A stretch of 64,000 nt of DNA, from positions 62,001 to 126,000 of the forward strand of contig JAUVXE010000004.1 of assembly GCA_030603745.1 (NCBI GenBank). Reading direction: 5' to 3'. The notes under the pieces are model-generated. The model saw only the letters and a list, made by a program, of their open reading frames with translations, did not search any database and was not told the origin of the DNA. Every line of letters starts with the position of its first letter. The stretch's first letter is position 1. Positions 1-64,000 of the stretch are shown here, in pieces. The translations under genes were made by a program, and so were the position numbers. The DNA is from Coriobacteriia bacterium (GTDB lineage Bacteria > Actinomycetota > Coriobacteriia > Anaerosomatales > SLCP01).

Positions 1-83
1 CTTCAGGGGGCCGCTGCCACTCCATCGTAGGAGGAACGGTATCGCGCGGTTCACGCACCTCGCACCAGAGCGCCTTTCGGTGG

Positions 84-140
84 CCGGGTATCGGGGGCGC
101 GCGCAACCGCACCCCTCACTCTTCGGAGTGATATACCCGG
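84..140. other. possible three-way-junction RNA fold downstream of ftsH
   Basis: This gene-free stretch after the ftsH stop codon can fold into a compact cloverleaf-like structure. The outer arms CCGGGTAT (84-91) and ATACCCGG (133-140) are perfectly complementary. Inside them lie a GC-rich hairpin (94-101 with 108-115, one mismatch) and a perfect 5-bp hairpin CACTC/GAGTG (117-121 with 126-130) closed by a TTCG tetraloop. It may be the ftsH terminator or the end of a transcript from the left. It has no tRNA features and no T-run. Whether it is transcribed is unknown. Confidence 0.3.
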
Positions 141-159
141 AATCGCGGCGTGCGGTCCC

Positions 160-2169
160 CTACGCGCCGGTCACCTGGGGCGGCACCCGCGGCGCCTCGC
201 CTCCCGGCTCGCCCACGGGCAGTCCCTCCTCGGCGGCCACCCTGCTCTCGGTGTCCTCGTCCTCGCTATCCGGCGCGCGGTCGGCCTCCTCGGCCTGGCG
301 CGCCTTCTCGAGCTCGAGGTACTCGTCCCAGGTGTCGTCGAGCAGCGCCTCGAGCTCCTCCTTGTCGACGGTCTCGCGCTCGATGAGCACGTCGACCATG
401 AGATCGAGCTGCCCGCGCCGCTCGCTCAGGATGCGATGCGCGGTGTCGTACGCCTCGTCGATCAGGCGGCGGATCTCCTTGTCGATCTCGTAGGCGACCT
501 CGGGGCTGTAGTCCGCGTTGGCCGAGAAGTCCCTGCCGAGGAAGACCTCGTGGTTCGCGTCCCCGAAGGTCTGCGGGCCGAGCTTCTCCGACATGCCGTA
601 GCGCATCACCATCTGCTTGGCGAGCTTGGTCGCGCGCTCGATGTCGTTGCTGGCGCCGGTGGTGATGTCGCCGATCGCGATCTCCTCGGCGACACGACCG
701 CCGAGCATCATCGCGATCTGATCGAGCATCTGGCCCTTGGAGTTGAGGAAGCGGTCCTCCTGCGGGAGCGAGAGCGTGTAGCCGAGCGCCTGGCCGCGGG
801 CGATGATCGAGATCTTGTGGACCGGGTCGGTCTTGGGCAGCACATGGCCCACGAGCGCATGGCCGGCCTCGTGATAGGCGATGACCTTCTTCTCCTCCTC
901 GGAGATCAGGCGGCTCTTGCGCTCGGGACCGGAGATGACGCGCTCGATCGCCTCGTCGAGCTCGCGCATGTCGATCTTCTTCTTGCCGTGGCGCGCGGCG
1001 AGCAGCGCGGCCTCGTTCACGAGGTTCGCGAGGTCGGCGCCGGTGAAGCCGGGGGTGCGGCGCGCGAGGACCTCGAGGTCGATGTCGTCCTCCATCGGCT
1101 TGCCCTGGGCGTGGATCTTGAGGATGCCCTCGCGACCCTTGAGGTCGGGGCGGTCGACGACGATCTGGCGGTCGAACCGGCCCGGGCGCAGAAGCGCCGG
1201 GTCGAGGATGTCGGGGCGGTTGGTCGCCGCGATCAGGATGACGTTGTCGTTCATCGAGAAACCGTCCATCTCGACGAGGAGCTGGTTGAGCGTCTGCTCG
1301 CGCTCGTCGTGCCCGCCGCCGAGCCCGGCGCCGCGCTGGCGGCCCACGGCGTCGATCTCGTCCATGAACACGATACAGGGGCTCGCGGCCTTGGCCTGCT
1401 CGAAGAGGTCGCGCACGCGCGAGGCTCCCACGCCCACGAACATCTCGACGAAGTCGGAACCGGAGATCGAGAAGAACGGCACCGCCGCCTCGCCCGCGAC
1501 CGCCCGCGCCAGCAGCGTCTTGCCGGTGCCCGGAGGGCCTACGAGCAGGACGCCCTTGGGGATCTTGGCGCCGAGCGCCTGGAACTTGCCGGGGTTGGCG
1601 AGGAACTCCTTGATCTCGTGCAGCTCCTCGATCGCCTCGTCGGCGCCGGCGACGTCCTTGAAGGTGATCCTCGGCTGGTCGCGCGTCATGCGCTTGGCTT
1701 TGGCCTTGCCGAACGACATCACCTTGGAGTTGCCGCCCTGCATCTGGCTGAAGAAGTAGAGCATGACGAGGATCAGGATGCCGATGGGCAGGAGCGATGT
1801 CAGGATGCCGACCCACAACGACGTGTTCTGGGGGTCGACCTTGAACTCGACCTGGGCGTCAGCGGCCGCGGCCTCGTTGTACTCGGCGATCCGGCGCTCG
1901 AGCTCCTGGTCGGAGAGGAACGTGGTGGTGTACTTCGAGCGCTCCTCGGCCTCGCGCGCGGCATCGGTGGCGAAGTACTCGCCGGCGATGGTGCGATCGC
2001 GCGCCTTGACCTCCACGCTCGCGATCCGGCCCTCGTCGAGCGTCGCCTGGAACGCGCTCGCGCTCAGCTCGGTGGGGGCGTCCGCCTCGGTCAGGGTGCC
2101 GGTGACGAAGTAGACCGCCGCCACCAGCAGCACCAGGTAGAGCAGGACGGTTCTCAGGTTCTTGTTCAA
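160..2169 (-). CDS. ftsH: ATP-dependent zinc metalloprotease FtsH
   Basis: Membrane-anchored AAA+ protease that degrades misfolded membrane proteins and short-lived regulators. The 669-residue length is normal. There is an N-terminal membrane helix (about 7-25), a second helix (about 118-141), Walker A GPPGTGKT at 211-218, Walker B with FMDEID around 268-273, and the zinc-protease HEAGH motif at 433-437. The C-terminal tail is acidic. The start is a TTG at 2167-2169 preceded by an AAGGAGA-type ribosome site, since no ATG or GTG suits the conserved N-terminus. It is the last gene of a minus-strand tilS-hpt-ftsH operon, an arrangement common in Gram-positive bacteria. Confidence 0.98.
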
Positions 2170-2206
2170 GAGTCTTCAGTCTCCTTGGAGCGTCAGGCGG
2201 GGCGGG

Positions 2207-2746
2207 CTACCCGGAGTAGACCTCCGGGCGCAACACGCCGATGTAGGGAAGGTTCCGATACCGCTCGGCGTAGTCGAGGCCGTACCCGACGACGAACTCG
2301 TCGGGGATGTCGAAGCCGACGTACTTACACGAGATAGGTACCCGCTGCTTGCCCTTCTTGTTCAGCAGGGAGACCACCTCGAGCGAGGCGGGCTTACGGG
2401 AGGCGAGGTTCTTCAGCAGGTACTTGAGGGTGAGCCCGGTGTCGAGGATGTCCTCGACGACGAGCACGTGTCGGCCCTCGATGAGCTCCTCGAGGTCCTT
2501 GATGATCCGCACGACACCGGACGACTGGGTGGACGAGCCGTAGCTCGACACGGCCATGAAGTCGATCTCGACCGGGGATTCGATCGCGCGGGCCAGGTCG
2601 GCGACGAAGAGCGCGGCGCCGCGGAGCACCGCGATCAGGAGCACCGGCTCCTGGTTGTAGTCGCGGGAGATCTCAGCGCCGAGCTCGGCGACGCGCGCCG
2701 TGATCTGCTCCTCGGTGAGAACGATATGGTCGATGTCGGCGTGCAT
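2207..2746 (-). CDS. hpt: hypoxanthine phosphoribosyltransferase
   Basis: Purine salvage enzyme that converts hypoxanthine or guanine plus PRPP to IMP or GMP in the cytoplasm. The 179-residue protein from the ATG at 2744-2746 begins MHADIDHIVLTEEQI, as is typical of the family. The PRPP-binding loop is visible as VLVVEDILDTGLT. The reading frame stays open upstream into tilS, but those residues do not resemble the family, so the ATG is chosen. It sits between tilS and ftsH, with about 37 bp to each, and is presumably cotranscribed with them. Confidence 0.96.
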   Translation of the reverse strand: MHADIDHIVLTEEQITARVAELGAEISRDYNQEPVLLIAVLRGAALFVADLARAIESPVEIDFMAVSSYGSSTQSSGVVRIIKDLEELIEGRHVLVVEDILDTGLTLKYLLKNLASRKPASLEVVSLLNKKGKQRVPISCKYVGFDIPDEFVVGYGLDYAERYRNLPYIGVLRPEVYSG

Positions 2747-2783
2747 CAACGACTCCTGTCCCGCGGGACGTCCCCGCGCTCGA

Positions 2784-4193
2784 TCACCGTTCCGTGAGCC
2801 ACGTGAGCCGGACCGCCTCGGCGGTGTCCGGCCGGACCCGGTACTCCTCGCTCTGCCTGACACCGGCGACCCATACGATCCGTTCACCGTCGCGAACCAC
2901 CGGCACGGCCGGACGGTCGCGGCGGGGCACTTTGGCGTCGATGAAGAGGTCGCTGAGCTTCTTGGTGCCCTCCATCCCGAGCGGCCGCATCCGGTCCCCG
3001 GGCCCTGCCGGGCCGACGGACAGCGCGGTCGACCCGCCGGCGTCGACGACCACCTCGCGACCCCCCGGGGCGGGCGTTCGCGCCTCGGCGGGCGGGACCC
3101 GCTCGGCGGTGAGGACACCCGCCGCTCCGAGGTCGACGCTACCCGGGATCGGGAGCAAAGAGGGTGCCACCGCCGGAAGCGGCCCCCCCTGTCGCGAGAC
3201 CGTCATTCTACCGTACTCGGTGAAGGCCCGCAGACCCCCCGGCAGGTCGCGCGCGAAGGAGTCCTCGGCAAGGCCTTCGACAAGCGCCTCGACGTGCGCG
3301 GAGTCGAGGCGCGAGAGCTCCGGGAACGCCCGCTCGATCGCGACGCGGACGGTGCGGCGGCGCATCGGGTGGGAGAGGGTCGCGAGCATCGCGCGGTCGA
3401 GGGCGACCTCGCCGGGGCGGACCTCCTCGGCGGCGAAGTCTCGAGCGAACGCCTCGGCCATCTCGCCGAGGAGCTCGTCCTCGTCGGCGAGGATGCGCAT
3501 GGTGCGGGCGAGCGTGACGTGCAGCGCCGGTTCGACGGCGAGCAGCGCGGGCAGCAGGTCGTGACGGACGCGGGCGCGCAGGCGGGAGGTGTCGAGGTTG
3601 GTGGCGTCCTCGCGCCAGGCGTGGCCGGAGGAGGCGAGCCACTCCCTGACGGCGTCGCGCCGGGCGTCGAGCAGCGGACGCACCACCCGGCCGCGCGCGT
3701 GGCGGATCGAGCCGAGGCCGCCGGCGCCGGCGCCGGAGAGCAGGCGCATCAGGAACGTCTCGATCCGGTCGTCAAGGGTGTGCGCCACGGCGATACGGGC
3801 CGCGGAGGCCGGCAGGCCGAGGCGCGCGGCCGCCGCGTCGGCCTCCTCGGCGGCGAGGCGGTAGCGCACGGTGCGGCCCGCGTCCTCGAGGTTGAGGCCC
3901 GCGGCGTCGGCGTACGCGGCGACATCGAAGCGGACGGTGCGACAGGGCACGCCGAGCCGCGCGCACTCCTCGGCCACGAAGGCCTCGTCGCGGTCCGCGT
4001 CGGCGCCCCGCAGCAGATGGTTGACGTGCAGCGCGCGAACCTCGCCCGTCTCGCCGAGCGCGCCGGACGCGAGCAGGTGCAGCAGCGCCATCGAGTCCGC
4101 GCCGCCGGAGACCATCGCGACCACCGTCGCGCCGGGGGGCAGCAGGCCGTGGGCCTCGGCGGTGGCCCGCGCGGTGTCGGGAAGGGTGCTCAT
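2784..4193 (-). CDS. tilS: tRNA(Ile)-lysidine synthase TilS
   Basis: ATP-dependent enzyme that converts the wobble cytidine of the CAU-anticodon tRNA-Ile to lysidine. The 469-residue protein has the N-type ATP pyrophosphatase loop MVSGGADSMALL with SGGADS at 29-34, then the middle and C-terminal TilS domains, including a RMRPLGMEGTKKLSDLFIDAKVPR segment shared by TilS C-terminal domains (shown here only as a family landmark). It is the first gene of the tilS-hpt-ftsH operon and is divergent from the rhodanese gene across a short promoter region. Confidence 0.96.
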   Translation of the reverse strand: MSTLPDTARATAEAHGLLPPGATVVAMVSGGADSMALLHLLASGALGETGEVRALHVNHLLRGADADRDEAFVAEECARLGVPCRTVRFDVAAYADAAGLNLEDAGRTVRYRLAAEEADAAAARLGLPASAARIAVAHTLDDRIETFLMRLLSGAGAGGLGSIRHARGRVVRPLLDARRDAVREWLASSGHAWREDATNLDTSRLRARVRHDLLPALLAVEPALHVTLARTMRILADEDELLGEMAEAFARDFAAEEVRPGEVALDRAMLATLSHPMRRRTVRVAIERAFPELSRLDSAHVEALVEGLAEDSFARDLPGGLRAFTEYGRMTVSRQGGPLPAVAPSLLPIPGSVDLGAAGVLTAERVPPAEARTPAPGGREVVVDAGGSTALSVGPAGPGDRMRPLGMEGTKKLSDLFIDAKVPRRDRPAVPVVRDGERIVWVAGVRQSEEYRVRPDTAEAVRLTWLTER

Positions 4194-4218
4194 GGCACCA
4201 GGGTAGCGCAGCGTAGTG

Positions 4219-4248
4219 TTGATGCTTACGATAAGTTCTGCCTATACT
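4219..4248 (+). promoter_or_regulatory. probable sigma70-type promoter of the rhodanese gene
   Basis: A -35-like TTGATG at 4219-4224 and a -10-like TATACT at 4243-4248 are separated by 18 bases, about 30 bases before the GTG start at 4280. The element stands out as AT-rich in a GC-rich background. It lies in the divergent gap between tilS and the rhodanese gene. Assignment is by consensus match only. Confidence 0.6.
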
Positions 4249-4279
4249 TACCGAGTCCACCGTGGAAGGAGAGACCGCC

Positions 4280-5245
4280 GTGAAGAACCATCGCTTCCTG
4301 CGAGTCACGCTCGCCGCCCTGCTGCTCATGGGCACCGTCGGCCTGTTCGGATGCGCCGGAGAGGACGCCGCCGAAGCGCCCGCGCCCGACACCCCCGCCG
4401 AGACACCCGCCCCCGAGGGCCTGAGCGCGGGACTGAGCGAGTACTTCGTCACCGTCGACGAGCTCGAAGGGATGCTCGGCGAGGTCGACATCGTCGACGC
4501 CCGCGGCGACGAGGCGTTCGAGGCCGGACACATCCCCGGCGCCGTGCCGGTGGTCTGGCAGGCGTTCGCCGCCGTCGCCGACGGCGGCCCCGGCGACCCG
4601 GAGTGGGGCGTGCTGCTCCCGGCAGACGAGATCGCCGCCGTCCTCGGCGGGCTGGGGATCGACGGCGAACGCGAGATCATCGTCTACTCCGATCCCGCGG
4701 GCTGGGGCGAGAGCGGCCGCATCGTGTGGATGTTGCGCATGGCCGGGCTCGACGCGAGCCGCATGCTCGACGGCGGATTCCCGGCCTGGCAGGCCGCGGG
4801 CCTGGAGGTCGCAAGGGGCCCGGTGGAGACGGAGCCCGCCGAGGTTTCGATCGCGTCCCTCGACCATGCGTCGTGGAACGCCACCGCCGATGAGATCGCC
4901 GGGAATCTCGACGGGCTGACGCTGGTCGACTCGCGTGCGCGGGTCGAGTTCGACGGCGCGACCGAGTTCGGCGAGGCGCGCGGCGGACACATCCCCGGCG
5001 CCGTGAGCGTCCCCTATCTCGACCTGTTCGAGGACGACGGCACGCTCAAGGCCGAGGCCGACCTGATCGCGCTCTTCGAGGAGGCCGGCGTGCAGCGGGG
5101 CGACGACATCGTCGTCTACTGCACCAAGGGCATCCGCTCCGGCTTCATGGCGCTCGTGATCCGCGGCATCGGCTTCGACGGGGCCCGCAACTACGACGCG
5201 TCGTTCTACGAGTGGGCGGGCGACGAGGCCCTCGAGGTCGAGTAG
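4280..5245 (+). CDS. rhodanese-like sulfurtransferase lipoprotein, two domains
   Basis: Exported thiosulfate sulfurtransferase-like protein. The GTG at 4280 follows a GGAAGGAGAG ribosome site and gives a lipoprotein signal peptide with lipobox LFGC near residue 25; an in-frame GTG at 4262 lies before that ribosome site. Two tandem rhodanese domains follow. The first (about 55-185) has VYSDPAGWGESG in place of the catalytic loop and so lacks the active cysteine. The second (about 200-320) keeps VVYCTKGIRSG, with a likely catalytic cysteine. An inactive first and active second domain is the usual arrangement in this family. The physiological sulfur acceptor is unknown. Confidence 0.9.
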   Translation: MKNHRFLRVTLAALLLMGTVGLFGCAGEDAAEAPAPDTPAETPAPEGLSAGLSEYFVTVDELEGMLGEVDIVDARGDEAFEAGHIPGAVPVVWQAFAAVADGGPGDPEWGVLLPADEIAAVLGGLGIDGEREIIVYSDPAGWGESGRIVWMLRMAGLDASRMLDGGFPAWQAAGLEVARGPVETEPAEVSIASLDHASWNATADEIAGNLDGLTLVDSRARVEFDGATEFGEARGGHIPGAVSVPYLDLFEDDGTLKAEADLIALFEEAGVQRGDDIVVYCTKGIRSGFMALVIRGIGFDGARNYDASFYEWAGDEALEVE

Positions 5246-5293
5246 GTCCGTCCCTCCGCGCGCCTCACGACCGACCGCACGCCTTCTTCCCTC

Positions 5294-5323
5294 GGGGCCG
5301 GCCGCATCCGCGCGGTCGGCCCC
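5294..5323 (+). terminator. hairpin after the rhodanese gene
   Basis: The 12-base arms 5294-5305 (GGGGCCGGCCGC) and 5312-5323 (GCGGTCGGCCCC) pair with one G-T wobble around a 6-base loop. A pyrimidine-rich tail follows but no true T-run. Its place just after the rhodanese stop fits a transcription terminator. Confidence 0.6.
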
Positions 5324-5355
5324 GCTCCGTCTCCGGCTCTGATAGGGTTCACCGC

Positions 5356-5955
5356 ATGGACAGGACGTACGACGACAGGACCGCACGCCCCGCCATGGGC
5401 CGCCGGGGGGCCGCGCATGCCGCGGTGGCCGTCGCGGCACTCCTCGGCGGGGCCGCCCTCTACCTGCTGGTCCCCGAGTTCGGCATGTGGGTCCGTCAGG
5501 CGGGCAACCTGCTTCGCTCGGCCGAGGTCCAGGGTCTCCGCATGCTGCTCCACCGCTCCGGCCCGCTCGAGCCGTTCGTCGCGATGGCGCTCGCGGCCTA
5601 CGTGGCGGTCGTGCCGGGACTCCCGTTCGCGCCGCTCGCCCACGCGGTCATCGGCCGCCTCGGAGCGCCGGCAGGGCTCCTGGCGCTCGTCGCGGGAGCG
5701 ACCGCGGGAGCGACCGTCGCGTTCTCGCTCTCGGCCGCACTCACGCGCCCGTTCGTGCGCCGGCTCCCCGGGATGCCCGCGCCTGGCTCCATACGCGCTC
5801 TGCCCTGGCTAGCGCTCCTCATCCGGCTGCTCCCCTGGTTCGGGCAGGCGTGGGTCTCCTACCTCACCGGGGCGCTACCGCTGCGGTTCCGTGACCACCT
5901 CTGGACGGCCACCGTGGGCGCGACGGGCGCCGTCGTCCTCGCGCTGCTCCGCTGA
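5356..5955 (+). CDS. VTT/TVP38-like small membrane protein
   Basis: A 199-residue integral membrane protein with about four hydrophobic segments. The central PGLPFAPLAHAVIGRLGAPAG, an alanine/glycine-rich helix, and a C-terminal LIRLLPWFGQAWVSYLTGALP resemble the SNARE-associated/VTT (DedA, TVP38/TMEM64) fold, whose members act in lipid or solute handling at the membrane. The ATG at 5356 is chosen because the upstream in-frame extension is low-complexity and proline/arginine-rich. It is followed 9 bp later by the DUF2064/glycosyltransferase gene, so the two are probably cotranscribed. The exact substrate is not predictable. Confidence 0.65.
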   Translation: MDRTYDDRTARPAMGRRGAAHAAVAVAALLGGAALYLLVPEFGMWVRQAGNLLRSAEVQGLRMLLHRSGPLEPFVAMALAAYVAVVPGLPFAPLAHAVIGRLGAPAGLLALVAGATAGATVAFSLSAALTRPFVRRLPGMPAPGSIRALPWLALLIRLLPWFGQAWVSYLTGALPLRFRDHLWTATVGATGAVVLALLR

Positions 5956-5964
5956 GGCTCCCCG

Positions 5965-7326
5965 ATGCGTCACCGACCCTCCGCAGCCGAGAGCCTCCTC
6001 GTCCTCACGAAGCTCCCCGTGCCGGGCCGCGTCAAGACGCGCCTCGCCGAGGAGACCGGCGATCAGCGAGCGGCCGACATCCACGCGAAGATGGTCGCGC
6101 TCACGCTTCGCGAGTGCGCGCTGCTCGCCGCCGCCGACGGCACCGCCGTGCGGGTCCTGGTCGACGGCGGACCGCGGGAGGCGCGGCGGGCGTTCGGCGA
6201 CCGGCACGGCGTCAGCTACGGGCGGCAGTCCGACGGAGACCTCGGCTCCCGCCTCGAGCGCGGGTTTCGCGACGCCTTCGCGCGCGGCGCCACGCGCGTG
6301 TGCGCGATCGGCACGGACTGCCCCGACGTCGACGCCGCGCTCCTGAGGTCAGCGTTCTCGACCCTGCGAGGCCACGACGCGGTGATCGGCCCCGCCGAGG
6401 ACGGCGGGTACTACCTGATCGGCCTCGACGCGCGACGGGCCGACCTGCTGCCCGCGCTCTTCCGTGACGTGCCGTGGAGCACCGAGGGCGTGGCGGACGT
6501 CACGGCGGTCCGTCTTGCCGAGGCGGACGCGGCCACCGCCTTCCTGCCCGCGCTCTGCGACGTCGACCACGCGTGCGACCTCGCGCACCTCGACCGGGTG
6601 CGCCACGCCCGGACCGGTCCCCCGCAGACGATCTCGGTGATCGTCGCGGCCCGCGACGAGGAGGAACGGATCGGCCCGACTCTCGACCGGGTCGTGGGCA
6701 GACCAGGTGTCGAGGTGACGCTCGTGGACGGCGGCAGCACCGACCGCACCGTCGAGATCGCCCGCGAACGCGGCGCCGCCGTGCTCGCGGGCACCGGCGG
6801 GCGCGCGGGCCAGTACCGTGCCGGGGCGGCCATCGCCTCGGGCGACGCGCTGCTCTTCCTGCACGCCGACACGCTCCTGCCCGAGCGCTGGGACGAGGAG
6901 GTGCGCCGCATCCTCGGCGACCCCGAGGTCGTGCTCGGCGCCTTCCGCTTCGCGACCGACTCGCCGTCTCACACGCTGCGCCTGTTCGAACGCGGCACGA
7001 ACCTCCGGGCCCGCCGGGGGCTGCCCTACGGCGACCAGGCCCACTTCCTGCGCGCGACGGCCTACGGTTCCCTCGGCGGAGTGCCGACACTGCCGCTCAT
7101 GGAGGACTACGAGCTCGCGAGGCGAGCGCGGCGGGCCGGGCGAGTGGCGATCAGCCCGCACGCGGCGGTGACCTCGGCCAGGCGCTGGGAGGAGCACGGC
7201 CCGTGGCGCTGGACGACGCTCAACATGGCCACGGCGGTGCGCTACGAGCTGGGGACGTCGGCCGAGGAACTCGTCGCGTGGCGGAGTCGTGTCCTCGGCC
7301 GGGGAGCGCGCGGTCGGGGCCTGTAG
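5965..7326 (+). CDS. DUF2064 (TIGR04282) - family 2 glycosyltransferase (TIGR04283) fusion
   Basis: A 453-residue protein made of two GT-A-like halves. Residues about 8-210 match the DUF2064/TIGR04282 type (LTKLPVPGRVKTRLAEE, IGTDCPDVDAALL, GPAEDGGYYLIGLD). Residues about 220-445 match the TIGR04283 type (VDGGSTDRTVEIA, GGRAGQYRAGA, LLFLHADTLLP). In many bacteria the two are separate neighbouring genes; here they form one chain. Sugar donor and acceptor are unknown. The upstream VTT gene and the convergent flippase-like gene suggest a shared role in assembling an envelope glycolipid, but that is inference from neighbourhood. Confidence 0.85.
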   Translation: MRHRPSAAESLLVLTKLPVPGRVKTRLAEETGDQRAADIHAKMVALTLRECALLAAADGTAVRVLVDGGPREARRAFGDRHGVSYGRQSDGDLGSRLERGFRDAFARGATRVCAIGTDCPDVDAALLRSAFSTLRGHDAVIGPAEDGGYYLIGLDARRADLLPALFRDVPWSTEGVADVTAVRLAEADAATAFLPALCDVDHACDLAHLDRVRHARTGPPQTISVIVAARDEEERIGPTLDRVVGRPGVEVTLVDGGSTDRTVEIARERGAAVLAGTGGRAGQYRAGAAIASGDALLFLHADTLLPERWDEEVRRILGDPEVVLGAFRFATDSPSHTLRLFERGTNLRARRGLPYGDQAHFLRATAYGSLGGVPTLPLMEDYELARRARRAGRVAISPHAAVTSARRWEEHGPWRWTTLNMATAVRYELGTSAEELVAWRSRVLGRGARGRGL

Positions 7327-7365
7327 GGGAAGCGATGTAGGAGCGCCCCGGGCGACGCGGCTCGG

Positions 7366-8208
7366 CTAACGGTACCGCTTGAAGCGAAACGCTGCGAGGG
7401 CGGCGACGGCGAGGGCGGCGAGGGCGAGGGCGATCCTCGCCGCGACCACGGCCGGGCCCGCGTCCGGCGCCAGGGCGACATGCGCCGTCACGAGCATCGG
7501 CTGGAAGGCGGCGAGCGCGACGAACAGCGCCCCTGCCACGGCCCCCGTCGCCCGGAGCAGGCGCCCGGCCCGCCTCGAGCGCGGACCGCCCGCCTCGAGC
7601 GCGGCCGAGAGCGCCGCGCCGGCGAGCGTGACCCCGGCGAAGCCGGTCGCGGCGACGGGCCGCACGGCCTGATGCGCGCTGAGCAGCACGGCGATCGCGC
7701 CGGACGCGAGCGCGCCGAGGGCGACCGCGTGCAGGAGGGCCATCGTGTCCTGGACGGCCCGTGGAGACCGCCCGGCGGCGCGCGCTCGGGTCAGCTCCTC
7801 GACCGTCGCGGCGGTCCACTCGGTGATGCGGGCGCATCCGGACATCCACTCGTCGGAGCCGGGGGTCTGCCCTCGCTTGATCACCCGGCAGCAGGCCGCC
7901 CCGAACTCCCCGGTGAATCGCTCGTGAAGCTCGCTCGAGAGCTCCTCGGCGAGGACGCGGGTCGCCACGGGCTCGAGACCGGCGGTCCGGGCGTGCTCGC
8001 CGAGCACCGCCACGCCTCCGGCGAGCGCCCCGCACACGCAGCCCGCGTGGCCGATGCCGCCCGTGAACCCGGCGCCGAGGTGGTCCGGGAGCCTCCGGCC
8101 CGTGCCGGACCGCTCGAGCGCCCCCATCACCGCCTCCGCGCAGTTCCGGCCGCCGCTGTAGCGCTCGCGCGCGTCACACGCGATGTCGCACCCGTCGACT
8201 CCCGTCAT
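7366..8208 (-). CDS. C_GCAxxG_C_C family redox protein with C-terminal membrane domain
   Basis: The first ~140 residues carry the cysteine pattern of the C_GCAxxG_C_C family: GGRNCAEAV, GHAGCVCGALAGG, FGAACCRVI and SGCARIT. This family is common in anaerobes and probably binds a metal or haem cofactor. Residues about 160-280 add roughly four hydrophobic helices and a basic FRFKRYR tail, which is unusual because most members are soluble. The ATG at 8206-8208 overlaps the upstream flippase-like stop as ATGA, indicating translational coupling. The function is unproven; a membrane-bound electron-transfer role is inference. Confidence 0.75.
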   Translation of the reverse strand: MTGVDGCDIACDARERYSGGRNCAEAVMGALERSGTGRRLPDHLGAGFTGGIGHAGCVCGALAGGVAVLGEHARTAGLEPVATRVLAEELSSELHERFTGEFGAACCRVIKRGQTPGSDEWMSGCARITEWTAATVEELTRARAAGRSPRAVQDTMALLHAVALGALASGAIAVLLSAHQAVRPVAATGFAGVTLAGAALSAALEAGGPRSRRAGRLLRATGAVAGALFVALAAFQPMLVTAHVALAPDAGPAVVAARIALALAALAVAALAAFRFKRYR

Positions 8209-9200
8209 CGGCCCCGCCTCCTTCCTGCCATGAAGAGTACCGCGCCCGGCAGCGTCCCCACCGCGACCGCGAGGAAGAAGAGGAGCGACGCCGTGACCGC
8301 GACCGCCGCCGACACGCCGGCCATGGTGAAGAAGTAGACGAACCCGGCCTCGCGCACGCCGTGCCCGGAGATCGAGACGGGCACCATCGTGATCGCCGAG
8401 ATCACGGAGACGCACGCGACGCACTCGCCTACGCCCACGGACGCGCCGAGCGCCCGGAACACCGCGAAGACGACGAGCGCCACGAGGACCTGGAAGAGCA
8501 CCGAGAGCGCGAGCACCACGGCGACCGCGACAGGGTCGCGCAGCGTCCGGTCGACGCCGTGCACCGCCCTGCACGCCCAGTCGGTCACGCTCTCGAAACG
8601 GCCGCCCATCGCCGTGCGCATCATCGCCTCGGAGCGCGACGGCGCGAGGAACATGCCGATGAGCACGAGCGACGAGCCGACCACCACCGCCACGGCGATG
8701 GCGACCTGGCCTCCCATCCCGGCGAAGGGAAGCGCGAGGGCGGCGGTCAGTCCCAGGCCGAGGGAGGCGATCAGGCGCTCGGCTATCACCGAGGCGGCGC
8801 CCTCGGGAGCGTCGTCGAGGTCACGGCCCGCGTCCCACGCGCGGACGACATCACCTCCGACCGAGGTCGGAAGGAAGTTGTTGAAGAACAGGCCCACGAG
8901 GTAGTGCCGGGTCAGCCGAGCGAGTCCCAGCGCGTGTCCGCGCGCCTTGAGCAACACCTGCCACTTGTAGGCCGAGACCACGATCGCGGCGTACACGAGG
9001 ACGAACGCCGCCACGACCCACGAGACGGCAAGGCCCCGAAGCGCGGCGGCGACCTCGGAGAGCGGAATCCGGCTCAAGACGAGGGCGAGCGCGCCGACGC
9101 TTACGCCCACTCTGAGCGCCACCGCGCCGAGACCCCCGCCCGCGCGGGAGGAAGGCGCGGACGAAGGGGTCTCGGCGGTGATCGTCTCGGCGTCGGACAT
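8205..9200 (-). CDS. lysylphosphatidylglycerol synthase TM-region (flippase-like, UPF0104) protein
   Basis: A 331-residue polytopic membrane protein of the AglD/YbhN/MprF flippase-domain family. It has around eight hydrophobic segments and the family signature YLVGLFFNNFLPTSVGGDVVR followed by a SVIAERL segment. It lacks the soluble MprF synthase domain, so it probably moves a lipid or prenyl-linked substrate across the membrane instead of making aminoacyl-lipid. It lies between a VTT protein (6 bp upstream) and the C_GCAxxG_C_C protein (4-bp overlap), in a minus-strand operon convergent with the glycosyltransferase fusion. Confidence 0.85.
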   Translation of the reverse strand: MSDAETITAETPSSAPSSRAGGGLGAVALRVGVSVGALALVLSRIPLSEVAAALRGLAVSWVVAAFVLVYAAIVVSAYKWQVLLKARGHALGLARLTRHYLVGLFFNNFLPTSVGGDVVRAWDAGRDLDDAPEGAASVIAERLIASLGLGLTAALALPFAGMGGQVAIAVAVVVGSSLVLIGMFLAPSRSEAMMRTAMGGRFESVTDWACRAVHGVDRTLRDPVAVAVVLALSVLFQVLVALVVFAVFRALGASVGVGECVACVSVISAITMVPVSISGHGVREAGFVYFFTMAGVSAAVAVTASLLFFLAVAVGTLPGAVLFMAGRRRGR

Positions 9201-9206
9201 GGTCGC

Positions 9207-10508
9207 CTACGCCTCGGCCTCGGCGGCCAGGTCACGCGGGCCGCCGCCCTCGGCAGCCGCCTTCGCGGCCCGCTGGCGCTCGAGCCGCGCCATGAAGTAG
9301 GGCCGGACGGTCGCGCCCACCACGAAGACCACCGCGGTGAACAGGAAGATGAAGAAGAGCACGCGTACGCTCCCCGTCAGGTTCTGGCCGAGGTAGGAGT
9401 AGACGATGGTGGCCGGCAGCTGCCCGATGCCGGTCGCCCAGAAGAAGCGCCAGAACCGGATCGGCGTGAGGCCGGCGCCGTAGCTGATGATGTCGAAGCT
9501 CACGAACGGCAACAGTCGCGAGATGAGCACGGCCCGGTCGCCGTAGCGCTCGAAGAACAGGTCGGAGACCTCGAGCGCGGAGCTCCCGCCCGCGAGCCGC
9601 TCGACCACCGGTCGGCCGAACGAGCGCGCGATCCAGAAGCAGAGCGCCGCGCCGGCCATCGCGCTCGACCAGGAGAGCAGCGCCCCCCACGCCCAGCCGA
9701 AGAGGAGGCCGTTGGCGAAGGTGACCACGAAGGCCGGCAGAGGTGCTGCGATCGCCTGAAGGATCATGAGCGCTGCGGAGACCACCGGCGCCCACACCCC
9801 GAACCCGAGCAGGTAGTCGCGCACGTACTCGATGTCGCCGCGAGCGAGCACGTCCACGGCGGTCGACGTCCACAGGCGCACCCCGGGAATCAGGTTGTAG
9901 GCGAGGACGGACGCAACGATCACAACCGTAGCCGTGATGATCTGCTGCTGCGATACGAGCGGTGGCGGCGCGTCATCGCCGAGCGCCGCGAGCGCGGCCT
10001 GCTGCTCGCGCCACCCCTTCACCGCCACGACGGCGCCGGCGGCAGCGCCGGCGCCGATCAGGGCGAGGCCGGGAAGCACCAACGCGCCCGACGCGACGGC
10101 ACCCCGGAGCAGCAACCCCTCCAGCCAGATGATCGCGACCGTCTCCGAAGCGTAGGGAGTCGTGATCAGCGAGTAGAGGACCGAGGCGCCGGATGCGAAG
10201 GCGAGAGCGCCGGCCGAGATGCGGGCGGCGCGGATGCCGGCGGTGCTCCGACCGGTCCGGCGAACGGCGACGAACGTCGCGACGGCGCCGAGGACGATGC
10301 TGGCGGTGATGGCGAGAGAGACGTTCACCGCCATCGCGAGCGTGTTCATCTTGCCGAGGAACCAGGCGATGGCGAACCCGCAGCTCAGTGCGAGCAGCAT
10401 CGTGAGCGCGCCCACGCGGAACCGGTCAGCGAGGGCGACGCTCCCGGCAGCGGCCTCGGGATCCCCGGCGACAGGCGCCCGGCCGGCGTCGGTCCGTGCG
10501 TCGCTCAT
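9207..10508 (-). CDS. VTT-domain (TVP38/TMEM64-type) membrane protein with long N-terminal membrane region
   Basis: A 433-residue membrane protein. The N-terminal half (about 30-190) contains five to six hydrophobic helices without a recognised signature. The C-terminal half (about 195-410) is a canonical VTT domain, with LPAFVVTFANGLLFGWAWG, SWSSAMAGAALCFWIARSFG, and SRLLPFVSFDIISYGAGLTPI motifs, the last typical of TVP38 proteins. The start at 10506-10508 follows a GAGAGGAG ribosome site. It heads an operon with the flippase-like and C_GCAxxG_C_C genes. The extra N-terminal membrane block is longer than in standard TVP38 proteins. Confidence 0.8.
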   Translation of the reverse strand: MSDARTDAGRAPVAGDPEAAAGSVALADRFRVGALTMLLALSCGFAIAWFLGKMNTLAMAVNVSLAITASIVLGAVATFVAVRRTGRSTAGIRAARISAGALAFASGASVLYSLITTPYASETVAIIWLEGLLLRGAVASGALVLPGLALIGAGAAAGAVVAVKGWREQQAALAALGDDAPPPLVSQQQIITATVVIVASVLAYNLIPGVRLWTSTAVDVLARGDIEYVRDYLLGFGVWAPVVSAALMILQAIAAPLPAFVVTFANGLLFGWAWGALLSWSSAMAGAALCFWIARSFGRPVVERLAGGSSALEVSDLFFERYGDRAVLISRLLPFVSFDIISYGAGLTPIRFWRFFWATGIGQLPATIVYSYLGQNLTGSVRVLFFIFLFTAVVFVVGATVRPYFMARLERQRAAKAAAEGGGPRDLAAEAEA

Positions 10509-10592
10509 CTCTCTCCTCTCGTCAGGCGAAGGGCCGCAGGCAGCCTGGGCGGCTGCCGCGGCTCGTCGCGGTCGGTTCGATGGGCGGCCCGA

Positions 10593-11279
10593 CTACCGGA
10601 GCGTGTAGGTGATGACGACCGGCGTCCCGTCGGCGGGCAGCAGGTCACCGTCGCCACGGAACTCCACGAGACCCGAGGCGAACGACTGCCAGCCGATCTC
10701 GGCGTTGGACACGATGCCTGCCGCGCACGAGTCGAGGCAGAGGAGACAGCCGGTCCGGGCCTCGCCCTGAAACTCGTAGTTGCCGCCGAACTTCCAGGTG
10801 AACCCGTTGTCGGCGAGCTCGCCGGAGGCGACCACGAGGTCCGCGAGCGCGTACTCGTCGCCGTCCCAGGCGACCGTGACGTCGAACTCCGAGCCCTCGA
10901 CCTTCGTGCCCGCCGGCGAGTCCTTCTTCACGTTCTCGCCCGCCTCGGCGCCGAGCGCGAAGAGCAGCTCGTTGAACTCGAGGGCGTTGCCGCCGGCACG
11001 GAAGATGGCGTTCTCGCCGTTGCTGCCGTCCGAGGAGACCACGGCATGGCGCGTGGGCTCAGTGACCCACTTGCGGTTGACCTCGGCGTAGACGAGCAGG
11101 GCGCCGTTCTCCTCATCGAGCACGAACGGGTTCTCGGCGGTAGGCCGCAGCGGGGCCTCGGCGACCGGCTCGTCACCGACGTCGGCGGGCTCCTCGGCGA
11201 CCGGGTCCGACGAGGCGCACCCGAACAGGAGCAGTCCGGTGAGCGCGATCGCGAGCAGTGCGAGCGTCGTGCGGGCCAT
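10593..11279 (-). CDS. YdjY-like lipoprotein
   Basis: A 228-residue exported protein with a lipoprotein signal peptide ending in LLFGC near residue 22. After a negatively charged linker the body resembles the YdjY domain: NPFVLDEENGALLVYAEVN, TRHAVVSSDGSNGENAIF, then TGCLLCLDSCAAGIVSNA with a C-x2-C-x3-C cluster typical of the family and suggestive of metal or redox-centre binding. The ATG at 11277-11279 has an AAGGGG ribosome site; an in-frame upstream ATG would remove it from the signal peptide. It stands alone on the minus strand, before the VTT operon. Confidence 0.8.
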   Translation of the reverse strand: MARTTLALLAIALTGLLLFGCASSDPVAEEPADVGDEPVAEAPLRPTAENPFVLDEENGALLVYAEVNRKWVTEPTRHAVVSSDGSNGENAIFRAGGNALEFNELLFALGAEAGENVKKDSPAGTKVEGSEFDVTVAWDGDEYALADLVVASGELADNGFTWKFGGNYEFQGEARTGCLLCLDSCAAGIVSNAEIGWQSFASGLVEFRGDGDLLPADGTPVVITYTLR

Positions 11280-11300
11280 GCGACACCCCTTCCCGATGGA

Positions 11301-11350
11301 GCGCATATTCATGCGCTTCGCTGATGGTATCTGTAAGTTGCGATGATACC
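11301..11350. promoter_or_regulatory. inverted repeats upstream of the YdjY-like gene
   Basis: Two dyads lie just upstream of the start codon. GCGCAT/ATGCGC (11301-11306 and 11311-11316) has a 4-base spacer, and GGTATC/GATACC (11326-11331 and 11345-11350) has a 13-base spacer. They are AT-rich relative to the surroundings and could be operator or promoter elements. No matching regulator is evident nearby. Confidence 0.3.
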
Positions 11351-11421
11351 TCTCGGGAAACCTGCGTGCAACGCGTACCTCTACAGTCCGCGGGGACGGG
11401 GGTGTTCGAGCCGGGCACCGC

Positions 11422-12174
11422 CTACTCCGCGACCCCTGCCGGCGTGACCACGCGCTCGACACCCGCCAGCAGGCCGTCCGCCACCACGGCGAGGAGCGCC
11501 GCCGCGCTCGCCCCCTGCAGCACGTAGGCCATGTTCTGCACGTTGATCCCGCCGATGATCGGGTCGCCGAGCCCTCCTGCGCCCACCGCGGCGGCCACGG
11601 TCGCGGTGCCGATGTTGATCACGACCGACGTGCGCACCCCCGCCATGACGACCCGGGCGGAGAGCGGCAGCTCGACGGTGAGCAGGACCCGCCATCGCCC
11701 CATGCCCATCCCGCGGGCGGCGTCGACGACCGTGGGCGGAACGCTCTCGAGCCCCGCCACGGTGTTACTCACCACGGGGAACATGCCGTACATGAAGAGC
11801 GCCACGACCGCGGGCCAGAGCCCGAACCCGAGGATCGGGACCATGAGCGCGAGAACTGCGACCGGCGGGAACGTCTGGCCGAAGTCGACGGCGGCCGCGA
11901 CCACCTCACGGAAGTCGGCGCCGGAGGGGCGGGTGACCCAGATGCCGAGGGGCACCCCCGCGAGCACGGTGAGCCCGCTGGAGATCCCCACGAGGACGAG
12001 GTGCTGCCGGGTCAGCTCGAGCATTGTGGCGGCCGGGTAGACCGGACGCGGCGAGCGCGGGAACAGCTCCCCGAGCACGCCCGCCCAGAGGTCCTGCTGG
12101 GCGACCAGCCACGCGAACGCGACGACCCCCGCGAGCGCGAACGCGAGCGGCGTCCAGCGCGCACGCGCGCTCAC
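11422..12174 (-). CDS. glycine betaine/quaternary-amine ABC transporter permease (second permease)
   Basis: A 250-residue inner-membrane permease of the ProW/OpuBB type. It has about six hydrophobic segments and the permease signature TVVDAARGMGMGRWRVLLTVELPLSARVVMAGVRTS, including the EAA-like loop that contacts the ATPase. The GTG at 12172-12174 overlaps the ATPase stop codon as GTGA, so translation is coupled. It is the last gene of an SBP-permease-ATPase-permease operon. Choline, betaine, carnitine or proline betaine are the usual substrates; the sequence does not discriminate. Confidence 0.9.
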   Translation of the reverse strand: MSARARWTPLAFALAGVVAFAWLVAQQDLWAGVLGELFPRSPRPVYPAATMLELTRQHLVLVGISSGLTVLAGVPLGIWVTRPSGADFREVVAAAVDFGQTFPPVAVLALMVPILGFGLWPAVVALFMYGMFPVVSNTVAGLESVPPTVVDAARGMGMGRWRVLLTVELPLSARVVMAGVRTSVVINIGTATVAAAVGAGGLGDPIIGGINVQNMAYVLQGASAAALLAVVADGLLAGVERVVTPAGVAE

Positions 12175-13397
12175 GGCCGCCCCTCCCCGTCCGCGGCCTC
12201 GTTCGCGCGCTCCGCGGGACCCTCCGCGTACTCGTCCGCGTGCTCGTCCTCGCGATCCGGCGGCGCCCCGAGCACCTCGCCGGCGCCGAGGTTCGAGACG
12301 TGCGCGTCGCTCGCCGACATCGTGCGCTCGATCGCCGCGAGCGAGACCTCGCCGAGGAGCACACCGCGCTCGTCGACCACGGCGACGTCGCGGAACCCCA
12401 TCCCGAGCATCCGGCTGAGCGCCTCTTTGAGCGTGGTGTCCGGGTGCACCGCGGCCTCGCGCCAGTCGACCCGCGTGCCGGCGTCGGCGGGCGCCGTGCC
12501 GGCGTCGAGCACCCGGCAGTCGACCCATCCCTCGAGCTCGCCCTGCTCGCCGGTGAGGTAGATGAAACGGGTGCCCGCGCACGCGGCGGGATCCACGCGC
12601 CGGACTCCGCCGCGGATCACGGCGACATCGCTCGTCATGACGTCACCGACCCTCGCACGGCCGAGGCGCTTGAGGGCGCGGTCGGCGCCTACGAAGTCGT
12701 GCACGAACTTGCTCGCGGGGTGGTCGAGCAACGCCTCCGGCGCGCCGTACTGCTCGATCCGTCCGTCGCGCATGAGCGCGATGCGGTCCCCGAGCCGGAT
12801 CGCCTCGTCGACGTCGTGCGTGACGAACACCACCGTCTTGCGGACCTCGCGCTGGATCCGCTCGAACGCGGCCTGCAGCCGCTCCCGGGTGAGCGGGTCG
12901 ACCGCGCCGAACGGCTCGTCCATCAGGAGCACGGGCGGGTCCGCCGCGAGCGCCCGGGCGACGCCCACCCGCTGCGCCTGGCCGCCCGAGAGCTGCCGGG
13001 GGTACTTGTCGGCGTACTCCTCGGCGGGCAGGCCCACCGTGCCGAGGAGCTCGCGGACACGCGGCCCGATCCGCCGACGCTCCCAGCCGAGGAGTCTCGG
13101 CACCGTGGCGATGTTCTCGGCGACGGTGAGGTGCGGGAAGAGCCCGACCGACTGGATCACGTAGCCGATATGGCGGCGCAGCTCCTCCGGCCGCCCGCGC
13201 ATGATGTCGCGGCCGGCCACCTCGATCGAGCCGGACGTGGGCTCGATCAGCCGGTTGATCATCCTGAGCGTGGTGGTCTTCCCGCACCCGCTCGGGCCGA
13301 TCAGCACGCAGACCTCGCCCTCGGCGACCTCGAGATCGATGTGGTCGACCGCGGTCACGTCCCCGTAGCGTTTGACGACGTCGCGCAGCACGATCAT
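12171..13397 (-). CDS. glycine betaine/quaternary-amine ABC transporter ATP-binding protein with CBS domains
   Basis: A 408-residue OpuCA/ProV-type ATPase. The Walker A motif GPSGCGKTTT is at about 34-43, the signature LSGGQAQRVGVARAL near 135-149 and Walker B LLMDEPFGAVDP near 155-166. After the ATPase core, a tandem CBS region (about 270-375, including DTTLKEALSRMLGMGFRDVAVVDERG) matches the ionic-strength/nucleotide-sensing module of osmoregulatory members. A charged tail of about 35 residues rich in Glu, Asp and Ala follows. The start overlaps the upstream permease stop as ATGA. It energises import through the two flanking permeases. Confidence 0.93.
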   Translation of the reverse strand: MIVLRDVVKRYGDVTAVDHIDLEVAEGEVCVLIGPSGCGKTTTLRMINRLIEPTSGSIEVAGRDIMRGRPEELRRHIGYVIQSVGLFPHLTVAENIATVPRLLGWERRRIGPRVRELLGTVGLPAEEYADKYPRQLSGGQAQRVGVARALAADPPVLLMDEPFGAVDPLTRERLQAAFERIQREVRKTVVFVTHDVDEAIRLGDRIALMRDGRIEQYGAPEALLDHPASKFVHDFVGADRALKRLGRARVGDVMTSDVAVIRGGVRRVDPAACAGTRFIYLTGEQGELEGWVDCRVLDAGTAPADAGTRVDWREAAVHPDTTLKEALSRMLGMGFRDVAVVDERGVLLGEVSLAAIERTMSASDAHVSNLGAGEVLGAPPDREDEHADEYAEGPAERANEAADGEGRP

Positions 13398-14533
13398 GAC
13401 AGCGCTCCCCCCTCGATGCCCGGCGAGACCACGATGCGCCTGAGCGCGCGGAGGCCCGCGTCGGCCGCGACCGCGAGCACGACCATGGGGATCGCGCCGA
13501 GGAGCGTGAGGTCGTCGGCCTGCTGGCCCCACCCCTGGAAGACCAGGATACCGAGGCCCCCGGCGCCGATGAAGGCGGTCACCGCCGCGATGCCGATCAC
13601 GAGCACCGCCGCGGCGCGTACGCCCTCCAGCATGAGCGGCAAGGCGAGCGGCACCTCGACCCGCACAAGGAGCTGGCCCCTGCCCATGCCCATGCCTCGG
13701 CCCGCGTCGAGCGCGCCGGGATCGACGCCCGCGAGCCCCACGAACGTGTTCCGCATGATCGGGAGCAGCGCGTAGAGCGTGAGAGCGATGACGGCCGGGG
13801 TCGTGCCGATCGCGGTCAGACCGAGCGCGGCGAGCGGCGCGATCAGCAGGCCGAGCATCGCCATCGAGGGGATGGTCTGGATCACGCCGACCACGCCGAG
13901 GCCGACCTGGCGCACGGCGCGGGAGCGGGACGCGAGCACGCCGAGCGGGACGCCGATCGCGATGCCGAGGCCCAGCCCCGATCCCGCGAGGACCAGGTGC
14001 TGACGGACGAGCATCCAGAACCGGCTCGACTGCACCGCGTACTCCCGGGCGATCGAGAGCTCTGCCGCCCCGCCCCACGCGAAGGCCGCCATCGCCCCCG
14101 CGAGCGCGACCACCCCCGCGGCGCCTCGCACGCCCCGTCCGGCGTCCCGGGCGCCGGCGAACCACACCATCGCCGCACCGAGGGCGACGAGCCACGCGCC
14201 CGCGCCGACCGAGACGCGCGCGATCGGCGGGGCGTCGGTCTGCAGGCGCACCGCGGCCGACCCGAGCGCCCACACGGTGAGCGCGACCGTCCCCGCGCCG
14301 AGCGCGAGCAGGAGCGGTCCGCGCAGCCGCGATCGCGGCGTGAGCGCGATCGCGAGCGCGAGGACACAGGCGAGCGCCACCGCGAGCGCGAGTGGCCCGG
14401 CGACGAGCGCCCCCTCGGGGGCACCGCTCACGATACGGTTCGCCCTGAACTCCGCGAACGGCAGCAGAGACAGGCCGACGAGCGCTACCAGCGCGCCGAA
14501 CGCCGCGACGCGGTCGGTGCGGCCCGCCCGTAC
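13394..14533 (-). CDS. glycine betaine/quaternary-amine ABC transporter permease (first permease), start unclear
   Basis: A permease of the ProW type with signature LDAGRGMGMGRGQLLVRVEVPLALPLMLEGVR near the C-terminus and 7-8 hydrophobic segments. The only ATG/GTG/TTG in the N-terminal part is a GTG at 14429-14431, but it would cut off a clear membrane helix (VAAFGALVALVGLSLLPF) encoded just upstream in the same frame. The best ribosome site, AGGGGGAG (14542-14549), is 8 bases before a GTA codon at 14531-14533, taken here as the tentative start. The frame is closed by the TAG that ends the substrate-binding gene at 14573-14575. Confidence 0.8.
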   Translation of the reverse strand, partial: VRAGRTDRVAAFGALVALVGLSLLPFAEFRANRIVSGAPEGALVAGPLALAVALACVLALAIALTPRSRLRGPLLLALGAGTVALTVWALGSAAVRLQTDAPPIARVSVGAGAWLVALGAAMVWFAGARDAGRGVRGAAGVVALAGAMAAFAWGGAAELSIAREYAVQSSRFWMLVRQHLVLAGSGLGLGIAIGVPLGVLASRSRAVRQVGLGVVGVIQTIPSMAMLGLLIAPLAALGLTAIGTTPAVIALTLYALLPIMRNTFVGLAGVDPGALDAGRGMGMGRGQLLVRVEVPLALPLMLEGVRAAAVLVIGIAAVTAFIGAGGLGILVFQGWGQQADDLTLLGAIPMVVLAVAADAGLRALRRIVVSPGIEGGALS

Positions 14534-14572
14534 GCCGTCAGCTCCCCCTCGTGCGTCGATACGCCCCGCTCC

Positions 14573-15535
14573 CTACTCGAGGAAGCCCGCAGAGCGCAGC
14601 CACTCCTCGGCCACGTCACGGGCGTCCTGACCCTCAAGCGCGACTCTCGCGTTGAGCTCCTGCAGGGTCTCGAGATCGAGTGCCGCGAACACCGGCTCGA
14701 GGATGCCGGCGATCTCCGGGTACTCGTCGATGACCTCGGCGCGGAAGATCGGCGCCGGCTGGTAGATCGGCTGCACGCCGAGGGGATCCCCGAGCACGAC
14801 GAGATCGAGCGCGGCGATCGTGCCGTCGGTGCCGTAGACCATCGCGGCGTTCACGCCGTCGGTGCCCTCGGCGGCGGCGCGCGCCGTCACGGCGGTGTCG
14901 CCGGTCGCGAGCGAGAGACGCTGGTCCGCGGTGAGGGCGAAGCCGTAGGCGGCCTCGAACCCGGGCATCGCGTCGTCGCGGTCGAAGAACTCCTGCGAGC
15001 CGGCGACCCGGACCGCGCCGCCGCCGTTGATGTAGTCGGCCCAGTCATCGAGGGTGGCGATGCCGTTCTCCTCGGCGAAGGAGCGAGGCACGGCGACGGC
15101 CCACGTGTTGTTCGCGGGCGCGGGCTCGAGCCACACGATGTTCTCGCCGGCCAGGTCGAGCTCGGCCGCCATCTCGTAGGTCGCGCGCGCGTCCTGCAGC
15201 ACGGCGGGGTCTACCTGCTCGTCGGCGTAGAAGACGGTGAGCGCGTTCGCCGTGTACTCGGGGTACGCGTCGATCTCGCCCGCGAGCAGCGCGCGACGGA
15301 CCACGTCGGTCGCGCCGGTCCGCATCCGGTCCACCACCTCGAAGCCCTCGGCCTCGAGCGCGGCGGCAATGACGTAGCCGAGGATCGGGCCCTCGACGTC
15401 GATCTTCGAGCCGATCGTGACCGGACCCTTGGGCCCGGTGGCCCCATCGTCGGTGACGTCGCCGTCACCGGCGCATCCGCCGAGCGCGAACAGCGCGAGC
15501 GCGAGCGCGACGAGGGCCAGAAGCGCCTTCCTCAT
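14573..15535 (-). CDS. glycine betaine/quaternary-amine ABC transporter substrate-binding lipoprotein
   Basis: A 320-residue OpuAC-type extracytoplasmic binding protein. The signal peptide ends with lipobox ALGGC near residue 21. The mature part begins with the family's VTIGSKIDVEGPILGYVIAAALEAEGFEV and contains ARAAAEGTDGVNAAMVYGTDGTIAALDLVVLGDP, typical of OpuBC/OpuCC-like ligand-binding lobes. The ATG at 15533-15535 follows a GGAAGGTGG ribosome site; a GTG three codons earlier is less likely. It is first in its operon and divergent from ugd. Confidence 0.92.
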   Translation of the reverse strand: MRKALLALVALALALFALGGCAGDGDVTDDGATGPKGPVTIGSKIDVEGPILGYVIAAALEAEGFEVVDRMRTGATDVVRRALLAGEIDAYPEYTANALTVFYADEQVDPAVLQDARATYEMAAELDLAGENIVWLEPAPANNTWAVAVPRSFAEENGIATLDDWADYINGGGAVRVAGSQEFFDRDDAMPGFEAAYGFALTADQRLSLATGDTAVTARAAAEGTDGVNAAMVYGTDGTIAALDLVVLGDPLGVQPIYQPAPIFRAEVIDEYPEIAGILEPVFAALDLETLQELNARVALEGQDARDVAEEWLRSAGFLE

Positions 15536-15715
15536 ATGGTCCACCTTCCCCGGGGCGAGGCCGCGCGACGCGGCCGTGTGCCAGACGTTTCCTCTTATCT
15601 ATCCCACTCGCGCGACCTGAAACGGTGCGCGCCCTCGGCGCGTCCGCCCGGCTTCCCTCGCACGCCCCTAAGAAGTAGTCTTGTGGCGGTATGCACGCGC
15701 CGAGGAAGGATTCTG

Positions 15716-17026
15716 ATGACTGAACGGATCACGGTGTTCGGAGCCGGGTACGTGGGCCTCGTGACGGGCGTCTGCCTCGCCGCGACAGGCCGCGACGTGA
15801 CCGTCCTCGATGTCGACCCGGCCAAGCTCGAGTCCCTCGCGGCGGGCTCGTGCCCGTTCTTCGAGCCCGGTCTCGAGGACCTCATGGCCGAGGCGAACGC
15901 CGCCGGACGCCTGCGCTTCGCCGGTCCCGACACCGTCGAAGAGCTCTCCGGGATCGTCATCATCGCGGTGGGGACCCCCGCGACCGCGGCCGGGTCCGCC
16001 GACATGCGCTACATCCGCTCGGTGGTCGACACGCTCGAGGAGCGCGCGGTCCCGGGCACGATCGCGGTCATGAAGAGCACGGTTCCCCCGGGCGCGGGCG
16101 CGCGGATCGCCTCCCGCCTCGCGCCGGTGGGCGTCGACTACGTCTCCAACCCCGAGTTCCTGCGCGAGGGCAGCGCCGTCAAGGACTGGTTCGAGACCGA
16201 CCGCGTGGTCCTCGGCGGGTCCGAGGAGTCGGTGGCGCGCGTCCGCACGCTCTACGAGGGCATCGACGCCCCGGTGCTCGCCTGCGACATCACGAGCGCG
16301 GAGATGGTCAAGTACGCCGCGAACGCGTTCCTCGCCACGAAGATCTCGTTCATCAACGAGATCGCCGTGCTCTGCGACCTGATGGGCGCGAACGTGGACG
16401 AGGTCGCCTACGGGATCGGCCTCGACGCGCGCATCGGCCCGGCCTTCCTGCGCCCGGGCATCGGCTATGGCGGGTCGTGCTTCCCCAAGGACACGCGCGC
16501 GCTCGACTTCCTCGCCACGCTGCACGGCTACGACTTCCACCTCCTGCGCGCGGTCATCGAGGTCAACGCCCGCCAGCGCCTGCTGCCGGTCCGCGCCCTC
16601 AAGGCCCACTTCGACTCGCTCGAGGGCCTGCGCGTCGCGGTCCTCGGCCTGACGTTCAAGCCCGAGACCGACGACGTCCGCGAGTCGCCCGCCGTCGAGA
16701 TCATCGACCTCCTCGAGGCCGAGGGCGCGCAGGTCGTGGGCTACAACCCGATCCCCGTGGCGCTCCCGGGCGAGGTCGAGGTCGCCGAGGAGATCGCGGA
16801 CGCGGTACGCGGCGCCGACGCCGTCGTGCTCGCCACCGAGTGGGCCGAGATCGTGCGGGCCGACTGGCCCGCGCTCGTGGCCTCCATGAAGCGCGGCGCG
16901 TTCGTCTTCGACGGCCGCAACGCGCTCGACCCCGCGGTGATCGAGGCCGCCGGGGCGACGTACGTGGGCGTGGGCCGGCCCAACGGGGCGGGGTGCTCGA
17001 CCGGGGCGGACGGAGAGAGCCGATGA
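15716..17026 (+). CDS. ugd: UDP-glucose 6-dehydrogenase
   Basis: NAD-dependent four-electron oxidation of UDP-glucose to UDP-glucuronate for polysaccharide or glycolipid synthesis. The 436-residue protein has the N-terminal Rossmann motif VFGAGYVGLVTG, the central VKYAANAFLATKISFINEIA, and the catalytic-cysteine motif GIGYGGSCFPKDTRAL with Cys near residue 260. The ATG at 15716 has a strong GAGGAAGGA ribosome site. Its stop overlaps mqnE as ATGA, so it leads the menaquinone gene cluster although its product belongs to envelope sugar metabolism. Confidence 0.95.
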   Translation: MTERITVFGAGYVGLVTGVCLAATGRDVTVLDVDPAKLESLAAGSCPFFEPGLEDLMAEANAAGRLRFAGPDTVEELSGIVIIAVGTPATAAGSADMRYIRSVVDTLEERAVPGTIAVMKSTVPPGAGARIASRLAPVGVDYVSNPEFLREGSAVKDWFETDRVVLGGSEESVARVRTLYEGIDAPVLACDITSAEMVKYAANAFLATKISFINEIAVLCDLMGANVDEVAYGIGLDARIGPAFLRPGIGYGGSCFPKDTRALDFLATLHGYDFHLLRAVIEVNARQRLLPVRALKAHFDSLEGLRVAVLGLTFKPETDDVRESPAVEIIDLLEAEGAQVVGYNPIPVALPGEVEVAEEIADAVRGADAVVLATEWAEIVRADWPALVASMKRGAFVFDGRNALDPAVIEAAGATYVGVGRPNGAGCSTGADGESR

Positions 17027-18162
17027 GCGCGGGCTTCCACCTGATCGACCGCTCCCTCGAACCGATCGCCGCCAAGGTGCTCGCGGGCGAACGGCTCTCC
17101 GCCGCCGACGGCCTCGCCCTCTACCGCAGCCACGACCTCCTCGGCATCGGACAGATGGCCGACCACGTGCGAAGGCGCCTCAACGGCGACCGCGTCCACT
17201 TCATGGTCAACCGGCACATCAACCCCACGAACATCTGCGAGAACCGCTGCAAGTTCTGCGCGTTCTCCCGCAGCGCCGGGCAGAAGGGCGCGTACGAGAT
17301 GACGCTCGACGAGATCGTCGCACGTGCGCGCGAGTGCGTGCCCGAGGGGGCCCACGAGGTGCACATCGTGGGCGGCCTGCACCCGGAGTGGCCGTTCGAG
17401 TTCTACGTCGAGATGATCGCCGCGCTGCGAGACGCGCTGCCCGCCCACGTCATCATCCAGGCGTTCACCGCCGTCGAGATCGAGTTCTACGCCCAGATCT
17501 CCGGGTCGACCACCCTCGAGGTGCTCCGTCGGCTCAAGGAAGCGGGACTCGACGCCATGCCCGGCGGCGGCGCGGAGATCTTCTCGGAGCGCACCCGGCT
17601 CGCCGCGTGGGACAAGAAAACCTCCGGCGAGGACTGGCTCCGCATCCACGGCGAGGCGCACTCCCTCGGCATCAAGACCAACTGCACGATGCTCTACGGC
17701 CACATCGAGACGCTCGAGGAGCGCATCGACCATCTGGTCCGCCTCCGCGAGCAGCAGGACGCGAGCGGCGGGTTCCTCGCGTTCATCCCGCTCGCGTTCC
17801 ACCCGGCCAACACCGAGCTGTCGAACCTTCCCGGCACCACCGGCTTCGATGACCTCAAGACCCTCGCGATCGCGCGGCTCATGCTCGACAACATCCCGCA
17901 CATCAAGGCGTTCTGGATCATGGTCGGCCTGAAGGTCGCGCAGCTCTCGACCGCGTTCGGCGTCGACGACATCGACGGCACGGTCGTCGAGGAGCGCATC
18001 ACGCACATGGCGGGCGCGACCACGCCCGAGGCGCTGTCGAAAGACGAGCTCGTCGGGCTCATCGCCGAGACCGGCCACACGCCGGTCGAGCGCGACACCC
18101 TCTACACGGTGGTCCGCGTCTACGACGGGTGCGACGACCTCGCCGCCGCGGACGGGAAGTGA
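17023..18162 (+). CDS. mqnE: aminofutalosine synthase MqnE
   Basis: Radical SAM enzyme that joins SAM-derived adenosyl to 3-[(1-carboxyvinyl)oxy]benzoate, giving aminofutalosine in the futalosine route to menaquinone. The 379-residue protein has the radical-SAM cysteine motif CENRCKFCAF (about 68-77), a PGGGAEIFS segment, and FIPLAFHPANTEL plus NIPHIKAFWIMVG, all features of the MqnE/CofG-like family. The ATG overlaps the ugd stop by 4 bp. mqnA follows 10 bp later. It is distinguished from MqnC by sequence context (NPTNICENRCKFCAFSR) and by the presence of a separate mqnC. Confidence 0.94.
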   Translation: MSAGFHLIDRSLEPIAAKVLAGERLSAADGLALYRSHDLLGIGQMADHVRRRLNGDRVHFMVNRHINPTNICENRCKFCAFSRSAGQKGAYEMTLDEIVARARECVPEGAHEVHIVGGLHPEWPFEFYVEMIAALRDALPAHVIIQAFTAVEIEFYAQISGSTTLEVLRRLKEAGLDAMPGGGAEIFSERTRLAAWDKKTSGEDWLRIHGEAHSLGIKTNCTMLYGHIETLEERIDHLVRLREQQDASGGFLAFIPLAFHPANTELSNLPGTTGFDDLKTLAIARLMLDNIPHIKAFWIMVGLKVAQLSTAFGVDDIDGTVVEERITHMAGATTPEALSKDELVGLIAETGHTPVERDTLYTVVRVYDGCDDLAAADGK

Positions 18163-18172
18163 TCGCGGAGCC

Positions 18173-19003
18173 GTGCGCCCTCGCCTCGGCCATATCCAGT
18201 TCCTGAACTGCCTGCCGCTCTACTACGGGCTCGTCAAGAACGACGTGCTCCTCGACGTCGACCTCGTGAAGGCGGCGCCCCGGGACCTCGCCGGGCGCAT
18301 CCTCGAGGGCGAGCTCGACATCGCGCCGATCCCGGCGATCGAGTACGCCCGCCACGCCGAGGAGTTCGTGCTCCTGCCCGACATCGCCATCTCGAGCTTC
18401 GGCGAGGTGCAGTCGATCCTGCTGCTCTCGAAGTGTCCCGCCGGGGAGCTCGGCGGCGCGACCGTCGCGCTCACCGATACCTCGCGCACCTCGCAGGTGC
18501 TCGCCCGCATCCTGCTCGCCCGCCGTTGGGGAGCGGACGCCAGCTACGTGGAGATGCCCTCCGACCTGCCGTCGATGATGCGCGAGGCCGAGGCGGCGCT
18601 GCTCATCGGCGACGACGCGCTGCGCGCCTACTGGCACCCGCCCGAGGGCCTTGCCGCCTACGACCTCGGCAGCGAGTGGAGCGAGTGGACCGGCCTGCCG
18701 ATGGTCTACGCCGTATGGGCGGTGCGCCGCGCCTTCGCCGAGGAGCGCCCCGACGCGGTCGCCCACGTCGCCGCCGCCCTCTCCGGATCGCTCGCCTACT
18801 GTCGCGCCCACCTCGACGACATCAGCGAGTACGCCGCCCGCTGGGAGCCTTTCCCGGCCGAGCGGTTCCGCTCCTACTTCGACGCGCTGCAGTTCCGCTT
18901 CGGGCCCGGCTACCGCGAGGGGCTCGCCCGCTACCTCGCCGAGGCGCACGCGATCGGCCAGCTTCCGGCCGTGCCCGAGATCGCCGTCTTCGGGGAGGCG
19001 TAG
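18173..19003 (+). CDS. mqnA: chorismate dehydratase MqnA
   Basis: Dehydrates chorismate to 3-[(1-carboxyvinyl)oxy]benzoate, the first committed step of the futalosine pathway. The 276-residue periplasmic-binding-protein-like enzyme starts at a GTG and opens with GHIQFLNCLPLYYGL, the typical MqnA N-terminus (MqnD instead begins around SPCPNDTF). It also has DIAPIPAIEYARH and ALTDTSRTSQVLARILL. The TAG stop shares its G with the GTG start of mqnC. mqnD, needed later in the pathway, is not in the window. Confidence 0.93.
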   Translation: MRPRLGHIQFLNCLPLYYGLVKNDVLLDVDLVKAAPRDLAGRILEGELDIAPIPAIEYARHAEEFVLLPDIAISSFGEVQSILLLSKCPAGELGGATVALTDTSRTSQVLARILLARRWGADASYVEMPSDLPSMMREAEAALLIGDDALRAYWHPPEGLAAYDLGSEWSEWTGLPMVYAVWAVRRAFAEERPDAVAHVAAALSGSLAYCRAHLDDISEYAARWEPFPAERFRSYFDALQFRFGPGYREGLARYLAEAHAIGQLPAVPEIAVFGEA

Positions 19004-20118
19004 TGTCGTCACGCGACATCCTCGGCCCCGTCTCGGCCGGCGCGCGCCGTCTCGGCGACGACGAGGCGGTCCACCTCGTCCGCGAAGGTGACCTCCTCGA
19101 GCTCGCCGCCGCCGCCGACGCCATGCGCAGGCGCCTGGTGCCCGGGGACGAGGTCACGTTCATCGTCGACCGCAACGTGAACTACACCAACGTCTGCGTC
19201 TCCGAGTGTCGCTTCTGCGCGTTCTTCGCGACCGCCGACTCGACCGCGGCGTACGTGCTCACGCGCGAGGAGCTGGCGGCCAAGGTCTCCGAGACGCTCG
19301 ATCTCGAGGGCACGGCGATCCTGCTGCAGGGCGGGATGCATCCGGACCTCGGCCTCGACTGGTACGAGGGCATGCTGCGCGACATCAAGGCGGACCACCC
19401 CGAGATCCACGTACACGGGTTCGGCCCGCCCGAGGTCGTGCACATCGCCCGGGTCTCCGGCGTCTCCACCACCGAGGTCCTCGGCCGGCTCCGGGCGGCG
19501 GGCCTCGACTCGCTGCCGGGCGGGGGCGCAGAGATCCTCGTCGACCGCGTACGCGGGCACGTCTCGCCCAAGAAGGCCACGAGCGACCAGTGGCTCGACG
19601 TGATGCGCGAGGCCCACCGGCTCGACATCTCGACCACCGCGACGATGATGTTCGGCGGGATCGAGCGGACCGAGGAGCGCGTCGAGCACCTGCGCCGGGT
19701 CCGCGAGGTCCAAGACGAGGCGGTCGCGGCCGGCCACGTGGGCTTTCGCGCCTTCATCCCGTGGAGCTTCCAGCCCGGTAACACCGCGCTCGCCGAGGAC
19801 GAGTACGCCACGCGAGGCACCGTGCTCGAGACCGCCAGCGGATGGGACTACCTGCGCACGCTGGCGGTCTCCCGCCTCTACCTCGACAACGTGCGCAACA
19901 TCCAGGCGAGCTGGGTCACCCAGGGAGCGAAGATCGGCCAGGTCGCGCTCGCCTTCGGCGCGAACGACATGGGCTCCACGATGATCGAGGAGAACGTGGT
20001 CGCGGCGGCGGGGACCCGCTTCATGCTCGCCCGCGACGAGCTCGTACGGCTGATCGCCGATGCCGGCTACACGCCCGTGCAGCGCGACACGCTCTACCGG
20101 GAGGTCCGCAGGTTCTGA
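19003..20118 (+). CDS. mqnC: cyclic dehypoxanthinyl futalosine synthase MqnC
   Basis: Radical SAM enzyme that cyclises dehypoxanthine futalosine, an intermediate in menaquinone synthesis. The 371-residue protein has the motif CVSECRFCAFF (about 65-75), QGGMHPDLGLDWYE, PGGGAEILVDRVR, and FIPWSFQPGNTAL with NIQASWVTQGAKIGQVALAFGANDMGSTMIEENV, matching MqnC. The GTG start at 19003 overlaps the mqnA stop by one base. It acts after removal of the purine base, a step probably assigned here to the next gene. Confidence 0.94.
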   Translation: MSSRDILGPVSAGARRLGDDEAVHLVREGDLLELAAAADAMRRRLVPGDEVTFIVDRNVNYTNVCVSECRFCAFFATADSTAAYVLTREELAAKVSETLDLEGTAILLQGGMHPDLGLDWYEGMLRDIKADHPEIHVHGFGPPEVVHIARVSGVSTTEVLGRLRAAGLDSLPGGGAEILVDRVRGHVSPKKATSDQWLDVMREAHRLDISTTATMMFGGIERTEERVEHLRRVREVQDEAVAAGHVGFRAFIPWSFQPGNTALAEDEYATRGTVLETASGWDYLRTLAVSRLYLDNVRNIQASWVTQGAKIGQVALAFGANDMGSTMIEENVVAAAGTRFMLARDELVRLIADAGYTPVQRDTLYREVRRF

Positions 20119-20179
20119 CCGCTCGCGGTGGCGGAGCGCACCGCTCCTCGGGTACGCTGCAACCAGGAGGTGTCATCCC

Positions 20180-21022
20180 ATGTCTGACCAGCACGTTCCT
20201 CGCGCCGAATTCGGCATCTGCGGCGGCTCCGGCACGCTCTCCCTCGGCACGGCGGGCTCGCTGCCCGACGACCGGGTGACCGTGATCGCCGAGGGGCTCG
20301 TGTTCGAGACCCCCTTCGGCCGCTCCCCCGCCTTCACGCACATCCGCGTCGACGGCCCTCATGGCCCGCGTGACGCGCTCGCCGTGCGCATGCACGGCTG
20401 GCGGCGTGGCGTGAAGCGCGCCGACGCGAGCCTGCAGGTGTTCTGGGTCTTCCACGAGGCCGGAGTCCGCAAGGTGCTCGCCGACGGCGGCGTGGGCTCG
20501 CTCAACCACCTCCTCGACCCGCGCGACGTGGTCATCCCGAACGACTTCATCGACCTCAGCATGAAGCAGGACATCTACGTCCGCGGCGACCACCTGCTGA
20601 TCATGCGACAGCCCGTCTGCCCCGACCTCGCCGGCCATCTGCACGCATCGGCGAGCGGCCCGTTCGGCCGGGTGTTCCGGCGGGCGAACTACCTCGTGAC
20701 CGACGGCCCGCGTTTCGAGAGCGTCGCCGAGATCGACTACATGAAGCGTCTCGGCGGGGACGTCATCGGCCAGTCGCTCTCGCCCGAGGTCTTCCTCGCG
20801 CGCGACATCGGCGCGTGCTTCGCCGGCATCTACATCGTGGTCAACTACGCCGAGGGCGTGGTTCGCGAGTGGGAGCACGCCGAGCTCAAGGCGATCTTCT
20901 TCGAGGAGTCCGCCGAGGTCGCCCGCTGCGTGATCGACGCCGTGAGCAACGCCGACCTGGGCGCCGGGTGCGGCTGCATGGACCTGCGCAAGCCGAGTCT
21001 CCTCGGCCTGCCGGAGGAGTAG
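20180..21022 (+). CDS. purine nucleoside phosphorylase/MTAP-family protein in the futalosine cluster
   Basis: A 280-residue protein of the 5'-methylthioadenosine/purine nucleoside phosphorylase family. The phosphate-loop-like GICGGSGTLS is at about 12-21. Other landmarks are LADGGVGSLNHLLDPRDVVIPNDFIDLS, a PVCPDL segment, and GPRFESVAEIDYMKRLGGDVIGQSLSPEVFLAR, corresponding to the purine-site and catalytic region of MTAPs. It lies between mqnC and mqnX, where MqnB-type futalosine hydrolase or MTAN would be expected, so it may remove the purine from (amino)futalosine by phosphorolysis. That role is inference. Start is ATG with an AGGAGG ribosome site. Confidence 0.75.
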   Translation: MSDQHVPRAEFGICGGSGTLSLGTAGSLPDDRVTVIAEGLVFETPFGRSPAFTHIRVDGPHGPRDALAVRMHGWRRGVKRADASLQVFWVFHEAGVRKVLADGGVGSLNHLLDPRDVVIPNDFIDLSMKQDIYVRGDHLLIMRQPVCPDLAGHLHASASGPFGRVFRRANYLVTDGPRFESVAEIDYMKRLGGDVIGQSLSPEVFLARDIGACFAGIYIVVNYAEGVVREWEHAELKAIFFEESAEVARCVIDAVSNADLGAGCGCMDLRKPSLLGLPEE

Positions 21023-21023
21023 C

Positions 21024-22319
21024 ATGCTCGTCCGCGCGGACTGGGTCGTCCCCGTCGCCGCTCCCCCCGTGCGCGACGGCGCCGTCGCCCTCAGGGGGAA
21101 CCTCATCTGCGCGGTGGGGCCGTTCGACCGCCTCGCCGAGGAGTACCCGGCCGAGCCCGTCACGCACCACCCGGGCTGCGTGCTCATGCCGGGCCTGGTG
21201 AACGCCCACACGCATCTCGCGCTCACCGCGCTGCACGAGGTCGTCCCCTCGGCGCCCTTCCCCGAGTGGCTCGCTCTCGTGGTGCGCGCGATGCGCGCGC
21301 TCGGCCCCGACGACCTCGCGGCGTCGACCGTCCTCGGCGCCCACCGCGCCATGGCCTCGGGCACCACCGTCGTCGGCGAGATCGCCTACGGACCGGAGTC
21401 GCCCGCCATCGCCGCCGACACCGGCCTCGGCGGCGCGTTCTTCTGGGAGGTCCTCGGCCTCGCCCCCGAAGAGCTCCCCGACCGGCTCGCGGAGCTCGAG
21501 TACCCCGCGGACCCGGCGCGCATCCAGGGGCGCCGCCAGCGCTACGGGCTCTCGCCCCACGCCCCGTACACCTCCGGGCCCGACCTGCTTCGCGAGGTGC
21601 GCCGCCGCACCCGTGCCGAGGGGACCGGGCTCGCTCTCCACGTCGCGGAGTCGCCTGCCGAGACCGAGCTGCTGCGCGCCGGGACCGGGCCGCTCGCGGA
21701 GGTGGCCGCCCGCTCCGCCCACGGGTTCGCCGCGCCCGGCACCACCCCCGTTCGCTACCTCTCCGACCTCGGCGTGCTCGACGGCGCGCTCGCGGTCCAC
21801 TGCGCCGAACTGCTGCCGGTCGACATCCCGGTGCTCGCCTCGCGCGCGGCCGCGGTCGTGCTCTGCCCGCGCTCCAACGCCTACCTGCACGTCGGTCCCG
21901 CGCCGGTCAAGCGGCTCGCCGCCAGCGGGGTCACCCTCGCGCTCGGCACCGACTCGCTCGCAAGCAACGCCGACCTCGACCTCTTCGCCGAGGCCCGCGC
22001 GCTGACCCGGGTCGCGCCCTCGCTCTCGGCCGAGCGGCTCATCCGCATGATGACCGCCGAGGGCGCCCGTGCGCTCGGCCTCGAATCGTCCTTCGGGACC
22101 CTCGAGCCGGGCAGACAGGCGGACCTGGCCGTCTACCGCGTCGACGGTGGCGAGGACCCCTACGCGGCCCTTCTCGAGCGTGCCGGCCGCTCCACGGTCG
22201 AGGCGGTCATGGCCGCAGGCCTGTGGCGCGTACTCGGGGGGCAGGCGACCTTCCCCTCGCGCTTCGCCGAGACGGCCGCCCGCCACGCGGCCCTGCGCGC
22301 CACGCTCGCCATCCAGTAG
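21024..22319 (+). CDS. mqnX: amidohydrolase, probable aminodeoxyfutalosine deaminase MqnX
   Basis: Metal-dependent TIM-barrel deaminase of the TrzN/SAH-deaminase type. The 431-residue protein has the metal-binding NAHTHLAL at about 60-67, LHVAESPAE, VHCAELLP and the LGTDSLASNADLDLF loop with the conserved Asp. In the futalosine cluster such enzymes deaminate aminofutalosine to futalosine. It starts 1 bp after the phosphorylase-like stop, so the two are probably cotranslated. An S-adenosylhomocysteine or methylthioadenosine deaminase role cannot be ruled out from sequence alone. Confidence 0.8.
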   Translation: MLVRADWVVPVAAPPVRDGAVALRGNLICAVGPFDRLAEEYPAEPVTHHPGCVLMPGLVNAHTHLALTALHEVVPSAPFPEWLALVVRAMRALGPDDLAASTVLGAHRAMASGTTVVGEIAYGPESPAIAADTGLGGAFFWEVLGLAPEELPDRLAELEYPADPARIQGRRQRYGLSPHAPYTSGPDLLREVRRRTRAEGTGLALHVAESPAETELLRAGTGPLAEVAARSAHGFAAPGTTPVRYLSDLGVLDGALAVHCAELLPVDIPVLASRAAAVVLCPRSNAYLHVGPAPVKRLAASGVTLALGTDSLASNADLDLFAEARALTRVAPSLSAERLIRMMTAEGARALGLESSFGTLEPGRQADLAVYRVDGGEDPYAALLERAGRSTVEAVMAAGLWRVLGGQATFPSRFAETAARHAALRATLAIQ

Positions 22320-22396
22320 CGCCGCCGGCCCGAATGCCAGCATCTTCGGCCGGCCTGGGCCGCAGGCCCCTGCGGCCCGCCGTCCCCGGACGCGAA

Positions 22397-22430
22397 GCGG
22401 CCCGGCCTCCCTTCACGGAAGCCGGGCCGC
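22397..22430. terminator. hairpin between convergent mqnX and livF
   Basis: Perfect 10-base arms GCGGCCCGGC (22397-22406) and GCCGGGCCGC (22421-22430) enclose a 14-base loop. It lies between the stop codons of the mqn operon (plus) and the liv operon (minus), so it could terminate both. No T-run follows on either strand, as is common in GC-rich genomes. Confidence 0.6.
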
Positions 22431-22478
22431 ACTCGATGATGTTCCGCTGGCCCGCTCGCAGGCCCGCTCCTCGGTTCG

Positions 22479-23186
22479 CTACACCTCGCCGAGGTAGGTC
22501 TTGCGGACCTGCTCGTTGCGGAGGAGCTCGGTGCCGCCGCCCTGCAGGACGACCGAGCCGGTCTCGAGCACATAGCCACGGTGGGCGACCTGGAGTGCCA
22601 TCGCGGCGTTCTGCTCCACGAGCAGGATCGTCGTCCCGGCCTCGTTCAGGCGCTTGATGGTCTCGAAGATGACGTCGACGATGACGGGCGCGAGGCCCAT
22701 CGACGGCTCGTCGAGCATGAGCAGCTTGGGCCGAGCCATCATGCCACGCGCGATCGCGAGCATCTGCTGCTCGCCGCCGGAGAGCGTCCCGCCCTTCTGG
22801 GCGAGCCGCTCGCGCAGGCGCGGGAAGAGGTCGAGCACCTTCTCGAGGTCCTCGGCGATCCCTTCCTTGTCGTTGCGCAGGAAGGCGCCCATGTCGAGGT
22901 TCTCGCGAACGCTCATCTGCGGGAAGATCCGTCGTCCCTCCGGCACCTGGATCACGTGCTTGGCGGTGACTGCGTGCGAGGGCATCCCCGAGATGGCCTC
23001 GCCGAGGAACTCGATGGAGCCGTGCAGCGGGGCCAGCTGGCCGGAGATGGTCTTGAGCGTCGTCGACTTGCCGGCGCCGTTCGCGCCGATGAGCGTGACG
23101 ATCTCGCCCTCCTGGACCTCGATGCTGATGCCCTTCAGGGCCTCGATCTTGCCGTAGAAGGTATGGATGTCGTTGACTTTCAGCAC
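22479..23186 (-). CDS. livF: branched-chain amino acid ABC transporter ATP-binding protein LivF
   Basis: Peripheral ATPase of a LIV-type importer. The 235-residue length is normal. Walker A GANGAGKST (about 33-41), LSGGEQQMLAIARGMM signature and Walker B LLMLDEPSMGLAP are all present, and the protein opens with the typical LivF MLKVNDIHTFYGKIEALKGISI. It is last in the minus-strand livK-livH-livM-livG-livF operon, 12 bp after livG. Confidence 0.96.
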   Translation of the reverse strand: MLKVNDIHTFYGKIEALKGISIEVQEGEIVTLIGANGAGKSTTLKTISGQLAPLHGSIEFLGEAISGMPSHAVTAKHVIQVPEGRRIFPQMSVRENLDMGAFLRNDKEGIAEDLEKVLDLFPRLRERLAQKGGTLSGGEQQMLAIARGMMARPKLLMLDEPSMGLAPVIVDVIFETIKRLNEAGTTILLVEQNAAMALQVAHRGYVLETGSVVLQGGGTELLRNEQVRKTYLGEV

Positions 23187-23198
23187 GTGTGTGCCCTC

Positions 23199-23981
<783 letters not shown>

Positions 23982-24007
23982 GTCGCGTCAGCGCCTTTCG
24001 TCCGCGA

Positions 24008-25225
24008 CTAGAGGATGTCGCTGTCGGTATTGTGCTTGTGCTCCGCTTCCCAGAGCTGCTGGTTCTCCTGCGCGAGGACCTTCTCGTCCACCGGGTGCAG
24101 CTCGCGCGCCCGACGCTTGGACGGCAGGATGCCCTGCGGCCTGATCGCCATCATGACGACCATCAGTCCACCGAAGATCAGGAAGCGGTAGTCGCCCACG
24201 AGCGAGGCCTGCTCGGCGGTGAGGATCCCGCTGAAGGCCGGGGAGGCCGCCATCGCCCGGATGACCTCGGGTGCCGCGGTGATGATGACCGCGCCGAGGA
24301 TCGTGCCGGGGATCGACCCCATGCCGCCGAGGACGACCATGCAGACCACGAGCACCGACTCCATGAAGTTGAAGGACTCGGGGCTGATGAACCCGACCCA
24401 GTAGGCGTACGTGTGTCCCGCGATACCGCCCCAGGCGGCACCGAGCGCGAACGCCCACAGCTTGGTGGTCAGGATGTTGACGCCGACCGACGCTGCGGCG
24501 ACCTCGTCCTCACGCATGGCGACCCACGCGCGACCGAGGCGCGAGTTGTCGAGGCGCGTGATCACGAGCACCGCGAAGAGCACGAGTGCGACGATGATGT
24601 AGTACCAGTACAGGTCCTTCGAGAAGATGAAGTTGCCCGAGGAGAGGTTCAGTCGCGCCCACTCCTGGCCGGCGACCGGGGCGACCCGCTGGCCGATGGC
24701 CGGAAGGCCCGACGCCCCGTTGGTGATGCCGCCGATGTTGTTCGTGATCGCGATTCGCACGATCTCGCCGAAGCCCAGCGTCACGATCGCGAGGTAGTCG
24801 CCGCGCAGGCGCAGCACCGGCCCGCCGATCATGATGCCCGCGACCGCCCCGGGCACGGCCGCGAACGGCAACAGCGCCCAGTACGACCAGTTCTCCGGTT
24901 TCTCGCCGAGGAACCCGAGGCCCATCAGGAGTTCCTGCATCAGGAAGCCGAGGTTCATGCCGGCGTACGCCCCGACCGCGTAGAACGCGATATAGCCGAG
25001 GTTCAGCAGACCGGCATACCCGACCACGATGTTCAGGCCGAGGGCGAGCAACACGTAGATGCCCACGAGCGCGAAGATGCGCACCATGAACGCGTTGCCC
25101 ACCGACTGGAAGTAGACGGGCATGAGCAACGTGAAGAGGGCGAGCACGACGTAGAACGCGATCTTGCCTGGCCGAGTCGAGAAGAAGCCCGTGACGCTCT
25201 GGATACCGTTCTTGATTGCAGTCAT
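24008..25225 (-). CDS. livM: branched-chain amino acid ABC transporter permease LivM
   Basis: A 405-residue inner-membrane permease with about ten hydrophobic segments. It shows LivM hallmarks: LGLNIVVGYAGLLNLGYIAFYAVGAYAG, RGDYLAIVTLGFGEIVRI, and AWVAMREDEVAAASVGVN (the ATPase-contacting loop). The C-terminal tail is charged. It starts 3 bp after the livH stop and is translationally coupled to it. Confidence 0.95.
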   Translation of the reverse strand: MTAIKNGIQSVTGFFSTRPGKIAFYVVLALFTLLMPVYFQSVGNAFMVRIFALVGIYVLLALGLNIVVGYAGLLNLGYIAFYAVGAYAGMNLGFLMQELLMGLGFLGEKPENWSYWALLPFAAVPGAVAGIMIGGPVLRLRGDYLAIVTLGFGEIVRIAITNNIGGITNGASGLPAIGQRVAPVAGQEWARLNLSSGNFIFSKDLYWYYIIVALVLFAVLVITRLDNSRLGRAWVAMREDEVAAASVGVNILTTKLWAFALGAAWGGIAGHTYAYWVGFISPESFNFMESVLVVCMVVLGGMGSIPGTILGAVIITAAPEVIRAMAASPAFSGILTAEQASLVGDYRFLIFGGLMVVMMAIRPQGILPSKRRARELHPVDEKVLAQENQQLWEAEHKHNTDSDIL

Positions 25226-25228
25226 GAG

Positions 25229-26158
25229 CTACACCTTCTCCGCGACGGACTCGCCCAGAAGTCCTCCGGGCTTGAAGATCAGCACGACGATGAGGATCGC
25301 GAAGGCGATGACGTCCTTGTACCCGGTGCTGATGTAGGCGGCCGCGAGCGACTCCAGGAGCCCGAGCAGGAACCCGCCGAGCATCGCGCCGCGGAGGTTA
25401 CCGATACCACCGATGACCGCCGCGGTGAACGACTTGATGCCGGGGATGAACCCCATGTTGTACTTGATGTTCCCGTAGTACATGCCGGAGAAGATACCGG
25501 CGGCGCCACCGAGCGCAGGACCGATGAAGAAGGTCAGCGCGATGACACGGTTGATGTCGACTCCCATGAGGCCGGCGGCGTCCCTGTCCTGTGACGTGGC
25601 GCGCATCGCCCGGCCGAGCCGCGTCCGCGACACGAAGGTGTCGAGGACGAGCATCAGGAGGATCGTAGTCACGATGATGAGGATCTGCATCGACGAGATG
25701 TTCGCGCCCGCGATGCGAAACGTCCTGACCTCGAAGAGGACCGGGAACGGGATCGAACGCGAGGAGATCCAGAGCAGTGCCGCGTTCTGAAGGAAGAGCG
25801 AGACACCGATCGCCGAGATGAGCGGCGCGAGCCGCGGCGCGTGGCGCAGCGGCCGGTATGCGAAGCGTTCGATGATCACGCCCAGGATACCGGTGACCAC
25901 CATCGCGATCAGGAAGGTCAGAACGTAGAGAAGCAGCAGCGCCGGCCCGCTCGAGGTGAAGAACTCGATGCGGGAGAGGCCCTGCAGGGTGAACAGGCCC
26001 ACGTAGGCTCCGAACATGAACATCTCCGCGTGGGCGAAGTTGATCATGAGGAGGATTCCGTAGACCAGCGTGTACCCGAGTGCCAGGAGGGCGTACATCC
26101 CCCCGAGCGTCAGGCCATTGACGAGCTGCTGGCCGATGATTCCGAATTCGACTGACAC
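25229..26158 (-). CDS. livH: branched-chain amino acid ABC transporter permease LivH
   Basis: A 309-residue permease with about eight hydrophobic segments. It begins with GQQLVNGLTLGGMYALLALGYTLVYGILLMINFAHAEMFMFGAY, the classic LivH N-terminus, and has the coupling loop GRAMRATSQDRDAAGLMGVDINRVI. It forms the transport channel with LivM. It is separated from livK by about 150 bp that contain a stable hairpin. Confidence 0.95.
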   Translation of the reverse strand: MSVEFGIIGQQLVNGLTLGGMYALLALGYTLVYGILLMINFAHAEMFMFGAYVGLFTLQGLSRIEFFTSSGPALLLLYVLTFLIAMVVTGILGVIIERFAYRPLRHAPRLAPLISAIGVSLFLQNAALLWISSRSIPFPVLFEVRTFRIAGANISSMQILIIVTTILLMLVLDTFVSRTRLGRAMRATSQDRDAAGLMGVDINRVIALTFFIGPALGGAAGIFSGMYYGNIKYNMGFIPGIKSFTAAVIGGIGNLRGAMLGGFLLGLLESLAAAYISTGYKDVIAFAILIVVLIFKPGGLLGESVAEKV

Positions 26159-26236
26159 GAGTGCTCCATCCGTGATTAGCGTGCGAGGCCCCGTCCGATA
26201 CCCGGGGACGGTGCCGCGGGTCCGTCAGTCACGCCA

Positions 26237-26270
26237 ATCCGGGTGGGACACGTGTGTGCCCCACCCGGAT
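26237..26270 (-). terminator. intercistronic hairpin between livK and livH
   Basis: Perfect 11-base arms ATCCGGGTGGG (26237-26247) and CCCACCCGGAT (26260-26270) lie in the 149-bp gap after the livK stop. A hairpin between a binding-protein gene and its permeases is often a partial terminator or mRNA stabiliser that lets the binding protein be made in excess. No T-run follows. Confidence 0.65.
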
Positions 26271-26307
26271 CGTGTCGTGACTACATCGGCCGTATGGTTC
26301 CCGTCAC

Positions 26308-27516
26308 CTAGTCGGTGTAGGAGATCCAGGCGCCGTCGCGGACGACGTACGGGGTGACGGCCTTGTTGGTGGTGTCGCCGTTCTCGTCGAAGGCGACCGC
26401 TCCGGTCACGCCCTCGAAATCGGTGGCAGCGACGGCCTCGATGATGGCCTGCTTGCCGGCGACGGTGGTGAGCTCGTCGACACCGAGGTCGGCAGCGACA
26501 GCCTTGATGGCCTCGATGATGACCATGGCGGCGTCGTAGCCGTAGGTGTCGTACGCCTCGATGGTCTCACCCGGGAAGCGCTCCTCGAACATGGCCTGGA
26601 ACTCCTGGCCCTTGGGCTGCTCGGAGAGGGGCAGGCCGATCGAGGTGGCGAAGTCGCCCTCGGCGTTCGCGGCACCAGCGATATCGACGAACTGCTGGGT
26701 GTAGAGGCCGTCGCCGCCCATCAACGGACCCTCGAAGCCGGCCTCCTTGGCCTGCTTGGAGATGAGCGCGCCCTCGGTGTACATGCCACCGAAGTAGATG
26801 AAGTCAGGCGAAGCGCCGTTGATCTTGGTGACCAGCGCGGTGAAGTCGACGTCCTTGACCTGGATCTTGTCGGTCGAGACGACCTCGCCACCCTTGGCCT
26901 CGAACGCGGCGGCGAACTCGGCCGCGAGGCCCTCGCCGTACGCGGTCGAGTCATCGATGACGGCGACCGACATCAGGCCGAGCTCATCGTAGGCGTACTC
27001 AGCCGCGAACGAGCCCTGGACGGTGTCGATGGTGCAGACGCGGAAGACGTTCTCGAAGCCCTGCAGCGTCAGCGCCGGGTTGGTCGACGCCGGAGAGACC
27101 TGCACGACGCCCGCCTGGTTGTAGACCTCAGAGGCGGGGATCGAGACGCCGGAGTTCAGGTGGCCGACGATGCCGACGACGGCGGAGTCGGAAACCATCT
27201 GGTTGGCGGCGTTGACGCCGGTACGCGGGTCAGCCGCGTCGTCGACGGCCAGCATCGAGAGGCTGATACCCAGCTCCTCGAGCTCAGGGGCCACTTCCTC
27301 GATCGCCAGCTGCGCACCGTTGCGGATACCCAGACCCAGTGCCGCGACGTCGCCGGTGAACGGCGAGCTGACACCGATCTTGACCTCGACGAGGTCGCCG
27401 GTGGCGCCATCGCCGTTGTCGGCGCCGTTGTCACCACCGCATGCGGTGACGACCATCGCCAGCATCGTCAGCATGGCGATGACGGCGAAGAGACGCTTGC
27501 TCTTAGCCACGCTCAT
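26308..27516 (-). CDS. livK: branched-chain amino acid ABC transporter substrate-binding lipoprotein LivK
   Basis: A 402-residue type I periplasmic-binding-fold lipoprotein. The signal peptide ends with lipobox VVTAC near residue 26, followed by a GGDNGADNGDG linker. The mature part has VKIGVSSPFTGDVAALGLGIRNGAQLAIEE, ASTNPALT and YAYDELGLMSVAVIDDSTAYGEGLA, as in LivJ/LivK proteins. It heads the liv operon. A small dyad GTGTG/CACAC (27539-27552) lies 20-35 bp upstream and may belong to its control region. Ligand specificity within hydrophobic amino acids is not readable. Confidence 0.94.
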   Translation of the reverse strand: MSVAKSKRLFAVIAMLTMLAMVVTACGGDNGADNGDGATGDLVEVKIGVSSPFTGDVAALGLGIRNGAQLAIEEVAPELEELGISLSMLAVDDAADPRTGVNAANQMVSDSAVVGIVGHLNSGVSIPASEVYNQAGVVQVSPASTNPALTLQGFENVFRVCTIDTVQGSFAAEYAYDELGLMSVAVIDDSTAYGEGLAAEFAAAFEAKGGEVVSTDKIQVKDVDFTALVTKINGASPDFIYFGGMYTEGALISKQAKEAGFEGPLMGGDGLYTQQFVDIAGAANAEGDFATSIGLPLSEQPKGQEFQAMFEERFPGETIEAYDTYGYDAAMVIIEAIKAVAADLGVDELTTVAGKQAIIEAVAATDFEGVTGAVAFDENGDTTNKAVTPYVVRDGAWISYTD

Positions 27517-27538
27517 CCCTTTCCTCCCATTCGCTCCC

Positions 27539-27552
27539 GTGTGTTACCACAC
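27539..27552. promoter_or_regulatory. short dyad upstream of livK
   Basis: GTGTG (27539-27543) and CACAC (27548-27552) form a perfect 5-bp inverted repeat with a 4-base spacer, just ahead of the livK ribosome site. It could be part of an operator. The match is short and could be chance. Confidence 0.25.
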
Positions 27553-27697
27553 TATTCTTTGCGCGCCGTGCTCGTGAGCATGGAGCGCGTTCTCCCCTAG
27601 CGAAGTATGCACCCCGCAGGATTGAAGGAGTGTATCAGAATGTCATTCTTCGCAACAAGAAACCGGAGGTTCGTAAGCGCACCACCGCTCGCGGTGT

Positions 27698-28114
27698 TCA
27701 GATGTGATACATCGGGGCGCCCTGCCGGTCGAGTTCCCGCTGCCGCGCGGCCAACTCCTCTATCGTGGTCTCGCCGAGGACGTCCTCGAGCCGCCGCGCC
27801 GCCGCTCCCCACATCTCTGAGACGGCCGATCCGGTGACCGCGGGCACGTCGAGCACCACCCCTTGCAGCGCGCGCACCACGTCGGCCACGGTGACCTCGC
27901 TCGCGGGCCGGGCGAGAGAGCTGCCGCCGCGGGCCCCGCGGTGACTGACCAGCAGTCCCTGCTTGCCGAGGGCGGTGACCTGCTGCTCGACGAACCGCCG
28001 GGGCAGGCCGAGCCGGTCGGCGACCTCGCCCGCGGCGATGGTGACGCCGGGGGGCAGCGACGCGATGGCGGTCATGGCGCGCAGGGCGTAGTCGAGACGC
28101 TGCGGGACCCGCAT
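27698..28114 (-). CDS. Rrf2-family transcriptional regulator without cluster cysteines
   Basis: A 138-residue winged-helix regulator of the Rrf2/IscR/NsrR/CymR family. It starts MRVPQRLDYALRAMTAIA and has the helix-turn-helix AAGEVADRLGLPRRFVEQQVTALGKQGLLVSHRGARGGSSLARPASEVTVADV region, the winged-helix core. There is no cysteine anywhere in the protein, so unlike IscR or NsrR it cannot hold an Fe-S cluster through cysteines and is closer to CymR-type members. The start has a GGGGAGGATG ribosome site. The target genes are unknown; it stands alone between livK and nfeD. Confidence 0.88.
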   Translation of the reverse strand: MRVPQRLDYALRAMTAIASLPPGVTIAAGEVADRLGLPRRFVEQQVTALGKQGLLVSHRGARGGSSLARPASEVTVADVVRALQGVVLDVPAVTGSAVSEMWGAAARRLEDVLGETTIEELAARQRELDRQGAPMYHI

Positions 28115-28299
28115 GAGCTCACATCCTCCCCTGTCGGGTATCGCACTTCATCCATCGGTATAGTGCATTCTGCAGCGGCGGAACCGCCGGGGTCAAGGGA
28201 TCCGCGACCCGGCACGCGCGGTGACCTCGTTGGGAATATAGTAGTGCCGTACGCACACCGATTTCGGGGGCGCGCTCCCCGAACGCCAAGGAGGCGTCG

Positions 28300-28755
28300 A
28301 TGGTCGAGATCTGGTTCTGGGTCTGGGTGTCGCTCGCTGCCATCCTGATGATCGCCGAGATATTCACGGCCGGCTTCTTCCTGCTCCCGTTCGGGATCGG
28401 GGCCGCCGTGGCCGCGTTGCTGGAGTTCCTCGGCGTGAGCATCGGCTGGCAGTGGACCGCGTTCATCGGCGTGTCGGCGGCCATGTTGGTGCTGCTGCGC
28501 CGCTACGCCGACCGCCTCACCCATGAGCCGCCGGTGCGCACCGGCGTCGACCGGCTCGTCGGGCTCTCCGGCGTGGTGATCGAGACGGTCGAGCCCGACT
28601 CGCCGCGCGGCATGGTGCGCATCCAGCGCGAGGAGTGGCGCGCCGACGCGCCCGGCCACGGCACGCTCGAGCCGGGAACGCGCGTCACGGTCGAACGCGT
28701 CGACGGCACCCACCTGATCGTCAGCCCGCAGTCCGCCGACACGCCCGCCGAGTAG
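28300..28755 (+). CDS. NfeD-family membrane protein
   Basis: A 151-residue short-form NfeD protein: two to three N-terminal hydrophobic segments (about 4-60) followed by a C-terminal OB-fold domain (about 85-147, [32 protein letters not shown]). Such proteins are partners of SPFH/stomatin proteins in membrane microdomains, and an SPFH gene follows 26 bp later. The ATG has an AAGGAGG ribosome site. Confidence 0.9.
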
Positions 28756-28781
28756 TCCGGGCCGAGAAGAAGGAGTCACGC

Positions 28782-29717
28782 ATGCTGCTGAACCAGGGAG
28801 TCACCGCCGTCCTGTTCGGCTCGATCGTCATCCTCGTGCTGCTGGTCTACGCCATCGCCGCGATCCGCATCGTGCGGCCGTACGAGAAGGGCATCGTGGA
28901 GCGGTTCGGCAAGTACCAGCGCACGTTCGACTCGGGACTGCACTTCATCATCCCGTTCGTCGACCGGATCACCAAGGTCGACATGCGCGAGAACGTGGTC
29001 GACGTGCCGCCCCAGGAGGTCATCACGAGCGACAACGTCGTGGTGACGGTCGACGCGGTCGTCTACTACGAGGCGACCGACCCGGTGAAGCTCATGTACA
29101 ACGTCGCGAACTTCTACATGGCCGCCACCAAGCTCGCCCAGACCAACCTGCGTAACGTCATCGGCGAGATGCAGCTCGACGAGTCGCTCACCAGCCGCGA
29201 GAAGATCAACGCCGCGCTTCGACAGATCCTCGACGACGCCACCGACAAGTGGGGCGTGCGCATCGTGCGCGTCGAGCTCCAGCGCATCGAGCCGCCCATC
29301 GACGTGACCGAGGCGATGCACCGCCAGATGAAGGCCGAGCGGGAGCGGCGCGCCGTGATCCTCGAGGCCGACGGCGACAAGCAGGCCAAGATCGCCCGGG
29401 CCGAGGGCTCCAAGCAGGCCGCGATCCTCGAGGCCGAAGGACGAGCGCAGGCGATCAAGGAGGTCGCCGAGGCCGATAAGTTCGAGAAGCTCACGGTCGC
29501 CGAGGGTGAGGCGCTCGCGATCAAGTCGGTCTTCAGCGCGATCCACGAAGGCGACCCCACAAACGACCTCATAGCGATCCGCTACCTCGAGTCGCTCAAG
29601 GCGATCGCCGAGGGCGAGGCGAACAAGGTCTTCCTGCCGATGGAGGTGAGCGGCATCCTCGGCTCGATCGGCGGGGTCGCGGAGCTGTTCAAGGACCGGC
29701 AGCCGACCGAGGGGTAG
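28782..29717 (+). CDS. SPFH/stomatin-family membrane protein
   Basis: A 311-residue stomatin/QmcA-type protein. An N-terminal membrane helix (about 8-30) is followed by the SPFH/band-7 domain ([51 protein letters not shown] region) and a long alanine/glutamate-rich coiled-coil segment (about 180-255) with ILEAEG-type repeats. It assembles into membrane scaffolds and may regulate proteases such as FtsH. The preceding NfeD gene is its usual partner. ATG at 28782 follows an AAGGAG site. Confidence 0.92.
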
Positions 29718-29750
29718 GCGTCGGAGAGCGGGGCCCGGTTCGCGTGCGGC

Positions 29751-30404
29751 TCAGACGGTCACGAACACGTAGCCGTCCCGCACGCTCACCGGATAGGTCG
29801 CCACGTCGGCGCCCGGATGGTCCGTGGTGCCGTCACGGACGTCGAAGCGCCAGCCATGCCACGGGCAGATCGCCGCGTGGCCGTCGAGGAACCCTTGCCC
29901 GAGCGGGCCGAAAGCGTGGCGGCACACGTTGCCGAGTGCGAAGAACTCGTCGCCCACCCGGGCCAGCGCGACCTCGCGCTTACCGATGCGCACGGTGCGC
30001 AGCGTGCCCGGTGGGAACTCGTCGGCCAACGCGACCGGTACCTCGGCGGGGCCTTCGGGCACCTCGATCACGCCGTGCAGCTCGCCGCCGTCCTCGACGT
30101 CCGTCCGGACGAACAGGCCGCACCAGCACTTCCGCAACTTGGCGAACTGGTCGGCGTAGAACGGGATGCACGGGCAGACGATCTTGACGTCTTCCTTGGG
30201 GTCGCCCGTGCGCACCCGGCACGGGCAGTAGACGTCGCCGGCCTCGTCGAGGATCTCGATCTCGGCCTCGAGCACCTCGGCGACGAACTCCTCGTCGTCG
30301 TTGAACCGGTACCCGAGCCGCTCGACGAAGGGCGCCATATAGGCCCTGAGGTCGCCGGCGGTCGTCCCCTCGGGGAACCGTCGGCGCGGTCCTGCGGCGC
30401 TCAC
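29751..30404 (-). CDS. ferredoxin-thioredoxin reductase catalytic domain - Rieske [2Fe-2S] fusion
   Basis: A 217-residue fusion. The N-terminal part (about 15-105) has the cysteine pattern of the FTR catalytic chain: CPCR, then VCPCIP and CWCGLF, which in FTR bind a [4Fe-4S] cluster next to a redox disulfide. The C-terminal part (about 118-215) is a Rieske domain with CRHAFGPLGQG and CPWHGWRFD ligands (C-x-H, C-x2-H). A GTG start overlaps the glutaredoxin stop as GTGA. A plausible role is passing electrons from the Rieske cluster through the FTR centre to glutaredoxin or thioredoxin; this is inference. Confidence 0.85.
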   Translation of the reverse strand: MSAAGPRRRFPEGTTAGDLRAYMAPFVERLGYRFNDDEEFVAEVLEAEIEILDEAGDVYCPCRVRTGDPKEDVKIVCPCIPFYADQFAKLRKCWCGLFVRTDVEDGGELHGVIEVPEGPAEVPVALADEFPPGTLRTVRIGKREVALARVGDEFFALGNVCRHAFGPLGQGFLDGHAAICPWHGWRFDVRDGTTDHPGADVATYPVSVRDGYVFVTV

Positions 30405-30646
30405 AGGTCCAACAGCTCCCGGATCCGCTTCTTGTTGAAGCCCACGATGACCTCGTCACCCATGACCACGACCGGGAACGACGCCCCGCCCGAGAGCTCC
30501 CGCACCTCGGCGATGGCCGCCTCCTTCTCGGCGCCGTCGAGCTTGTCGACCTCGGTCATCTCGTACTCGACCGACGCACTGTCGAGGAACTTCTTGGTCA
30601 TCCGACAGTACGGGCAGGTCGAGAGCGCATAGAGTCGAATCTGCAT
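30401..30646 (-). CDS. glutaredoxin
   Basis: An 81-residue thioredoxin-fold protein with redox motif STCPYCRMTKKFLD (CPYC at about 10-13), a cis-proline region ASFPVVVMGDEVIVGFN, and the family's length. It overlaps the FTR-Rieske gene by 4 bp. Pairs of glutaredoxin and FTR catalytic-type proteins occur in several anaerobes and suggest the FTR-like protein reduces this glutaredoxin in place of glutathione. Confidence 0.93.
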   Translation of the reverse strand: MQIRLYALSTCPYCRMTKKFLDSASVEYEMTEVDKLDGAEKEAAIAEVRELSGGASFPVVVMGDEVIVGFNKKRIRELLDL

Positions 30647-30816
30647 CGGTCCTCCTCGCCGGCGGTGCCGGGTCCGGTCGCTTTCCTGTGCTGTCTATTC
30701 CACAACGGGACCCGGCAGGAACGGAAGATTCGGCGGAGGAGCGGCGCCCCGGGCCGGCTGCGGCGGCCGGATGCCGGTGCGGTGCGGATGTCGCAGGCGC
30801 GCGCTACAATCGCCGC

Positions 30817-31659
30817 ATGACCGCACTCCCCCACACCCCCGCGCGGCCCGCGTCGTGCGCGCTCGCCGTCCACGTGCTTGGCTCGGGCTCGGCGGGCAAC
30901 GCGCTCGCGGTGCGCGGCCCGGGAGGCGTCGTGCTGCTCGACTGCGGCCTGTCCGCCCGTGAGACCGTGCGCCGGCTCGACCTCGTCGGCATCGCCGCCG
31001 AGGAGGTCCGGGCCGTCGTGGTCAGCCACGAGCACTCCGACCACCTCAAGGGCGTGCGGGTCCTCGCGAAGCGTCTCGGCCTGACCGTGTGGGCCTCGGC
31101 CGGTACGCGCCGCGCGGCCGCTCCCGACGCGCTCGGCGCCGACGTGCGCACGGTGCGCGACGGCGACCGCTTCGAGGTCGCGGGCCTGACGGTGCACGCC
31201 TTCCGCACCTCGCATGACGCCGCCGAACCGCTCGGGTTCCGCTTCGACGCTCCGAGGGGCCCCTCGCTCGGCGTGCTGACCGACACCGGCGAGCTGACCG
31301 GGGAGGCGCGCGAGGCGCTGGCCGACTGCGAGCTCCTCGGCATCGAGAGCAACCACTGCCCCGACCTCCTCGCGGCCGGCCCCTATCCGGCGTTCCTCAA
31401 GCGCCGCATCGCCTCGGCCACGGGGCACCTCTCCAACTCCGACGCCGCCTCGGCGCTCGGCCTGCTCGCCACCGACCGGCTCCGCGCGGTCGTCGCGCTC
31501 CACCTCTCCGCCACCAACAACGCCGCCCCGCTCGCCGCCGCGGCGCTCGGCCGGGCGCTCGAGAGGCTCTCGCATCCCGCCCGCGTGATCACGGCCTCGC
31601 AGGTCGACGTCTGCGCCGTGGGCGCGCCGATGGCACACGACGTGCAGCAGCGACCATAG
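30817..31659 (+). CDS. MBL-fold metallohydrolase, WalJ/YycJ-like
   Basis: A 280-residue metallo-beta-lactamase-fold protein. LGSGSAGNALAVRGPGGVVLLDCGLS opens the domain, followed by the metal-binding VVVSHEHSDHLKGV (HxHxDH), TDTGEL and ESNHC segments, and a late ATGHLSNSDAASAL with another metal ligand. These match the YycJ/WalJ group, implicated in DNA repair and cell-wall/division coordination in Firmicutes. The substrate is unknown. It is followed by a short membrane peptide gene and DUF1284 on the same strand. Confidence 0.88.
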   Translation: MTALPHTPARPASCALAVHVLGSGSAGNALAVRGPGGVVLLDCGLSARETVRRLDLVGIAAEEVRAVVVSHEHSDHLKGVRVLAKRLGLTVWASAGTRRAAAPDALGADVRTVRDGDRFEVAGLTVHAFRTSHDAAEPLGFRFDAPRGPSLGVLTDTGELTGEAREALADCELLGIESNHCPDLLAAGPYPAFLKRRIASATGHLSNSDAASALGLLATDRLRAVVALHLSATNNAAPLAAAALGRALERLSHPARVITASQVDVCAVGAPMAHDVQQRP

Positions 31660-31679
31660 CCAAGCCGAGGAGACCGCCC

Positions 31680-31850
31680 GTGGACACCGCTCACACCATC
31701 ATCGTGCGTTTCGCGGCCCTGGCCGCGCTCGCGCTCGTGGTCTCGATCGGTGCCCACCTCGCGGCGGTCGAGCTCGCGGCTCGCGCCACGCCGCCCTCGG
31801 TGATGGGCCCCGGCTACAACGCGCCGCCGCCCGTGATCCCGGTGAGTTGA
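31680..31850 (+). CDS. small single-span membrane protein (56 aa)
   Basis: A short reading frame starting at GTG 31680 with a strong GAGGAGA ribosome site (31667-31673, 6-base spacer). It encodes 56 residues: an N-terminal MDTAHTIIV, one membrane helix (about 8-33) and a proline-rich tail PGYNAPPPVIPVS. It fills the gap between the WalJ-like gene and DUF1284, and its stop lies 5 bp before the DUF1284 ATG, which supports a real operon gene. No family is recognised. Confidence 0.6.
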   Translation: MDTAHTIIVRFAALAALALVVSIGAHLAAVELAARATPPSVMGPGYNAPPPVIPVS

Positions 31851-31855
31851 CTGCC

Positions 31856-32272
31856 ATGAACGCGCGCGGTCCGCGCATCCGGGGACACCACCTCATCTGC
31901 CTGCAGTTCTTCCACGGCGAAGGCTACGCCCCGGCGTACGTCCGCAACCTGTTCGACGTGATCAGGCGACTGACCGAGGAGGGCGGGCGGATCGTCACCG
32001 GGCCCGACGACGTGTGCGCGGCGTGCCCCTCGCTCGTGGACGGGCGCTGCTCGCGCGAGCCTGAGGGCGAGGAGGAGATCCGGATCCTCGACTCGCTCGC
32101 GCTCGAGCTGCTCGGCCTCAAGGCCGGCGACGACTTCGACTACGGCGAGGTGAGCGTCTGGGTCCCGCGCATCCTCGACCGCTGGCACATGCTCGCGTGC
32201 GACGGGTGCGAGTGGGAGGCGAACTGTCGCCCGCTCATCTCGCTGAACACGCGCTTCCCTATCGAGCAGTGA
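31856..32272 (+). CDS. DUF1284 domain protein
   Basis: A 138-residue cytoplasmic protein matching the DUF1284 layout: IRGHHLICLQFFHGEGYAPAYVRN at the N-terminus, then a cysteine pair region DVCAACPSLVDGRCSRE and, near the C-terminus, CDGCEWEANC. The arrangement of conserved histidines and cysteines suggests metal or Fe-S binding, but no function is established. It is convergent with the btu operon and overlaps the 3' end of btuD by 14 bp. Confidence 0.85.
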   Translation: MNARGPRIRGHHLICLQFFHGEGYAPAYVRNLFDVIRRLTEEGGRIVTGPDDVCAACPSLVDGRCSREPEGEEEIRILDSLALELLGLKAGDDFDYGEVSVWVPRILDRWHMLACDGCEWEANCRPLISLNTRFPIEQ

Positions 32273-33512
32273 ACCGCTCGAGGGCGGCGAGCACGGAGTC
32301 GATGTCCCCGGGCACCGATAGCGCGCCGGCCGCCGCAAGACCCTCCGCGAGTCGCGCCGCCTCGCCGCCGCTGAAGTCCCGCTCCCCGCGGAACCCGTCG
32401 GCGAACACCACCCGCGGGGCGACCTCGGCGAGCGCCCGCAGGTTGCCGAGGTTCGCCCGGCCGAAGGGGACGTCGGCGACGACGACCGCGTCCGCCGTTG
32501 CGGCCATCCGCGCGACGGCGGCCTCGGCCCGGGGGTCGACCTCGCCGAAGGCCGGCAGCGCCACGTGCTCGAGACCGAGTGCCGCGGCGACCGCCTGGTC
32601 GACGTCGCCCCGGTTGAGTGCGCCGGCGCTGACGGCGTAACCGGCGAGGTGGAGCCGGCGCATGAGGGCGGCGGCCGTGCCTGAGCCGCCGATCACGAGC
32701 ACGCTCCCCAGCCCCGCGGCGGGCACGGCCTCCTCGCGCAGGACCGGCGTGACGGACACGGCGCCTGTGACCGGATCGGCACCAACCACCGCGCGCACGC
32801 GGAAGACCTCGGAGAGCATGCCGGCGGTGAGCACCGCGGGCGGAGGCGCCGCCTCGCCGAGCGCGCCGCCAGCGACCACCGCGAGGCGGTCGCTGTAGCG
32901 CGCGGCGAGATCGAGGTCGTGGAAGACGGCGAGCACGGCCATTCCCGCGTCGGCGAGCTCGCGCACGAGGTCGAGCACCTGCATCCGGTGGTTCAGGTCG
33001 AGGTGGCTCGTGGCCTCGTCGAGGAGGAGCACCTCGGGTTCCTGCGCGAGCGCCTGCGCAAGCGCGAGGCGCTGGAGGTCGCCGCCGGAGAGCGTGTCGA
33101 CGGGCTCCTCGGCGAGGCGCAGGGTGTCGGTCCGGGCCATGACCTCCTCGGCGAGGGACGTGTCGGCGGCTGAGAGCTGCTGCAGCCGGCCGAGGTGCGG
33201 ATGACGCCCCATGAGCACGAACTCCCGCGCGGTGAACGAGAACGTCGCGCTCACCTGTTGCGGCACGACACCCACCCGGCGCGCGCGCTCCCTCGGCGTG
33301 AGGCCGGCGAGCGAGCGGCCCGAGAGGGTGACCTCGCCGTCCGAGATGCGCGCGCTTCCGGTGACGGCACGCAGCAGCGTGGACTTGCCCGCGCCGTTCG
33401 GGCCGATGAGCCCCACCACCTCGCCTGCCGCGACGCGCAGTCTCGCCGAGGAGACCACCTCGACCCCGGGGTAGCCCACCGTCGCCGCCTCGTATGCGAG
33501 CCGCACGCTCAC
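32259..33512 (-). CDS. btuD: cobalamin ABC transporter ATP-binding protein with C-terminal extension
   Basis: A 417-residue FecE/BtuD-type ATPase. Walker A GPNGAGKSTLL, signature LSGGDLQRLALAQALA and Walker B VLLLDEATSHLDLN lie in the first ~240 residues. The remaining ~170 residues form a separate Rossmann-like domain (VLVIGGSGTAAALMRRLHLAGYAVSAGALNRGDVD) seen in a subset of B12/haem-type ATPases of anaerobes. The GTG at 33510-33512 overlaps the permease stop as GTGA; an ATG at 33540-33542 is an alternative. Cobalamin specificity is inferred from the upstream riboswitch. Confidence 0.85.
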   Translation of the reverse strand: MSVRLAYEAATVGYPGVEVVSSARLRVAAGEVVGLIGPNGAGKSTLLRAVTGSARISDGEVTLSGRSLAGLTPRERARRVGVVPQQVSATFSFTAREFVLMGRHPHLGRLQQLSAADTSLAEEVMARTDTLRLAEEPVDTLSGGDLQRLALAQALAQEPEVLLLDEATSHLDLNHRMQVLDLVRELADAGMAVLAVFHDLDLAARYSDRLAVVAGGALGEAAPPPAVLTAGMLSEVFRVRAVVGADPVTGAVSVTPVLREEAVPAAGLGSVLVIGGSGTAAALMRRLHLAGYAVSAGALNRGDVDQAVAAALGLEHVALPAFGEVDPRAEAAVARMAATADAVVVADVPFGRANLGNLRALAEVAPRVVFADGFRGERDFSGGEAARLAEGLAAAGALSVPGDIDSVLAALERFTAR

Positions 33513-34540
33513 CGGTGGCCGTTCCTGCGTACGAGCAGCCATACGAAGAACGGGCCTCCCACGAGCGCGGTCACGATGCCCACGGGGATCTCGACCGGGG
33601 CGAGCACCGTGCGCGCGACGAGGTCGGCGAGCACCATCACCACGGCGCCGCCGAGCGCGGAGGCGGGCAGGAGCACCCGGTGGTCAGGGCCGAGCGCCAG
33701 ACGGACCATGTGCGGCGTCATGAGCCCCACGAAGCCGATCAGGCCCGACACGGCGACCGCCGCCGCCACGAGCACCGCCCCGGCCGCGAGGATGACGCGC
33801 TTGAAGCGCTCGACGTCCACGCCGAGCTCGGCGGCACGGTCCTCGCCGAGGAGCATCAGGTTGAGCTCGCGGGTGGAGAGCAGCGGCACGGCGATCCCGG
33901 CGAGCAGCATCGGCGTGACCATCCACACGTAGGGCCACGACGCCGCGGTCAGGCCGCCCATCATCCAGAACACCACGCTCGTCATCGACTCGCGGAAGAA
34001 CACCATGACGAACGACGTCATCGCCGAGAGCACATAGGAGATCGCCACGCCGGCGAGCAGCAGCGAGGTCACGTCGAGCGCTCCGCGAAGCGACGCAAGG
34101 CGCACCACGAACACGATCGTGAGCACCGCGCCGAGGAACGCGCCCGCCGGCACCACGCCGAACCGCAGTGCCGTGGCCGAGGCGGTCAGCGTGAGCGCGA
34201 TGACCGCGCCGAGCCCCGCGCCCGCCGACATGCCGAGGATGTAGGGGTCGGCGAGGGGGTTGCGGAAGAGCGCCTGGTAGAGCACGCCCGCCGAGGCGAG
34301 GCACGCGCCCACGAGCGCGGCGAGCACCACCCTCGGCAGGCGGATGTCCACGATGACGGCGTCCCCAGGAACCCGCGCCTCGCCCGCGAGCGCACGGCCG
34401 ATCGCGCGCACGATGTCGGCGGGACCAACCGGCACCGCACCGAGGCCGACACCCGCGAGCATCGCCACGGCCAGCAGCGCGAGAAGCGCCGCCAGCACGA
34501 CGGTGCGGCGGGTGCGGCCAGGGTGCGGTGCGGCGGTCAT
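33509..34540 (-). CDS. btuC: cobalamin ABC transporter permease (FecCD family)
   Basis: A 343-residue polytopic permease with nine to ten hydrophobic segments. It has the family landmarks RLPRVVLAALVGACLASAGVLYQALFRNPLADPYILGMSAGAGLGA and the C-terminal GFVGLMTPHMVRLALGPDHR. It pairs with the ATPase downstream and the binding protein upstream. The family also transports siderophores and haem; the cobalamin assignment rests on the riboswitch. Confidence 0.88.
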   Translation of the reverse strand: MTAAPHPGRTRRTVVLAALLALLAVAMLAGVGLGAVPVGPADIVRAIGRALAGEARVPGDAVIVDIRLPRVVLAALVGACLASAGVLYQALFRNPLADPYILGMSAGAGLGAVIALTLTASATALRFGVVPAGAFLGAVLTIVFVVRLASLRGALDVTSLLLAGVAISYVLSAMTSFVMVFFRESMTSVVFWMMGGLTAASWPYVWMVTPMLLAGIAVPLLSTRELNLMLLGEDRAAELGVDVERFKRVILAAGAVLVAAAVAVSGLIGFVGLMTPHMVRLALGPDHRVLLPASALGGAVVMVLADLVARTVLAPVEIPVGIVTALVGGPFFVWLLVRRNGHR

Positions 34541-34561
34541 CGCGCGATCTCCTCGGCGGGA

Positions 34562-35527
34562 CTAGAAGGCGTCGGGGTGGAGCGCCTCGGCGATCTGGCG
34601 CACGCCCTCGACCACACGCGGACCGGGACGGGACACGAGGTTGTCCTCGAGCACGAAGACGCGGCCGGCCGTCACGGCGGAGAGCGTGCCGTAACCGGGG
34701 CGCGAGGCGAGATCGGCCGGGTCGGACATGGAGCCGAGGGTCGCGAGGTAGACGGCCGGGTCGTCGGTCACGAGCTGCTCGACCGAGTAGGGCACGTAGC
34801 CCTCCTGGGTCACGACGTTGCTGCCGCCGGCGGCGCGGATGAGGTCGTCGAGGAGCGTGCCCGGGCCCGCGGTGAAGAGCGGCTCCTGCGCGATCTCGAG
34901 GAAGCAGGTGACCGGCTCGGCATCACCGATGGCGTCGGTGATCGCGTCGAGGTCGCCGCGCATCGAGGCGACGAGCGTGTCGGCGGCCTCGCTCTCGCCG
35001 AGGACCGTGCCCACCATCTCGATGGAGACGAAGAGGCTCTCGAGGTCGGCGGGGTCGACCGCGACCACGGTGGCGCCGAGCTCCTCGAGCTGGGTGATCA
35101 CCTCGGCCTGCACGCCGGTGGTGGCGAGCACGAGGTCGGCCTCGGCGGCGGCGACCGCCTCGAGGTTGGGACCGGCGAAGTCGCCCACGACCGCGAGGTC
35201 GGCCACCTCGGCGGGGTAGTCGTCGAACGAGGTCACGCCCACGAGCTTGTCCAGCGCGCCGAGCGCCGCGACGATCTCGGTGTTGGAGGGCGCGAGGCTC
35301 ACGATCCGCTGCGGCTCGGCCTCGATGGTCACGCTGCGTCCGGCATCGTCGGTGACAGTGACCGGGAACGCCTCGGCGGGAGCGGCGGCCTCCGGCTCGG
35401 GGGCGGGAACGTCGGCCCCGGTGCCGCCGCAGCCGGCGAGCGGCAGGGCGAGCGCCACGAGCAGGGTGAGCGCCACGAGCAGGATCGGGCGGGCGGTGCG
35501 GCGGTGCGGGCGGTGCTGTCGGTACAT
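34562..35527 (-). CDS. btuF: cobalamin ABC transporter substrate-binding lipoprotein
   Basis: A 321-residue BtuF-like protein. The signal peptide ends with lipobox PLAGC near residue 33. The mature part has VTVTDDAGRSVTIEAEPQRIVSLAPSNTEIVAALGALDKLVGVTSFDDYPAE, the typical opening of helical-backbone class III binding proteins, and ends with GPRVVEGVRQIAEALHPD. ATG at 35525-35527 has an AGGAGG ribosome site 6 bp upstream. It is the first gene after the cobalamin riboswitch. Confidence 0.88.
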   Translation of the reverse strand: MYRQHRPHRRTARPILLVALTLLVALALPLAGCGGTGADVPAPEPEAAAPAEAFPVTVTDDAGRSVTIEAEPQRIVSLAPSNTEIVAALGALDKLVGVTSFDDYPAEVADLAVVGDFAGPNLEAVAAAEADLVLATTGVQAEVITQLEELGATVVAVDPADLESLFVSIEMVGTVLGESEAADTLVASMRGDLDAITDAIGDAEPVTCFLEIAQEPLFTAGPGTLLDDLIRAAGGSNVVTQEGYVPYSVEQLVTDDPAVYLATLGSMSDPADLASRPGYGTLSAVTAGRVFVLEDNLVSRPGPRVVEGVRQIAEALHPDAF

Positions 35528-35564
35528 GTGGTGCCTCCTCATCGGTCCAGCGGCCCACGCACAG

Positions 35565-35600
35565 AGAAGACCCGTCACTCGTGTCGAGTGCGGGTCCTCT
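35565..35600 (-). terminator. hairpin between the cobalamin riboswitch and btuF
   Basis: Arms 35569-35580 region and 35586-35596 region form a 12-bp stem (GACCCG then CACTCG against CGAGTG then CGGGTC) with one bulged T and a TGT loop; three further pairs extend it to 35565-35600. On the minus strand it is followed by the pyrimidine-rich TCTTCTCTGT. It lies between the aptamer and the btuF ribosome site, where an attenuator would sit. It may be the expression platform of the riboswitch. Confidence 0.5.
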
Positions 35601-35700
35601 CGGTGTCGGCGGGTTGCCTCGTGAGCCGGGACTGCCCCGGGGGTCGTGCGCTCCCGGTCCGGCACGCGATCAAGCCTCATCACCTCGAAGGCCGCGTCGC

Positions 35701-35830
35701 GCGTGTCCTGGCAGGTCTCCTGACTTCGGGGGCTCCGCGAGTTCGCGAGGCCCCGCTTCACAGTGGCGGGTCCGTGCCGGGATCTCACCGGCTTCCCTAT
35801 TCTCCCGACGCATCGGGCACCAGGGCACGC
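35701..35830 (-). promoter_or_regulatory. cobalamin riboswitch
   Basis: On the minus strand this region shows the aptamer landmarks in order: GGGAAGCCGGTG, GATCCCGGCACGGACC, the B12-box-like CCGCCACTGTGAAGCGG, and GAAGTCAGGAGACCTGCC. The closing P1 stem pairs GCGTGCCCTGG (35820-35830) with CCAGGACACGC (35701-35711) with one mismatch. It precedes btuFCD by about 170 bp and indicates repression of B12 import when adenosylcobalamin is plentiful. The rest of the 35528-35942 gap holds only the hairpin at 35565-35600. Confidence 0.93.
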
Positions 35831-35942
35831 ATATCCAGTTGTGCGACGCATCGTAGCGCACGCGCGGGTGCGGGGGAAGTGCCGGGCGCGGCGAGGCCGG
35901 AGCCGACGTGGAGGCGCCAGGGCCTCGGCGGCGGCGCTCCGC

Positions 35943-36578
35943 TCAGTCGCCCGGAACCGCGACCTCCTCGGCAGAACGCGAGGTCGCGATCAGAGCTGCG
36001 GCCAGGAGCATCCCCACCGCGTACGCGCCCACGATGCCGAAGAACGGCAGCTGGATCTCCGGACCGGAGTTCATGACCGGGTTGTCCGGATGCACGAAGT
36101 TACGCGCGCCGAGGATGAGCGCCCACAGCGCGCCCGCCATGAGTACGTCGGCCAGCGCGGTCAGGCGCTTCCTGCCCAGGCCGAAGTCGACCGCCAGCAC
36201 GAGTCCTGCGGCGAGCATGATCCAGAACGAGGCCTGGAGCCGGGGCTCGGCGAGGTTCACGCTGTTCCAGGCGAGCCGCGAGGACACCATTCCGAGCCCG
36301 GTGTTGACGACCCACAGCGGAACGGCCAGGTAGCGAAAGGCGCTCGCCCACGAGTAGAGCGCGTCCGAGCGGGTCGCGAGGAACGCCAGGGCGGTGACCC
36401 CGGCGAGCGTGAAGAGGCCCATGTTCACCCAGGTGGAAGCCCCGTGGAAGATCACGAGCCTCACGAGCGTGCCGAGCTGGAGGACCGGCGGCATCGTGAG
36501 CGTCAGATACGCGACCACGGCGAGAAGCGCCGCGATGACGCCGAAGAGGGCTCGCTTGACGGCCGGTGCAAGGGTCAC
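35943..36578 (-). CDS. polytopic membrane protein, CcmC/CcsA-like
   Basis: A 211-residue protein with about six hydrophobic helices. The segment LGTLVRLVIFHGASTWVNMGLFTLAGVTALAFLATRS, with a histidine at a membrane edge, and SRLAWNSVNLAEPRLQASFWIM recall the cytochrome c assembly (CcmC/CcsA) fold that handles haem, but the tryptophan-rich WWD motif is not evident. It is assigned as a membrane protein with weak similarity only. It stands between the riboswitch and an EamA transporter on the minus strand. Confidence 0.5.
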   Translation of the reverse strand: MTLAPAVKRALFGVIAALLAVVAYLTLTMPPVLQLGTLVRLVIFHGASTWVNMGLFTLAGVTALAFLATRSDALYSWASAFRYLAVPLWVVNTGLGMVSSRLAWNSVNLAEPRLQASFWIMLAAGLVLAVDFGLGRKRLTALADVLMAGALWALILGARNFVHPDNPVMNSGPEIQLPFFGIVGAYAVGMLLAAALIATSRSAEEVAVPGD

Positions 36579-36642
36579 GGTGCCTCCGCTCAGAGTCTCG
36601 AAAGGTGCGGAGCCATTCTAGCAGCCGGGGGTGACCCCGCGC

Positions 36643-37650
36643 TCAGGCGGCGGAGGCGGGTGCCGGGGAAGCGGCCGCCGTGGTCGCGACCGTCTCCGGG
36701 GCGGTGCGTGCCGCCCTCGCCGGGACGCCAGCGTTTCCGCGCCGCGACCGGGTCGACGCCGCGAGCACGCCCGCGATCACCACGAGCCCGCCGACGACCG
36801 CCATCACGCTCGGCACCTCCCCGAGCCAGAGCCACGCGACGCCAAGGCCGGCGACAGGCACCAGGTACAGGCCGCGGGTCGCCACGCTCGCAGGCATGCC
36901 GGCGATCGCGCGCGACCACGTCACGTAGGCGATCGCCGCGGGAAAGAGCGTGAGATACGCGAGCGTGAGCTTGCCGGCGAGGGAGGCCTCGGCCACCGCG
37001 GTCAACGCGCCGGGCGCCCAGACGAGGAACGGAAGCGATCCGGCGGTGATCGCGTAGGTGGTGACCTCGAGCGGCCGATAGCGGGCGAGCAGCGGTTTGC
37101 TCACGAGCACGTACCCGCCGAAGGAAGCGGCGGCCAGCGCCACGAGCAGCGCGTGCGACAGGCTGCCGCCGAACCCGCCGCGGGCGAAGCCGAGCAACAT
37201 CACGCCGAACATGCTGATCCCCAGTCCGGCCCAGGCACGGGCCGTGATCCGCTCGAACCGCATGGCGCCGGCGAAGAGCACGGTGAAGACCGGCGCCAGG
37301 TTGATGAGCAGGCCCGCGGTGCCCGCGGTCAGGCCCGACTGGCCGTAGGCCAGGGCGACCTGGTAGATACCGAAGCCGAGCGCGCCGGCGGAGACGATCG
37401 CGGGAAGGTCGCGCAGGGCGGGGACGCGCATGCCCGTGAGCGCGCCGTACGCGAGCAGGAGCAGCGCCGCGCCTCCCCACCGCAGGAGCACCAGGTGGCC
37501 CGGCGTGAAGTAGTCGAGTCCCGCGCGCAGGCTGGCGAAGGTGGTCGACCAGATGAGCAGCGAGACCACGAGCGCGAATATCGCTCTGCCTCGATCCTGT
37601 CCGGACACCCGATCCACCTCCTCCGCGGCCACAGCACGTCGTGACGACAT
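36643..37650 (-). CDS. EamA/DMT-superfamily transporter
   Basis: A 335-residue membrane protein with ten hydrophobic helices in two EamA repeats (about 22-155 and 165-300). Typical features are LLIWSTTFASLRAGLDYFTPGHLVLLRWGGAAL near the start and ATRGLYLVPVAGLGVAWLWLGEVPSVMAVVGGLVVIAGVL near the end. Such proteins usually export or import amino acids or other metabolites. It is divergent from an Lrp/AsnC regulator, which may control it. Confidence 0.9.
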   Translation of the reverse strand: MSSRRAVAAEEVDRVSGQDRGRAIFALVVSLLIWSTTFASLRAGLDYFTPGHLVLLRWGGAALLLLAYGALTGMRVPALRDLPAIVSAGALGFGIYQVALAYGQSGLTAGTAGLLINLAPVFTVLFAGAMRFERITARAWAGLGISMFGVMLLGFARGGFGGSLSHALLVALAAASFGGYVLVSKPLLARYRPLEVTTYAITAGSLPFLVWAPGALTAVAEASLAGKLTLAYLTLFPAAIAYVTWSRAIAGMPASVATRGLYLVPVAGLGVAWLWLGEVPSVMAVVGGLVVIAGVLAASTRSRRGNAGVPARAARTAPETVATTAAASPAPASAA

Positions 37651-37758
37651 CTTAGGCTGGTCAGACGTGGGACTACAGACAGAATCGAAGGTACTGTCGG
37701 CTTATTGCTACACTGTCAAAGGAATTCCGATGCTCTCACCTTTGGAAAGGAATCCGCA

Positions 37759-38202
37759 GTGGACGACATCGCCCGCGCGATCCTCACCCACCTGCAGGAA
37801 GACGCCCGCATCACCTACGCTGAGCTGGGACGTCTCGTGGGCCTCTCCGCGCCCGCGGTCGCCGAGCGGGTCCGCAGGCTCGAAGAGGCGGGGATCATCA
37901 CGGGGTACCACGCCCACGTCGACCTCGAGAAGGCGGGCCGCGGGATGGTGGCGTTCATCCGGGTGACCTCGCCGGTCGAGCTCGGCCGACAGCTCTCCGC
38001 GCTCGTGCGGGAGATCCCCGAGGTCCTCGAGTTCCACCACGTCACCGGCGGCGAGGGCTTCATCATGAAGGTGGCGGTGGGCTCCGTCTCGCACCTCGAG
38101 CACGTGATCGGCCAGCTGCTGCCCTACGGCCAGACGATCAGCTCGATCGTGCTCTCCTCCCCGGTCACCTGGCGGCGGATCGACCTGCCCGCCGAGGAGT
38201 GA
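37759..38202 (+). CDS. Lrp/AsnC-family transcriptional regulator
   Basis: A 147-residue regulator. The N-terminal helix-turn-helix (ARITYAELGRLVGLSAPAVAERVRRLEEAGIITGYHA) is followed by an RAM/AsnC ligand-binding domain (about 70-140). The GTG at 37759 follows a GGAAAGGA ribosome site. It lies divergent to the EamA transporter, a common arrangement in which an amino-acid-sensing regulator controls an amino acid exporter. A TACACT (37709-37714) may be its -10 element; no convincing -35 is seen. Confidence 0.92.
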   Translation: MDDIARAILTHLQEDARITYAELGRLVGLSAPAVAERVRRLEEAGIITGYHAHVDLEKAGRGMVAFIRVTSPVELGRQLSALVREIPEVLEFHHVTGGEGFIMKVAVGSVSHLEHVIGQLLPYGQTISSIVLSSPVTWRRIDLPAEE

Positions 38203-38217
38203 CGCCGCAGGCCGGGA

Positions 38218-38772
38218 TCAGCGCTCCTCGGCGGAGGCGGGTGCGGCGGTCTCGACGAGGTTCTCGGTGTAGACGCGCGTCTTGTGCAACTTGCCGAACT
38301 TGAGGTACTTCCCGAACTTGGTGAGCTTGGTGAACTTGCCGCCCTTGGCGAGCTTCGCGCCCTTGGAGAGCTTGGCGAGCCGGGCGAGGTCGAAGATCTT
38401 GAGCGCGAGGAGCGACTGGGGCACCAGGAACGGGACCACCCACGGCACCAGCACGAACAGGTCGATCAGCATGATCGGGCCGATCGCGTAGCGCAGCCGT
38501 CCGCGCCAGCCGGCGTAGCCCTTGACGTCGCAGACCCACAGCTTGAGCGCGTACTCGATCGCGAACCAGACCATGCTGACCGTCCAGAAGACCGTGAGCT
38601 CCGCCTTGTAGGTGGCCACGTAAGCCGCACCCATGAGGTAGGAGGTCACGGTGGCGACGTTGCTCAGGATGAGGCTCACGATGAACACGTCGTAAGCGCG
38701 GCTCGGCCAGTCGCCCGCCTCGGCGAGGTCGAGGATGGTGTAGATGCGCTTCTTGAGGGCGGTGCGGTCCAC
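38218..38772 (-). CDS. voltage-sensor-like membrane protein without a pore domain
   Basis: A 184-residue protein resembling the S1-S4 voltage-sensor part of ion channels. SRAYDVFIVSLILSNVATV (S1), VFWTVSMVWFAIEYALKLWVC (S2), RLRYAIGPIMLIDLFVLVPWVV (S3) and LLALKIFDLARLAKLSKGAKL (S4 with repeating positive charges) are in order. After S4 comes a lysine-rich tail with KxxK repeats and no pore helix or selectivity filter. Either it is a stand-alone voltage-sensing protein, as in Hv1 or voltage-dependent enzymes, or a channel remnant. GTG start at 38770-38772 with a GGAGG site. Confidence 0.7.
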   Translation of the reverse strand: MDRTALKKRIYTILDLAEAGDWPSRAYDVFIVSLILSNVATVTSYLMGAAYVATYKAELTVFWTVSMVWFAIEYALKLWVCDVKGYAGWRGRLRYAIGPIMLIDLFVLVPWVVPFLVPQSLLALKIFDLARLAKLSKGAKLAKGGKFTKLTKFGKYLKFGKLHKTRVYTENLVETAAPASAEER

Positions 38773-38839
38773 GCGGAAACCTCCGGACGGGTACGGGGAA
38801 GCGACATTCTAGCGAAGATCGGGCCCGGTTGCATGACGA

Positions 38840-38858
38840 AGGGCCCCGCAGGGCCCCT
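38840..38858 (-). terminator. GC-rich hairpin between the secreted protein and the voltage-sensor gene
   Basis: Two GGGCCC blocks separated by a short spacer can form a strong stem in the gap after the secreted protein's stop codon. No T-run follows. Self-complementary blocks make other pairings possible. Confidence 0.4.
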
Positions 38859-38900
38859 CGACGTGATGCGATGTCTCCCCGCCGCGCGGGCGGGCGCGGG

Positions 38901-39575
38901 TCACTCCCCGCCGCCGATGAGCCCGTCATCGGGACCCACCGTGCCGGTCTCCTCGTCGGAAGGGTCGTACGGGCCGACCGTGCCGGTCTCCTCCTGCGAG
39001 CCGTCGCCGTCACCGGGGCCGTCCGTGTCCGGGGCCGGGTCCGCCTCGATCCCGAGCCACCCCATGAACTTCGCCATCACGCGGAGCAGTCCTGGCGGCA
39101 CCTGGGACTTCTCCCCCGCGGCGACCCGGGCCTCGGCGCGCTCGATGTTGCGCATGATGCGCGAGAGCGCGTTGGCGATGCCGGTCTCCTTCGCGGGACC
39201 GGCCGGGGCGTCTGCGTCGGGCGCGCCCGGCTCAGGCGTCGAGGTGTCCTCGGCGGCGCTGAGCCCGGCCCCGGAGCCGGCCGCCGCGCCACGCGCGCGC
39301 TCGGCCTTGCGCTCGGCCTTCTCGGAGCGGCGCTCGGCGCGGTCGACGGCGCCGTCGGCCTCATCACCCTCGGCCTCGGCGGCCTCAGCTGCGCGAGCGC
39401 GGTCCTGTTTCGCAGCCCCGCCGCCGGGACGGCCCTCCGAGGACCTCTTCTCCAAGCCCGGCGGCGTGGCGCCCGGGCCCTTCCCCGCAGGCGGGCCGGC
39501 GGCCCAGACGAGGGCGGGGGCGATGAGCGTCGCCGCCAGCGCGATGAGTGTCGTGATCGTGATGAGTCTGCGCAT
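38901..39575 (-). CDS. secreted low-complexity acidic/alanine-rich protein
   Basis: A 224-residue protein with a clear signal peptide (MRRLITITTLIALAATLIAPALVWA, cut near residue 25). The rest is low-complexity: a basic, alanine-rich coiled-coil-like stretch (about 55-95), a Pro/Asp-rich linker, a short amphipathic region (about 130-170), and a C-terminal tail with a near-repeat of EETGTVGP. No family is recognised. The start has an AGGGAGGAA ribosome site. Confidence 0.65.
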   Translation of the reverse strand: MRRLITITTLIALAATLIAPALVWAAGPPAGKGPGATPPGLEKRSSEGRPGGGAAKQDRARAAEAAEAEGDEADGAVDRAERRSEKAERKAERARGAAAGSGAGLSAAEDTSTPEPGAPDADAPAGPAKETGIANALSRIMRNIERAEARVAAGEKSQVPPGLLRVMAKFMGWLGIEADPAPDTDGPGDGDGSQEETGTVGPYDPSDEETGTVGPDDGLIGGGE

Positions 39576-39694
39576 CGAGGTTCCTCCCTACGAGGGCCGG
39601 CCGTCCCGCACGCCGGCGCTGCGCCGCACACATGTGTCCCTACCCATCTGGCATCGGCAGTCCGCGCAGGGGCTTGAGCCGAGCGTGAGCGTCG

Positions 39695-41131
39695 TCACAG
39701 CGCGCGTGACGCGAGGCGCATCAGGGAGTTGCGGAACCGTCTCACGCGGCCGACCTTGACGATCTCCTCGGCGGTGACCTCTCGGCAGTAGGCGAGGTCA
39801 GTGTCGAAGTGACGCTCGACCTGGCGCGTGATCGCCTCGTCGTAGATGAAGACGGCGAGCTCGTCGTGGAGGCTGAATGAGCGCACGTCGATGTTCGCAG
39901 TGCCGATGGCGCAGATCTTCGAGTCGATCGCGAGCGCCTTGGCGTGGAAGAAACCAGCGGTGTACTGGTAAAGGCGCACGCCCGAGGCGACCACCGTGGG
40001 GAAGTAGGTCTGGGCGGCCCAGAACGGGATCCGCTTGTCGGGGACGCCCGTCATCATGAGACGCGCGTCGATACCTGAGAGGCCGGCCGTCACGAGCGCG
40101 TCGTGGAACGACTGGTCCGGCACGAAGTAGGGCGACTGTATCCTGACCGACACGTCGGCGCTCACCACGGCGTGCAGGAACGTCTGCTTGATCGCCTCCC
40201 ACTCGTCCCCGACGCTCGAGTGCACCAGCTGCAGCATGATGGCCGAGGTGGTATCGGCGACCGGCAACACGGGGAAGTACCGCTCCTCGAAGAGGCTCTC
40301 CTTGCGCGACTCGAACCACCGGACCGCGAAGAGGCGCTGCAGCTCGGCCGTGAACGGTCCGGTGACCCGCATGTGCGTGTCACGCCACACATCGAAGCGG
40401 CTGCCCCCGTCGATGTACTCCTGCCCCATGTTCATGCCGCCGGTGTAGCCGATGCGCGCGTCGATCACGGCGATCTTGAGGTGGTTACGGTAGTTGAGCT
40501 CGTTGAGCTTCGTGAGGTCGGCCTTGACCTCGGCGCCCGCCCGCTCGAGCTCCCGGAGCTCGTCTTTTGCGTGGCCGATGGACCCCACGAAGTCGTACAT
40601 GATGCGCACCGTGACGCCCTCGGCGAGCTTGCGCCGCAACACCGCGGTCACGCGGGCGGTGAGCTCGTCGCGCTCCCAGATGAAGTACTGGAGGTGGATG
40701 TGGTCGGTGGCGGCATCGAGGTCGGCGAGGAGCCGGTCGAACTTCTCGGCGCCCGAGGTGAAGACCTCGACGGTGTCGGCGGGCAGCGGGTGGCCGTCGT
40801 TCTGGCGCTCGATCATGGTGATGATCTTGGCGACGTCGGTGCCGTCGTAGCGCGCCCGACGCTCGTTCGCCCAGAGCAGGTGAGCGCCGTAGACGGCCGG
40901 CAGGACGTCGTGCGCCTCGGCGGCGATCGCCGCTGAGATTCGCGCGCGATGCCGGCGCCACGTCCACACGCGGCCCACGAAGAAGTAGAGCGGGATACCC
41001 ACGACCGGCAGGAAGAGCAGGACCAGCAGCCACGCGAGCGTGGTCGACGGGTCGCGGTCCTCGTAGATGAGGATGACCACGACCGCGACCACGTAGAGCA
41101 CGACGATGACGGAGAAAGCCTGGGTGAGCAT
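39695..41131 (-). CDS. cls: cardiolipin synthase (phospholipase D family)
   Basis: A 478-residue membrane enzyme that joins two phosphatidylglycerols to make cardiolipin. Two N-terminal helices (about 5-22 and 33-52) are followed by two HKD motifs: HLKIAVIDARIGYTGGMN in the first half and HAKALAIDSKICAIGTANID in the second. The length is that of bacterial Cls. The ATG at 41129-41131 is chosen because the first helix starts immediately there; the frame is open further upstream but arginine-rich. Confidence 0.93.
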   Translation of the reverse strand: MLTQAFSVIVVLYVVAVVVILIYEDRDPSTTLAWLLVLLFLPVVGIPLYFFVGRVWTWRRHRARISAAIAAEAHDVLPAVYGAHLLWANERRARYDGTDVAKIITMIERQNDGHPLPADTVEVFTSGAEKFDRLLADLDAATDHIHLQYFIWERDELTARVTAVLRRKLAEGVTVRIMYDFVGSIGHAKDELRELERAGAEVKADLTKLNELNYRNHLKIAVIDARIGYTGGMNMGQEYIDGGSRFDVWRDTHMRVTGPFTAELQRLFAVRWFESRKESLFEERYFPVLPVADTTSAIMLQLVHSSVGDEWEAIKQTFLHAVVSADVSVRIQSPYFVPDQSFHDALVTAGLSGIDARLMMTGVPDKRIPFWAAQTYFPTVVASGVRLYQYTAGFFHAKALAIDSKICAIGTANIDVRSFSLHDELAVFIYDEAITRQVERHFDTDLAYCREVTAEEIVKVGRVRRFRNSLMRLASRAL

Positions 41132-41223
41132 GGCGTGAGTGTACCCGATGCGCAGCGGCGCCCGTCCGGCTTCGCGACCGGTTTCGCGCATCACCGGCCG
41201 GGGCGGCCTCCGGGCAGGAGCGC

Positions 41224-41267
41224 TTGACGGCCGCGGCGGCCGGGCCATACAGTTAGCCGTGCTAACT
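41224..41267 (+). promoter_or_regulatory. promoter and palindromic operator of the marR-MATE operon
   Basis: TTGACG (41224-41229) and TACAGT (41248-41253) form a possible -35/-10 pair with an 18-base spacer. Overlapping the -10 is a perfect inverted repeat AGTTAGC-CGT-GCTAACT (41251-41267). This matches the way MarR proteins repress their own promoters, so the site is probably bound by the MarR protein encoded 18 bp downstream. Confidence 0.7.
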
Positions 41268-41284
41268 ACTCTGAGAGGTCCCCG

Positions 41285-41731
41285 ATGCCCGACACCCCCG
41301 ATGCCGCCGCGGCCGAACTCGTCGCCACCGTCCCGGCGATCATGTGCGCGCTGCGCGCCGCCGTTCGAGACAGCGAGAGCGGCATGCTTCCCGAGCAGAT
41401 GCGCACGCTGAGCGTGCTCTCCTATGGCGCGACCACCCCCGGCGCGATCGCGGCGCTCTTCGACGTGGCGCTCCCCACCGTCTCAAAGACGCTCGCCGCA
41501 CTCGAGCGGCGCGGATGGGTCGAGCGGACCGCCGACACCGAGGACCGCCGCCGGGTCCTCGTCCGCCTCACCGGCAACGGACGGGCCGCCCACGCCGCGA
41601 CGCGTGCCGCCGTCGAGGCGCGCTTCGCCGAGGCCCTCTCCGTCCTCTCCGCCGAGGAGATCGCCACCGTGCGCTCGGCGTTCTCGCTGCTCGAAGACGC
41701 CCTCGGCTCGGCGGAGCTGATGCCCCGATGA
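41285..41731 (+). CDS. MarR-family transcriptional regulator
   Basis: A 148-residue winged-helix regulator. TTPGAIAALFDVALPTVSKTLAALERRGWVERTADTEDRRRVLVRLTGNGRAA contains the recognition helix and the wing typical of MarR. The stop overlaps the MATE start as ATGA, so regulator and pump are cotranslated. A perfect palindrome in the promoter is the likely operator. The inducer is unknown but is probably a pump substrate. Confidence 0.92.
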   Translation: MPDTPDAAAAELVATVPAIMCALRAAVRDSESGMLPEQMRTLSVLSYGATTPGAIAALFDVALPTVSKTLAALERRGWVERTADTEDRRRVLVRLTGNGRAAHAATRAAVEARFAEALSVLSAEEIATVRSAFSLLEDALGSAELMPR

Positions 41732-43161
41732 CTCCCGACCAGCGACGCTCGCACGCCCGGTCCCGCCGCACCCACCAGATGACGACCGGCCCGATCGGTC
41801 GGACGCTCGCAGGGATGGCCGGGCCGATGGTCATCGCCATGGTCTCGATGATCGGGTTCAGTCTCGTCGACACCTTCTTCGTGGGGCAGCTCGGTACGGC
41901 GGAGCTCGCCGCGATGAGCTTCACCTTCCCGGTCATCCTCGTGATCGGCAGCATCGCGATGGGGATCGGGACCGGTGCGACCTCGGCCATCGCCCGCGCG
42001 ATCGGCGAGGGAGACGAGCACCGCATCAGGCGGCTGACGACCGACGCCCTGCTCCTCGGGGTGGGGTTGACCGTGGTGTTCACCGCAGGCGGCCTGCTCA
42101 CCATCGACCCGCTCTTCCGGCTGCTCGGCGCCGACGCCGAGGTGCTGCCGCTCGTACGCGAGTACATGTTCATCTGGTATCTCGGGGTCCCGGCCGTGGT
42201 GGTGCCGCAGATCGGGAACTCAGCGATCCGCGCCACCGGGGACACGCAGACGACCGCCTGGATCATGATGTCGGCCATGCTCGTGAACCTCGCGCTCGAC
42301 CCGATCCTGATCTTTGGCTGGGGCCCGGTCCCCGCTCTCGGACTGGCGGGCGCGGCGATCGCGACGGTGGCCGCCCGGGTGGTCACGCTCGGCGTCTCGG
42401 CATACGTGCTCTGGTATCGGGAGCGGATGGTCACCCTCGAGCGTCCGGTGCTCGCCGAGGTGACCGCGTCGTGGCGTGCGATCCTCGCCATCGGGGTCCC
42501 GGCCGGGCTCACGCAGCTGATCGTCCCGCTCTCGACGGGGGTCATCACCCGCCTCGTGGCCGAGAACGGCGTGGCGGCCGTGGCCGGGTTCGGCGTCGCC
42601 ACACGGCTCGAGATGTTCGCGGTGTTCACCATCACCGCGCTTGGCACGGTGCTCATCCCGTTCGTGGGCCAGAACTGGGGAGCCGGGCACGACGAGAGAG
42701 CGCGTGTCGGCGTCAAGGTCGCGCGCCGCTTCGCGCTCGCGTGGGGGGCGGCGATGTGGCTGCTTGCGCTCGTGTTCGGCCGGTCCGTCTCCGCGCTCTT
42801 CAACGCCGACCCCTCCGTGGTCGCCGCCTCGACCGAGTACCTGTGGATCGTGGGCGCGAGCTTCGGGTTGCAGGGACTCGTCATCGTGAACACGTCGGCG
42901 TTCAACGCGGTCGACAAGCCCATCGACTCGATGGTCGTCTCCCTGCTGCGGATGTTCGCCCTCTACGTCCCGCTCGCACTCGCCGGCAACTGGCTGTGGG
43001 GGCTCACCGGCATCTGGTGGGCGGCGGCGGTGGCGAACATCGCGAGCGGGGTGCTCTCCTCGGCGTGGTTCGACCGCGTGATGCGGCGGATGTGCGAACA
43101 CCGCGAGACGGTCAGGGCCGAGCGGCTCGGCGAGGTGGCTCCGGAGCCGGCGACCGTGTGA
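41728..43161 (+). CDS. MATE-family multidrug efflux transporter
   Basis: A 477-residue membrane protein with twelve hydrophobic segments in two bundles. Family features include MVSMIGFSLVDTFFVGQLGTAELAAMSF near the N-terminus, GIGTGATSAIARAIGEGDE and, in the second half, GFGVATRLEMFAVFTITALGTVLIPFVGQNWGAG. These proteins export cationic drugs or metabolites by Na+ or H+ antiport. It is the second gene of a MarR-controlled operon and convergent with the cytochrome gene. Confidence 0.94.
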   Translation: MTPDQRRSHARSRRTHQMTTGPIGRTLAGMAGPMVIAMVSMIGFSLVDTFFVGQLGTAELAAMSFTFPVILVIGSIAMGIGTGATSAIARAIGEGDEHRIRRLTTDALLLGVGLTVVFTAGGLLTIDPLFRLLGADAEVLPLVREYMFIWYLGVPAVVVPQIGNSAIRATGDTQTTAWIMMSAMLVNLALDPILIFGWGPVPALGLAGAAIATVAARVVTLGVSAYVLWYRERMVTLERPVLAEVTASWRAILAIGVPAGLTQLIVPLSTGVITRLVAENGVAAVAGFGVATRLEMFAVFTITALGTVLIPFVGQNWGAGHDERARVGVKVARRFALAWGAAMWLLALVFGRSVSALFNADPSVVAASTEYLWIVGASFGLQGLVIVNTSAFNAVDKPIDSMVVSLLRMFALYVPLALAGNWLWGLTGIWWAAAVANIASGVLSSAWFDRVMRRMCEHRETVRAERLGEVAPEPATV

Positions 43162-43243
43162 AGCGGCGCAGTCCGCTCCCCGCCCGCACCCTCCGCGCAC
43201 TCCGAGGCCTGCAGGCGCGGCGACAGACGTGGTGGCGTCGCGG

Positions 43244-44374
43244 CTACGGCAGCGCCGCGGGAGGGTGACAGTTCATGCAGAGCTGGTCGGAGTAGTCGCC
43301 CTCACTGCCGGTCACGAGCATCCGGTAGTTCACCGTCTCGTGCGGGAAGTTCTGGAAACGAGGGTTGTCGCTTGCCGCGAGGCCGTCCCGGTTGGTGATG
43401 GTGGCGGGCGTCACGAGGGCGAGCGAGCCGTCGCCCACGAGCGAGCCGGGCTCGCGCGAGTCCTCGTGGCACTGCTGACAGATCGGGGCGTGGCCCGCCT
43501 GCTCGGGCGTGCGCGGGTAGGGCATGAGGAACCCGCGGTTGCCGCCAGGAAGCGGCGCCGGGTCGGGCGCGAGCACCGGGCCGCGCACGCCGCCCATCCC
43601 GCCGATCACCGTGACGCCGGTCTCCACGCCGCTCGCTTCGATGAGCGCGACGCGGCCGTAGTGGAACGGGTCGGCGTGGGTGGCGGCCGAATCGACCGGA
43701 TGATTCATCGGCGCACCGGCGGAGCCGCGGCCCGCGTGGCAGGCGAGGCACCAGTCCGAGCCGTAGGTCGCGGTCTCGACGTCCGAGCCGCCCGGGCTGC
43801 GGCGCAGCAACTTGGTGGAGAGGAACGGGTTCGGGATGCCCATGCCCCGGACGCGGTCGCCCACGAACGGCTCGACCGTGTCCGCGCCGTGCGTGGAGTG
43901 GCAGTCGGTGCAGGTGAGGGCGCCGTCGAGGCCCTTGAAGACCATCGTGGAGAGGCCGCCGGTCTCGGCGTCGCCACCCGGCACCGCCGAGGTGACCTCG
44001 ACGCGGTGTCCCGCGGGCTCCGCCTCCGGGATCCGCGCGGCGATCGTGCCGTAGACGCCGCGACCGCCGGTGCCGTCATGACAGGTGAAACACGTCGCGG
44101 CGATCGTCGCGGCGGGCAGGAGCTTCTGGCCGCCCTCCGGCGCGTCGTGCACCGTGTGACACATGCCGCACTTGCTGCTCGAGGCCGAGTAGGCTCCGTG
44201 GACGGCGGGTGGGCCGGGCGTGAAGTACGGCTGGTGGCAGCCGCCGCAGTTCTCGGAGTTGATGGGCTGGTTCGGATCCTCGAGGGTCTCGTTGAACGCC
44301 ACCGCGGCCGCCGGCCACACGAGTGCGAGACACGCACACACCGTGCTCACCAGCACTCCCACGCGTACGCTCAT
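43244..44374 (-). CDS. secreted heptahaem c-type cytochrome (doubled CXXCH type)
   Basis: A 376-residue exported cytochrome. A signal peptide (about 1-26, ending AAAVA) is followed by seven CxxCH haem sites: CGGCH, CGMCH, CFTCH, CTDCH, CLACH, CQQCH and CMNCH. The first ones are paired as in the doubled CXXCH domain, with extra histidines (VHGAY, TVHDAP, STHGAD) as possible distal ligands. It probably carries electrons outside the cytoplasmic membrane. No oxidoreductase partner gene is adjacent. It lies just downstream of the ornithine operon on the same strand. Confidence 0.92.
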   Translation of the reverse strand: MSVRVGVLVSTVCACLALVWPAAAVAFNETLEDPNQPINSENCGGCHQPYFTPGPPAVHGAYSASSSKCGMCHTVHDAPEGGQKLLPAATIAATCFTCHDGTGGRGVYGTIAARIPEAEPAGHRVEVTSAVPGGDAETGGLSTMVFKGLDGALTCTDCHSTHGADTVEPFVGDRVRGMGIPNPFLSTKLLRRSPGGSDVETATYGSDWCLACHAGRGSAGAPMNHPVDSAATHADPFHYGRVALIEASGVETGVTVIGGMGGVRGPVLAPDPAPLPGGNRGFLMPYPRTPEQAGHAPICQQCHEDSREPGSLVGDGSLALVTPATITNRDGLAASDNPRFQNFPHETVNYRMLVTGSEGDYSDQLCMNCHPPAALP

Positions 44375-44455
44375 GTCACCCCTGTCCCGATTCTCGCAGC
44401 CGTCAGACGATTCCAGCGAGATGATAGCACCGGGAGATCGCTCCCTGGGCGAGAA

Positions 44456-45577
44456 TTATCTTGCCTGAACGCCGCCGGTCAGGAAGCGCTTCTCCACGTA
44501 GGGCGACGTGAACAGGCCGAGGGTCGCGGCGTATGTGGGCCGGAACCGCAGCACGTCACCCACAGCGGGCGGCGGGTCCAGATCCTCGACATCGAGGATG
44601 AGGTGGTCGCTCGACGCCCCGAGCACCCGCACTCCCGCGTCGAGCGGGCGCAGCCCCTCGGCGGGTGCGTCCTGTCGTCCGAGCGCGCAGATCGCCCGGA
44701 GGCGCACCCCGCGGTCCTCGAAGACCGGCGTGCGCCCGAACGCGTCCTGGGCGATCTCGCCCTCGGGGACCGACGGCTTGCGCGCGCACTCGATGACCGG
44801 CGCCTCGAGTGTGAGCGCGTCGTCGCGCAGGCCGGTCAGCGGCTCGCGCGTCACCGTGCTCACGCCGAGGATGATGCTCTCCCCCACCCGGAGGTTGTCC
44901 ACGCGCCCGGGCATGCGCCCGGCGAGCGCCAGCTCGATCGAGCTCGACATGCCGCCGCTCACGACGAGCCGCTCGCCGAGGGTCTCCTCGGCGCGTAAGG
45001 CGAGCTCGACGAGGCGGCCGAGGTTCGCCTCCGAGGGCACGACCCCGCCGTAGCAGGTGAGACTCGTGCCGATCGCATGCACGCGCACGCCCGCCGTCTC
45101 GCGCGCGTGGTCGAGGAAGGCCGGCAGCGCCTCGGGCAGCATCCCCTCGCGCAGGTCGCCGAGGTCGACCATCGCGCAGAGCGCGTGCGGGGCCTCGGCG
45201 GCGCCGCGTGCCAGTGCCGCCGCACCGAGGGCGGTCACCGTGGCCGGCTCGCTCACGAGAGTGACGTCGGCGAGGCGGACGGCCTCTCCGGCGAGTGCGG
45301 GAGTGGGAGCGCGCAGCAGCCAGAAGGGCGCGTCGACGCCCGCCGCGCGCAGCCGCTCGATGTTCTCGAGACGCGACTCGCCGATCGCGGCGACCCCTCC
45401 GGCGAGCATCGCGCGGGCGACCTCGGGGGCCCCGCAGGTGACCTTGGTGACGCCAACGACGGCGAGCCCCGGCAGCGCGCCGGTCAGGGTGCGGGCGTTC
45501 GCCTCGATACGGCCGAGGTCGACCGTGAGCGTGGCGCGCGCAAGCGGTAGGCGGTCCGTGGCGGGCGAGGTGGTCAC
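44456..45577 (-). CDS. orr: ornithine racemase
   Basis: PLP enzyme of the alanine-racemase-like fold that interconverts L- and D-ornithine, feeding OraSE. The 373-residue protein has the PLP-lysine region LAVVGVTKVTCGAPEVARAMLAGGVAAIGESRLENI (Lys at about residue 40), VDLGDLREGMLP and GGMSSSIELAL with a YGGVVPSE segment. The GTG start at 45575-45577 overlaps the upstream GlmL-like stop as GTGA. It is the last gene of the ornithine operon, in the same order as clostridial ornithine clusters. Confidence 0.88.
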   Translation of the reverse strand: MTTSPATDRLPLARATLTVDLGRIEANARTLTGALPGLAVVGVTKVTCGAPEVARAMLAGGVAAIGESRLENIERLRAAGVDAPFWLLRAPTPALAGEAVRLADVTLVSEPATVTALGAAALARGAAEAPHALCAMVDLGDLREGMLPEALPAFLDHARETAGVRVHAIGTSLTCYGGVVPSEANLGRLVELALRAEETLGERLVVSGGMSSSIELALAGRMPGRVDNLRVGESIILGVSTVTREPLTGLRDDALTLEAPVIECARKPSVPEGEIAQDAFGRTPVFEDRGVRLRAICALGRQDAPAEGLRPLDAGVRVLGASSDHLILDVEDLDPPPAVGDVLRFRPTYAATLGLFTSPYVEKRFLTGGVQAR

Positions 45578-46974
45578 TGCGGGGCTCCGATCTCCTCGGC
45601 GGGCATGCCGATGCTCGTGCGCATGAGCGCGGCGACGGCGTCGGCGTCGAAGTGCGCGAGCAGGGCGCCGCAGCAGGCGAGGACGTAGTCGCGGTCGAGC
45701 GCGCAGCGCGCGTCGGCGGGCGGCAGGAGCAGTTCGGTGACGCCGGAGACCGGCACGCGCGACTCCTCGAGCGCCTCGAGCCCGCCCGGGAGGCGGGTGA
45801 GCGCGCCGCCGGTGCCCACGAGCAGGCGGCACGCGGTCAGGTCACGACCGCGCGCGACGGTCTGGCGGCCGGTGGGCGTGTAGTGGTGTACGAGCCGGCC
45901 CGCGTGGCGCCTGACCGCGGTGACCGCGGCGACCCGCGCAAGCGCGGCGGCCGCGGCCTTCTCGGCGGGAGTGGCGGGGAGCGCCGGCGGGAGCGCGCCG
46001 GGGCGCTCGGCGTCGGGGATGAGCGCGGCCGCATGCTCCGCGCTCACGTACGTGCCGAGGTCGCCCTCGACGGTGCGCTTGCTCGCGGGCTGCGGGTCGA
46101 GCGAGATGGCGGCGATCTCGGGAGAACCGGAGGTCACCGAGTGGACGTCGGTGGTCGCGCCGCCCACGTCGATCACGAGCAGGTCGCCCACGCGGGCCGC
46201 GAGCGCCTCGGCGGCGAGCAGGACCGCGCCGGGGGTGGGCAGCACGCGGCCGGTCACCCACCCCGCGATGCGCTCCATGCCGGGCGCGTGGATGATGTGC
46301 TCCTCGAAGGCGTCGTGGATCACCTCGCGGGCGGGGACGATGTCGAGCTCGTCGACCCGCGGGTAGACGTTGGCCGTCACGCGCACCCGGAACCCCGCGC
46401 GCTCGAGCAGCGAGCGGGCCTCCGGCGCCGCCGCCGAGTTCCCGGCGTAGACCACGATCGGCCGCACGGTCAGCTCCGCGAGCCGCCCGGCGTTGTGGAG
46501 CACCGTCTCGCTGTCGCCCCCCTCGACCCCGCCGGCGAGCAGCGTGAGCCCCGGCCGCGCGGCGTCGATCGCGGCGAGGTCCGCATCGCGCAGCCGGCCC
46601 GCGGTGCGGTGGACGAGCACCCCGCCGGCCCCGAGCGCCGCCTCGCGCGCCGCCATCGCGGTCATCTTCTCGGTCAGCCCGTGCACGGTCATCCGCAGGC
46701 CGCCCGCCGCCGAGGAGGTCGCGAGCGTGACGCCCGGCTCGAGCAAGCCGGTCGTCTCCTCGAGCGCCGCGCGGGCCGCGTCGATGCCGAGGCCCACATC
46801 GCCCTCGGCCACCGTGGTCGCGGCGATGCCCTGGCCGATGAGGCGGGGGACGGCATCGACAGGACCATCGGGTGCGGCTTCGCCCACAGCGAGCCCGTCG
46901 AACGCGCTGACGACCGTGGTCGTCGAGCCGATCTCGGCGACGAGCGCGTCAATCGGGCGGATCTCAGGTGACAT
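45574..46974 (-). CDS. GlmL/MutL-like ASKHA ATPase accessory protein of ornithine aminomutase
   Basis: A 466-residue protein of the GlmL (MutL) family. AEIGSTTTVVSAFDG is the phosphate-1-like loop, VIDVGGATTDVHSV the phosphate-2-like loop and LVGTGGALTRLPGG the adenosine-like motif. GlmL proteins accompany B12-dependent mutases and are thought to protect or reactivate them. There is no glutamate mutase here, so its partner is OraSE. It is coupled to orr downstream. In this genome it is separated from oraE by a HEPN/RHH-MNT module. Confidence 0.87.
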   Translation of the reverse strand: MSPEIRPIDALVAEIGSTTTVVSAFDGLAVGEAAPDGPVDAVPRLIGQGIAATTVAEGDVGLGIDAARAALEETTGLLEPGVTLATSSAAGGLRMTVHGLTEKMTAMAAREAALGAGGVLVHRTAGRLRDADLAAIDAARPGLTLLAGGVEGGDSETVLHNAGRLAELTVRPIVVYAGNSAAAPEARSLLERAGFRVRVTANVYPRVDELDIVPAREVIHDAFEEHIIHAPGMERIAGWVTGRVLPTPGAVLLAAEALAARVGDLLVIDVGGATTDVHSVTSGSPEIAAISLDPQPASKRTVEGDLGTYVSAEHAAALIPDAERPGALPPALPATPAEKAAAAALARVAAVTAVRRHAGRLVHHYTPTGRQTVARGRDLTACRLLVGTGGALTRLPGGLEALEESRVPVSGVTELLLPPADARCALDRDYVLACCGALLAHFDADAVAALMRTSIGMPAEEIGAPQ

Positions 46975-46991
46975 TCGCCTCGACCGTCCCG

Positions 46992-47426
46992 TTAATCGAT
47001 CCCCTCGACCCACTGCCACACCTCGGCGGCGAAGCGGGCGAGCTCGCTCACCCCTTGCAGCGAACCATACACGCGCCTGGTGTCGGTCGCCCGGTACTCG
47101 TGCACCAGCAGGTTACGCATCCCCGCGGCCATCACCAGACGATCCCCGAGTTCCTCGGTCAGTGCACCCAGCCGCGTCAGGGCGACGATGCCGTCCCGGT
47201 ACGCCTCGAGCGGCCGGACATCCGAGACGACAGCGATGTGCGTAGCGACATCCAGCATCGCCTGGATCGCGATCAGCAGTCGATGCTCGAGCTCGTAGCG
47301 CAGACCCTCGTTCTCGAACGCCGCATACTCGGCGTAGTCCGCGGGAGTCCGGGTCTCGATGGCTTCGACCTCGCTCAGCAGGCGATCGAGACGTGTCCGC
47401 ACGACAGCGCGATCGACCCTACCCAC
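46992..47426 (-). CDS. HepT-like HEPN ribonuclease toxin (DUF86)
   Basis: A 144-residue HEPN-domain protein. The catalytic motif RNLLVHEY (R-x4-H-x-Y) lies at about residues 105-112, and the surrounding helices (EHRLLIAIQAMLDVATHIA, ALTEELGDRLVMAAGMRN) match HepT toxins, which cut tRNA or mRNA and are silenced by AMP addition to the motif tyrosine. It overlaps the partner antitoxin gene by 8 bp. The pair lies between oraE and the GlmL-like gene, on the same strand as the ornithine operon. Confidence 0.9.
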   Translation of the reverse strand: MGRVDRAVVRTRLDRLLSEVEAIETRTPADYAEYAAFENEGLRYELEHRLLIAIQAMLDVATHIAVVSDVRPLEAYRDGIVALTRLGALTEELGDRLVMAAGMRNLLVHEYRATDTRRVYGSLQGVSELARFAAEVWQWVEGID

Positions 47427-48060
47427 GACCCCTCACCCTCTCGCCCAACCTGGCGTCGAGCATCCGTCGAAGCCGTTTCGTATCGAAGTACTGACCAGCA
47501 GCCCGAATCTCGAGCTCGGCAGCGCGCGTGCTGGAATCGCCGAAGACGCGGACCCCCTCGACAAGTGCCCGATGCGACAGGAGCGAGTCGTCACACGGCA
47601 TGAGGGTGACATCGACCCGGCCGACTTCAAGGGCGCGCTCCAGCCTCGCCGCGAGGTGGAGTTCCAGCCGCCATCCCTCCTCATCGGAGGGACACTGACG
47701 CGGCAGGATCGCGACATCGACGTCGGAGCACTCGACAGCCTCACCCCGCGCTACGCTCCCGAAGAGCCACGCGGCCTCGATATCGTCCCGCGCCGCGAAG
47801 AACGCACCCAGTAGTGCGCCCACCGCGGAGCGGCAGTTCAGCGCTCCCGGCCGGGCGGCCCCGGGCCGCACGGCGTGTCCCACGGCGGGTTCGCGGGCGA
47901 GTTGCGCTGCCCGCGGATCCACCGGCCTGGCTCCTCGCTCCATGAACGCGTCAAGCGCCGCGGCGATAAGGCCGCTGCGGGTGTACCGCTCGCGGAGCGC
48001 GAACGCGTCAGCGCGCACGAGGACATCCTGGGGCAACGTGATGTTCAGTCGCTTGTGCAT
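47419..48060 (-). CDS. fused ribbon-helix-helix and MNT nucleotidyltransferase antitoxin
   Basis: A 213-residue protein with two antitoxin-type domains. Residues about 1-42 are a ribbon-helix-helix DNA-binding unit (MHKRLNITLPQDVLVRADAF, RSGLIAAALDAFME). Residues about 85-190 are a minimal nucleotidyltransferase with AAWLFGSVARGEAVECSDVDVAIL (GS-x9-DxD). MNT proteins AMPylate and silence their HEPN partner but usually lack a DNA-binding domain. The fusion suggests one protein both neutralises the toxin and represses the operon. Repeated GTGTAT boxes lie 21 bp upstream. Confidence 0.88.
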   Translation of the reverse strand: MHKRLNITLPQDVLVRADAFALRERYTRSGLIAAALDAFMERGARPVDPRAAQLAREPAVGHAVRPGAARPGALNCRSAVGALLGAFFAARDDIEAAWLFGSVARGEAVECSDVDVAILPRQCPSDEEGWRLELHLAARLERALEVGRVDVTLMPCDDSLLSHRALVEGVRVFGDSSTRAAELEIRAAGQYFDTKRLRRMLDARLGERVRGRG

Positions 48061-48080
48061 GGGAGGATTCTAGCACGAGT

Positions 48081-48097
48081 GTGTATAGGTGTGTATC
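48081..48097. promoter_or_regulatory. direct-repeat operator of the RHH-MNT/HEPN module
   Basis: GTGTATA (48081-48087) and GTGTATC (48091-48097) are spaced exactly 10 bp apart, one helical turn, just upstream of the RHH-MNT start. RHH proteins bind such repeats in tandem. The same GTGTATC core recurs three times (two as an inverted pair) upstream of vapB at 50849-50880. Confidence 0.6.
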
Positions 48098-48155
48098 GGC
48101 TCGGCCGAGTGCGTACTCGCGCGGGATCGAGCCCCCTCCGCTCCGCCCGCACCCC

Positions 48156-50441
48156 TCACGCCCCCCGCTCCCGCAGTTGCTTGACGATGAACGTCGCGAC
48201 CTCGAGGCCGGTGGTCTTGCGTCCGAACCCGGCGTCCATGCCCCACGAGCGCGCGAGCTCGTCGGTCACCTGAGTCCCGCCGCTGATCAGCAGCAGCCGG
48301 TCGCGCACGCCCTTCTCGGCGGCGAGGTCCGCGAGCTTCTGCATCATGATCCGGTGGATCTCGCCGTGGGTGATGATCGTCGAGATGAGCACCACGGAGG
48401 CGCCGTGCTCGACCGCCGCGTCGAGGACCTTCTCGATGGGCACGCTCGTGCCGAGGTACGTCACGCCGAAGCCCCACTTCTCGAGCCCGCCGTGCTTGAT
48501 GTCGATGATCTCGCGCATGCCCACCGAGTGCTCGTCGTGCCCGACGGTGGCCGCCACCACGCGCACCTCGTGCTCGGCTACGAACTCGCGGATCTCCTCG
48601 TCCTCGAGCAGGTCGGGCGGCTCGGGGAGCACGAGGGTGGCCGGGTCGATCGCCACGTCGAGCCGGCCCTTGAGCTCGCAGAAGGTCCCCTCGGCGGGGT
48701 GCATCACGCGCTTGTGGATGACCTCGCGGTCGGTGAGGTTCATCGCGCGGCCGAGCTCGAGGGCGGCCGCCTCGGCGACGTCGGCGGGCGCGGGCAGGAA
48801 CATCTGCACGACCACCACGCCGTCGCCCGTCCACTCGACCTCGGGCTTGATCAGCCCGCGCTCGCGGAGTTCTGCAGTCTGCGTAAGCCGCGCCGCGGCG
48901 TTATCGGTCGGGTCGAGCTCGTCGATGTAGGGCACCTTGGCGTCGTCGCACAGCGTGCACCCGCCCATGAACTCGCACACGCAGCCGCCCTCGCCCGGGC
49001 CGCCCTCCTCGGCGAGGAGCGCGGCGGCGGACGGGTCGTCGAGGTAGCGGGCGAGCAGTTCCAGGTGGTTGTCGCCGAAGTGGTGGCAGACCGGCGCGAG
49101 GTAGTCGCCGGCGCGCGGCACGATCGAGTCCGCCGCCACGCCGCCACCGCTCTCGCGCGCGATGCCGTCGTCGTGCGTCTCGGGATACTCGCCGGAGTCC
49201 ACGAAGTAGGCGTCCTCCACCCCCGCGAAGTAGCCGCCGTCGGCGAGCATCGCCTCGAGGAAGAGCACGGCGCGCTCCTTGAGCTCGCGCACGCGCGCGG
49301 CGAGCTCGGGCGACTCGCGGTCGACCCGCACCATCTCGCGCAGCCCGTCCATCCCCACGAGCGACTGCTTAGCCGTCTCCACCGCCGCGATGTTGTTGTG
49401 GTGCCAGGGCACGTTGCGGCCCTCGTCGGGGGTTATCGTGGACTGGATATCCGCCGAGGTAAGCCGCGACACCACGAGGTTCATCACGTGCGCCACGGTC
49501 GCCTCGCGCGTGTCCGAGTCCATGTAGCGGGTGTTCTGCTGCGCCCGCATCTTGTAGGCGCCGAAGAGGTCCCTGAGCGCCACCGCGTAGGGCAGGTCGA
49601 GCCGCATGCACGGAGCCGGCGCGGCGTCGGGCGGCACGGTCGAGAGCGCGATCTGCTCGGCGGGCATCCCCACCGCCTCGGAGTAGGCCGTGTTGATCGC
49701 GTGCTGCACGAGGAGCTCGGGCATGACCTTGTACGCCTTGACCGCGGTCGCGTTGGCGTTGTGCGCCCCGTCGATCTGCAGGATGCCGGCGACCGCCATG
49801 ATGCGCTTCGCCACCGCCGCGTCCACGAACGATCGGTACATGTTGATGTTGCGGTAGAGCACGTTGTACTGCGGGTCCTGGTGCGCGCCGTTCACGCCCT
49901 CCTCGGCGAAGAGGACCGCCATCTCGGGCCCGGCGACCCCGCTCACGTAGGAGTGGAAGTTGAGCGGCCGGCCCACCTCGTCCTCGATGAGGTCGAGCGC
50001 GCGGCGGGTGAAGCGCAGCTGCTTGCGCGTGATCGCGATGCCGCCCACGCCCTCCGGCGTGCCCTCGAGCAGCCCGTCGATATGGGACTGCCCGGCGGTG
50101 CGGATGACCATCATGTGGTCGGCGCCGTGCCAGGCGGCCATGCGCATGCGGCGGACGTCGTCCTCCGGGCGGCCCGACGCGATCTCGGTGGTGATCACGC
50201 ACTCCGGCTGCGGGTCGATGTCGCCGAAGTAGTGCGCCGCGGGCAGCGACACGCTGCGCATCAGCGGCTCACTCGTCTCGTGGTAGGTGAACTCGCCGAT
50301 GCGCTGCTCGGGCACGGGCGTGCGCCACGTCCAGCCCCGCCTGCGCGGCCGGTAGTGCTCGAGGCCGTCGAGGAGCGCCCCGATGTCGAGCTTCTCGTTC
50401 GGGTCGAGCGGCGGGAGCGGCTCGCGCCACGACGTGCTCAT
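48156..50441 (-). CDS. oraE: D-ornithine 4,5-aminomutase large subunit OraE
   Basis: Adenosylcobalamin- and PLP-dependent enzyme that shifts the terminal amino group of D-ornithine to give 2,4-diaminopentanoate. The 761-residue protein has an N-terminal PLP-binding TIM-barrel part (about 1-560) and a C-terminal Rossmann B12 domain. The cobalamin motif DEHSVG gives His about 638, and the PLP-linking lysine in REIIDIKHGG is Lys about 649, exactly 11 residues later as in the clostridial enzyme. ATG at 50439-50441 overlaps the oraS stop as ATGA. It lies downstream of oraS in the operon. Confidence 0.95.
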   Translation of the reverse strand: MSTSWREPLPPLDPNEKLDIGALLDGLEHYRPRRRGWTWRTPVPEQRIGEFTYHETSEPLMRSVSLPAAHYFGDIDPQPECVITTEIASGRPEDDVRRMRMAAWHGADHMMVIRTAGQSHIDGLLEGTPEGVGGIAITRKQLRFTRRALDLIEDEVGRPLNFHSYVSGVAGPEMAVLFAEEGVNGAHQDPQYNVLYRNINMYRSFVDAAVAKRIMAVAGILQIDGAHNANATAVKAYKVMPELLVQHAINTAYSEAVGMPAEQIALSTVPPDAAPAPCMRLDLPYAVALRDLFGAYKMRAQQNTRYMDSDTREATVAHVMNLVVSRLTSADIQSTITPDEGRNVPWHHNNIAAVETAKQSLVGMDGLREMVRVDRESPELAARVRELKERAVLFLEAMLADGGYFAGVEDAYFVDSGEYPETHDDGIARESGGGVAADSIVPRAGDYLAPVCHHFGDNHLELLARYLDDPSAAALLAEEGGPGEGGCVCEFMGGCTLCDDAKVPYIDELDPTDNAAARLTQTAELRERGLIKPEVEWTGDGVVVVQMFLPAPADVAEAAALELGRAMNLTDREVIHKRVMHPAEGTFCELKGRLDVAIDPATLVLPEPPDLLEDEEIREFVAEHEVRVVAATVGHDEHSVGMREIIDIKHGGLEKWGFGVTYLGTSVPIEKVLDAAVEHGASVVLISTIITHGEIHRIMMQKLADLAAEKGVRDRLLLISGGTQVTDELARSWGMDAGFGRKTTGLEVATFIVKQLRERGA

Positions 50442-50800
50442 CGGCCCGCCCCCCACTTCGCCTCGGCGAGCTCCCAGCCCTCGCCTGCGGCGAGCCGGGC
50501 AGCCGCGGCGGGCGCGTCGGCCCCCCACTCGCGCATGGCGACCAGCACCACGTGCCCCGCCCCATGGCCGAGGAGACCCCGCGTCTCGCACTCGGCCACG
50601 ACCGCCATGCACGTGGGCGAGTCGATCCCCATGCGCATGAGCACGCTGCGCTCGATCGAGGGCGACGTATGGGTGCGCGCCAGCTCGACGAGCGGCTCGA
50701 CCACCTCGCGCGAGAGCTTCCAGAAGCGGTCCTCGAGCGCGGCGTCGTCGAGGTCGGCGAGGTGCGCGCGGACCTCCCGGTAGGTGTCGGGGCGGACCAT
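50438..50800 (-). CDS. oraS: D-ornithine 4,5-aminomutase small subunit OraS
   Basis: A 120-residue small subunit, the usual OraS length. It has FWKLSREVVEPLVELARTHTSPSIERSVLMRMGIDSPTCMAVV, with the conserved SIERSVLLRMG-type region, and GHGAGHVVLVAMREWGADAPAAAARLAAG. It forms the heterotetrameric mutase with OraE, whose start overlaps its stop by 4 bp. Its upstream flank faces the vapBC module, which interrupts the junction with ortB. Confidence 0.92.
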   Translation of the reverse strand: MVRPDTYREVRAHLADLDDAALEDRFWKLSREVVEPLVELARTHTSPSIERSVLMRMGIDSPTCMAVVAECETRGLLGHGAGHVVLVAMREWGADAPAAAARLAAGEGWELAEAKWGAGR

Positions 50801-50848
50801 GGGGTGGGCCTCCTCAGCTTCGAGCGATGGACGGTGTCAGAGCATCGA

Positions 50849-50880
50849 GATACACTCGTGGTGTATCCGACCGGTGTATC
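50849..50880 (+). promoter_or_regulatory. inverted-repeat operator of vapBC
   Basis: GATACAC (50849-50855) and GTGTATC (50861-50867) form a perfect inverted repeat with a 5-base spacer, and a third GTGTATC lies at 50874-50880. It sits 18-49 bp upstream of the vapB ATG. This is the expected binding site for an RHH antitoxin or its complex. The core is shared with the RHH-MNT module at 48081-48097. Confidence 0.7.
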
Positions 50881-50897
50881 TGAACGGAGTGGTCGCC

Positions 50898-51191
50898 ATG
50901 GCGACGTACAAGGTGAACGTGTCCTTGCCGGAACATCTGGTCTCAGAGATCGATGAGGTGGCGAACGAGCTGGGCATCTCCCGAAGCGGCTTCATCGCCG
51001 AGGCCGCCTCGCGATACGTGGCCGACGTGAAGAACCTGAGCGCCGAGGAGATGCGCCGTCGAGACATACAGCGAGCACGAGCGACCTGGCGGCGAATCGG
51101 GGCGACCCTGCCTCCCGAAGCCGTCGACGAGATGATCTCGCAGACCCGTCGGGATCGCGATCGCGGCTGGAGCGGTGAGGGAGAGCGATGA
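50898..51191 (+). CDS. VapB-type ribbon-helix-helix antitoxin
   Basis: A 97-residue protein. The first ~45 residues are an RHH DNA-binding domain (MATYKVNVSLPEHLVSEIDEV, LGISRSGFIAEAASRYV). The charged C-terminal tail would wrap the PIN toxin. It starts at ATG 50898 and its stop overlaps the toxin start as ATGA. It is on the plus strand, opposite the surrounding ornithine genes. It likely represses its own promoter through the GTGTATC repeats. Confidence 0.88.
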   Translation: MATYKVNVSLPEHLVSEIDEVANELGISRSGFIAEAASRYVADVKNLSAEEMRRRDIQRARATWRRIGATLPPEAVDEMISQTRRDRDRGWSGEGER

Positions 51192-51601
51192 AACCCGTCG
51201 TCGTCGACAGCTCGGTGGCTTTCAAGTGGCTCTCCTCTGCAGGAGAGCACGCGGTAGAAGAGGCTCTCGCGCTTCTCGATTCCCACGAGAACGGTGAACT
51301 GCTCCTGGCCGCCCCGGAGATACTGCACGTCGAGCTTACGAACGCTCTCAGGAACTCCCGATTCCTCACGCCCGATGCAGTACTCGCGCTCGTGGAGGAC
51401 CTCGACGACTACAGGGTCGAACTCCTGCCATCCACCGGGGACAGGCTCGTATGCGCACTGCGCCTCGCCTATCGCCACTCCCTGAGCATCTACGACGCGC
51501 TCTTCCTCGCGCTCGCCGAGGAACTCCGCTGCCCGCTCATCACCGCCGACCGCAAAGCGTTCGCCGACATCGACACCGAGGTGGAGATCCGGCTGATCTG
51601 A
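51188..51601 (+). CDS. VapC-type PIN-domain ribonuclease toxin
   Basis: A 137-residue PIN protein. Conserved acidic residues are visible in VVVDSSVAFKWL (first Asp), APEILHVELTNALR (Glu), and SIYDALFLALAEELRCPLITADRKAFAD (two Asp-containing motifs), the four-acid set that binds the catalytic metal. It is translationally coupled to its antitoxin by a 4-bp overlap. The cassette is antisense between oraS and ortB and would place its transcript against the ortB 3' end. Confidence 0.92.
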   Translation: MKPVVVDSSVAFKWLSSAGEHAVEEALALLDSHENGELLLAAPEILHVELTNALRNSRFLTPDAVLALVEDLDDYRVELLPSTGDRLVCALRLAYRHSLSIYDALFLALAEELRCPLITADRKAFADIDTEVEIRLI

Positions 51602-51652
51602 CCGACCCGCGGGCCGGGCCGCCGATGCTCGCGTCGACCCGCCCACGCCGCC

Positions 51653-53077
51653 TCACTCCCCCGCCGCGAGCGCCGCGACGGTCTCCTCGACCGCCTCCGG
51701 CGTGGAGTTGGTGTCCTCGGCGAGGAACGCGATGTCGTCGTCGGTCGGCTCGTAGCCCTCCGGCGCGTGGGCGAGCGCGTTGCGGACGTAGCTGCGGCGC
51801 ATGCGCGCGAGGTCGAAATCGGTCGCGCGCAGCTGCTCGGGCGCCTCGGGGATGACGATGCTGCGCCCCGGCACGCTCTCCGACGGGTCGCCCACGCGCA
51901 CCTCGACCCCGCGCTCGCGGGCGAAGTTCAGCTGCGCCCAGTGGTGCTTGCCCGCGCCCGTGTACTCGGTCTCCTGCACCACCACGGTGGCCTCGCGCGG
52001 CAGGTCGCGCGCGAGCGACATCGCGGCGGCGAGCGCGGTGTTGCCGCTCGGCCCGCGCTCGAGCCCCTCGAGCTTGGCGAGCACCTCGGTCACGTAGAAG
52101 ACCTCGCCCTGCGTGACCGTGAGGTAGCGGTCCATGTAGCGAAGCGCGCGTGCGGCGTTGCGGGGCACGTCGGCCCGATCGGGCCAGGTCGCGAACGGCA
52201 CGCCGAACCCGGTGTGCCCGGTCGTGAACGACTTGCGGTTGAAGTCGGCGTCGCTCGCCATGTGCAGGCCCGAGAGGTCGACGCTCGCGCTCACGATCTC
52301 GGTGTCGGTCGCGCCGGCGCGCCTGAGCCCCCGCGCGGTGCCGGTGGTGTTGCCGCCGCCGGCGTGCGTGACGACCACGCGCGTGGGCGGCGCGCCCGTG
52401 AGCGCGCGCATCTCCTCGGCGAGCTCGTGACCGAGGGTCTCGATCCCCGAGACGCCGAAACTCGAGTAGAGCGAGGCCGCGAAGTAGCCGGTCCCGTCGA
52501 GCAGCTCGAGCATGTGCGCGAAGAGCTCGGGGCCAACGGAGAGCTGCACGACCTCGGCGCCGAACGCCTCGCAGAGCCTGGCCTTCTCGACGATCTCGGG
52601 CTGGCCGAGGTGGGCCGAGTCGAACGCCTCCTGAACGATGATGCAGGCGAGCGAGGCCCGCGCCGCCTGGCTCGCGACGGCGGCGCCGTAGTTGCCCGAG
52701 GTCGCGGCGATCACGCCCGCGTAGCCCTTCTCGCGGGCGACGTGGATGCTCATCGACGCGCGGCGGTCCTTGAAGGAGCCGGCCATGTTGGCCGCCTCGT
52801 CCTTGACGAAAAGGCGCGCGCCGTGACCCGCGGGTGCGTAGCTGCGGACGAGGTCGGTGAGGTTGCGGAGCTCGAGCAGCGGCGTGCCGCCCACGCCGGC
52901 CGCGCGCTGGACCTTCGCGACCTCCTCGAGCGAGTAGCCGTGCGCGCCCATGAGCGCCTCGTAGTCGAACGCGATGGGCGAGCGCTCGAACTCGCGATAG
53001 TCCATGCCGAGCGCGCGCCGCATGATCTCGCCTCGGCGCGCCATGAGCGCCTCGGCACGGGAGGAGGGTGCGGCCAT
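51653..53077 (-). CDS. ortB: 2-amino-4-oxopentanoate thiolase beta subunit OrtB
   Basis: PLP-dependent subunit of the thiolase that cleaves 2-amino-4-oxopentanoate with CoA to alanine and acetyl-CoA. The 474-residue protein is of the threonine-synthase fold: RLFVKDEAANMAGSFKDRRASMSIH holds the PLP lysine (SFKDR), followed by SGNYGAAVA and THAGGGNTTGTARG, a PLP-phosphate loop. ATG at 53075-53077 follows the ortA stop directly; a GTG at 53084-53086 is an alternative start. The vapBC cassette follows its 3' end. Confidence 0.9.
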   Translation of the reverse strand: MAAPSSRAEALMARRGEIMRRALGMDYREFERSPIAFDYEALMGAHGYSLEEVAKVQRAAGVGGTPLLELRNLTDLVRSYAPAGHGARLFVKDEAANMAGSFKDRRASMSIHVAREKGYAGVIAATSGNYGAAVASQAARASLACIIVQEAFDSAHLGQPEIVEKARLCEAFGAEVVQLSVGPELFAHMLELLDGTGYFAASLYSSFGVSGIETLGHELAEEMRALTGAPPTRVVVTHAGGGNTTGTARGLRRAGATDTEIVSASVDLSGLHMASDADFNRKSFTTGHTGFGVPFATWPDRADVPRNAARALRYMDRYLTVTQGEVFYVTEVLAKLEGLERGPSGNTALAAAMSLARDLPREATVVVQETEYTGAGKHHWAQLNFARERGVEVRVGDPSESVPGRSIVIPEAPEQLRATDFDLARMRRSYVRNALAHAPEGYEPTDDDIAFLAEDTNSTPEAVEETVAALAAGE

Positions 53078-53078
53078 C

Positions 53079-53396
53079 TCACCCACCCGCCCGGTAGGAC
53101 GCGAGCCGCGCGCGCAGATCGCGGCCGATGCCCACGATCCCGGGGGGCGGCGAGCCGAAGGTGTGCGTATAGCCCGGGGCGCACGCCGAGAGCGTGCCGC
53201 GCACCACGCGTCCGGTCATCGTCTCGACCTCGCACTCCTCGCCGAGCGCGACGGCCGCGCGCGCGAACCCCTTCACCCAGACCCGGAGCGGTTGGGCGGC
53301 GGTGTCGTCGGGAAGGTTCCCGGCGCGGTCGGCGGGCTCGAGCAGCACGCGCTCCACCTCGACCCACTGCCCGGGCGTGCAGCGCTCCTCGGCCAT
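53079..53396 (-). CDS. ortA: 2-amino-4-oxopentanoate thiolase alpha subunit OrtA
   Basis: A 105-residue small subunit, the usual OrtA length. GQWVEVERVLLEPADRAGNLPDDTAAQPLRVWVKGF and the C-terminal GYTHTFGSPPPGIVGIGRDLRARL match the family. It has a GAGGAGG ribosome site. It lies between ord and ortB, as in clostridial operons, and forms the thiolase with OrtB. Confidence 0.9.
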   Translation of the reverse strand: MAEERCTPGQWVEVERVLLEPADRAGNLPDDTAAQPLRVWVKGFARAAVALGEECEVETMTGRVVRGTLSACAPGYTHTFGSPPPGIVGIGRDLRARLASYRAGG

Positions 53397-53452
53397 GCGA
53401 GACCTCCTCGGTCGGACGGACGGACGGGCGGACGCTCCGCTTGCGGGCCGGC

Positions 53453-54463
53453 TCAGGCGCCCGGCGTCCAGAACCTCGGCACGGGCAGGTCGACCACCGT
53501 GAGGAGCCCCGGCGGGGCGGGGACGATCAGCGGAAGGTAGTTGCCCGTACTGGCATACGTACCCTTGCCGCCGGGCACCTCGGGCGTGTTCGCCATGTGG
53601 ATCTCGGGATCGCCGATGACCCGGATGTAATCCCCGGTGTCGATGCCCTCGAGGTGCGGATGGATCTGCTGCGGGTGGATGAGCTCGATCCGGAGCTCGC
53701 CGCCGCTGTAGCCGCGGCCGACGTGCCGACAGCCCGCCACCCCGCCCGGCTCCACGCGCACGTGCGGCGTCTCGCGCGCCACGCTGCTCACGATGGGCTC
53801 GCGCGTCTCGACGATCTCGTCGATGCTCCAGCCGAGGGCGCGGCCGATCAGGTGGATGGACTCGGGAAAGCCGATGTGCCCCACGATGGTGCCCTCGGCC
53901 ACCCCGCGCTCGAACTGCTCCACGGTGGTGCCCACGCCCTGGCTCGCCATGACGGTGGGGCCGAACGGCGAGAGGTCGTTGACGCGCTGGGCCTCGATGC
54001 GCTCCACGCGCAGGCAGACCGAGGTCCACATCACGATGAGCGCGTCGAGGATGAATCCCGGGTTGATGCCGGTGCCGAGCACGCTCACGCCGTGCTCGCG
54101 GGCGAGCGCGTCGATGCGGTGGGCCCACGCGGGGTCGCTCGCCCACGGGTACGCGAGGGTCTCGGCGATGCACAGCACGTTGGCGCCCGCGCGCACGCTC
54201 GGCTCGACCTGGTCGGTGATCTCGTGCAGGTTGCTCTGCGTGCAGATGCACATCACGTCGGGCCTGCGGGCGAGGACCGCCTCGGCGTCGGTGGTCATCC
54301 GCACGTCGCACTCGCAGCCCAGCAGCTCGCCCACGCTCCGGCCCTCTTTGGCCGGATTGGTCACGACCGCGCCCACGAGCTCGATCCCGCCCGGCCGGTC
54401 GAGGATGTAGCGGAGCAGTCCCTGCCCCATCATCCCGGTACCCCACACGGCGACCTTGATCAT
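53453..54463 (-). CDS. ord: 2,4-diaminopentanoate dehydrogenase
   Basis: NAD(P)-dependent enzyme that oxidatively deaminates 2,4-diaminopentanoate to 2-amino-4-oxopentanoate. The 336-residue protein has an N-terminal Rossmann motif VAVWGTGMMGQGLLRY, a DapB-like architecture, CTQSNLHEITDQVEPSVRAGANVLCIAETLAYPW and GINPGFILDALIV. It is the first gene of the ornithine operon (ord-ortA-ortB-oraS-oraE-GlmL-like-orr). The ribosome site is GGGAGGAG. No confident promoter is seen in the short gap to the divergent exported-protein gene. Confidence 0.92.
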   Translation of the reverse strand: MIKVAVWGTGMMGQGLLRYILDRPGGIELVGAVVTNPAKEGRSVGELLGCECDVRMTTDAEAVLARRPDVMCICTQSNLHEITDQVEPSVRAGANVLCIAETLAYPWASDPAWAHRIDALAREHGVSVLGTGINPGFILDALIVMWTSVCLRVERIEAQRVNDLSPFGPTVMASQGVGTTVEQFERGVAEGTIVGHIGFPESIHLIGRALGWSIDEIVETREPIVSSVARETPHVRVEPGGVAGCRHVGRGYSGGELRIELIHPQQIHPHLEGIDTGDYIRVIGDPEIHMANTPEVPGGKGTYASTGNYLPLIVPAPPGLLTVVDLPVPRFWTPGA

Positions 54464-54650
54464 GCGGCAGCTCCTCCCGACGGGTGTATGCAGGGACTCG
54501 CGTTTCTGATGCAACGATAGCGGTTCGGCCCGCGATGCGCGAGACTCCCCGTCCGCTCGACCTCCCCGCCGAGGGGCGCGTCTGCACGTGTCCGAAGTGG
54601 GCATATGCTCCCTATGCGTCGCGTCCGCATACCAGCGAAGGAGGCGCTCC

Positions 54651-55277
54651 ATGGCCACATCACGCACGGACCGGACCGCGCTGCTCATCGGACTCCCGAT
54701 CCTCGCCGCGGCCATCGCCGCGCTCGCGGTCTTCCTCGTACTCTCGCCGAGGGTCTCCTCGGCCGAGGCGGAACGCGACGAGGCGCTGGCTCGCGTCGCT
54801 GCGCTCGAGGCGGAGGTCGAGGCGCTCGCCGACAGCCTCGCGGCCGTCACCGACGACGCCAACGGCACCGCGCCGCTTGCCGAGACCGACACCGAGACCG
54901 AGGACGGCCGCTACTTCGCGTTCGTGCGCGGCGTCGAGACCGACGACGGCGTCACGCTCGCGACCGTGGACTTCGCCGAGTTCCTCACCGGCGAGGAGGC
55001 GGCAGCCGCAGCGGCCGCCGCGGGAGAGGAGTCCCCGCCGCCGAACGACTACTGGATCAGCAACGTGAACCCGCGGCTTCGCACCTTCCCGGTCGCGGCC
55101 GACGGGACCGCGCGCCTCGTGACCAGCCGGGACGGACTCGAGATGGACGGTTACGAGCTCACCTTCGCCGGGTGGGTCGAGGCGTACGCGACGACGCCGC
55201 TCTTGCGCGACGTGCCGTACTGGCTCGAGATCGAGCGCGGCACGATCACCGCCATCGAGGAGCAGTACCTCCCGTGA
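54651..55277 (+). CDS. exported membrane-anchored coiled-coil protein
   Basis: A 208-residue protein with an N-terminal membrane helix (about 12-32), a short coiled-coil stretch (about 36-66, ALARVAALEAEVEALADSLAAV) and an extracytoplasmic domain of about 120 residues (YFAFVRGVETDDGVTLATVDFAEFLTGEEA, ending in WLEIERGTITAIEEQYLP). No family is recognised. The ATG has a GAAGGAGG ribosome site. The stop overlaps the start of the next gene (GTGA), so the two are cotranslated. Confidence 0.7.
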   Translation: MATSRTDRTALLIGLPILAAAIAALAVFLVLSPRVSSAEAERDEALARVAALEAEVEALADSLAAVTDDANGTAPLAETDTETEDGRYFAFVRGVETDDGVTLATVDFAEFLTGEEAAAAAAAAGEESPPPNDYWISNVNPRLRTFPVAADGTARLVTSRDGLEMDGYELTFAGWVEAYATTPLLRDVPYWLEIERGTITAIEEQYLP

Positions 55278-55921
55278 GGCGGCGGACCGGCAGCATCGAG
55301 GCGGCGGGGTCGCATACGCACGCGCTCGCGGTGGCGACTGCGGTGACGTTCGCGACCGCCCTCGCGTGTGCCGCGCTGCTCGCCGCGGCGTGGCCCGTGA
55401 CCGCCCGCGCCGCCGAGCCCGCCACAGAGCCCGACTTCGACACCTCGTTCGAGGGCGTCTACACCGTGACCGGCTCCACCAGCACCGGCGCCACCCGCAC
55501 CATCCCCGTCTCCGTGACCGCGCTCTCCGCCGAGGAGATCCTCTTCGAGACACGCGTGGGCGGATTCGACTTCTCCGCGAGCGGCCCCGCGCAGCGCGAG
55601 GGGGCGGACCGGATCGTGGTGTCGCTCGACAAGCGGGTGCCGTTCCTCGGCAGCGGGAGCGGCACCGTGGTCCTCGAGCGCGTCGACGGCGTGTGGACGC
55701 TCGATGCGACCGGCGCGGGGCGCGTGCTCGGCACCGACGGCACCGCCACCGGCGACGGCCGCCGCACGAGCGACCTCCCGCCTCCCGGCGCGCCCGCACC
55801 ACCCGCCGAGGACCGCGACGTGCCGATGGCGGTCTGGGTGGTGCTCGCGGTGAGCGCGGCGCTACTGGTCGCGCTGGTGGCGCTCGCGCGAAGGCGCAGG
55901 CGGGGTGTCGCGGAGGGGTGA
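55274..55921 (+). CDS. exported protein with C-terminal membrane anchor
   Basis: A 215-residue protein starting at GTG. An N-terminal hydrophobic segment (about 18-46) probably acts as a signal peptide. The middle (about 55-160) is rich in Ser/Thr/Gly and beta-prone (DTSFEGVYTVTGSTSTGATRTI). After a Pro-rich linker (DLPPPGAPAPPAED), a C-terminal helix (about 188-205) ends with the basic cluster RRRRRG. This resembles a surface protein with a stop-transfer tail. It is cotranslated with the preceding coiled-coil protein. The function is unknown. Confidence 0.65.
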   Translation: MRRRTGSIEAAGSHTHALAVATAVTFATALACAALLAAAWPVTARAAEPATEPDFDTSFEGVYTVTGSTSTGATRTIPVSVTALSAEEILFETRVGGFDFSASGPAQREGADRIVVSLDKRVPFLGSGSGTVVLERVDGVWTLDATGAGRVLGTDGTATGDGRRTSDLPPPGAPAPPAEDRDVPMAVWVVLAVSAALLVALVALARRRRRGVAEG

Positions 55922-55986
55922 GGGTTGGGCGGAGCGCCTGCGAAGGATCAGGGTCTGCCGCACCGAGTCAGCGACCACGACGTCGC

Positions 55987-56415
55987 TCATTCAGGCCACA
56001 CGTCCGGATGGTCACGCTCCAGCCATTCCCGGACGAGCACCTCGAACTCCCGGACCCGAACCAGGAGCGCCCTCACGTCCTCAGGGCCGACCAGGCCGGC
56101 CGCGTCGTACATGGTCGCGTTCCGGCGCTTGCGCGCAGCGTCGAGTACGTCAACGCTCGGTTGCACCACCGAGCCCATCACCCATGGGACCGATCGCAGC
56201 GTGTCCCGATGGTTCTCGCCACCGCGTACCCGATAGCCCGCTGCCCGCACTACGATCTTCGCCAACAGGAAGCCCGAGGTGTACGCATCGACGTAGCGAC
56301 CGTCGTCGCTTTGGCCTGGGACCTGCGCATCGGCTACAGCAAGCCGATACCGCTCGATCAGCGCCACGAGCTCCTCGCGCGATGACTCGAGTGGCTCCAG
56401 GCTCTCAGGCGTCAT
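55987..56415 (-). CDS. HEPN-domain protein, likely toxin of a HEPN/nucleotidyltransferase pair
   Basis: A 142-residue helical protein. The motif RKRRNATMYD near residue 95-104 resembles HEPN families in which R-N-x3-Y replaces the classical R-x4-H. It overlaps the upstream nucleotidyltransferase gene by 11 bp, the usual pairing of HEPN RNases with nucleotidyltransferase partners. Whether it is catalytically active without the histidine is not known from sequence. Confidence 0.75.
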   Translation of the reverse strand: MTPESLEPLESSREELVALIERYRLAVADAQVPGQSDDGRYVDAYTSGFLLAKIVVRAAGYRVRGGENHRDTLRSVPWVMGSVVQPSVDVLDAARKRRNATMYDAAGLVGPEDVRALLVRVREFEVLVREWLERDHPDVWPE

Positions 56416-57217
56416 CGGGTCCGCCGATCACATCGATACGCGGCTGATCGAGGATCGTACGGATGAAGTGATTCCCTGCCGAGCGCTTCGCCCTGAACTC
56501 CTGCGGAGCGTAGCGTACGACTTCGATCTCGCGACGCAGCTCCCGCTGGGCCTCCGCGATCGGAGCAACCAGCTCGTCATCGGAGGCTTCCGATACCACG
56601 ACCAGATCGATGTCACTCGTGACACTGTCGCGCCCTGACGCTACGGAACCGAAGATGAACGCCCACTCAACGGGCTCCGCAAGAGCTCGAAGATGTCGGC
56701 CCACCACCTCTGAGATGCCGAGCTCACGCGAAAGAAGCGCCCGCACATCCTCGAAACGCTCGGAACGGACGGCTCGGTAGTAACGGCGATTCCCGTCTCT
56801 CCACGACGTCAAGAAGCCAAGCTGCTCCAGGCGCTCCAGAGCGATCTGCGCCGAACGGAGTCCGATCTCCGCACGACGCGCGACCTCTCGCTGATGGATG
56901 GTGCGGTCGGGCTCCCGCACGAACAGTGCGAACACCTTCCGGACCGAATCCGAGCCGAGCAGGCGAACAAGGGCGGTATCGGACGACCCTCGCTGCGAGT
57001 CGACCGTAGCGGCGACTCCGTAGGGTGCCCGCACCTCGTGTGCATGCCCTGCCCCTGCTGGCTGGTTCCGATCCCCACCCGAGGGGCTGAGCAGCGCGAC
57101 CGGCACTCCTTGACGGATGATGGTTACCGTCGACCCACGCTCGACCTCGTCGAGCAGCTGCGGCAGTCGTTCCGCGAGTTCCGCCACCGAGACCGTGTGT
57201 TCTTGATACGTAGTCAT
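56405..57217 (-). CDS. Phd-like + winged-helix + nucleotidyltransferase fusion, likely antitoxin
   Basis: A 270-residue three-part protein. Residues about 1-50 look like a Phd/YefM antitoxin N-terminus (TVSVAELAERLPQLLDEVERGSTVTIIRQGVPVALLSP). Residues about 90-165 form a winged helix (IHQREVARRAEIGLRSAQIALERLEQLGFLTSWRDGNRRYYRA). Residues about 180-260 are a nucleotidyltransferase with WAFIFGSVASGRDSVTSDIDLVVV (GS-x9-DxD). It is paired with the downstream HEPN gene. The ATG at 57215-57217 is inside a palindrome, and AAGGAA serves as ribosome site. It may both block the toxin and repress transcription. Confidence 0.8.
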   Translation of the reverse strand: MTTYQEHTVSVAELAERLPQLLDEVERGSTVTIIRQGVPVALLSPSGGDRNQPAGAGHAHEVRAPYGVAATVDSQRGSSDTALVRLLGSDSVRKVFALFVREPDRTIHQREVARRAEIGLRSAQIALERLEQLGFLTSWRDGNRRYYRAVRSERFEDVRALLSRELGISEVVGRHLRALAEPVEWAFIFGSVASGRDSVTSDIDLVVVSEASDDELVAPIAEAQRELRREIEVVRYAPQEFRAKRSAGNHFIRTILDQPRIDVIGGPDDA

Positions 57218-57246
57218 ATGACTCAGTTCCTTAGTCGTTCGACTAA
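57212..57246 (-). promoter_or_regulatory. palindromic operator of the Phd-HTH-nucleotidyltransferase/HEPN operon
   Basis: Two perfect palindromes sit at the gene start. AGTCATATGACT (57212-57223) contains the ATG start codon. TTAGTCG-TT-CGACTAA (57231-57246) lies 14 bp upstream of it. Both contain AGTC half-sites. A promoter-like TTGACG (57274-57279) and TATACG (57253-57258), on the minus strand with a 15-base gap, lie just before. The layout is expected for autorepression by a Phd-type domain. Confidence 0.6.
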
Positions 57247-57459
57247 GCACACCGTATAACGGACAGACTCGGTCGTCAACCTCGGCAGATGCGACAGGTG
57301 CCGCGACTCATCTGGCTCGACTTGGTGATGCGTGCCCATCCTCGCTCAGCCCGGTGCCGAGGACTCGAGGCCCGATACTCAGCCCGCTCGAGTCGTCGAG
57401 ATATGCGGTTCTGTTGCACATTCGGCATACTAACGAGGTCGACCGTGAGGAGATTTCCC

Positions 57460-58800
57460 TTGTCGAACAACCGATCGTACGAACCCACAAGTCCGGACTC
57501 CATTGAGCGTTACGCGAAACAGCTTGTCGGACTGACTTTGAGGGACGTGATAGCCGAGGAGGCCCCCGTCGCCTATCAGACAGGGAAGGGTCGACTTGGA
57601 GACATCGTCGAGCGGAGCTACTTCGGCATCAATCCAGGGAACATCTCGGGTCCCGATTTCGCAGAAGCTGGCGTTGAGCTGAAGACGACACCCCTCAAGC
57701 GAGTGGGAAAGAAGCTGCGCGCGAAAGAGCGCCTGGTCCTGCAGATGATTGACTACATGACCGTTCACCGCGAAGAGTGGACCACCAGCTCGTTCCTCGC
57801 CAAGAACTCGTCACTGCTACTGCTCTTCTACCTTTGGGAACCGGACACTGACGAACTCGATTACGTGTTCAGGATCGCCAGACTCTGGTCGTTTCCCGAC
57901 GAGGACCTCGAAATCATCCGACGCGACTGGGAGACCATAGTCGCGAAGATCCGCGAGGGCAGGGCTCACGAACTCTCTGAGGGTGACACGATGTACCTCT
58001 CGGCGTGCGTCAAAGCTGCAACCGGAGCTGACCGACGACCCCAGCCCTTCTCAGATCTGCCCGCGAAACCACGGGCTTTTTCGCTGAAGGCCAGCTACAT
58101 GAACTCCGTCATCGATAACAGTCTGAGGCTCGAGCCCTCGGTCTCCGCTGCGGACCTCAAAGGGAGCAGAAGCTTCGAGCAAGTCGTGCACGACCGATTC
58201 AAGCCGTATCTCGGCATGACCGCTGCCGAGATCGCGGAGGCGCTGGACGTTCGGATCCAGGTCACGGCGAAGAACTTCTATGCGATCCTGACCAAGAGGA
58301 TCCTTGGCGTAGGAGACAAGAGCCGAATCGCAGAGTTCGAGAAGGCTGACGTAACCCTAAAGACGGTTCGACTCAAGCATACTGGCATGCCCAAGGAGGC
58401 CGTGTCCTTCAAGGCGTTCGATTATCTCGACCTCGTACAGCAGGAGTGGGAGTCGTCGAGTCTCCGATCTGACCTCACGCGGAGGTTCTTCTTCGTGATC
58501 TACCAACTTGATCGCGCTGGGACACCCACTCTATCCAGAACCAAGTTCTGGACGATGCCTATCGAAGACGTCGATTCGCACGGACGGCGCTGCTTCGAGC
58601 GTACGGTCGAGCTCATCCTGGACGACAAGGCGGAGGAACTTCCCGGCAGCGGCGAGAACAAGGTCTGTCATGTGCGGCCTCACGGACGCAACAAGTCTGA
58701 CACCTTGCCAACCCCAAGCGGTAGACAGGTCGTCCGGAAGTCATTCTGGCTGAACCAGCGATACCTTGCAGAGCGGTTGGCCGAGGACTCCGACAGCTAG
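57460..58800 (+). CDS. Sau3AI-like type II restriction endonuclease (two MutH-fold domains)
   Basis: A 446-residue protein of the Sau3AI/MutH family. The N-terminal domain has GRLGDIVERSYFGIN then SGPDFAEAGVELKT, with Asp66, Glu73 and Lys75 in the MutH D-x6-E-x-K spacing. The C-terminal domain repeats the fold, but FEKADVTLKT replaces the glutamate with threonine, so it is probably an inactive DNA-binding copy, as in Sau3AI. The predicted target is therefore GATC. TTG start at 57460 with a GAGGAG site 7 bp before; a GTG at 57445 is possible. Base use is more AT-rich than in neighbours. Confidence 0.85.
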   Translation: MSNNRSYEPTSPDSIERYAKQLVGLTLRDVIAEEAPVAYQTGKGRLGDIVERSYFGINPGNISGPDFAEAGVELKTTPLKRVGKKLRAKERLVLQMIDYMTVHREEWTTSSFLAKNSSLLLLFYLWEPDTDELDYVFRIARLWSFPDEDLEIIRRDWETIVAKIREGRAHELSEGDTMYLSACVKAATGADRRPQPFSDLPAKPRAFSLKASYMNSVIDNSLRLEPSVSAADLKGSRSFEQVVHDRFKPYLGMTAAEIAEALDVRIQVTAKNFYAILTKRILGVGDKSRIAEFEKADVTLKTVRLKHTGMPKEAVSFKAFDYLDLVQQEWESSSLRSDLTRRFFFVIYQLDRAGTPTLSRTKFWTMPIEDVDSHGRRCFERTVELILDDKAEELPGSGENKVCHVRPHGRNKSDTLPTPSGRQVVRKSFWLNQRYLAERLAEDSDS

Positions 58801-59234
58801 CCTGTGCGGAGGCACTCGACGATTCTTTCGACCACATCGTCCGGAGACTCCGCGAGCTCGCACTCCCACACCGTAAGGACGGTCCAGCCGGCCTCTTCGA
58901 GTTCCCGGGTCTTCCTGGCATCTCGCTCTCGATTGAGCTCGAACTTCCTTCGCCAGAACGCCGAGTGGGCCCTCGGCTCTGCGGGCTTGCAGCGGGGACA
59001 CCGGTGCCAGAAGCATCCATTGACGAAGACGGCGACCTTCCGCCCCGGGTAGGCGATGTCCGGCCGACCAGAAGCTTTGCCCCAATGAAGACGGTAGCCG
59101 GGATAGCCCGCAGCGCGGAGCAGCCTGCGCAACAACAACTCAGGCTTGGTGTCGCGCCCTCGATTGGCCTTCATCGAGCGCGAGACAGCGGCTGACGTCG
59201 GCTCAGGTGTTGGAAGTTGTCTACGGGGCATCAT
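58797..59234 (-). CDS. vsr: very short patch repair endonuclease Vsr
   Basis: A 145-residue Vsr-type nickase that starts repair of T:G mismatches left by deamination of 5-methylcytosine. MKANRGRDTKPELLLRRLLRAAGYPGYRLHW, GRPDIAYPGRKVAVFVNGCFWHRCPRC and LEEAGWTVLTVWECEL are standard. Cysteines in WHRCPRC correspond to the structural zinc site. It overlaps the 3' end of the methyltransferase gene and converges on the endonuclease gene with a 3-bp overlap. It protects the genome from mutations caused by its C5-methyltransferase. Confidence 0.93.
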   Translation of the reverse strand: MMPRRQLPTPEPTSAAVSRSMKANRGRDTKPELLLRRLLRAAGYPGYRLHWGKASGRPDIAYPGRKVAVFVNGCFWHRCPRCKPAEPRAHSAFWRRKFELNRERDARKTRELEEAGWTVLTVWECELAESPDDVVERIVECLRTG

Positions 59235-60525
59235 CACGTGGCGCTGTGCCCGCCAGACAACTCTCGGCTTCGGCCTTGATGGCCCACCCTATCCGCGCAA
59301 CAACGCCGACCACCAATGCGTTCCCCATCATGAACGCGCGTCGACCATCACTCATGCCGGTATCGGTCCAGCCGCGAGGGAACCCGTTCAGCTCCTCTAG
59401 TTCCTCGGGAACCAGCCTTCGCAATCGACCAGTCAATGGGTCTTCAATTATGTGTTTGAAGCGAGATGCTGATGCTCCACCCTCACCTGTCAGGATGGTC
59501 CGAGAGGGATTCTCGAGCGAATCGGGGAACGCCATTCCACCCTCTGAGTACGAGTACTGGTGTCCGGTCCTCTTGTCGATACGAGGTTCGGACTTAGGGC
59601 CCTTGAGGTACATCCATCGTTCGACGCGGTCACCGCTCACGAAGTACTTGTCGGGCACGCTCTCCGTCTTCGCGACGACATCCCCGAGGGTCAGCTGCTC
59701 GCCTCGATACGCGGGAGTCACTCGGCGTGTCCACACCCGCCCTTCGATCATCACTCCCGCGACCGCGAAGGGCGATGTCTTTCGTCCTATCCCGAAGGTC
59801 TCGCTTACCACGAACGGGTCGGCGTCGAGTTCGATGTCCGGCTCCTGCGGCAGCTCTCCCTCAACCTCGAGCGGTGGACTCGCCTCAGATGTCGATACCG
59901 GCAACGCCTTGGCCATGACCCCCTCTACGTACATCCGCCTCATCGGCTTCCACTGGAAGCCGCAGTGGTCAAGCCGATGCGCGTAGATGAAAACCCGCCT
60001 TCGCCTCTGTGGGAACCCGTAGTCCGCGGCATTGACCACCCGCCATTCGACGACATAGCCCAGTTGAGCGAGACATGAGAGGATCACCGCGAAGTCGCGT
60101 CCCCTCTGAGAAGCCGGGGACTTCAGCAGTCGGTCAACGTTCTCGAGCAGCACGAACGGGGGGCGCTTCTGGTCGAGCACGTCGTAGATCGACCACCAGA
60201 GCACACCCTTCTTGCCCTGGATTCCAGCCGCCTGCGATAGCGGCTTCGCCACAGAGTAGTCCTGGCAAGGAAAGCCCCCGACCAGGAGTTCATGGTCGGG
60301 AATGGGTTGAGACTCCGGGTCTCGAATCACCGCACTGATGTCGTCGCACACATGACCGTCCGGACCGAAGCGCTCTACGTAGCATTCCGATGCGTGCTGA
60401 GTCCTCGTCGACGGTTCCCACTGGTTGCTCCAGACCACCGACCACCCAGCGTCTTCGAGCCCCAGGCGAAAGCCGCCCACACCCGCGAAGAGTTCAGCAA
60501 CACGATACTGTGGGGCCGGCGTCAT
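59221..60525 (-). CDS. DNA (cytosine-5) methyltransferase of the Sau3AI-like system
   Basis: A 434-residue C5-methyltransferase. Motif I is ELFAGVGGFRLGLE (about 10-23), motif IV the catalytic VGGFPCQDYSV, motif VI LENVDRLL, motif VIII FPQRRRRVFI and the late motifs are near RRLVPEELEELNGFPRGWT and ALVVGVVARIGWAI. The target recognition region lies between motifs VIII and IX. Presumably it protects GATC sites from the endonuclease by making 5-methylcytosine. It is followed by vsr and is convergent with the endonuclease gene. Confidence 0.94.
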   Translation of the reverse strand: MTPAPQYRVAELFAGVGGFRLGLEDAGWSVVWSNQWEPSTRTQHASECYVERFGPDGHVCDDISAVIRDPESQPIPDHELLVGGFPCQDYSVAKPLSQAAGIQGKKGVLWWSIYDVLDQKRPPFVLLENVDRLLKSPASQRGRDFAVILSCLAQLGYVVEWRVVNAADYGFPQRRRRVFIYAHRLDHCGFQWKPMRRMYVEGVMAKALPVSTSEASPPLEVEGELPQEPDIELDADPFVVSETFGIGRKTSPFAVAGVMIEGRVWTRRVTPAYRGEQLTLGDVVAKTESVPDKYFVSGDRVERWMYLKGPKSEPRIDKRTGHQYSYSEGGMAFPDSLENPSRTILTGEGGASASRFKHIIEDPLTGRLRRLVPEELEELNGFPRGWTDTGMSDGRRAFMMGNALVVGVVARIGWAIKAEAESCLAGTAPRDDAP

Positions 60526-60609
60526 GCTGCCTCCGGTCTCGGCTCGAACAGGTGTTCACATTGTAGGGGTTGGCAGTGACAAGATCAACCGCCCCGGGCT
60601 CCCACCCCC

Positions 60610-61521
60610 TCACCCCCGCGGCCGCCTCGGCAGCAACACGGGCGTCGTCGCCGTGTACCGCTCGTACTCCTCCTCGCCGCCCCACTTCGCATCGGCCCTG
60701 CGCTCGAGCATCGGCACGCCGCTGATGCGCGTGAGCAGCAGGTAGACGAACAGCGGCGACACCAACGTCGCGTACTGCCACCCCGAGAGCGCCGGGAACG
60801 CGATGATCGCGACCCCGACCCACAGCACGATCTCGCCGAAGTAGTTCGGGTGGCGCGACCACGCCCAGAGCCCCGTGCCGATGAAGCGGTCCCGGTTGGC
60901 CGGCTCGGCCCGGAATCGACGCTTCTGCGCGTCGGCCACCACCTCGATGGCGAATCCGGCACCCCACACGAGCACGCCTGCGACCAGGAATCCGTCGACC
61001 CCCGGCGCCGTTGCGGCCAATGCGCCACCGGCCGCCAACGAGCCGTCCTCGGCGGAGGTGATCGCGGCGAGTGCGGCCGCGAGCGTGAGGCTCACCCAAA
61101 GCCCCTGCACCGTCCAGGCCATGAGGAACCTCGGCAGCGAGGGACGTATCTCGTCGAACCGCGAGTCCTTGCCCGCGCGGCGCACGCGCGTGAAGAGGAA
61201 CGCTCCGAGCCGCACAGCCCACACGACCACGAGCGCCCAGAGCACGAGCGAGCGCGCGTCGGGAGCCGGGCCGAGGAGGAGTGCGAGCGTGATCACCGTC
61301 AGGTAGCTCAGGCTGCCCGCAAGGTCGTAGAAGTGCTCGGTCTGCAGCAGAAAGGCCGGAACGAACGCTACCCACTGGATCGCGAACGCCACGCCCACCG
61401 CGAGCGCGAACACGGGGACGCCGCCCACGGACGCGCCGCCTGCCGAGCCCGCTGCGGCGATCGCGCCGCCCACGAGCACCGCGGCGATGATGCCGAGAAG
61501 CGCTGTCCGCTCAGCCGTCAT
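60610..61521 (-). CDS. DUF1295 (steroid 5-alpha reductase-like) membrane protein
   Basis: A 303-residue polytopic membrane protein with seven to eight hydrophobic segments. It ends with the DUF1295 signature: GTGLWAWSRHPNYFGEIVLWVGVAI followed by SPLFVYLLLTRISGVPMLERRADAKWG. Related proteins reduce or methylate lipids, but the substrate here is unknown. The ATG has an AAAGGA site. It lies between the restriction system and the higBA-like pair, with GC content like the core genome. Confidence 0.88.
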   Translation of the reverse strand: MTAERTALLGIIAAVLVGGAIAAAGSAGGASVGGVPVFALAVGVAFAIQWVAFVPAFLLQTEHFYDLAGSLSYLTVITLALLLGPAPDARSLVLWALVVVWAVRLGAFLFTRVRRAGKDSRFDEIRPSLPRFLMAWTVQGLWVSLTLAAALAAITSAEDGSLAAGGALAATAPGVDGFLVAGVLVWGAGFAIEVVADAQKRRFRAEPANRDRFIGTGLWAWSRHPNYFGEIVLWVGVAIIAFPALSGWQYATLVSPLFVYLLLTRISGVPMLERRADAKWGGEEEYERYTATTPVLLPRRPRG

Positions 61522-61565
61522 CGGTGTCCTTTCGCGCCGGAGTCGTCGCGAGGTAGGTACCCGAA

Positions 61566-61593
61566 CGCCACGCCCGCTGACCCGCATCGCCGG
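61566..61593. repeat. 28-bp direct repeat, left copy
   Basis: The 28 bases from 61566 (CGCCACGCCCGCTGACCCGC and the next eight bases) are identical to 62395-62422. The two copies start 829 bp apart and bracket the higBA-like module. The left copy is non-coding, in the gap upstream of the DUF1295 start; the right copy encodes the last residues and stop codon of the antitoxin. The rest of the 61522-61774 gap holds no recognised gene. Confidence 0.85.
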
Positions 61594-61774
61594 TGTCGAA
61601 CCACGGCTCCAAGAGGTGGGCAAGAGTCTGGTCAGGTCTGGGCAACAGCACGGACCTACGCTGGTGGTCGCGAAGGCAGACGGGAGCAGGACAGATCATG
61701 GCACACCGATACCCAGGCGGCTCATCAAGGCGCTCCCGGACTTTGACCGAAGTACTCGTTTTTGCTAACTTCTG

Positions 61775-62098
61775 ATGAGGTACGTCGTCGAGTACTTCAA
61801 CGAACGCGTGCGGGACACGGTCGAGTCATGGCCTGTCGGTCTGCTGGCGGACTACCTCCGACTGGTCTCCCTGGTGTCGGAGTACGGCCTACAGGTGCGA
61901 ATGCCCCACACGCGCGCGCTGGGCGCAGGCCTGTTCGAGCTGCGGCCGCACGGTTCCGACTGTGCCGGCCGAGCACTGTTCTGCTACGCGAGCGCAGACC
62001 GTATCGTGATCGTGCACGCATTCATCAAGAAGACGCAGGCGACCCCGAGGCGCGATATCGGGACCGCCCGCCGACGCATGAGGCAGGTGCTGCGATGA
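61775..62098 (+). CDS. RelE/HigB-type toxin (phage-derived Gp49-like)
   Basis: A 107-residue protein of the RelE/HigB fold. It has EYFNERVRDTVESWPVGLLADYLRLVSLVSEYG, LFELRPHGSDCAGRALFCYASADRIVIVHAFIKKTQATPRRDIGTARRRM, in which the late FIKK-type basic segment is typical. These toxins cut mRNA at the ribosome. The gene precedes its antitoxin with a 4-bp overlap (ATGA), the HigB-HigA order. It lies between two 28-bp direct repeats. Confidence 0.88.
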   Translation: MRYVVEYFNERVRDTVESWPVGLLADYLRLVSLVSEYGLQVRMPHTRALGAGLFELRPHGSDCAGRALFCYASADRIVIVHAFIKKTQATPRRDIGTARRRMRQVLR

Positions 62099-62409
62099 GT
62101 GAGTCCGGATACAGGCCCGTGCCCCATCACCACGATGCGATGCTGCAGCGGGCGCTCCGGCGAAAGGGCTTCGGTGACGCGTACGAATCCCTTGAGGACG
62201 AGTACGCTCTGTTGCATGAGCTGCTGTCAGCGCGACTCAAGGCCGGTCTCACGCAGGAGCAGGTCGCCGAACACATGGGAACCACCAAGAGTGCCGTCTC
62301 ACGTCTCGAAAGCGCGGGGAAGCACTCCCCCTCGGTCAGCACGCTCAAGAAGTACGCGGAAGCCGTGGGCTGCGACGTCGAGATCCGCCTGGTCCGCCAC
62401 GCCCGCTGA
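62095..62409 (+). CDS. HigA-type XRE antitoxin
   Basis: A 104-residue protein with an XRE helix-turn-helix (LLSARLKAGLTQEQVAEHMGTTKSAVSRLESAGKHSPSVSTLKKYAEAVG, about 47-96). The N-terminal ~40 residues would contact the toxin. The last four residues (RHAR) and stop codon are encoded inside the right copy of the 28-bp repeat. Start overlaps the toxin stop as ATGA. Confidence 0.9.
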   Translation: MSESGYRPVPHHHDAMLQRALRRKGFGDAYESLEDEYALLHELLSARLKAGLTQEQVAEHMGTTKSAVSRLESAGKHSPSVSTLKKYAEAVGCDVEIRLVRHAR

Positions 62410-62422
62410 CCCGCATCGCCGG
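62395..62422. repeat. 28-bp direct repeat, right copy
   Basis: Identical to 61566-61593 over 28 bases. It contains the 3' end of the antitoxin gene (codons for R-H-A-R and TGA) and 13 bases beyond. Sequence outside the repeats differs on both sides. The pair could be a duplicated insertion target or recombination site for the toxin-antitoxin segment. Confidence 0.85.
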
Positions 62423-62498
62423 ATGCCCCACGCCGCGCGCGCCGCGCCAACGGGTATGGACTCCCTTGAGCCGAGACGCGACACGAAAGGACGCATCC

Positions 62499-62933
62499 AT
62501 GGCCCGCATGAGCACGATCCTGCTTCCCACCGACGGCTCCCCTACCGCCGCCGCCGCGTCGCACTACGCCGAGGACATCGCGCGCGCACAGTCGAGTCAC
62601 GTGATCGTCCTCGGCATCGCGCAGCGCGCGTTCGTGGGGCCCGTCGAGAACGAGGCGCTCACCGAGGCGATCGTAGAGACGGTCGGCGAGTCCGTGGACG
62701 CCGAGGTTGCCCGCCTCGGCCAGGCGGGGATCGACGCGGAGCCGCTCGTGATACGTGCGACCTCGGCGCACGAGGGGATCCTCAAGGTGGCGGGCAAACG
62801 ACACGCCGACCTGATCGTCATGGGGACGCACGGCAGGTCCGCCCTCGGGCGCGCCACGCTCGGCTCCGTCGCCGACCGGGTCGTGCGCCATGCGGAGATG
62901 CCGGTGCTGCTCGTGCCGCTCGTGGAGGGCTGA
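62499..62933 (+). CDS. universal stress protein (UspA family)
   Basis: A 144-residue single-domain UspA protein. TILLPTDGSPTAAAASHYAEDIA opens the fold, and VMGTHGRSALGRATLGSVADRVVRHAEMPVLLVP is the ATP-binding G-x2-G-x9-G-S/T type signature. The ATG at 62499 has a GAAAGGA site. It is likely involved in stress or dormancy responses. It is convergent with recQ. Confidence 0.93.
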   Translation: MARMSTILLPTDGSPTAAAASHYAEDIARAQSSHVIVLGIAQRAFVGPVENEALTEAIVETVGESVDAEVARLGQAGIDAEPLVIRATSAHEGILKVAGKRHADLIVMGTHGRSALGRATLGSVADRVVRHAEMPVLLVPLVEG

Positions 62934-62970
62934 CGCCCGCGCGCCGCAGGCCGCGCGCCGCGCCCCTCGG

Positions 62971-64000
62971 CTACTCCCCCGCGATCGCCGCGAGGAACGC
63001 GTCGCCGTAACGCTCGAGCTTCGCCGCGCCAACGCCGCTCACGGCGAGGAACTCCTCGCGGGTGCGGGGCGCCCGGCGTGCCATGTCGGCGAGGGCGGCG
63101 TCGGCGAAGACCACGTAGGCGGGCACCGACTGCTCGGCGGCGATCTCGCGCCTGAGCTCCCGCAGCCGCTCGAAGAGCTCCTCCTGCTCGGGCGTCTCGA
63201 GCGTCCGCGCCGCCCGCGCCCCCTCGCGCCTGGATCTCCCGGCCGCCGCCTTGGGCCGCGGCGCCGGCGGACGCGCGAGCGTGACCTGCTCCTCACCCCG
63301 CAGCACCGCACGCGCCGTGCCGGGGAGCTTGAGCGTGGAGTACTCGGCGACATCCACGCGCAGGTAGCCGCGGTGCACGAGCTGCCGGATGATCGACGTC
63401 CACTCGTCGCGCGAGTACTCCCCGCCCACGCCGTAGACCGAGAGCTGGTCGTGGCCGCTCGCGAGGATGCGCTCCGTGGCCGCTCCGCGCAGCACATCCA
63501 CCACGTACGCGACGCCGAACCGCTCGCCGAGGCGATAGACCGCCGAGAGCGCCTTCTGCGCGTCGACGGTCGCGTCGTAGGTCACCGGCGGCGAATCGCA
63601 CACATCGCACCCGCCGCACGCGCCCTCGACCTCCTCGCCGAAGTACCCGAGCAGCGCGCCCCGGCGGCACGAGAGCGCCTCGGCATAGGCGACCATCGCC
63701 GCGAGCTTGGCCGCCTCGATCCGCCGCTGCTCCTCGCCCTCGATCGCGTCGATGAACCCCCGCGCGGTCACCACGTCCTGCATGCTCCAGAGCATGAACG
63801 CGTGCGCCGGCATGCCGTCGCGCCCCGCCCGACCGGTCTCCTGGTAGTAGCCCTCCACCGACTTGGGCATGTCGTAGTGGACCACGAAGCGCACGTCGGG
63901 CTTGTCGATCCCCATGCCAAAGGCCACCGTCGCGACCACGATGTCGATCCGGTCGCCGAGGAAGTCCTCCTGCACCCGGCTGCGGTCGGCGGCGTCCATG
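62971..64000 (-). CDS. recQ: ATP-dependent DNA helicase RecQ, C-terminal part (runs off the window)
   Basis: Partial gene; the N-terminal helicase motifs lie beyond the right edge. The visible 343 residues include helicase motif V ([22 protein letters not shown]) and VI ([12 protein letters not shown]), the RecQ zinc-binding cysteines ([20 protein letters not shown]), the winged-helix RQC domain and a C-terminal HRDC domain ([22 protein letters not shown]). The architecture is that of full-length RecQ, a 3'-5' helicase in recombination repair. Confidence 0.95.

Follow-up and report, generated by a model that had tools for sequence, protein, structure and literature searches.

What supplies electrons to a ferredoxin-thioredoxin reductase (FTR) catalytic domain that is joined to a Rieske domain, and which disulfide does it reduce? 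The question arises from positions 29751-30646 of the window, by which we mean the whole stretch of 64,000 nucleotides that was analysed. This span holds two overlapping genes on the minus strand, encoding a glutaredoxin (Grx) and, directly downstream of it, an FTR-Rieske fusion.

Sequence and fold of the gene pair

The Grx gene (30401..30646, minus strand) starts with ATG and encodes 81 aa, with a match to PF00462 of 51 bits against a Pfam cut-off of 22.9 and the CPYC active site at residues 11-14 (30605..30616, minus strand). Its stop codon overlaps by 4 nt the GTG start of the fusion gene (29751..30404, minus strand; 217 aa), for which 46 homologous loci were identified. GAGGAGG (30651..30657, minus strand), 4 nt before the ATG, is the probable ribosome-binding site of this two-gene operon, the pattern itself being not rare in the window. 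A promoter and terminator scan for the gene pair found none, and the operon includes no electron-donor gene.

The first-pass annotation had proposed the fusion and suggested a domain search for FeThRed_B plus Rieske architectures. Run against Pfam, this search found both domains in the 217-aa ORF: FeThRed_B (PF02943) at aa 21-107 (30084..30344, minus strand; 69 bits, cut-off 22, E 4e-19) and Rieske (PF00355) at aa 122-204 (29793..30041, minus strand; 61 bits, cut-off 20.3, E 1e-16). The FTR half carries the cysteine motifs C60-P-C62-R, C77-P-C79 and C93-W-C95, and the Rieske half the ligands C161-R-H163 and C180-P-W-H183, following the pattern C-x-H-x16-C-x-x-H. All six FTR cysteines and four Rieske ligands were invariant in an alignment of 17 proteins, and C-W-C at the FTR site together with a Rieske C-x-H-x16-C-P-x-H was found in 46/46 loci. 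By homology, the FTR half is expected to bind a [4Fe-4S] cluster next to a redox disulfide and the Rieske half a [2Fe-2S] cluster, a cluster content predicted from sequence.

By sequence, the FTR half is related to the PDB entries 4TPU (E 1e-9), 7PWE and 1DJ7. Its predicted fold, made with a deeper alignment and of moderate confidence (pLDDT 75), had 7PWE, 4TPU, 2PU9 and 1DJ7 as top matches, with no other credible one. The Rieske half, of the ferredoxin (oxygenase-system) type, was related in sequence to CarAc (1VCK, E 7e-15) and other dioxygenase ferredoxins; its predicted fold matched 5BOK and 1VCK, with 34-36% identity in the fold search and the same ligand motif. While the CarAc/5BOK type is tied to an oxygenase, the Rieske domain of the window is fused to an FTR and tied to a thiol system.

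The plant and cyanobacterial FTRs (1DJ7, 2PU9) share the catalytic fold and the six-cysteine pattern with the window protein, but the latter has C-W-C instead of C-H-C, an extra Rieske domain, Grx rather than thioredoxin as its neighbour, and no variable chain. The absence of that chain, remarked on in the first-pass annotation, held in the wider sample as well, with PF02941 detected in 0/31 genomes, including the window's own, while a Synechococcus control gave the expected match.

Distribution of the fusion

Across 298 genomes sampled from the class, the fusion was detected in 58 of about 70 Anaerosomatales genomes and in 0 of about 228 others, and many of the roughly 12 Anaerosomatales genomes that lacked it are incomplete. 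It is thus an order-wide trait of Anaerosomatales (Coriobacteriia; lineage OPB41 in named contigs), the isolates of which are obligate anaerobes (PMC9686372). Sampling was systematic within Actinomycetota, and a single scan extended to all genomes, with patterns that are specific to FTRs of the C-W-C type. A remote relative of 38% identity and low GC (L077) also has the Grx and FTR-Rieske pair, each gene with a ribosome site of its own. An assembly or frameshift chimera is ruled out, as the fusion is present in many genera across the order and in this distant relative; the fusion is real and far beyond chance. No description of it was found in the open-licence literature. As to its source, we found the fusion to have no relative among viruses or phages, and plasmid matches were confined to the Rieske half. 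The pair also provides a marker and a redox module for the Anaerosomatales (OPB41), which are widespread in the subsurface and of which few cultures exist.

The glutaredoxin partner

In 45 of the 46 named-contig loci, the gene just upstream of the fusion, on the same strand, encodes Grx, and the 46th ends at the contig end, so that no complete FTR-Rieske locus lacked Grx. The other neighbours vary far more among the 46 loci (NfeD/SPFH in about 20, an ABC ATPase match in 38, a divergent MBL gene in 5). Grx of the same kind was also upstream of 30/30 rubredoxin-fused FTRs and 3/3 unfused FTRs sampled elsewhere in Actinomycetota. The nearest solved chains to the Grx of the window are 3IC4, 3NZN, 5CAX and 7PWE. 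The last of these, from Desulfotalea psychrophila, resembles the window pair in coupling Grx to FTR; there, however, both are part of one chain of 196 solved residues (Grx 6-82, FTR 96-176), which leaves no room for a Rieske domain, while Grx has its own gene in the window.

The coupling of the fusion to the neighbouring Grx, as first proposed, is therefore well supported by the conserved operon, the Grx shared with the rubredoxin analogues, a split operon in genome G617 (see below) and 7PWE. The coupling is one-sided: a Grx orthologue has been kept in three Anaerosomatales genomes with no detectable FTR (G022, G033 and G018; loci L134, L135 and L136), while none of the complete fusion loci was without Grx. 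From these three genomes it follows that Grx is probably also reducible by a second route. The resolution of the Grx tree was too poor to date the Grx-FTR pairing.

The Grx orthologues without FTR would also suit a reductase that acts in the cell on thioredoxin, or on many different disulfides, instead of the adjacent Grx; FTRs classically reduce thioredoxins, and TrxA is encoded beside TrxB in the genome. We regard this as very unlikely, given that the Grx-FTR adjacency is near-invariant in three FTR architectures, that 7PWE joins the two in a single chain and that TrxA already has TrxB as its pair.

One-electron carriers joined to FTRs

The closest known counterpart of the fusion is the ferredoxin:disulfide reductase (FDR) of Methanosarcina acetivorans (4TPU), which likewise has a one-electron iron carrier C-terminal to an FTR catalytic domain. 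The carrier of 4TPU is a rubredoxin with one Fe, whereas the C-terminal rubredoxin that defines Methanosarcina-type FDRs is absent from the window protein, where a Rieske [2Fe-2S] domain takes its place. The active sites also differ (C-Y-C in 4TPU, C-W-C in the window protein), and the two FTR domains fall into separate clades. The fusion is a new form within the FTR/FDR kind, conserved and real, with Rieske where its relatives have rubredoxin. Besides FTRv/ferredoxin docking and rubredoxin, it provides another type of electron carrier attached to an FTR centre.

Within Actinomycetota, rubredoxin is C-terminal to FTR in many genomes, in 1-2 copies, and Tyr or Phe is the middle residue of C-x-C in these proteins. 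As the Rieske FTRs form a clade of their own, there is no support for Rieske having recently replaced rubredoxin within the rubredoxin-FTR clade.

A phylum-wide search picked up neighbouring FTR and Rieske matches in the distant genome G617, where four adjacent genes on one strand (L140, G617:C69, 1468-2710) encode Rieske, Grx (CPWC), FTR (CWC) and again Rieske. The G617 FTR falls within the clade of the fused FTRs (support 97/89), its exact place being unsure because of a long branch. Rieske and this FTR clade are therefore linked both in fused and in unfused form. In G229, rubredoxin-type cysteines lie on the N side of the FTR, so that FTRs have repeatedly been joined to one-electron carriers. 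FTRs without a variable chain thus repeatedly carry a one-electron iron protein, which suggests a general rule by which such an FTR is flanked by a one-electron iron carrier and, on the opposite side, by a glutaredoxin. With versions that are fused or split, and N-terminal or C-terminal, electron entry into chain-less FTRs becomes directly testable.

This recurrence bears on what the Rieske domain does. In plant FTR, ferredoxin docks directly on the FTR, and the canonical enzyme works without an extra carrier. Ferredoxin might dock in the same way on the FTR domain of the window protein, with the Rieske domain acting as a sensor or gate that drains electrons or blocks the reductase once oxygen or a high redox state has oxidised it; Rieske potentials normally lie above FTR potentials, which would suit such a drain or sensor. 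A shut-off under oxidation would also be plausible in obligate anaerobes (PMC9686372). We nevertheless consider this role doubtful, since no FTRv chain is left and since the position of the Rieske domain is taken elsewhere by rubredoxin, in 1-2 copies, or by the separate Rieske genes of G617, which a carrier fits better.

Proposed route of electrons

With the carrier role preferred, the pair is likely to work as an FDR, that is, an FTR without variable chain, with a Rieske relay replacing rubredoxin and Grx as its substrate. The Methanosarcina FDR reportedly reduces a Grx-like methanoredoxin, with rubredoxin proposed as the relay (Prakash et al. 2018). That paper is among the references of PMC7278568. 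By analogy, the Rieske cluster would be the most plausible entry point of electrons, and would most likely feed the FTR centre, which in turn would reduce the partner Grx. In such a chain, the Rieske [2Fe-2S] cluster would be reduced by a one-electron donor in the anaerobic cell, for which a low-potential ferredoxin is the most likely candidate, and the Rieske domain would hand single electrons to the [4Fe-4S]/disulfide centre (by homology C60, C62, C77, C79, C93 and C95). The cysteine exposed at the active site, which homology identifies as C62, could then attack the CPYC disulfide of Grx to give a mixed disulfide, from which a second electron would free the reduced Grx, and this would go on to reduce proteins of the cell. 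Direction, donor and Grx as substrate are what we infer from the comparisons above.

Rieske ferredoxins have potentials of about -150 mV and the disulfides of FTR and thioredoxin of about -230 to -320 mV. Without tuning of the cluster or a strong donor, the step from Rieske to FTR would therefore run uphill, a difficulty equally raised by the rubredoxin of FDR. Typical potentials would instead make downhill a flow in the opposite sense, from reduced Grx thiols through the FTR centre and the Rieske cluster to a further acceptor, and Rieske ferredoxin relatives such as CarAc do pass electrons to oxygenases. This reversal seems highly improbable to us: the operon has no acceptor gene, obligate anaerobes have no obvious need for an oxygenase, and characterised FTR/FDR enzymes run toward disulfide reduction.

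While keeping the direction toward Grx, we also consider, tentatively and as the less probable case, a Rieske entry relay whose electrons come not from low-potential ferredoxin but from another donor, such as a flavoprotein reductase of the type that serves Rieske ferredoxins. If so, protein-thiol reduction in an anaerobic actinobacterial order would draw on a redox pool with no earlier link to FTR chemistry.

Other thiol routes in the genome

The chain had also been described as self-contained and independent of NADPH and glutathione. The first of these terms is too strong, as the upstream donor is an inferred one. The second is supported only in part: GCS2-type gshA, the type that the search covered, was found in 0/26 genomes, the window's own included. 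On the other hand, the same genome has an NADPH-type thioredoxin reductase (TrxB) adjoining a thioredoxin (TrxA) as well as a GshB-like ligase domain (found in 10/26 genomes), and Grx is kept elsewhere without FTR. The FTR-Rieske/Grx chain is therefore one of several thiol routes. With the GshB-like ligase present and GCS2 not found, we make no firm claim on glutathione synthesis as a source of reductant.

The GshB-like ligase (PRK12458) of this genome follows QEGLA (DUF1704)-like and N-formylglutamate amidohydrolase-like genes (L115, 78-3891, plus strand), the latter two labels being our reading of the ORFs. The genome also encodes a second flavoprotein resembling thioredoxin reductase (L116, 2250-3545, minus strand), which scored 240-251 bits, under the TIGR01292 cut-off; its HRRxxxR NADPH motif is seemingly missing, and it is possibly not NADPH-linked.

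Further FTR types and in-frame TGA codons

A second FTR type (CPCFEPSG...CHCTLF), with no Grx upstream, was observed in some Anaerosomatales and in one other genome (L106, L108, L109 and L110); its C terminus is extended by about 100 aa that have no Pfam match, as tested on L108. An FTR with rubredoxin-type cysteines at its N terminus, the reverse domain order, occurs in L103 (1841-2296, minus strand), also with no Grx upstream.

Among the rubredoxin-fused FTRs, the last Cys codon of C-x-C is an in-frame TGA in 13 of 30. These are C-Y-C proteins in L024, L081, L084, L085, L093-L095, L098-L100, L102, L104 and L105. The TGA probably encodes selenocysteine, and FTR selenoproteins are already known (NF041072; PMC13188914).
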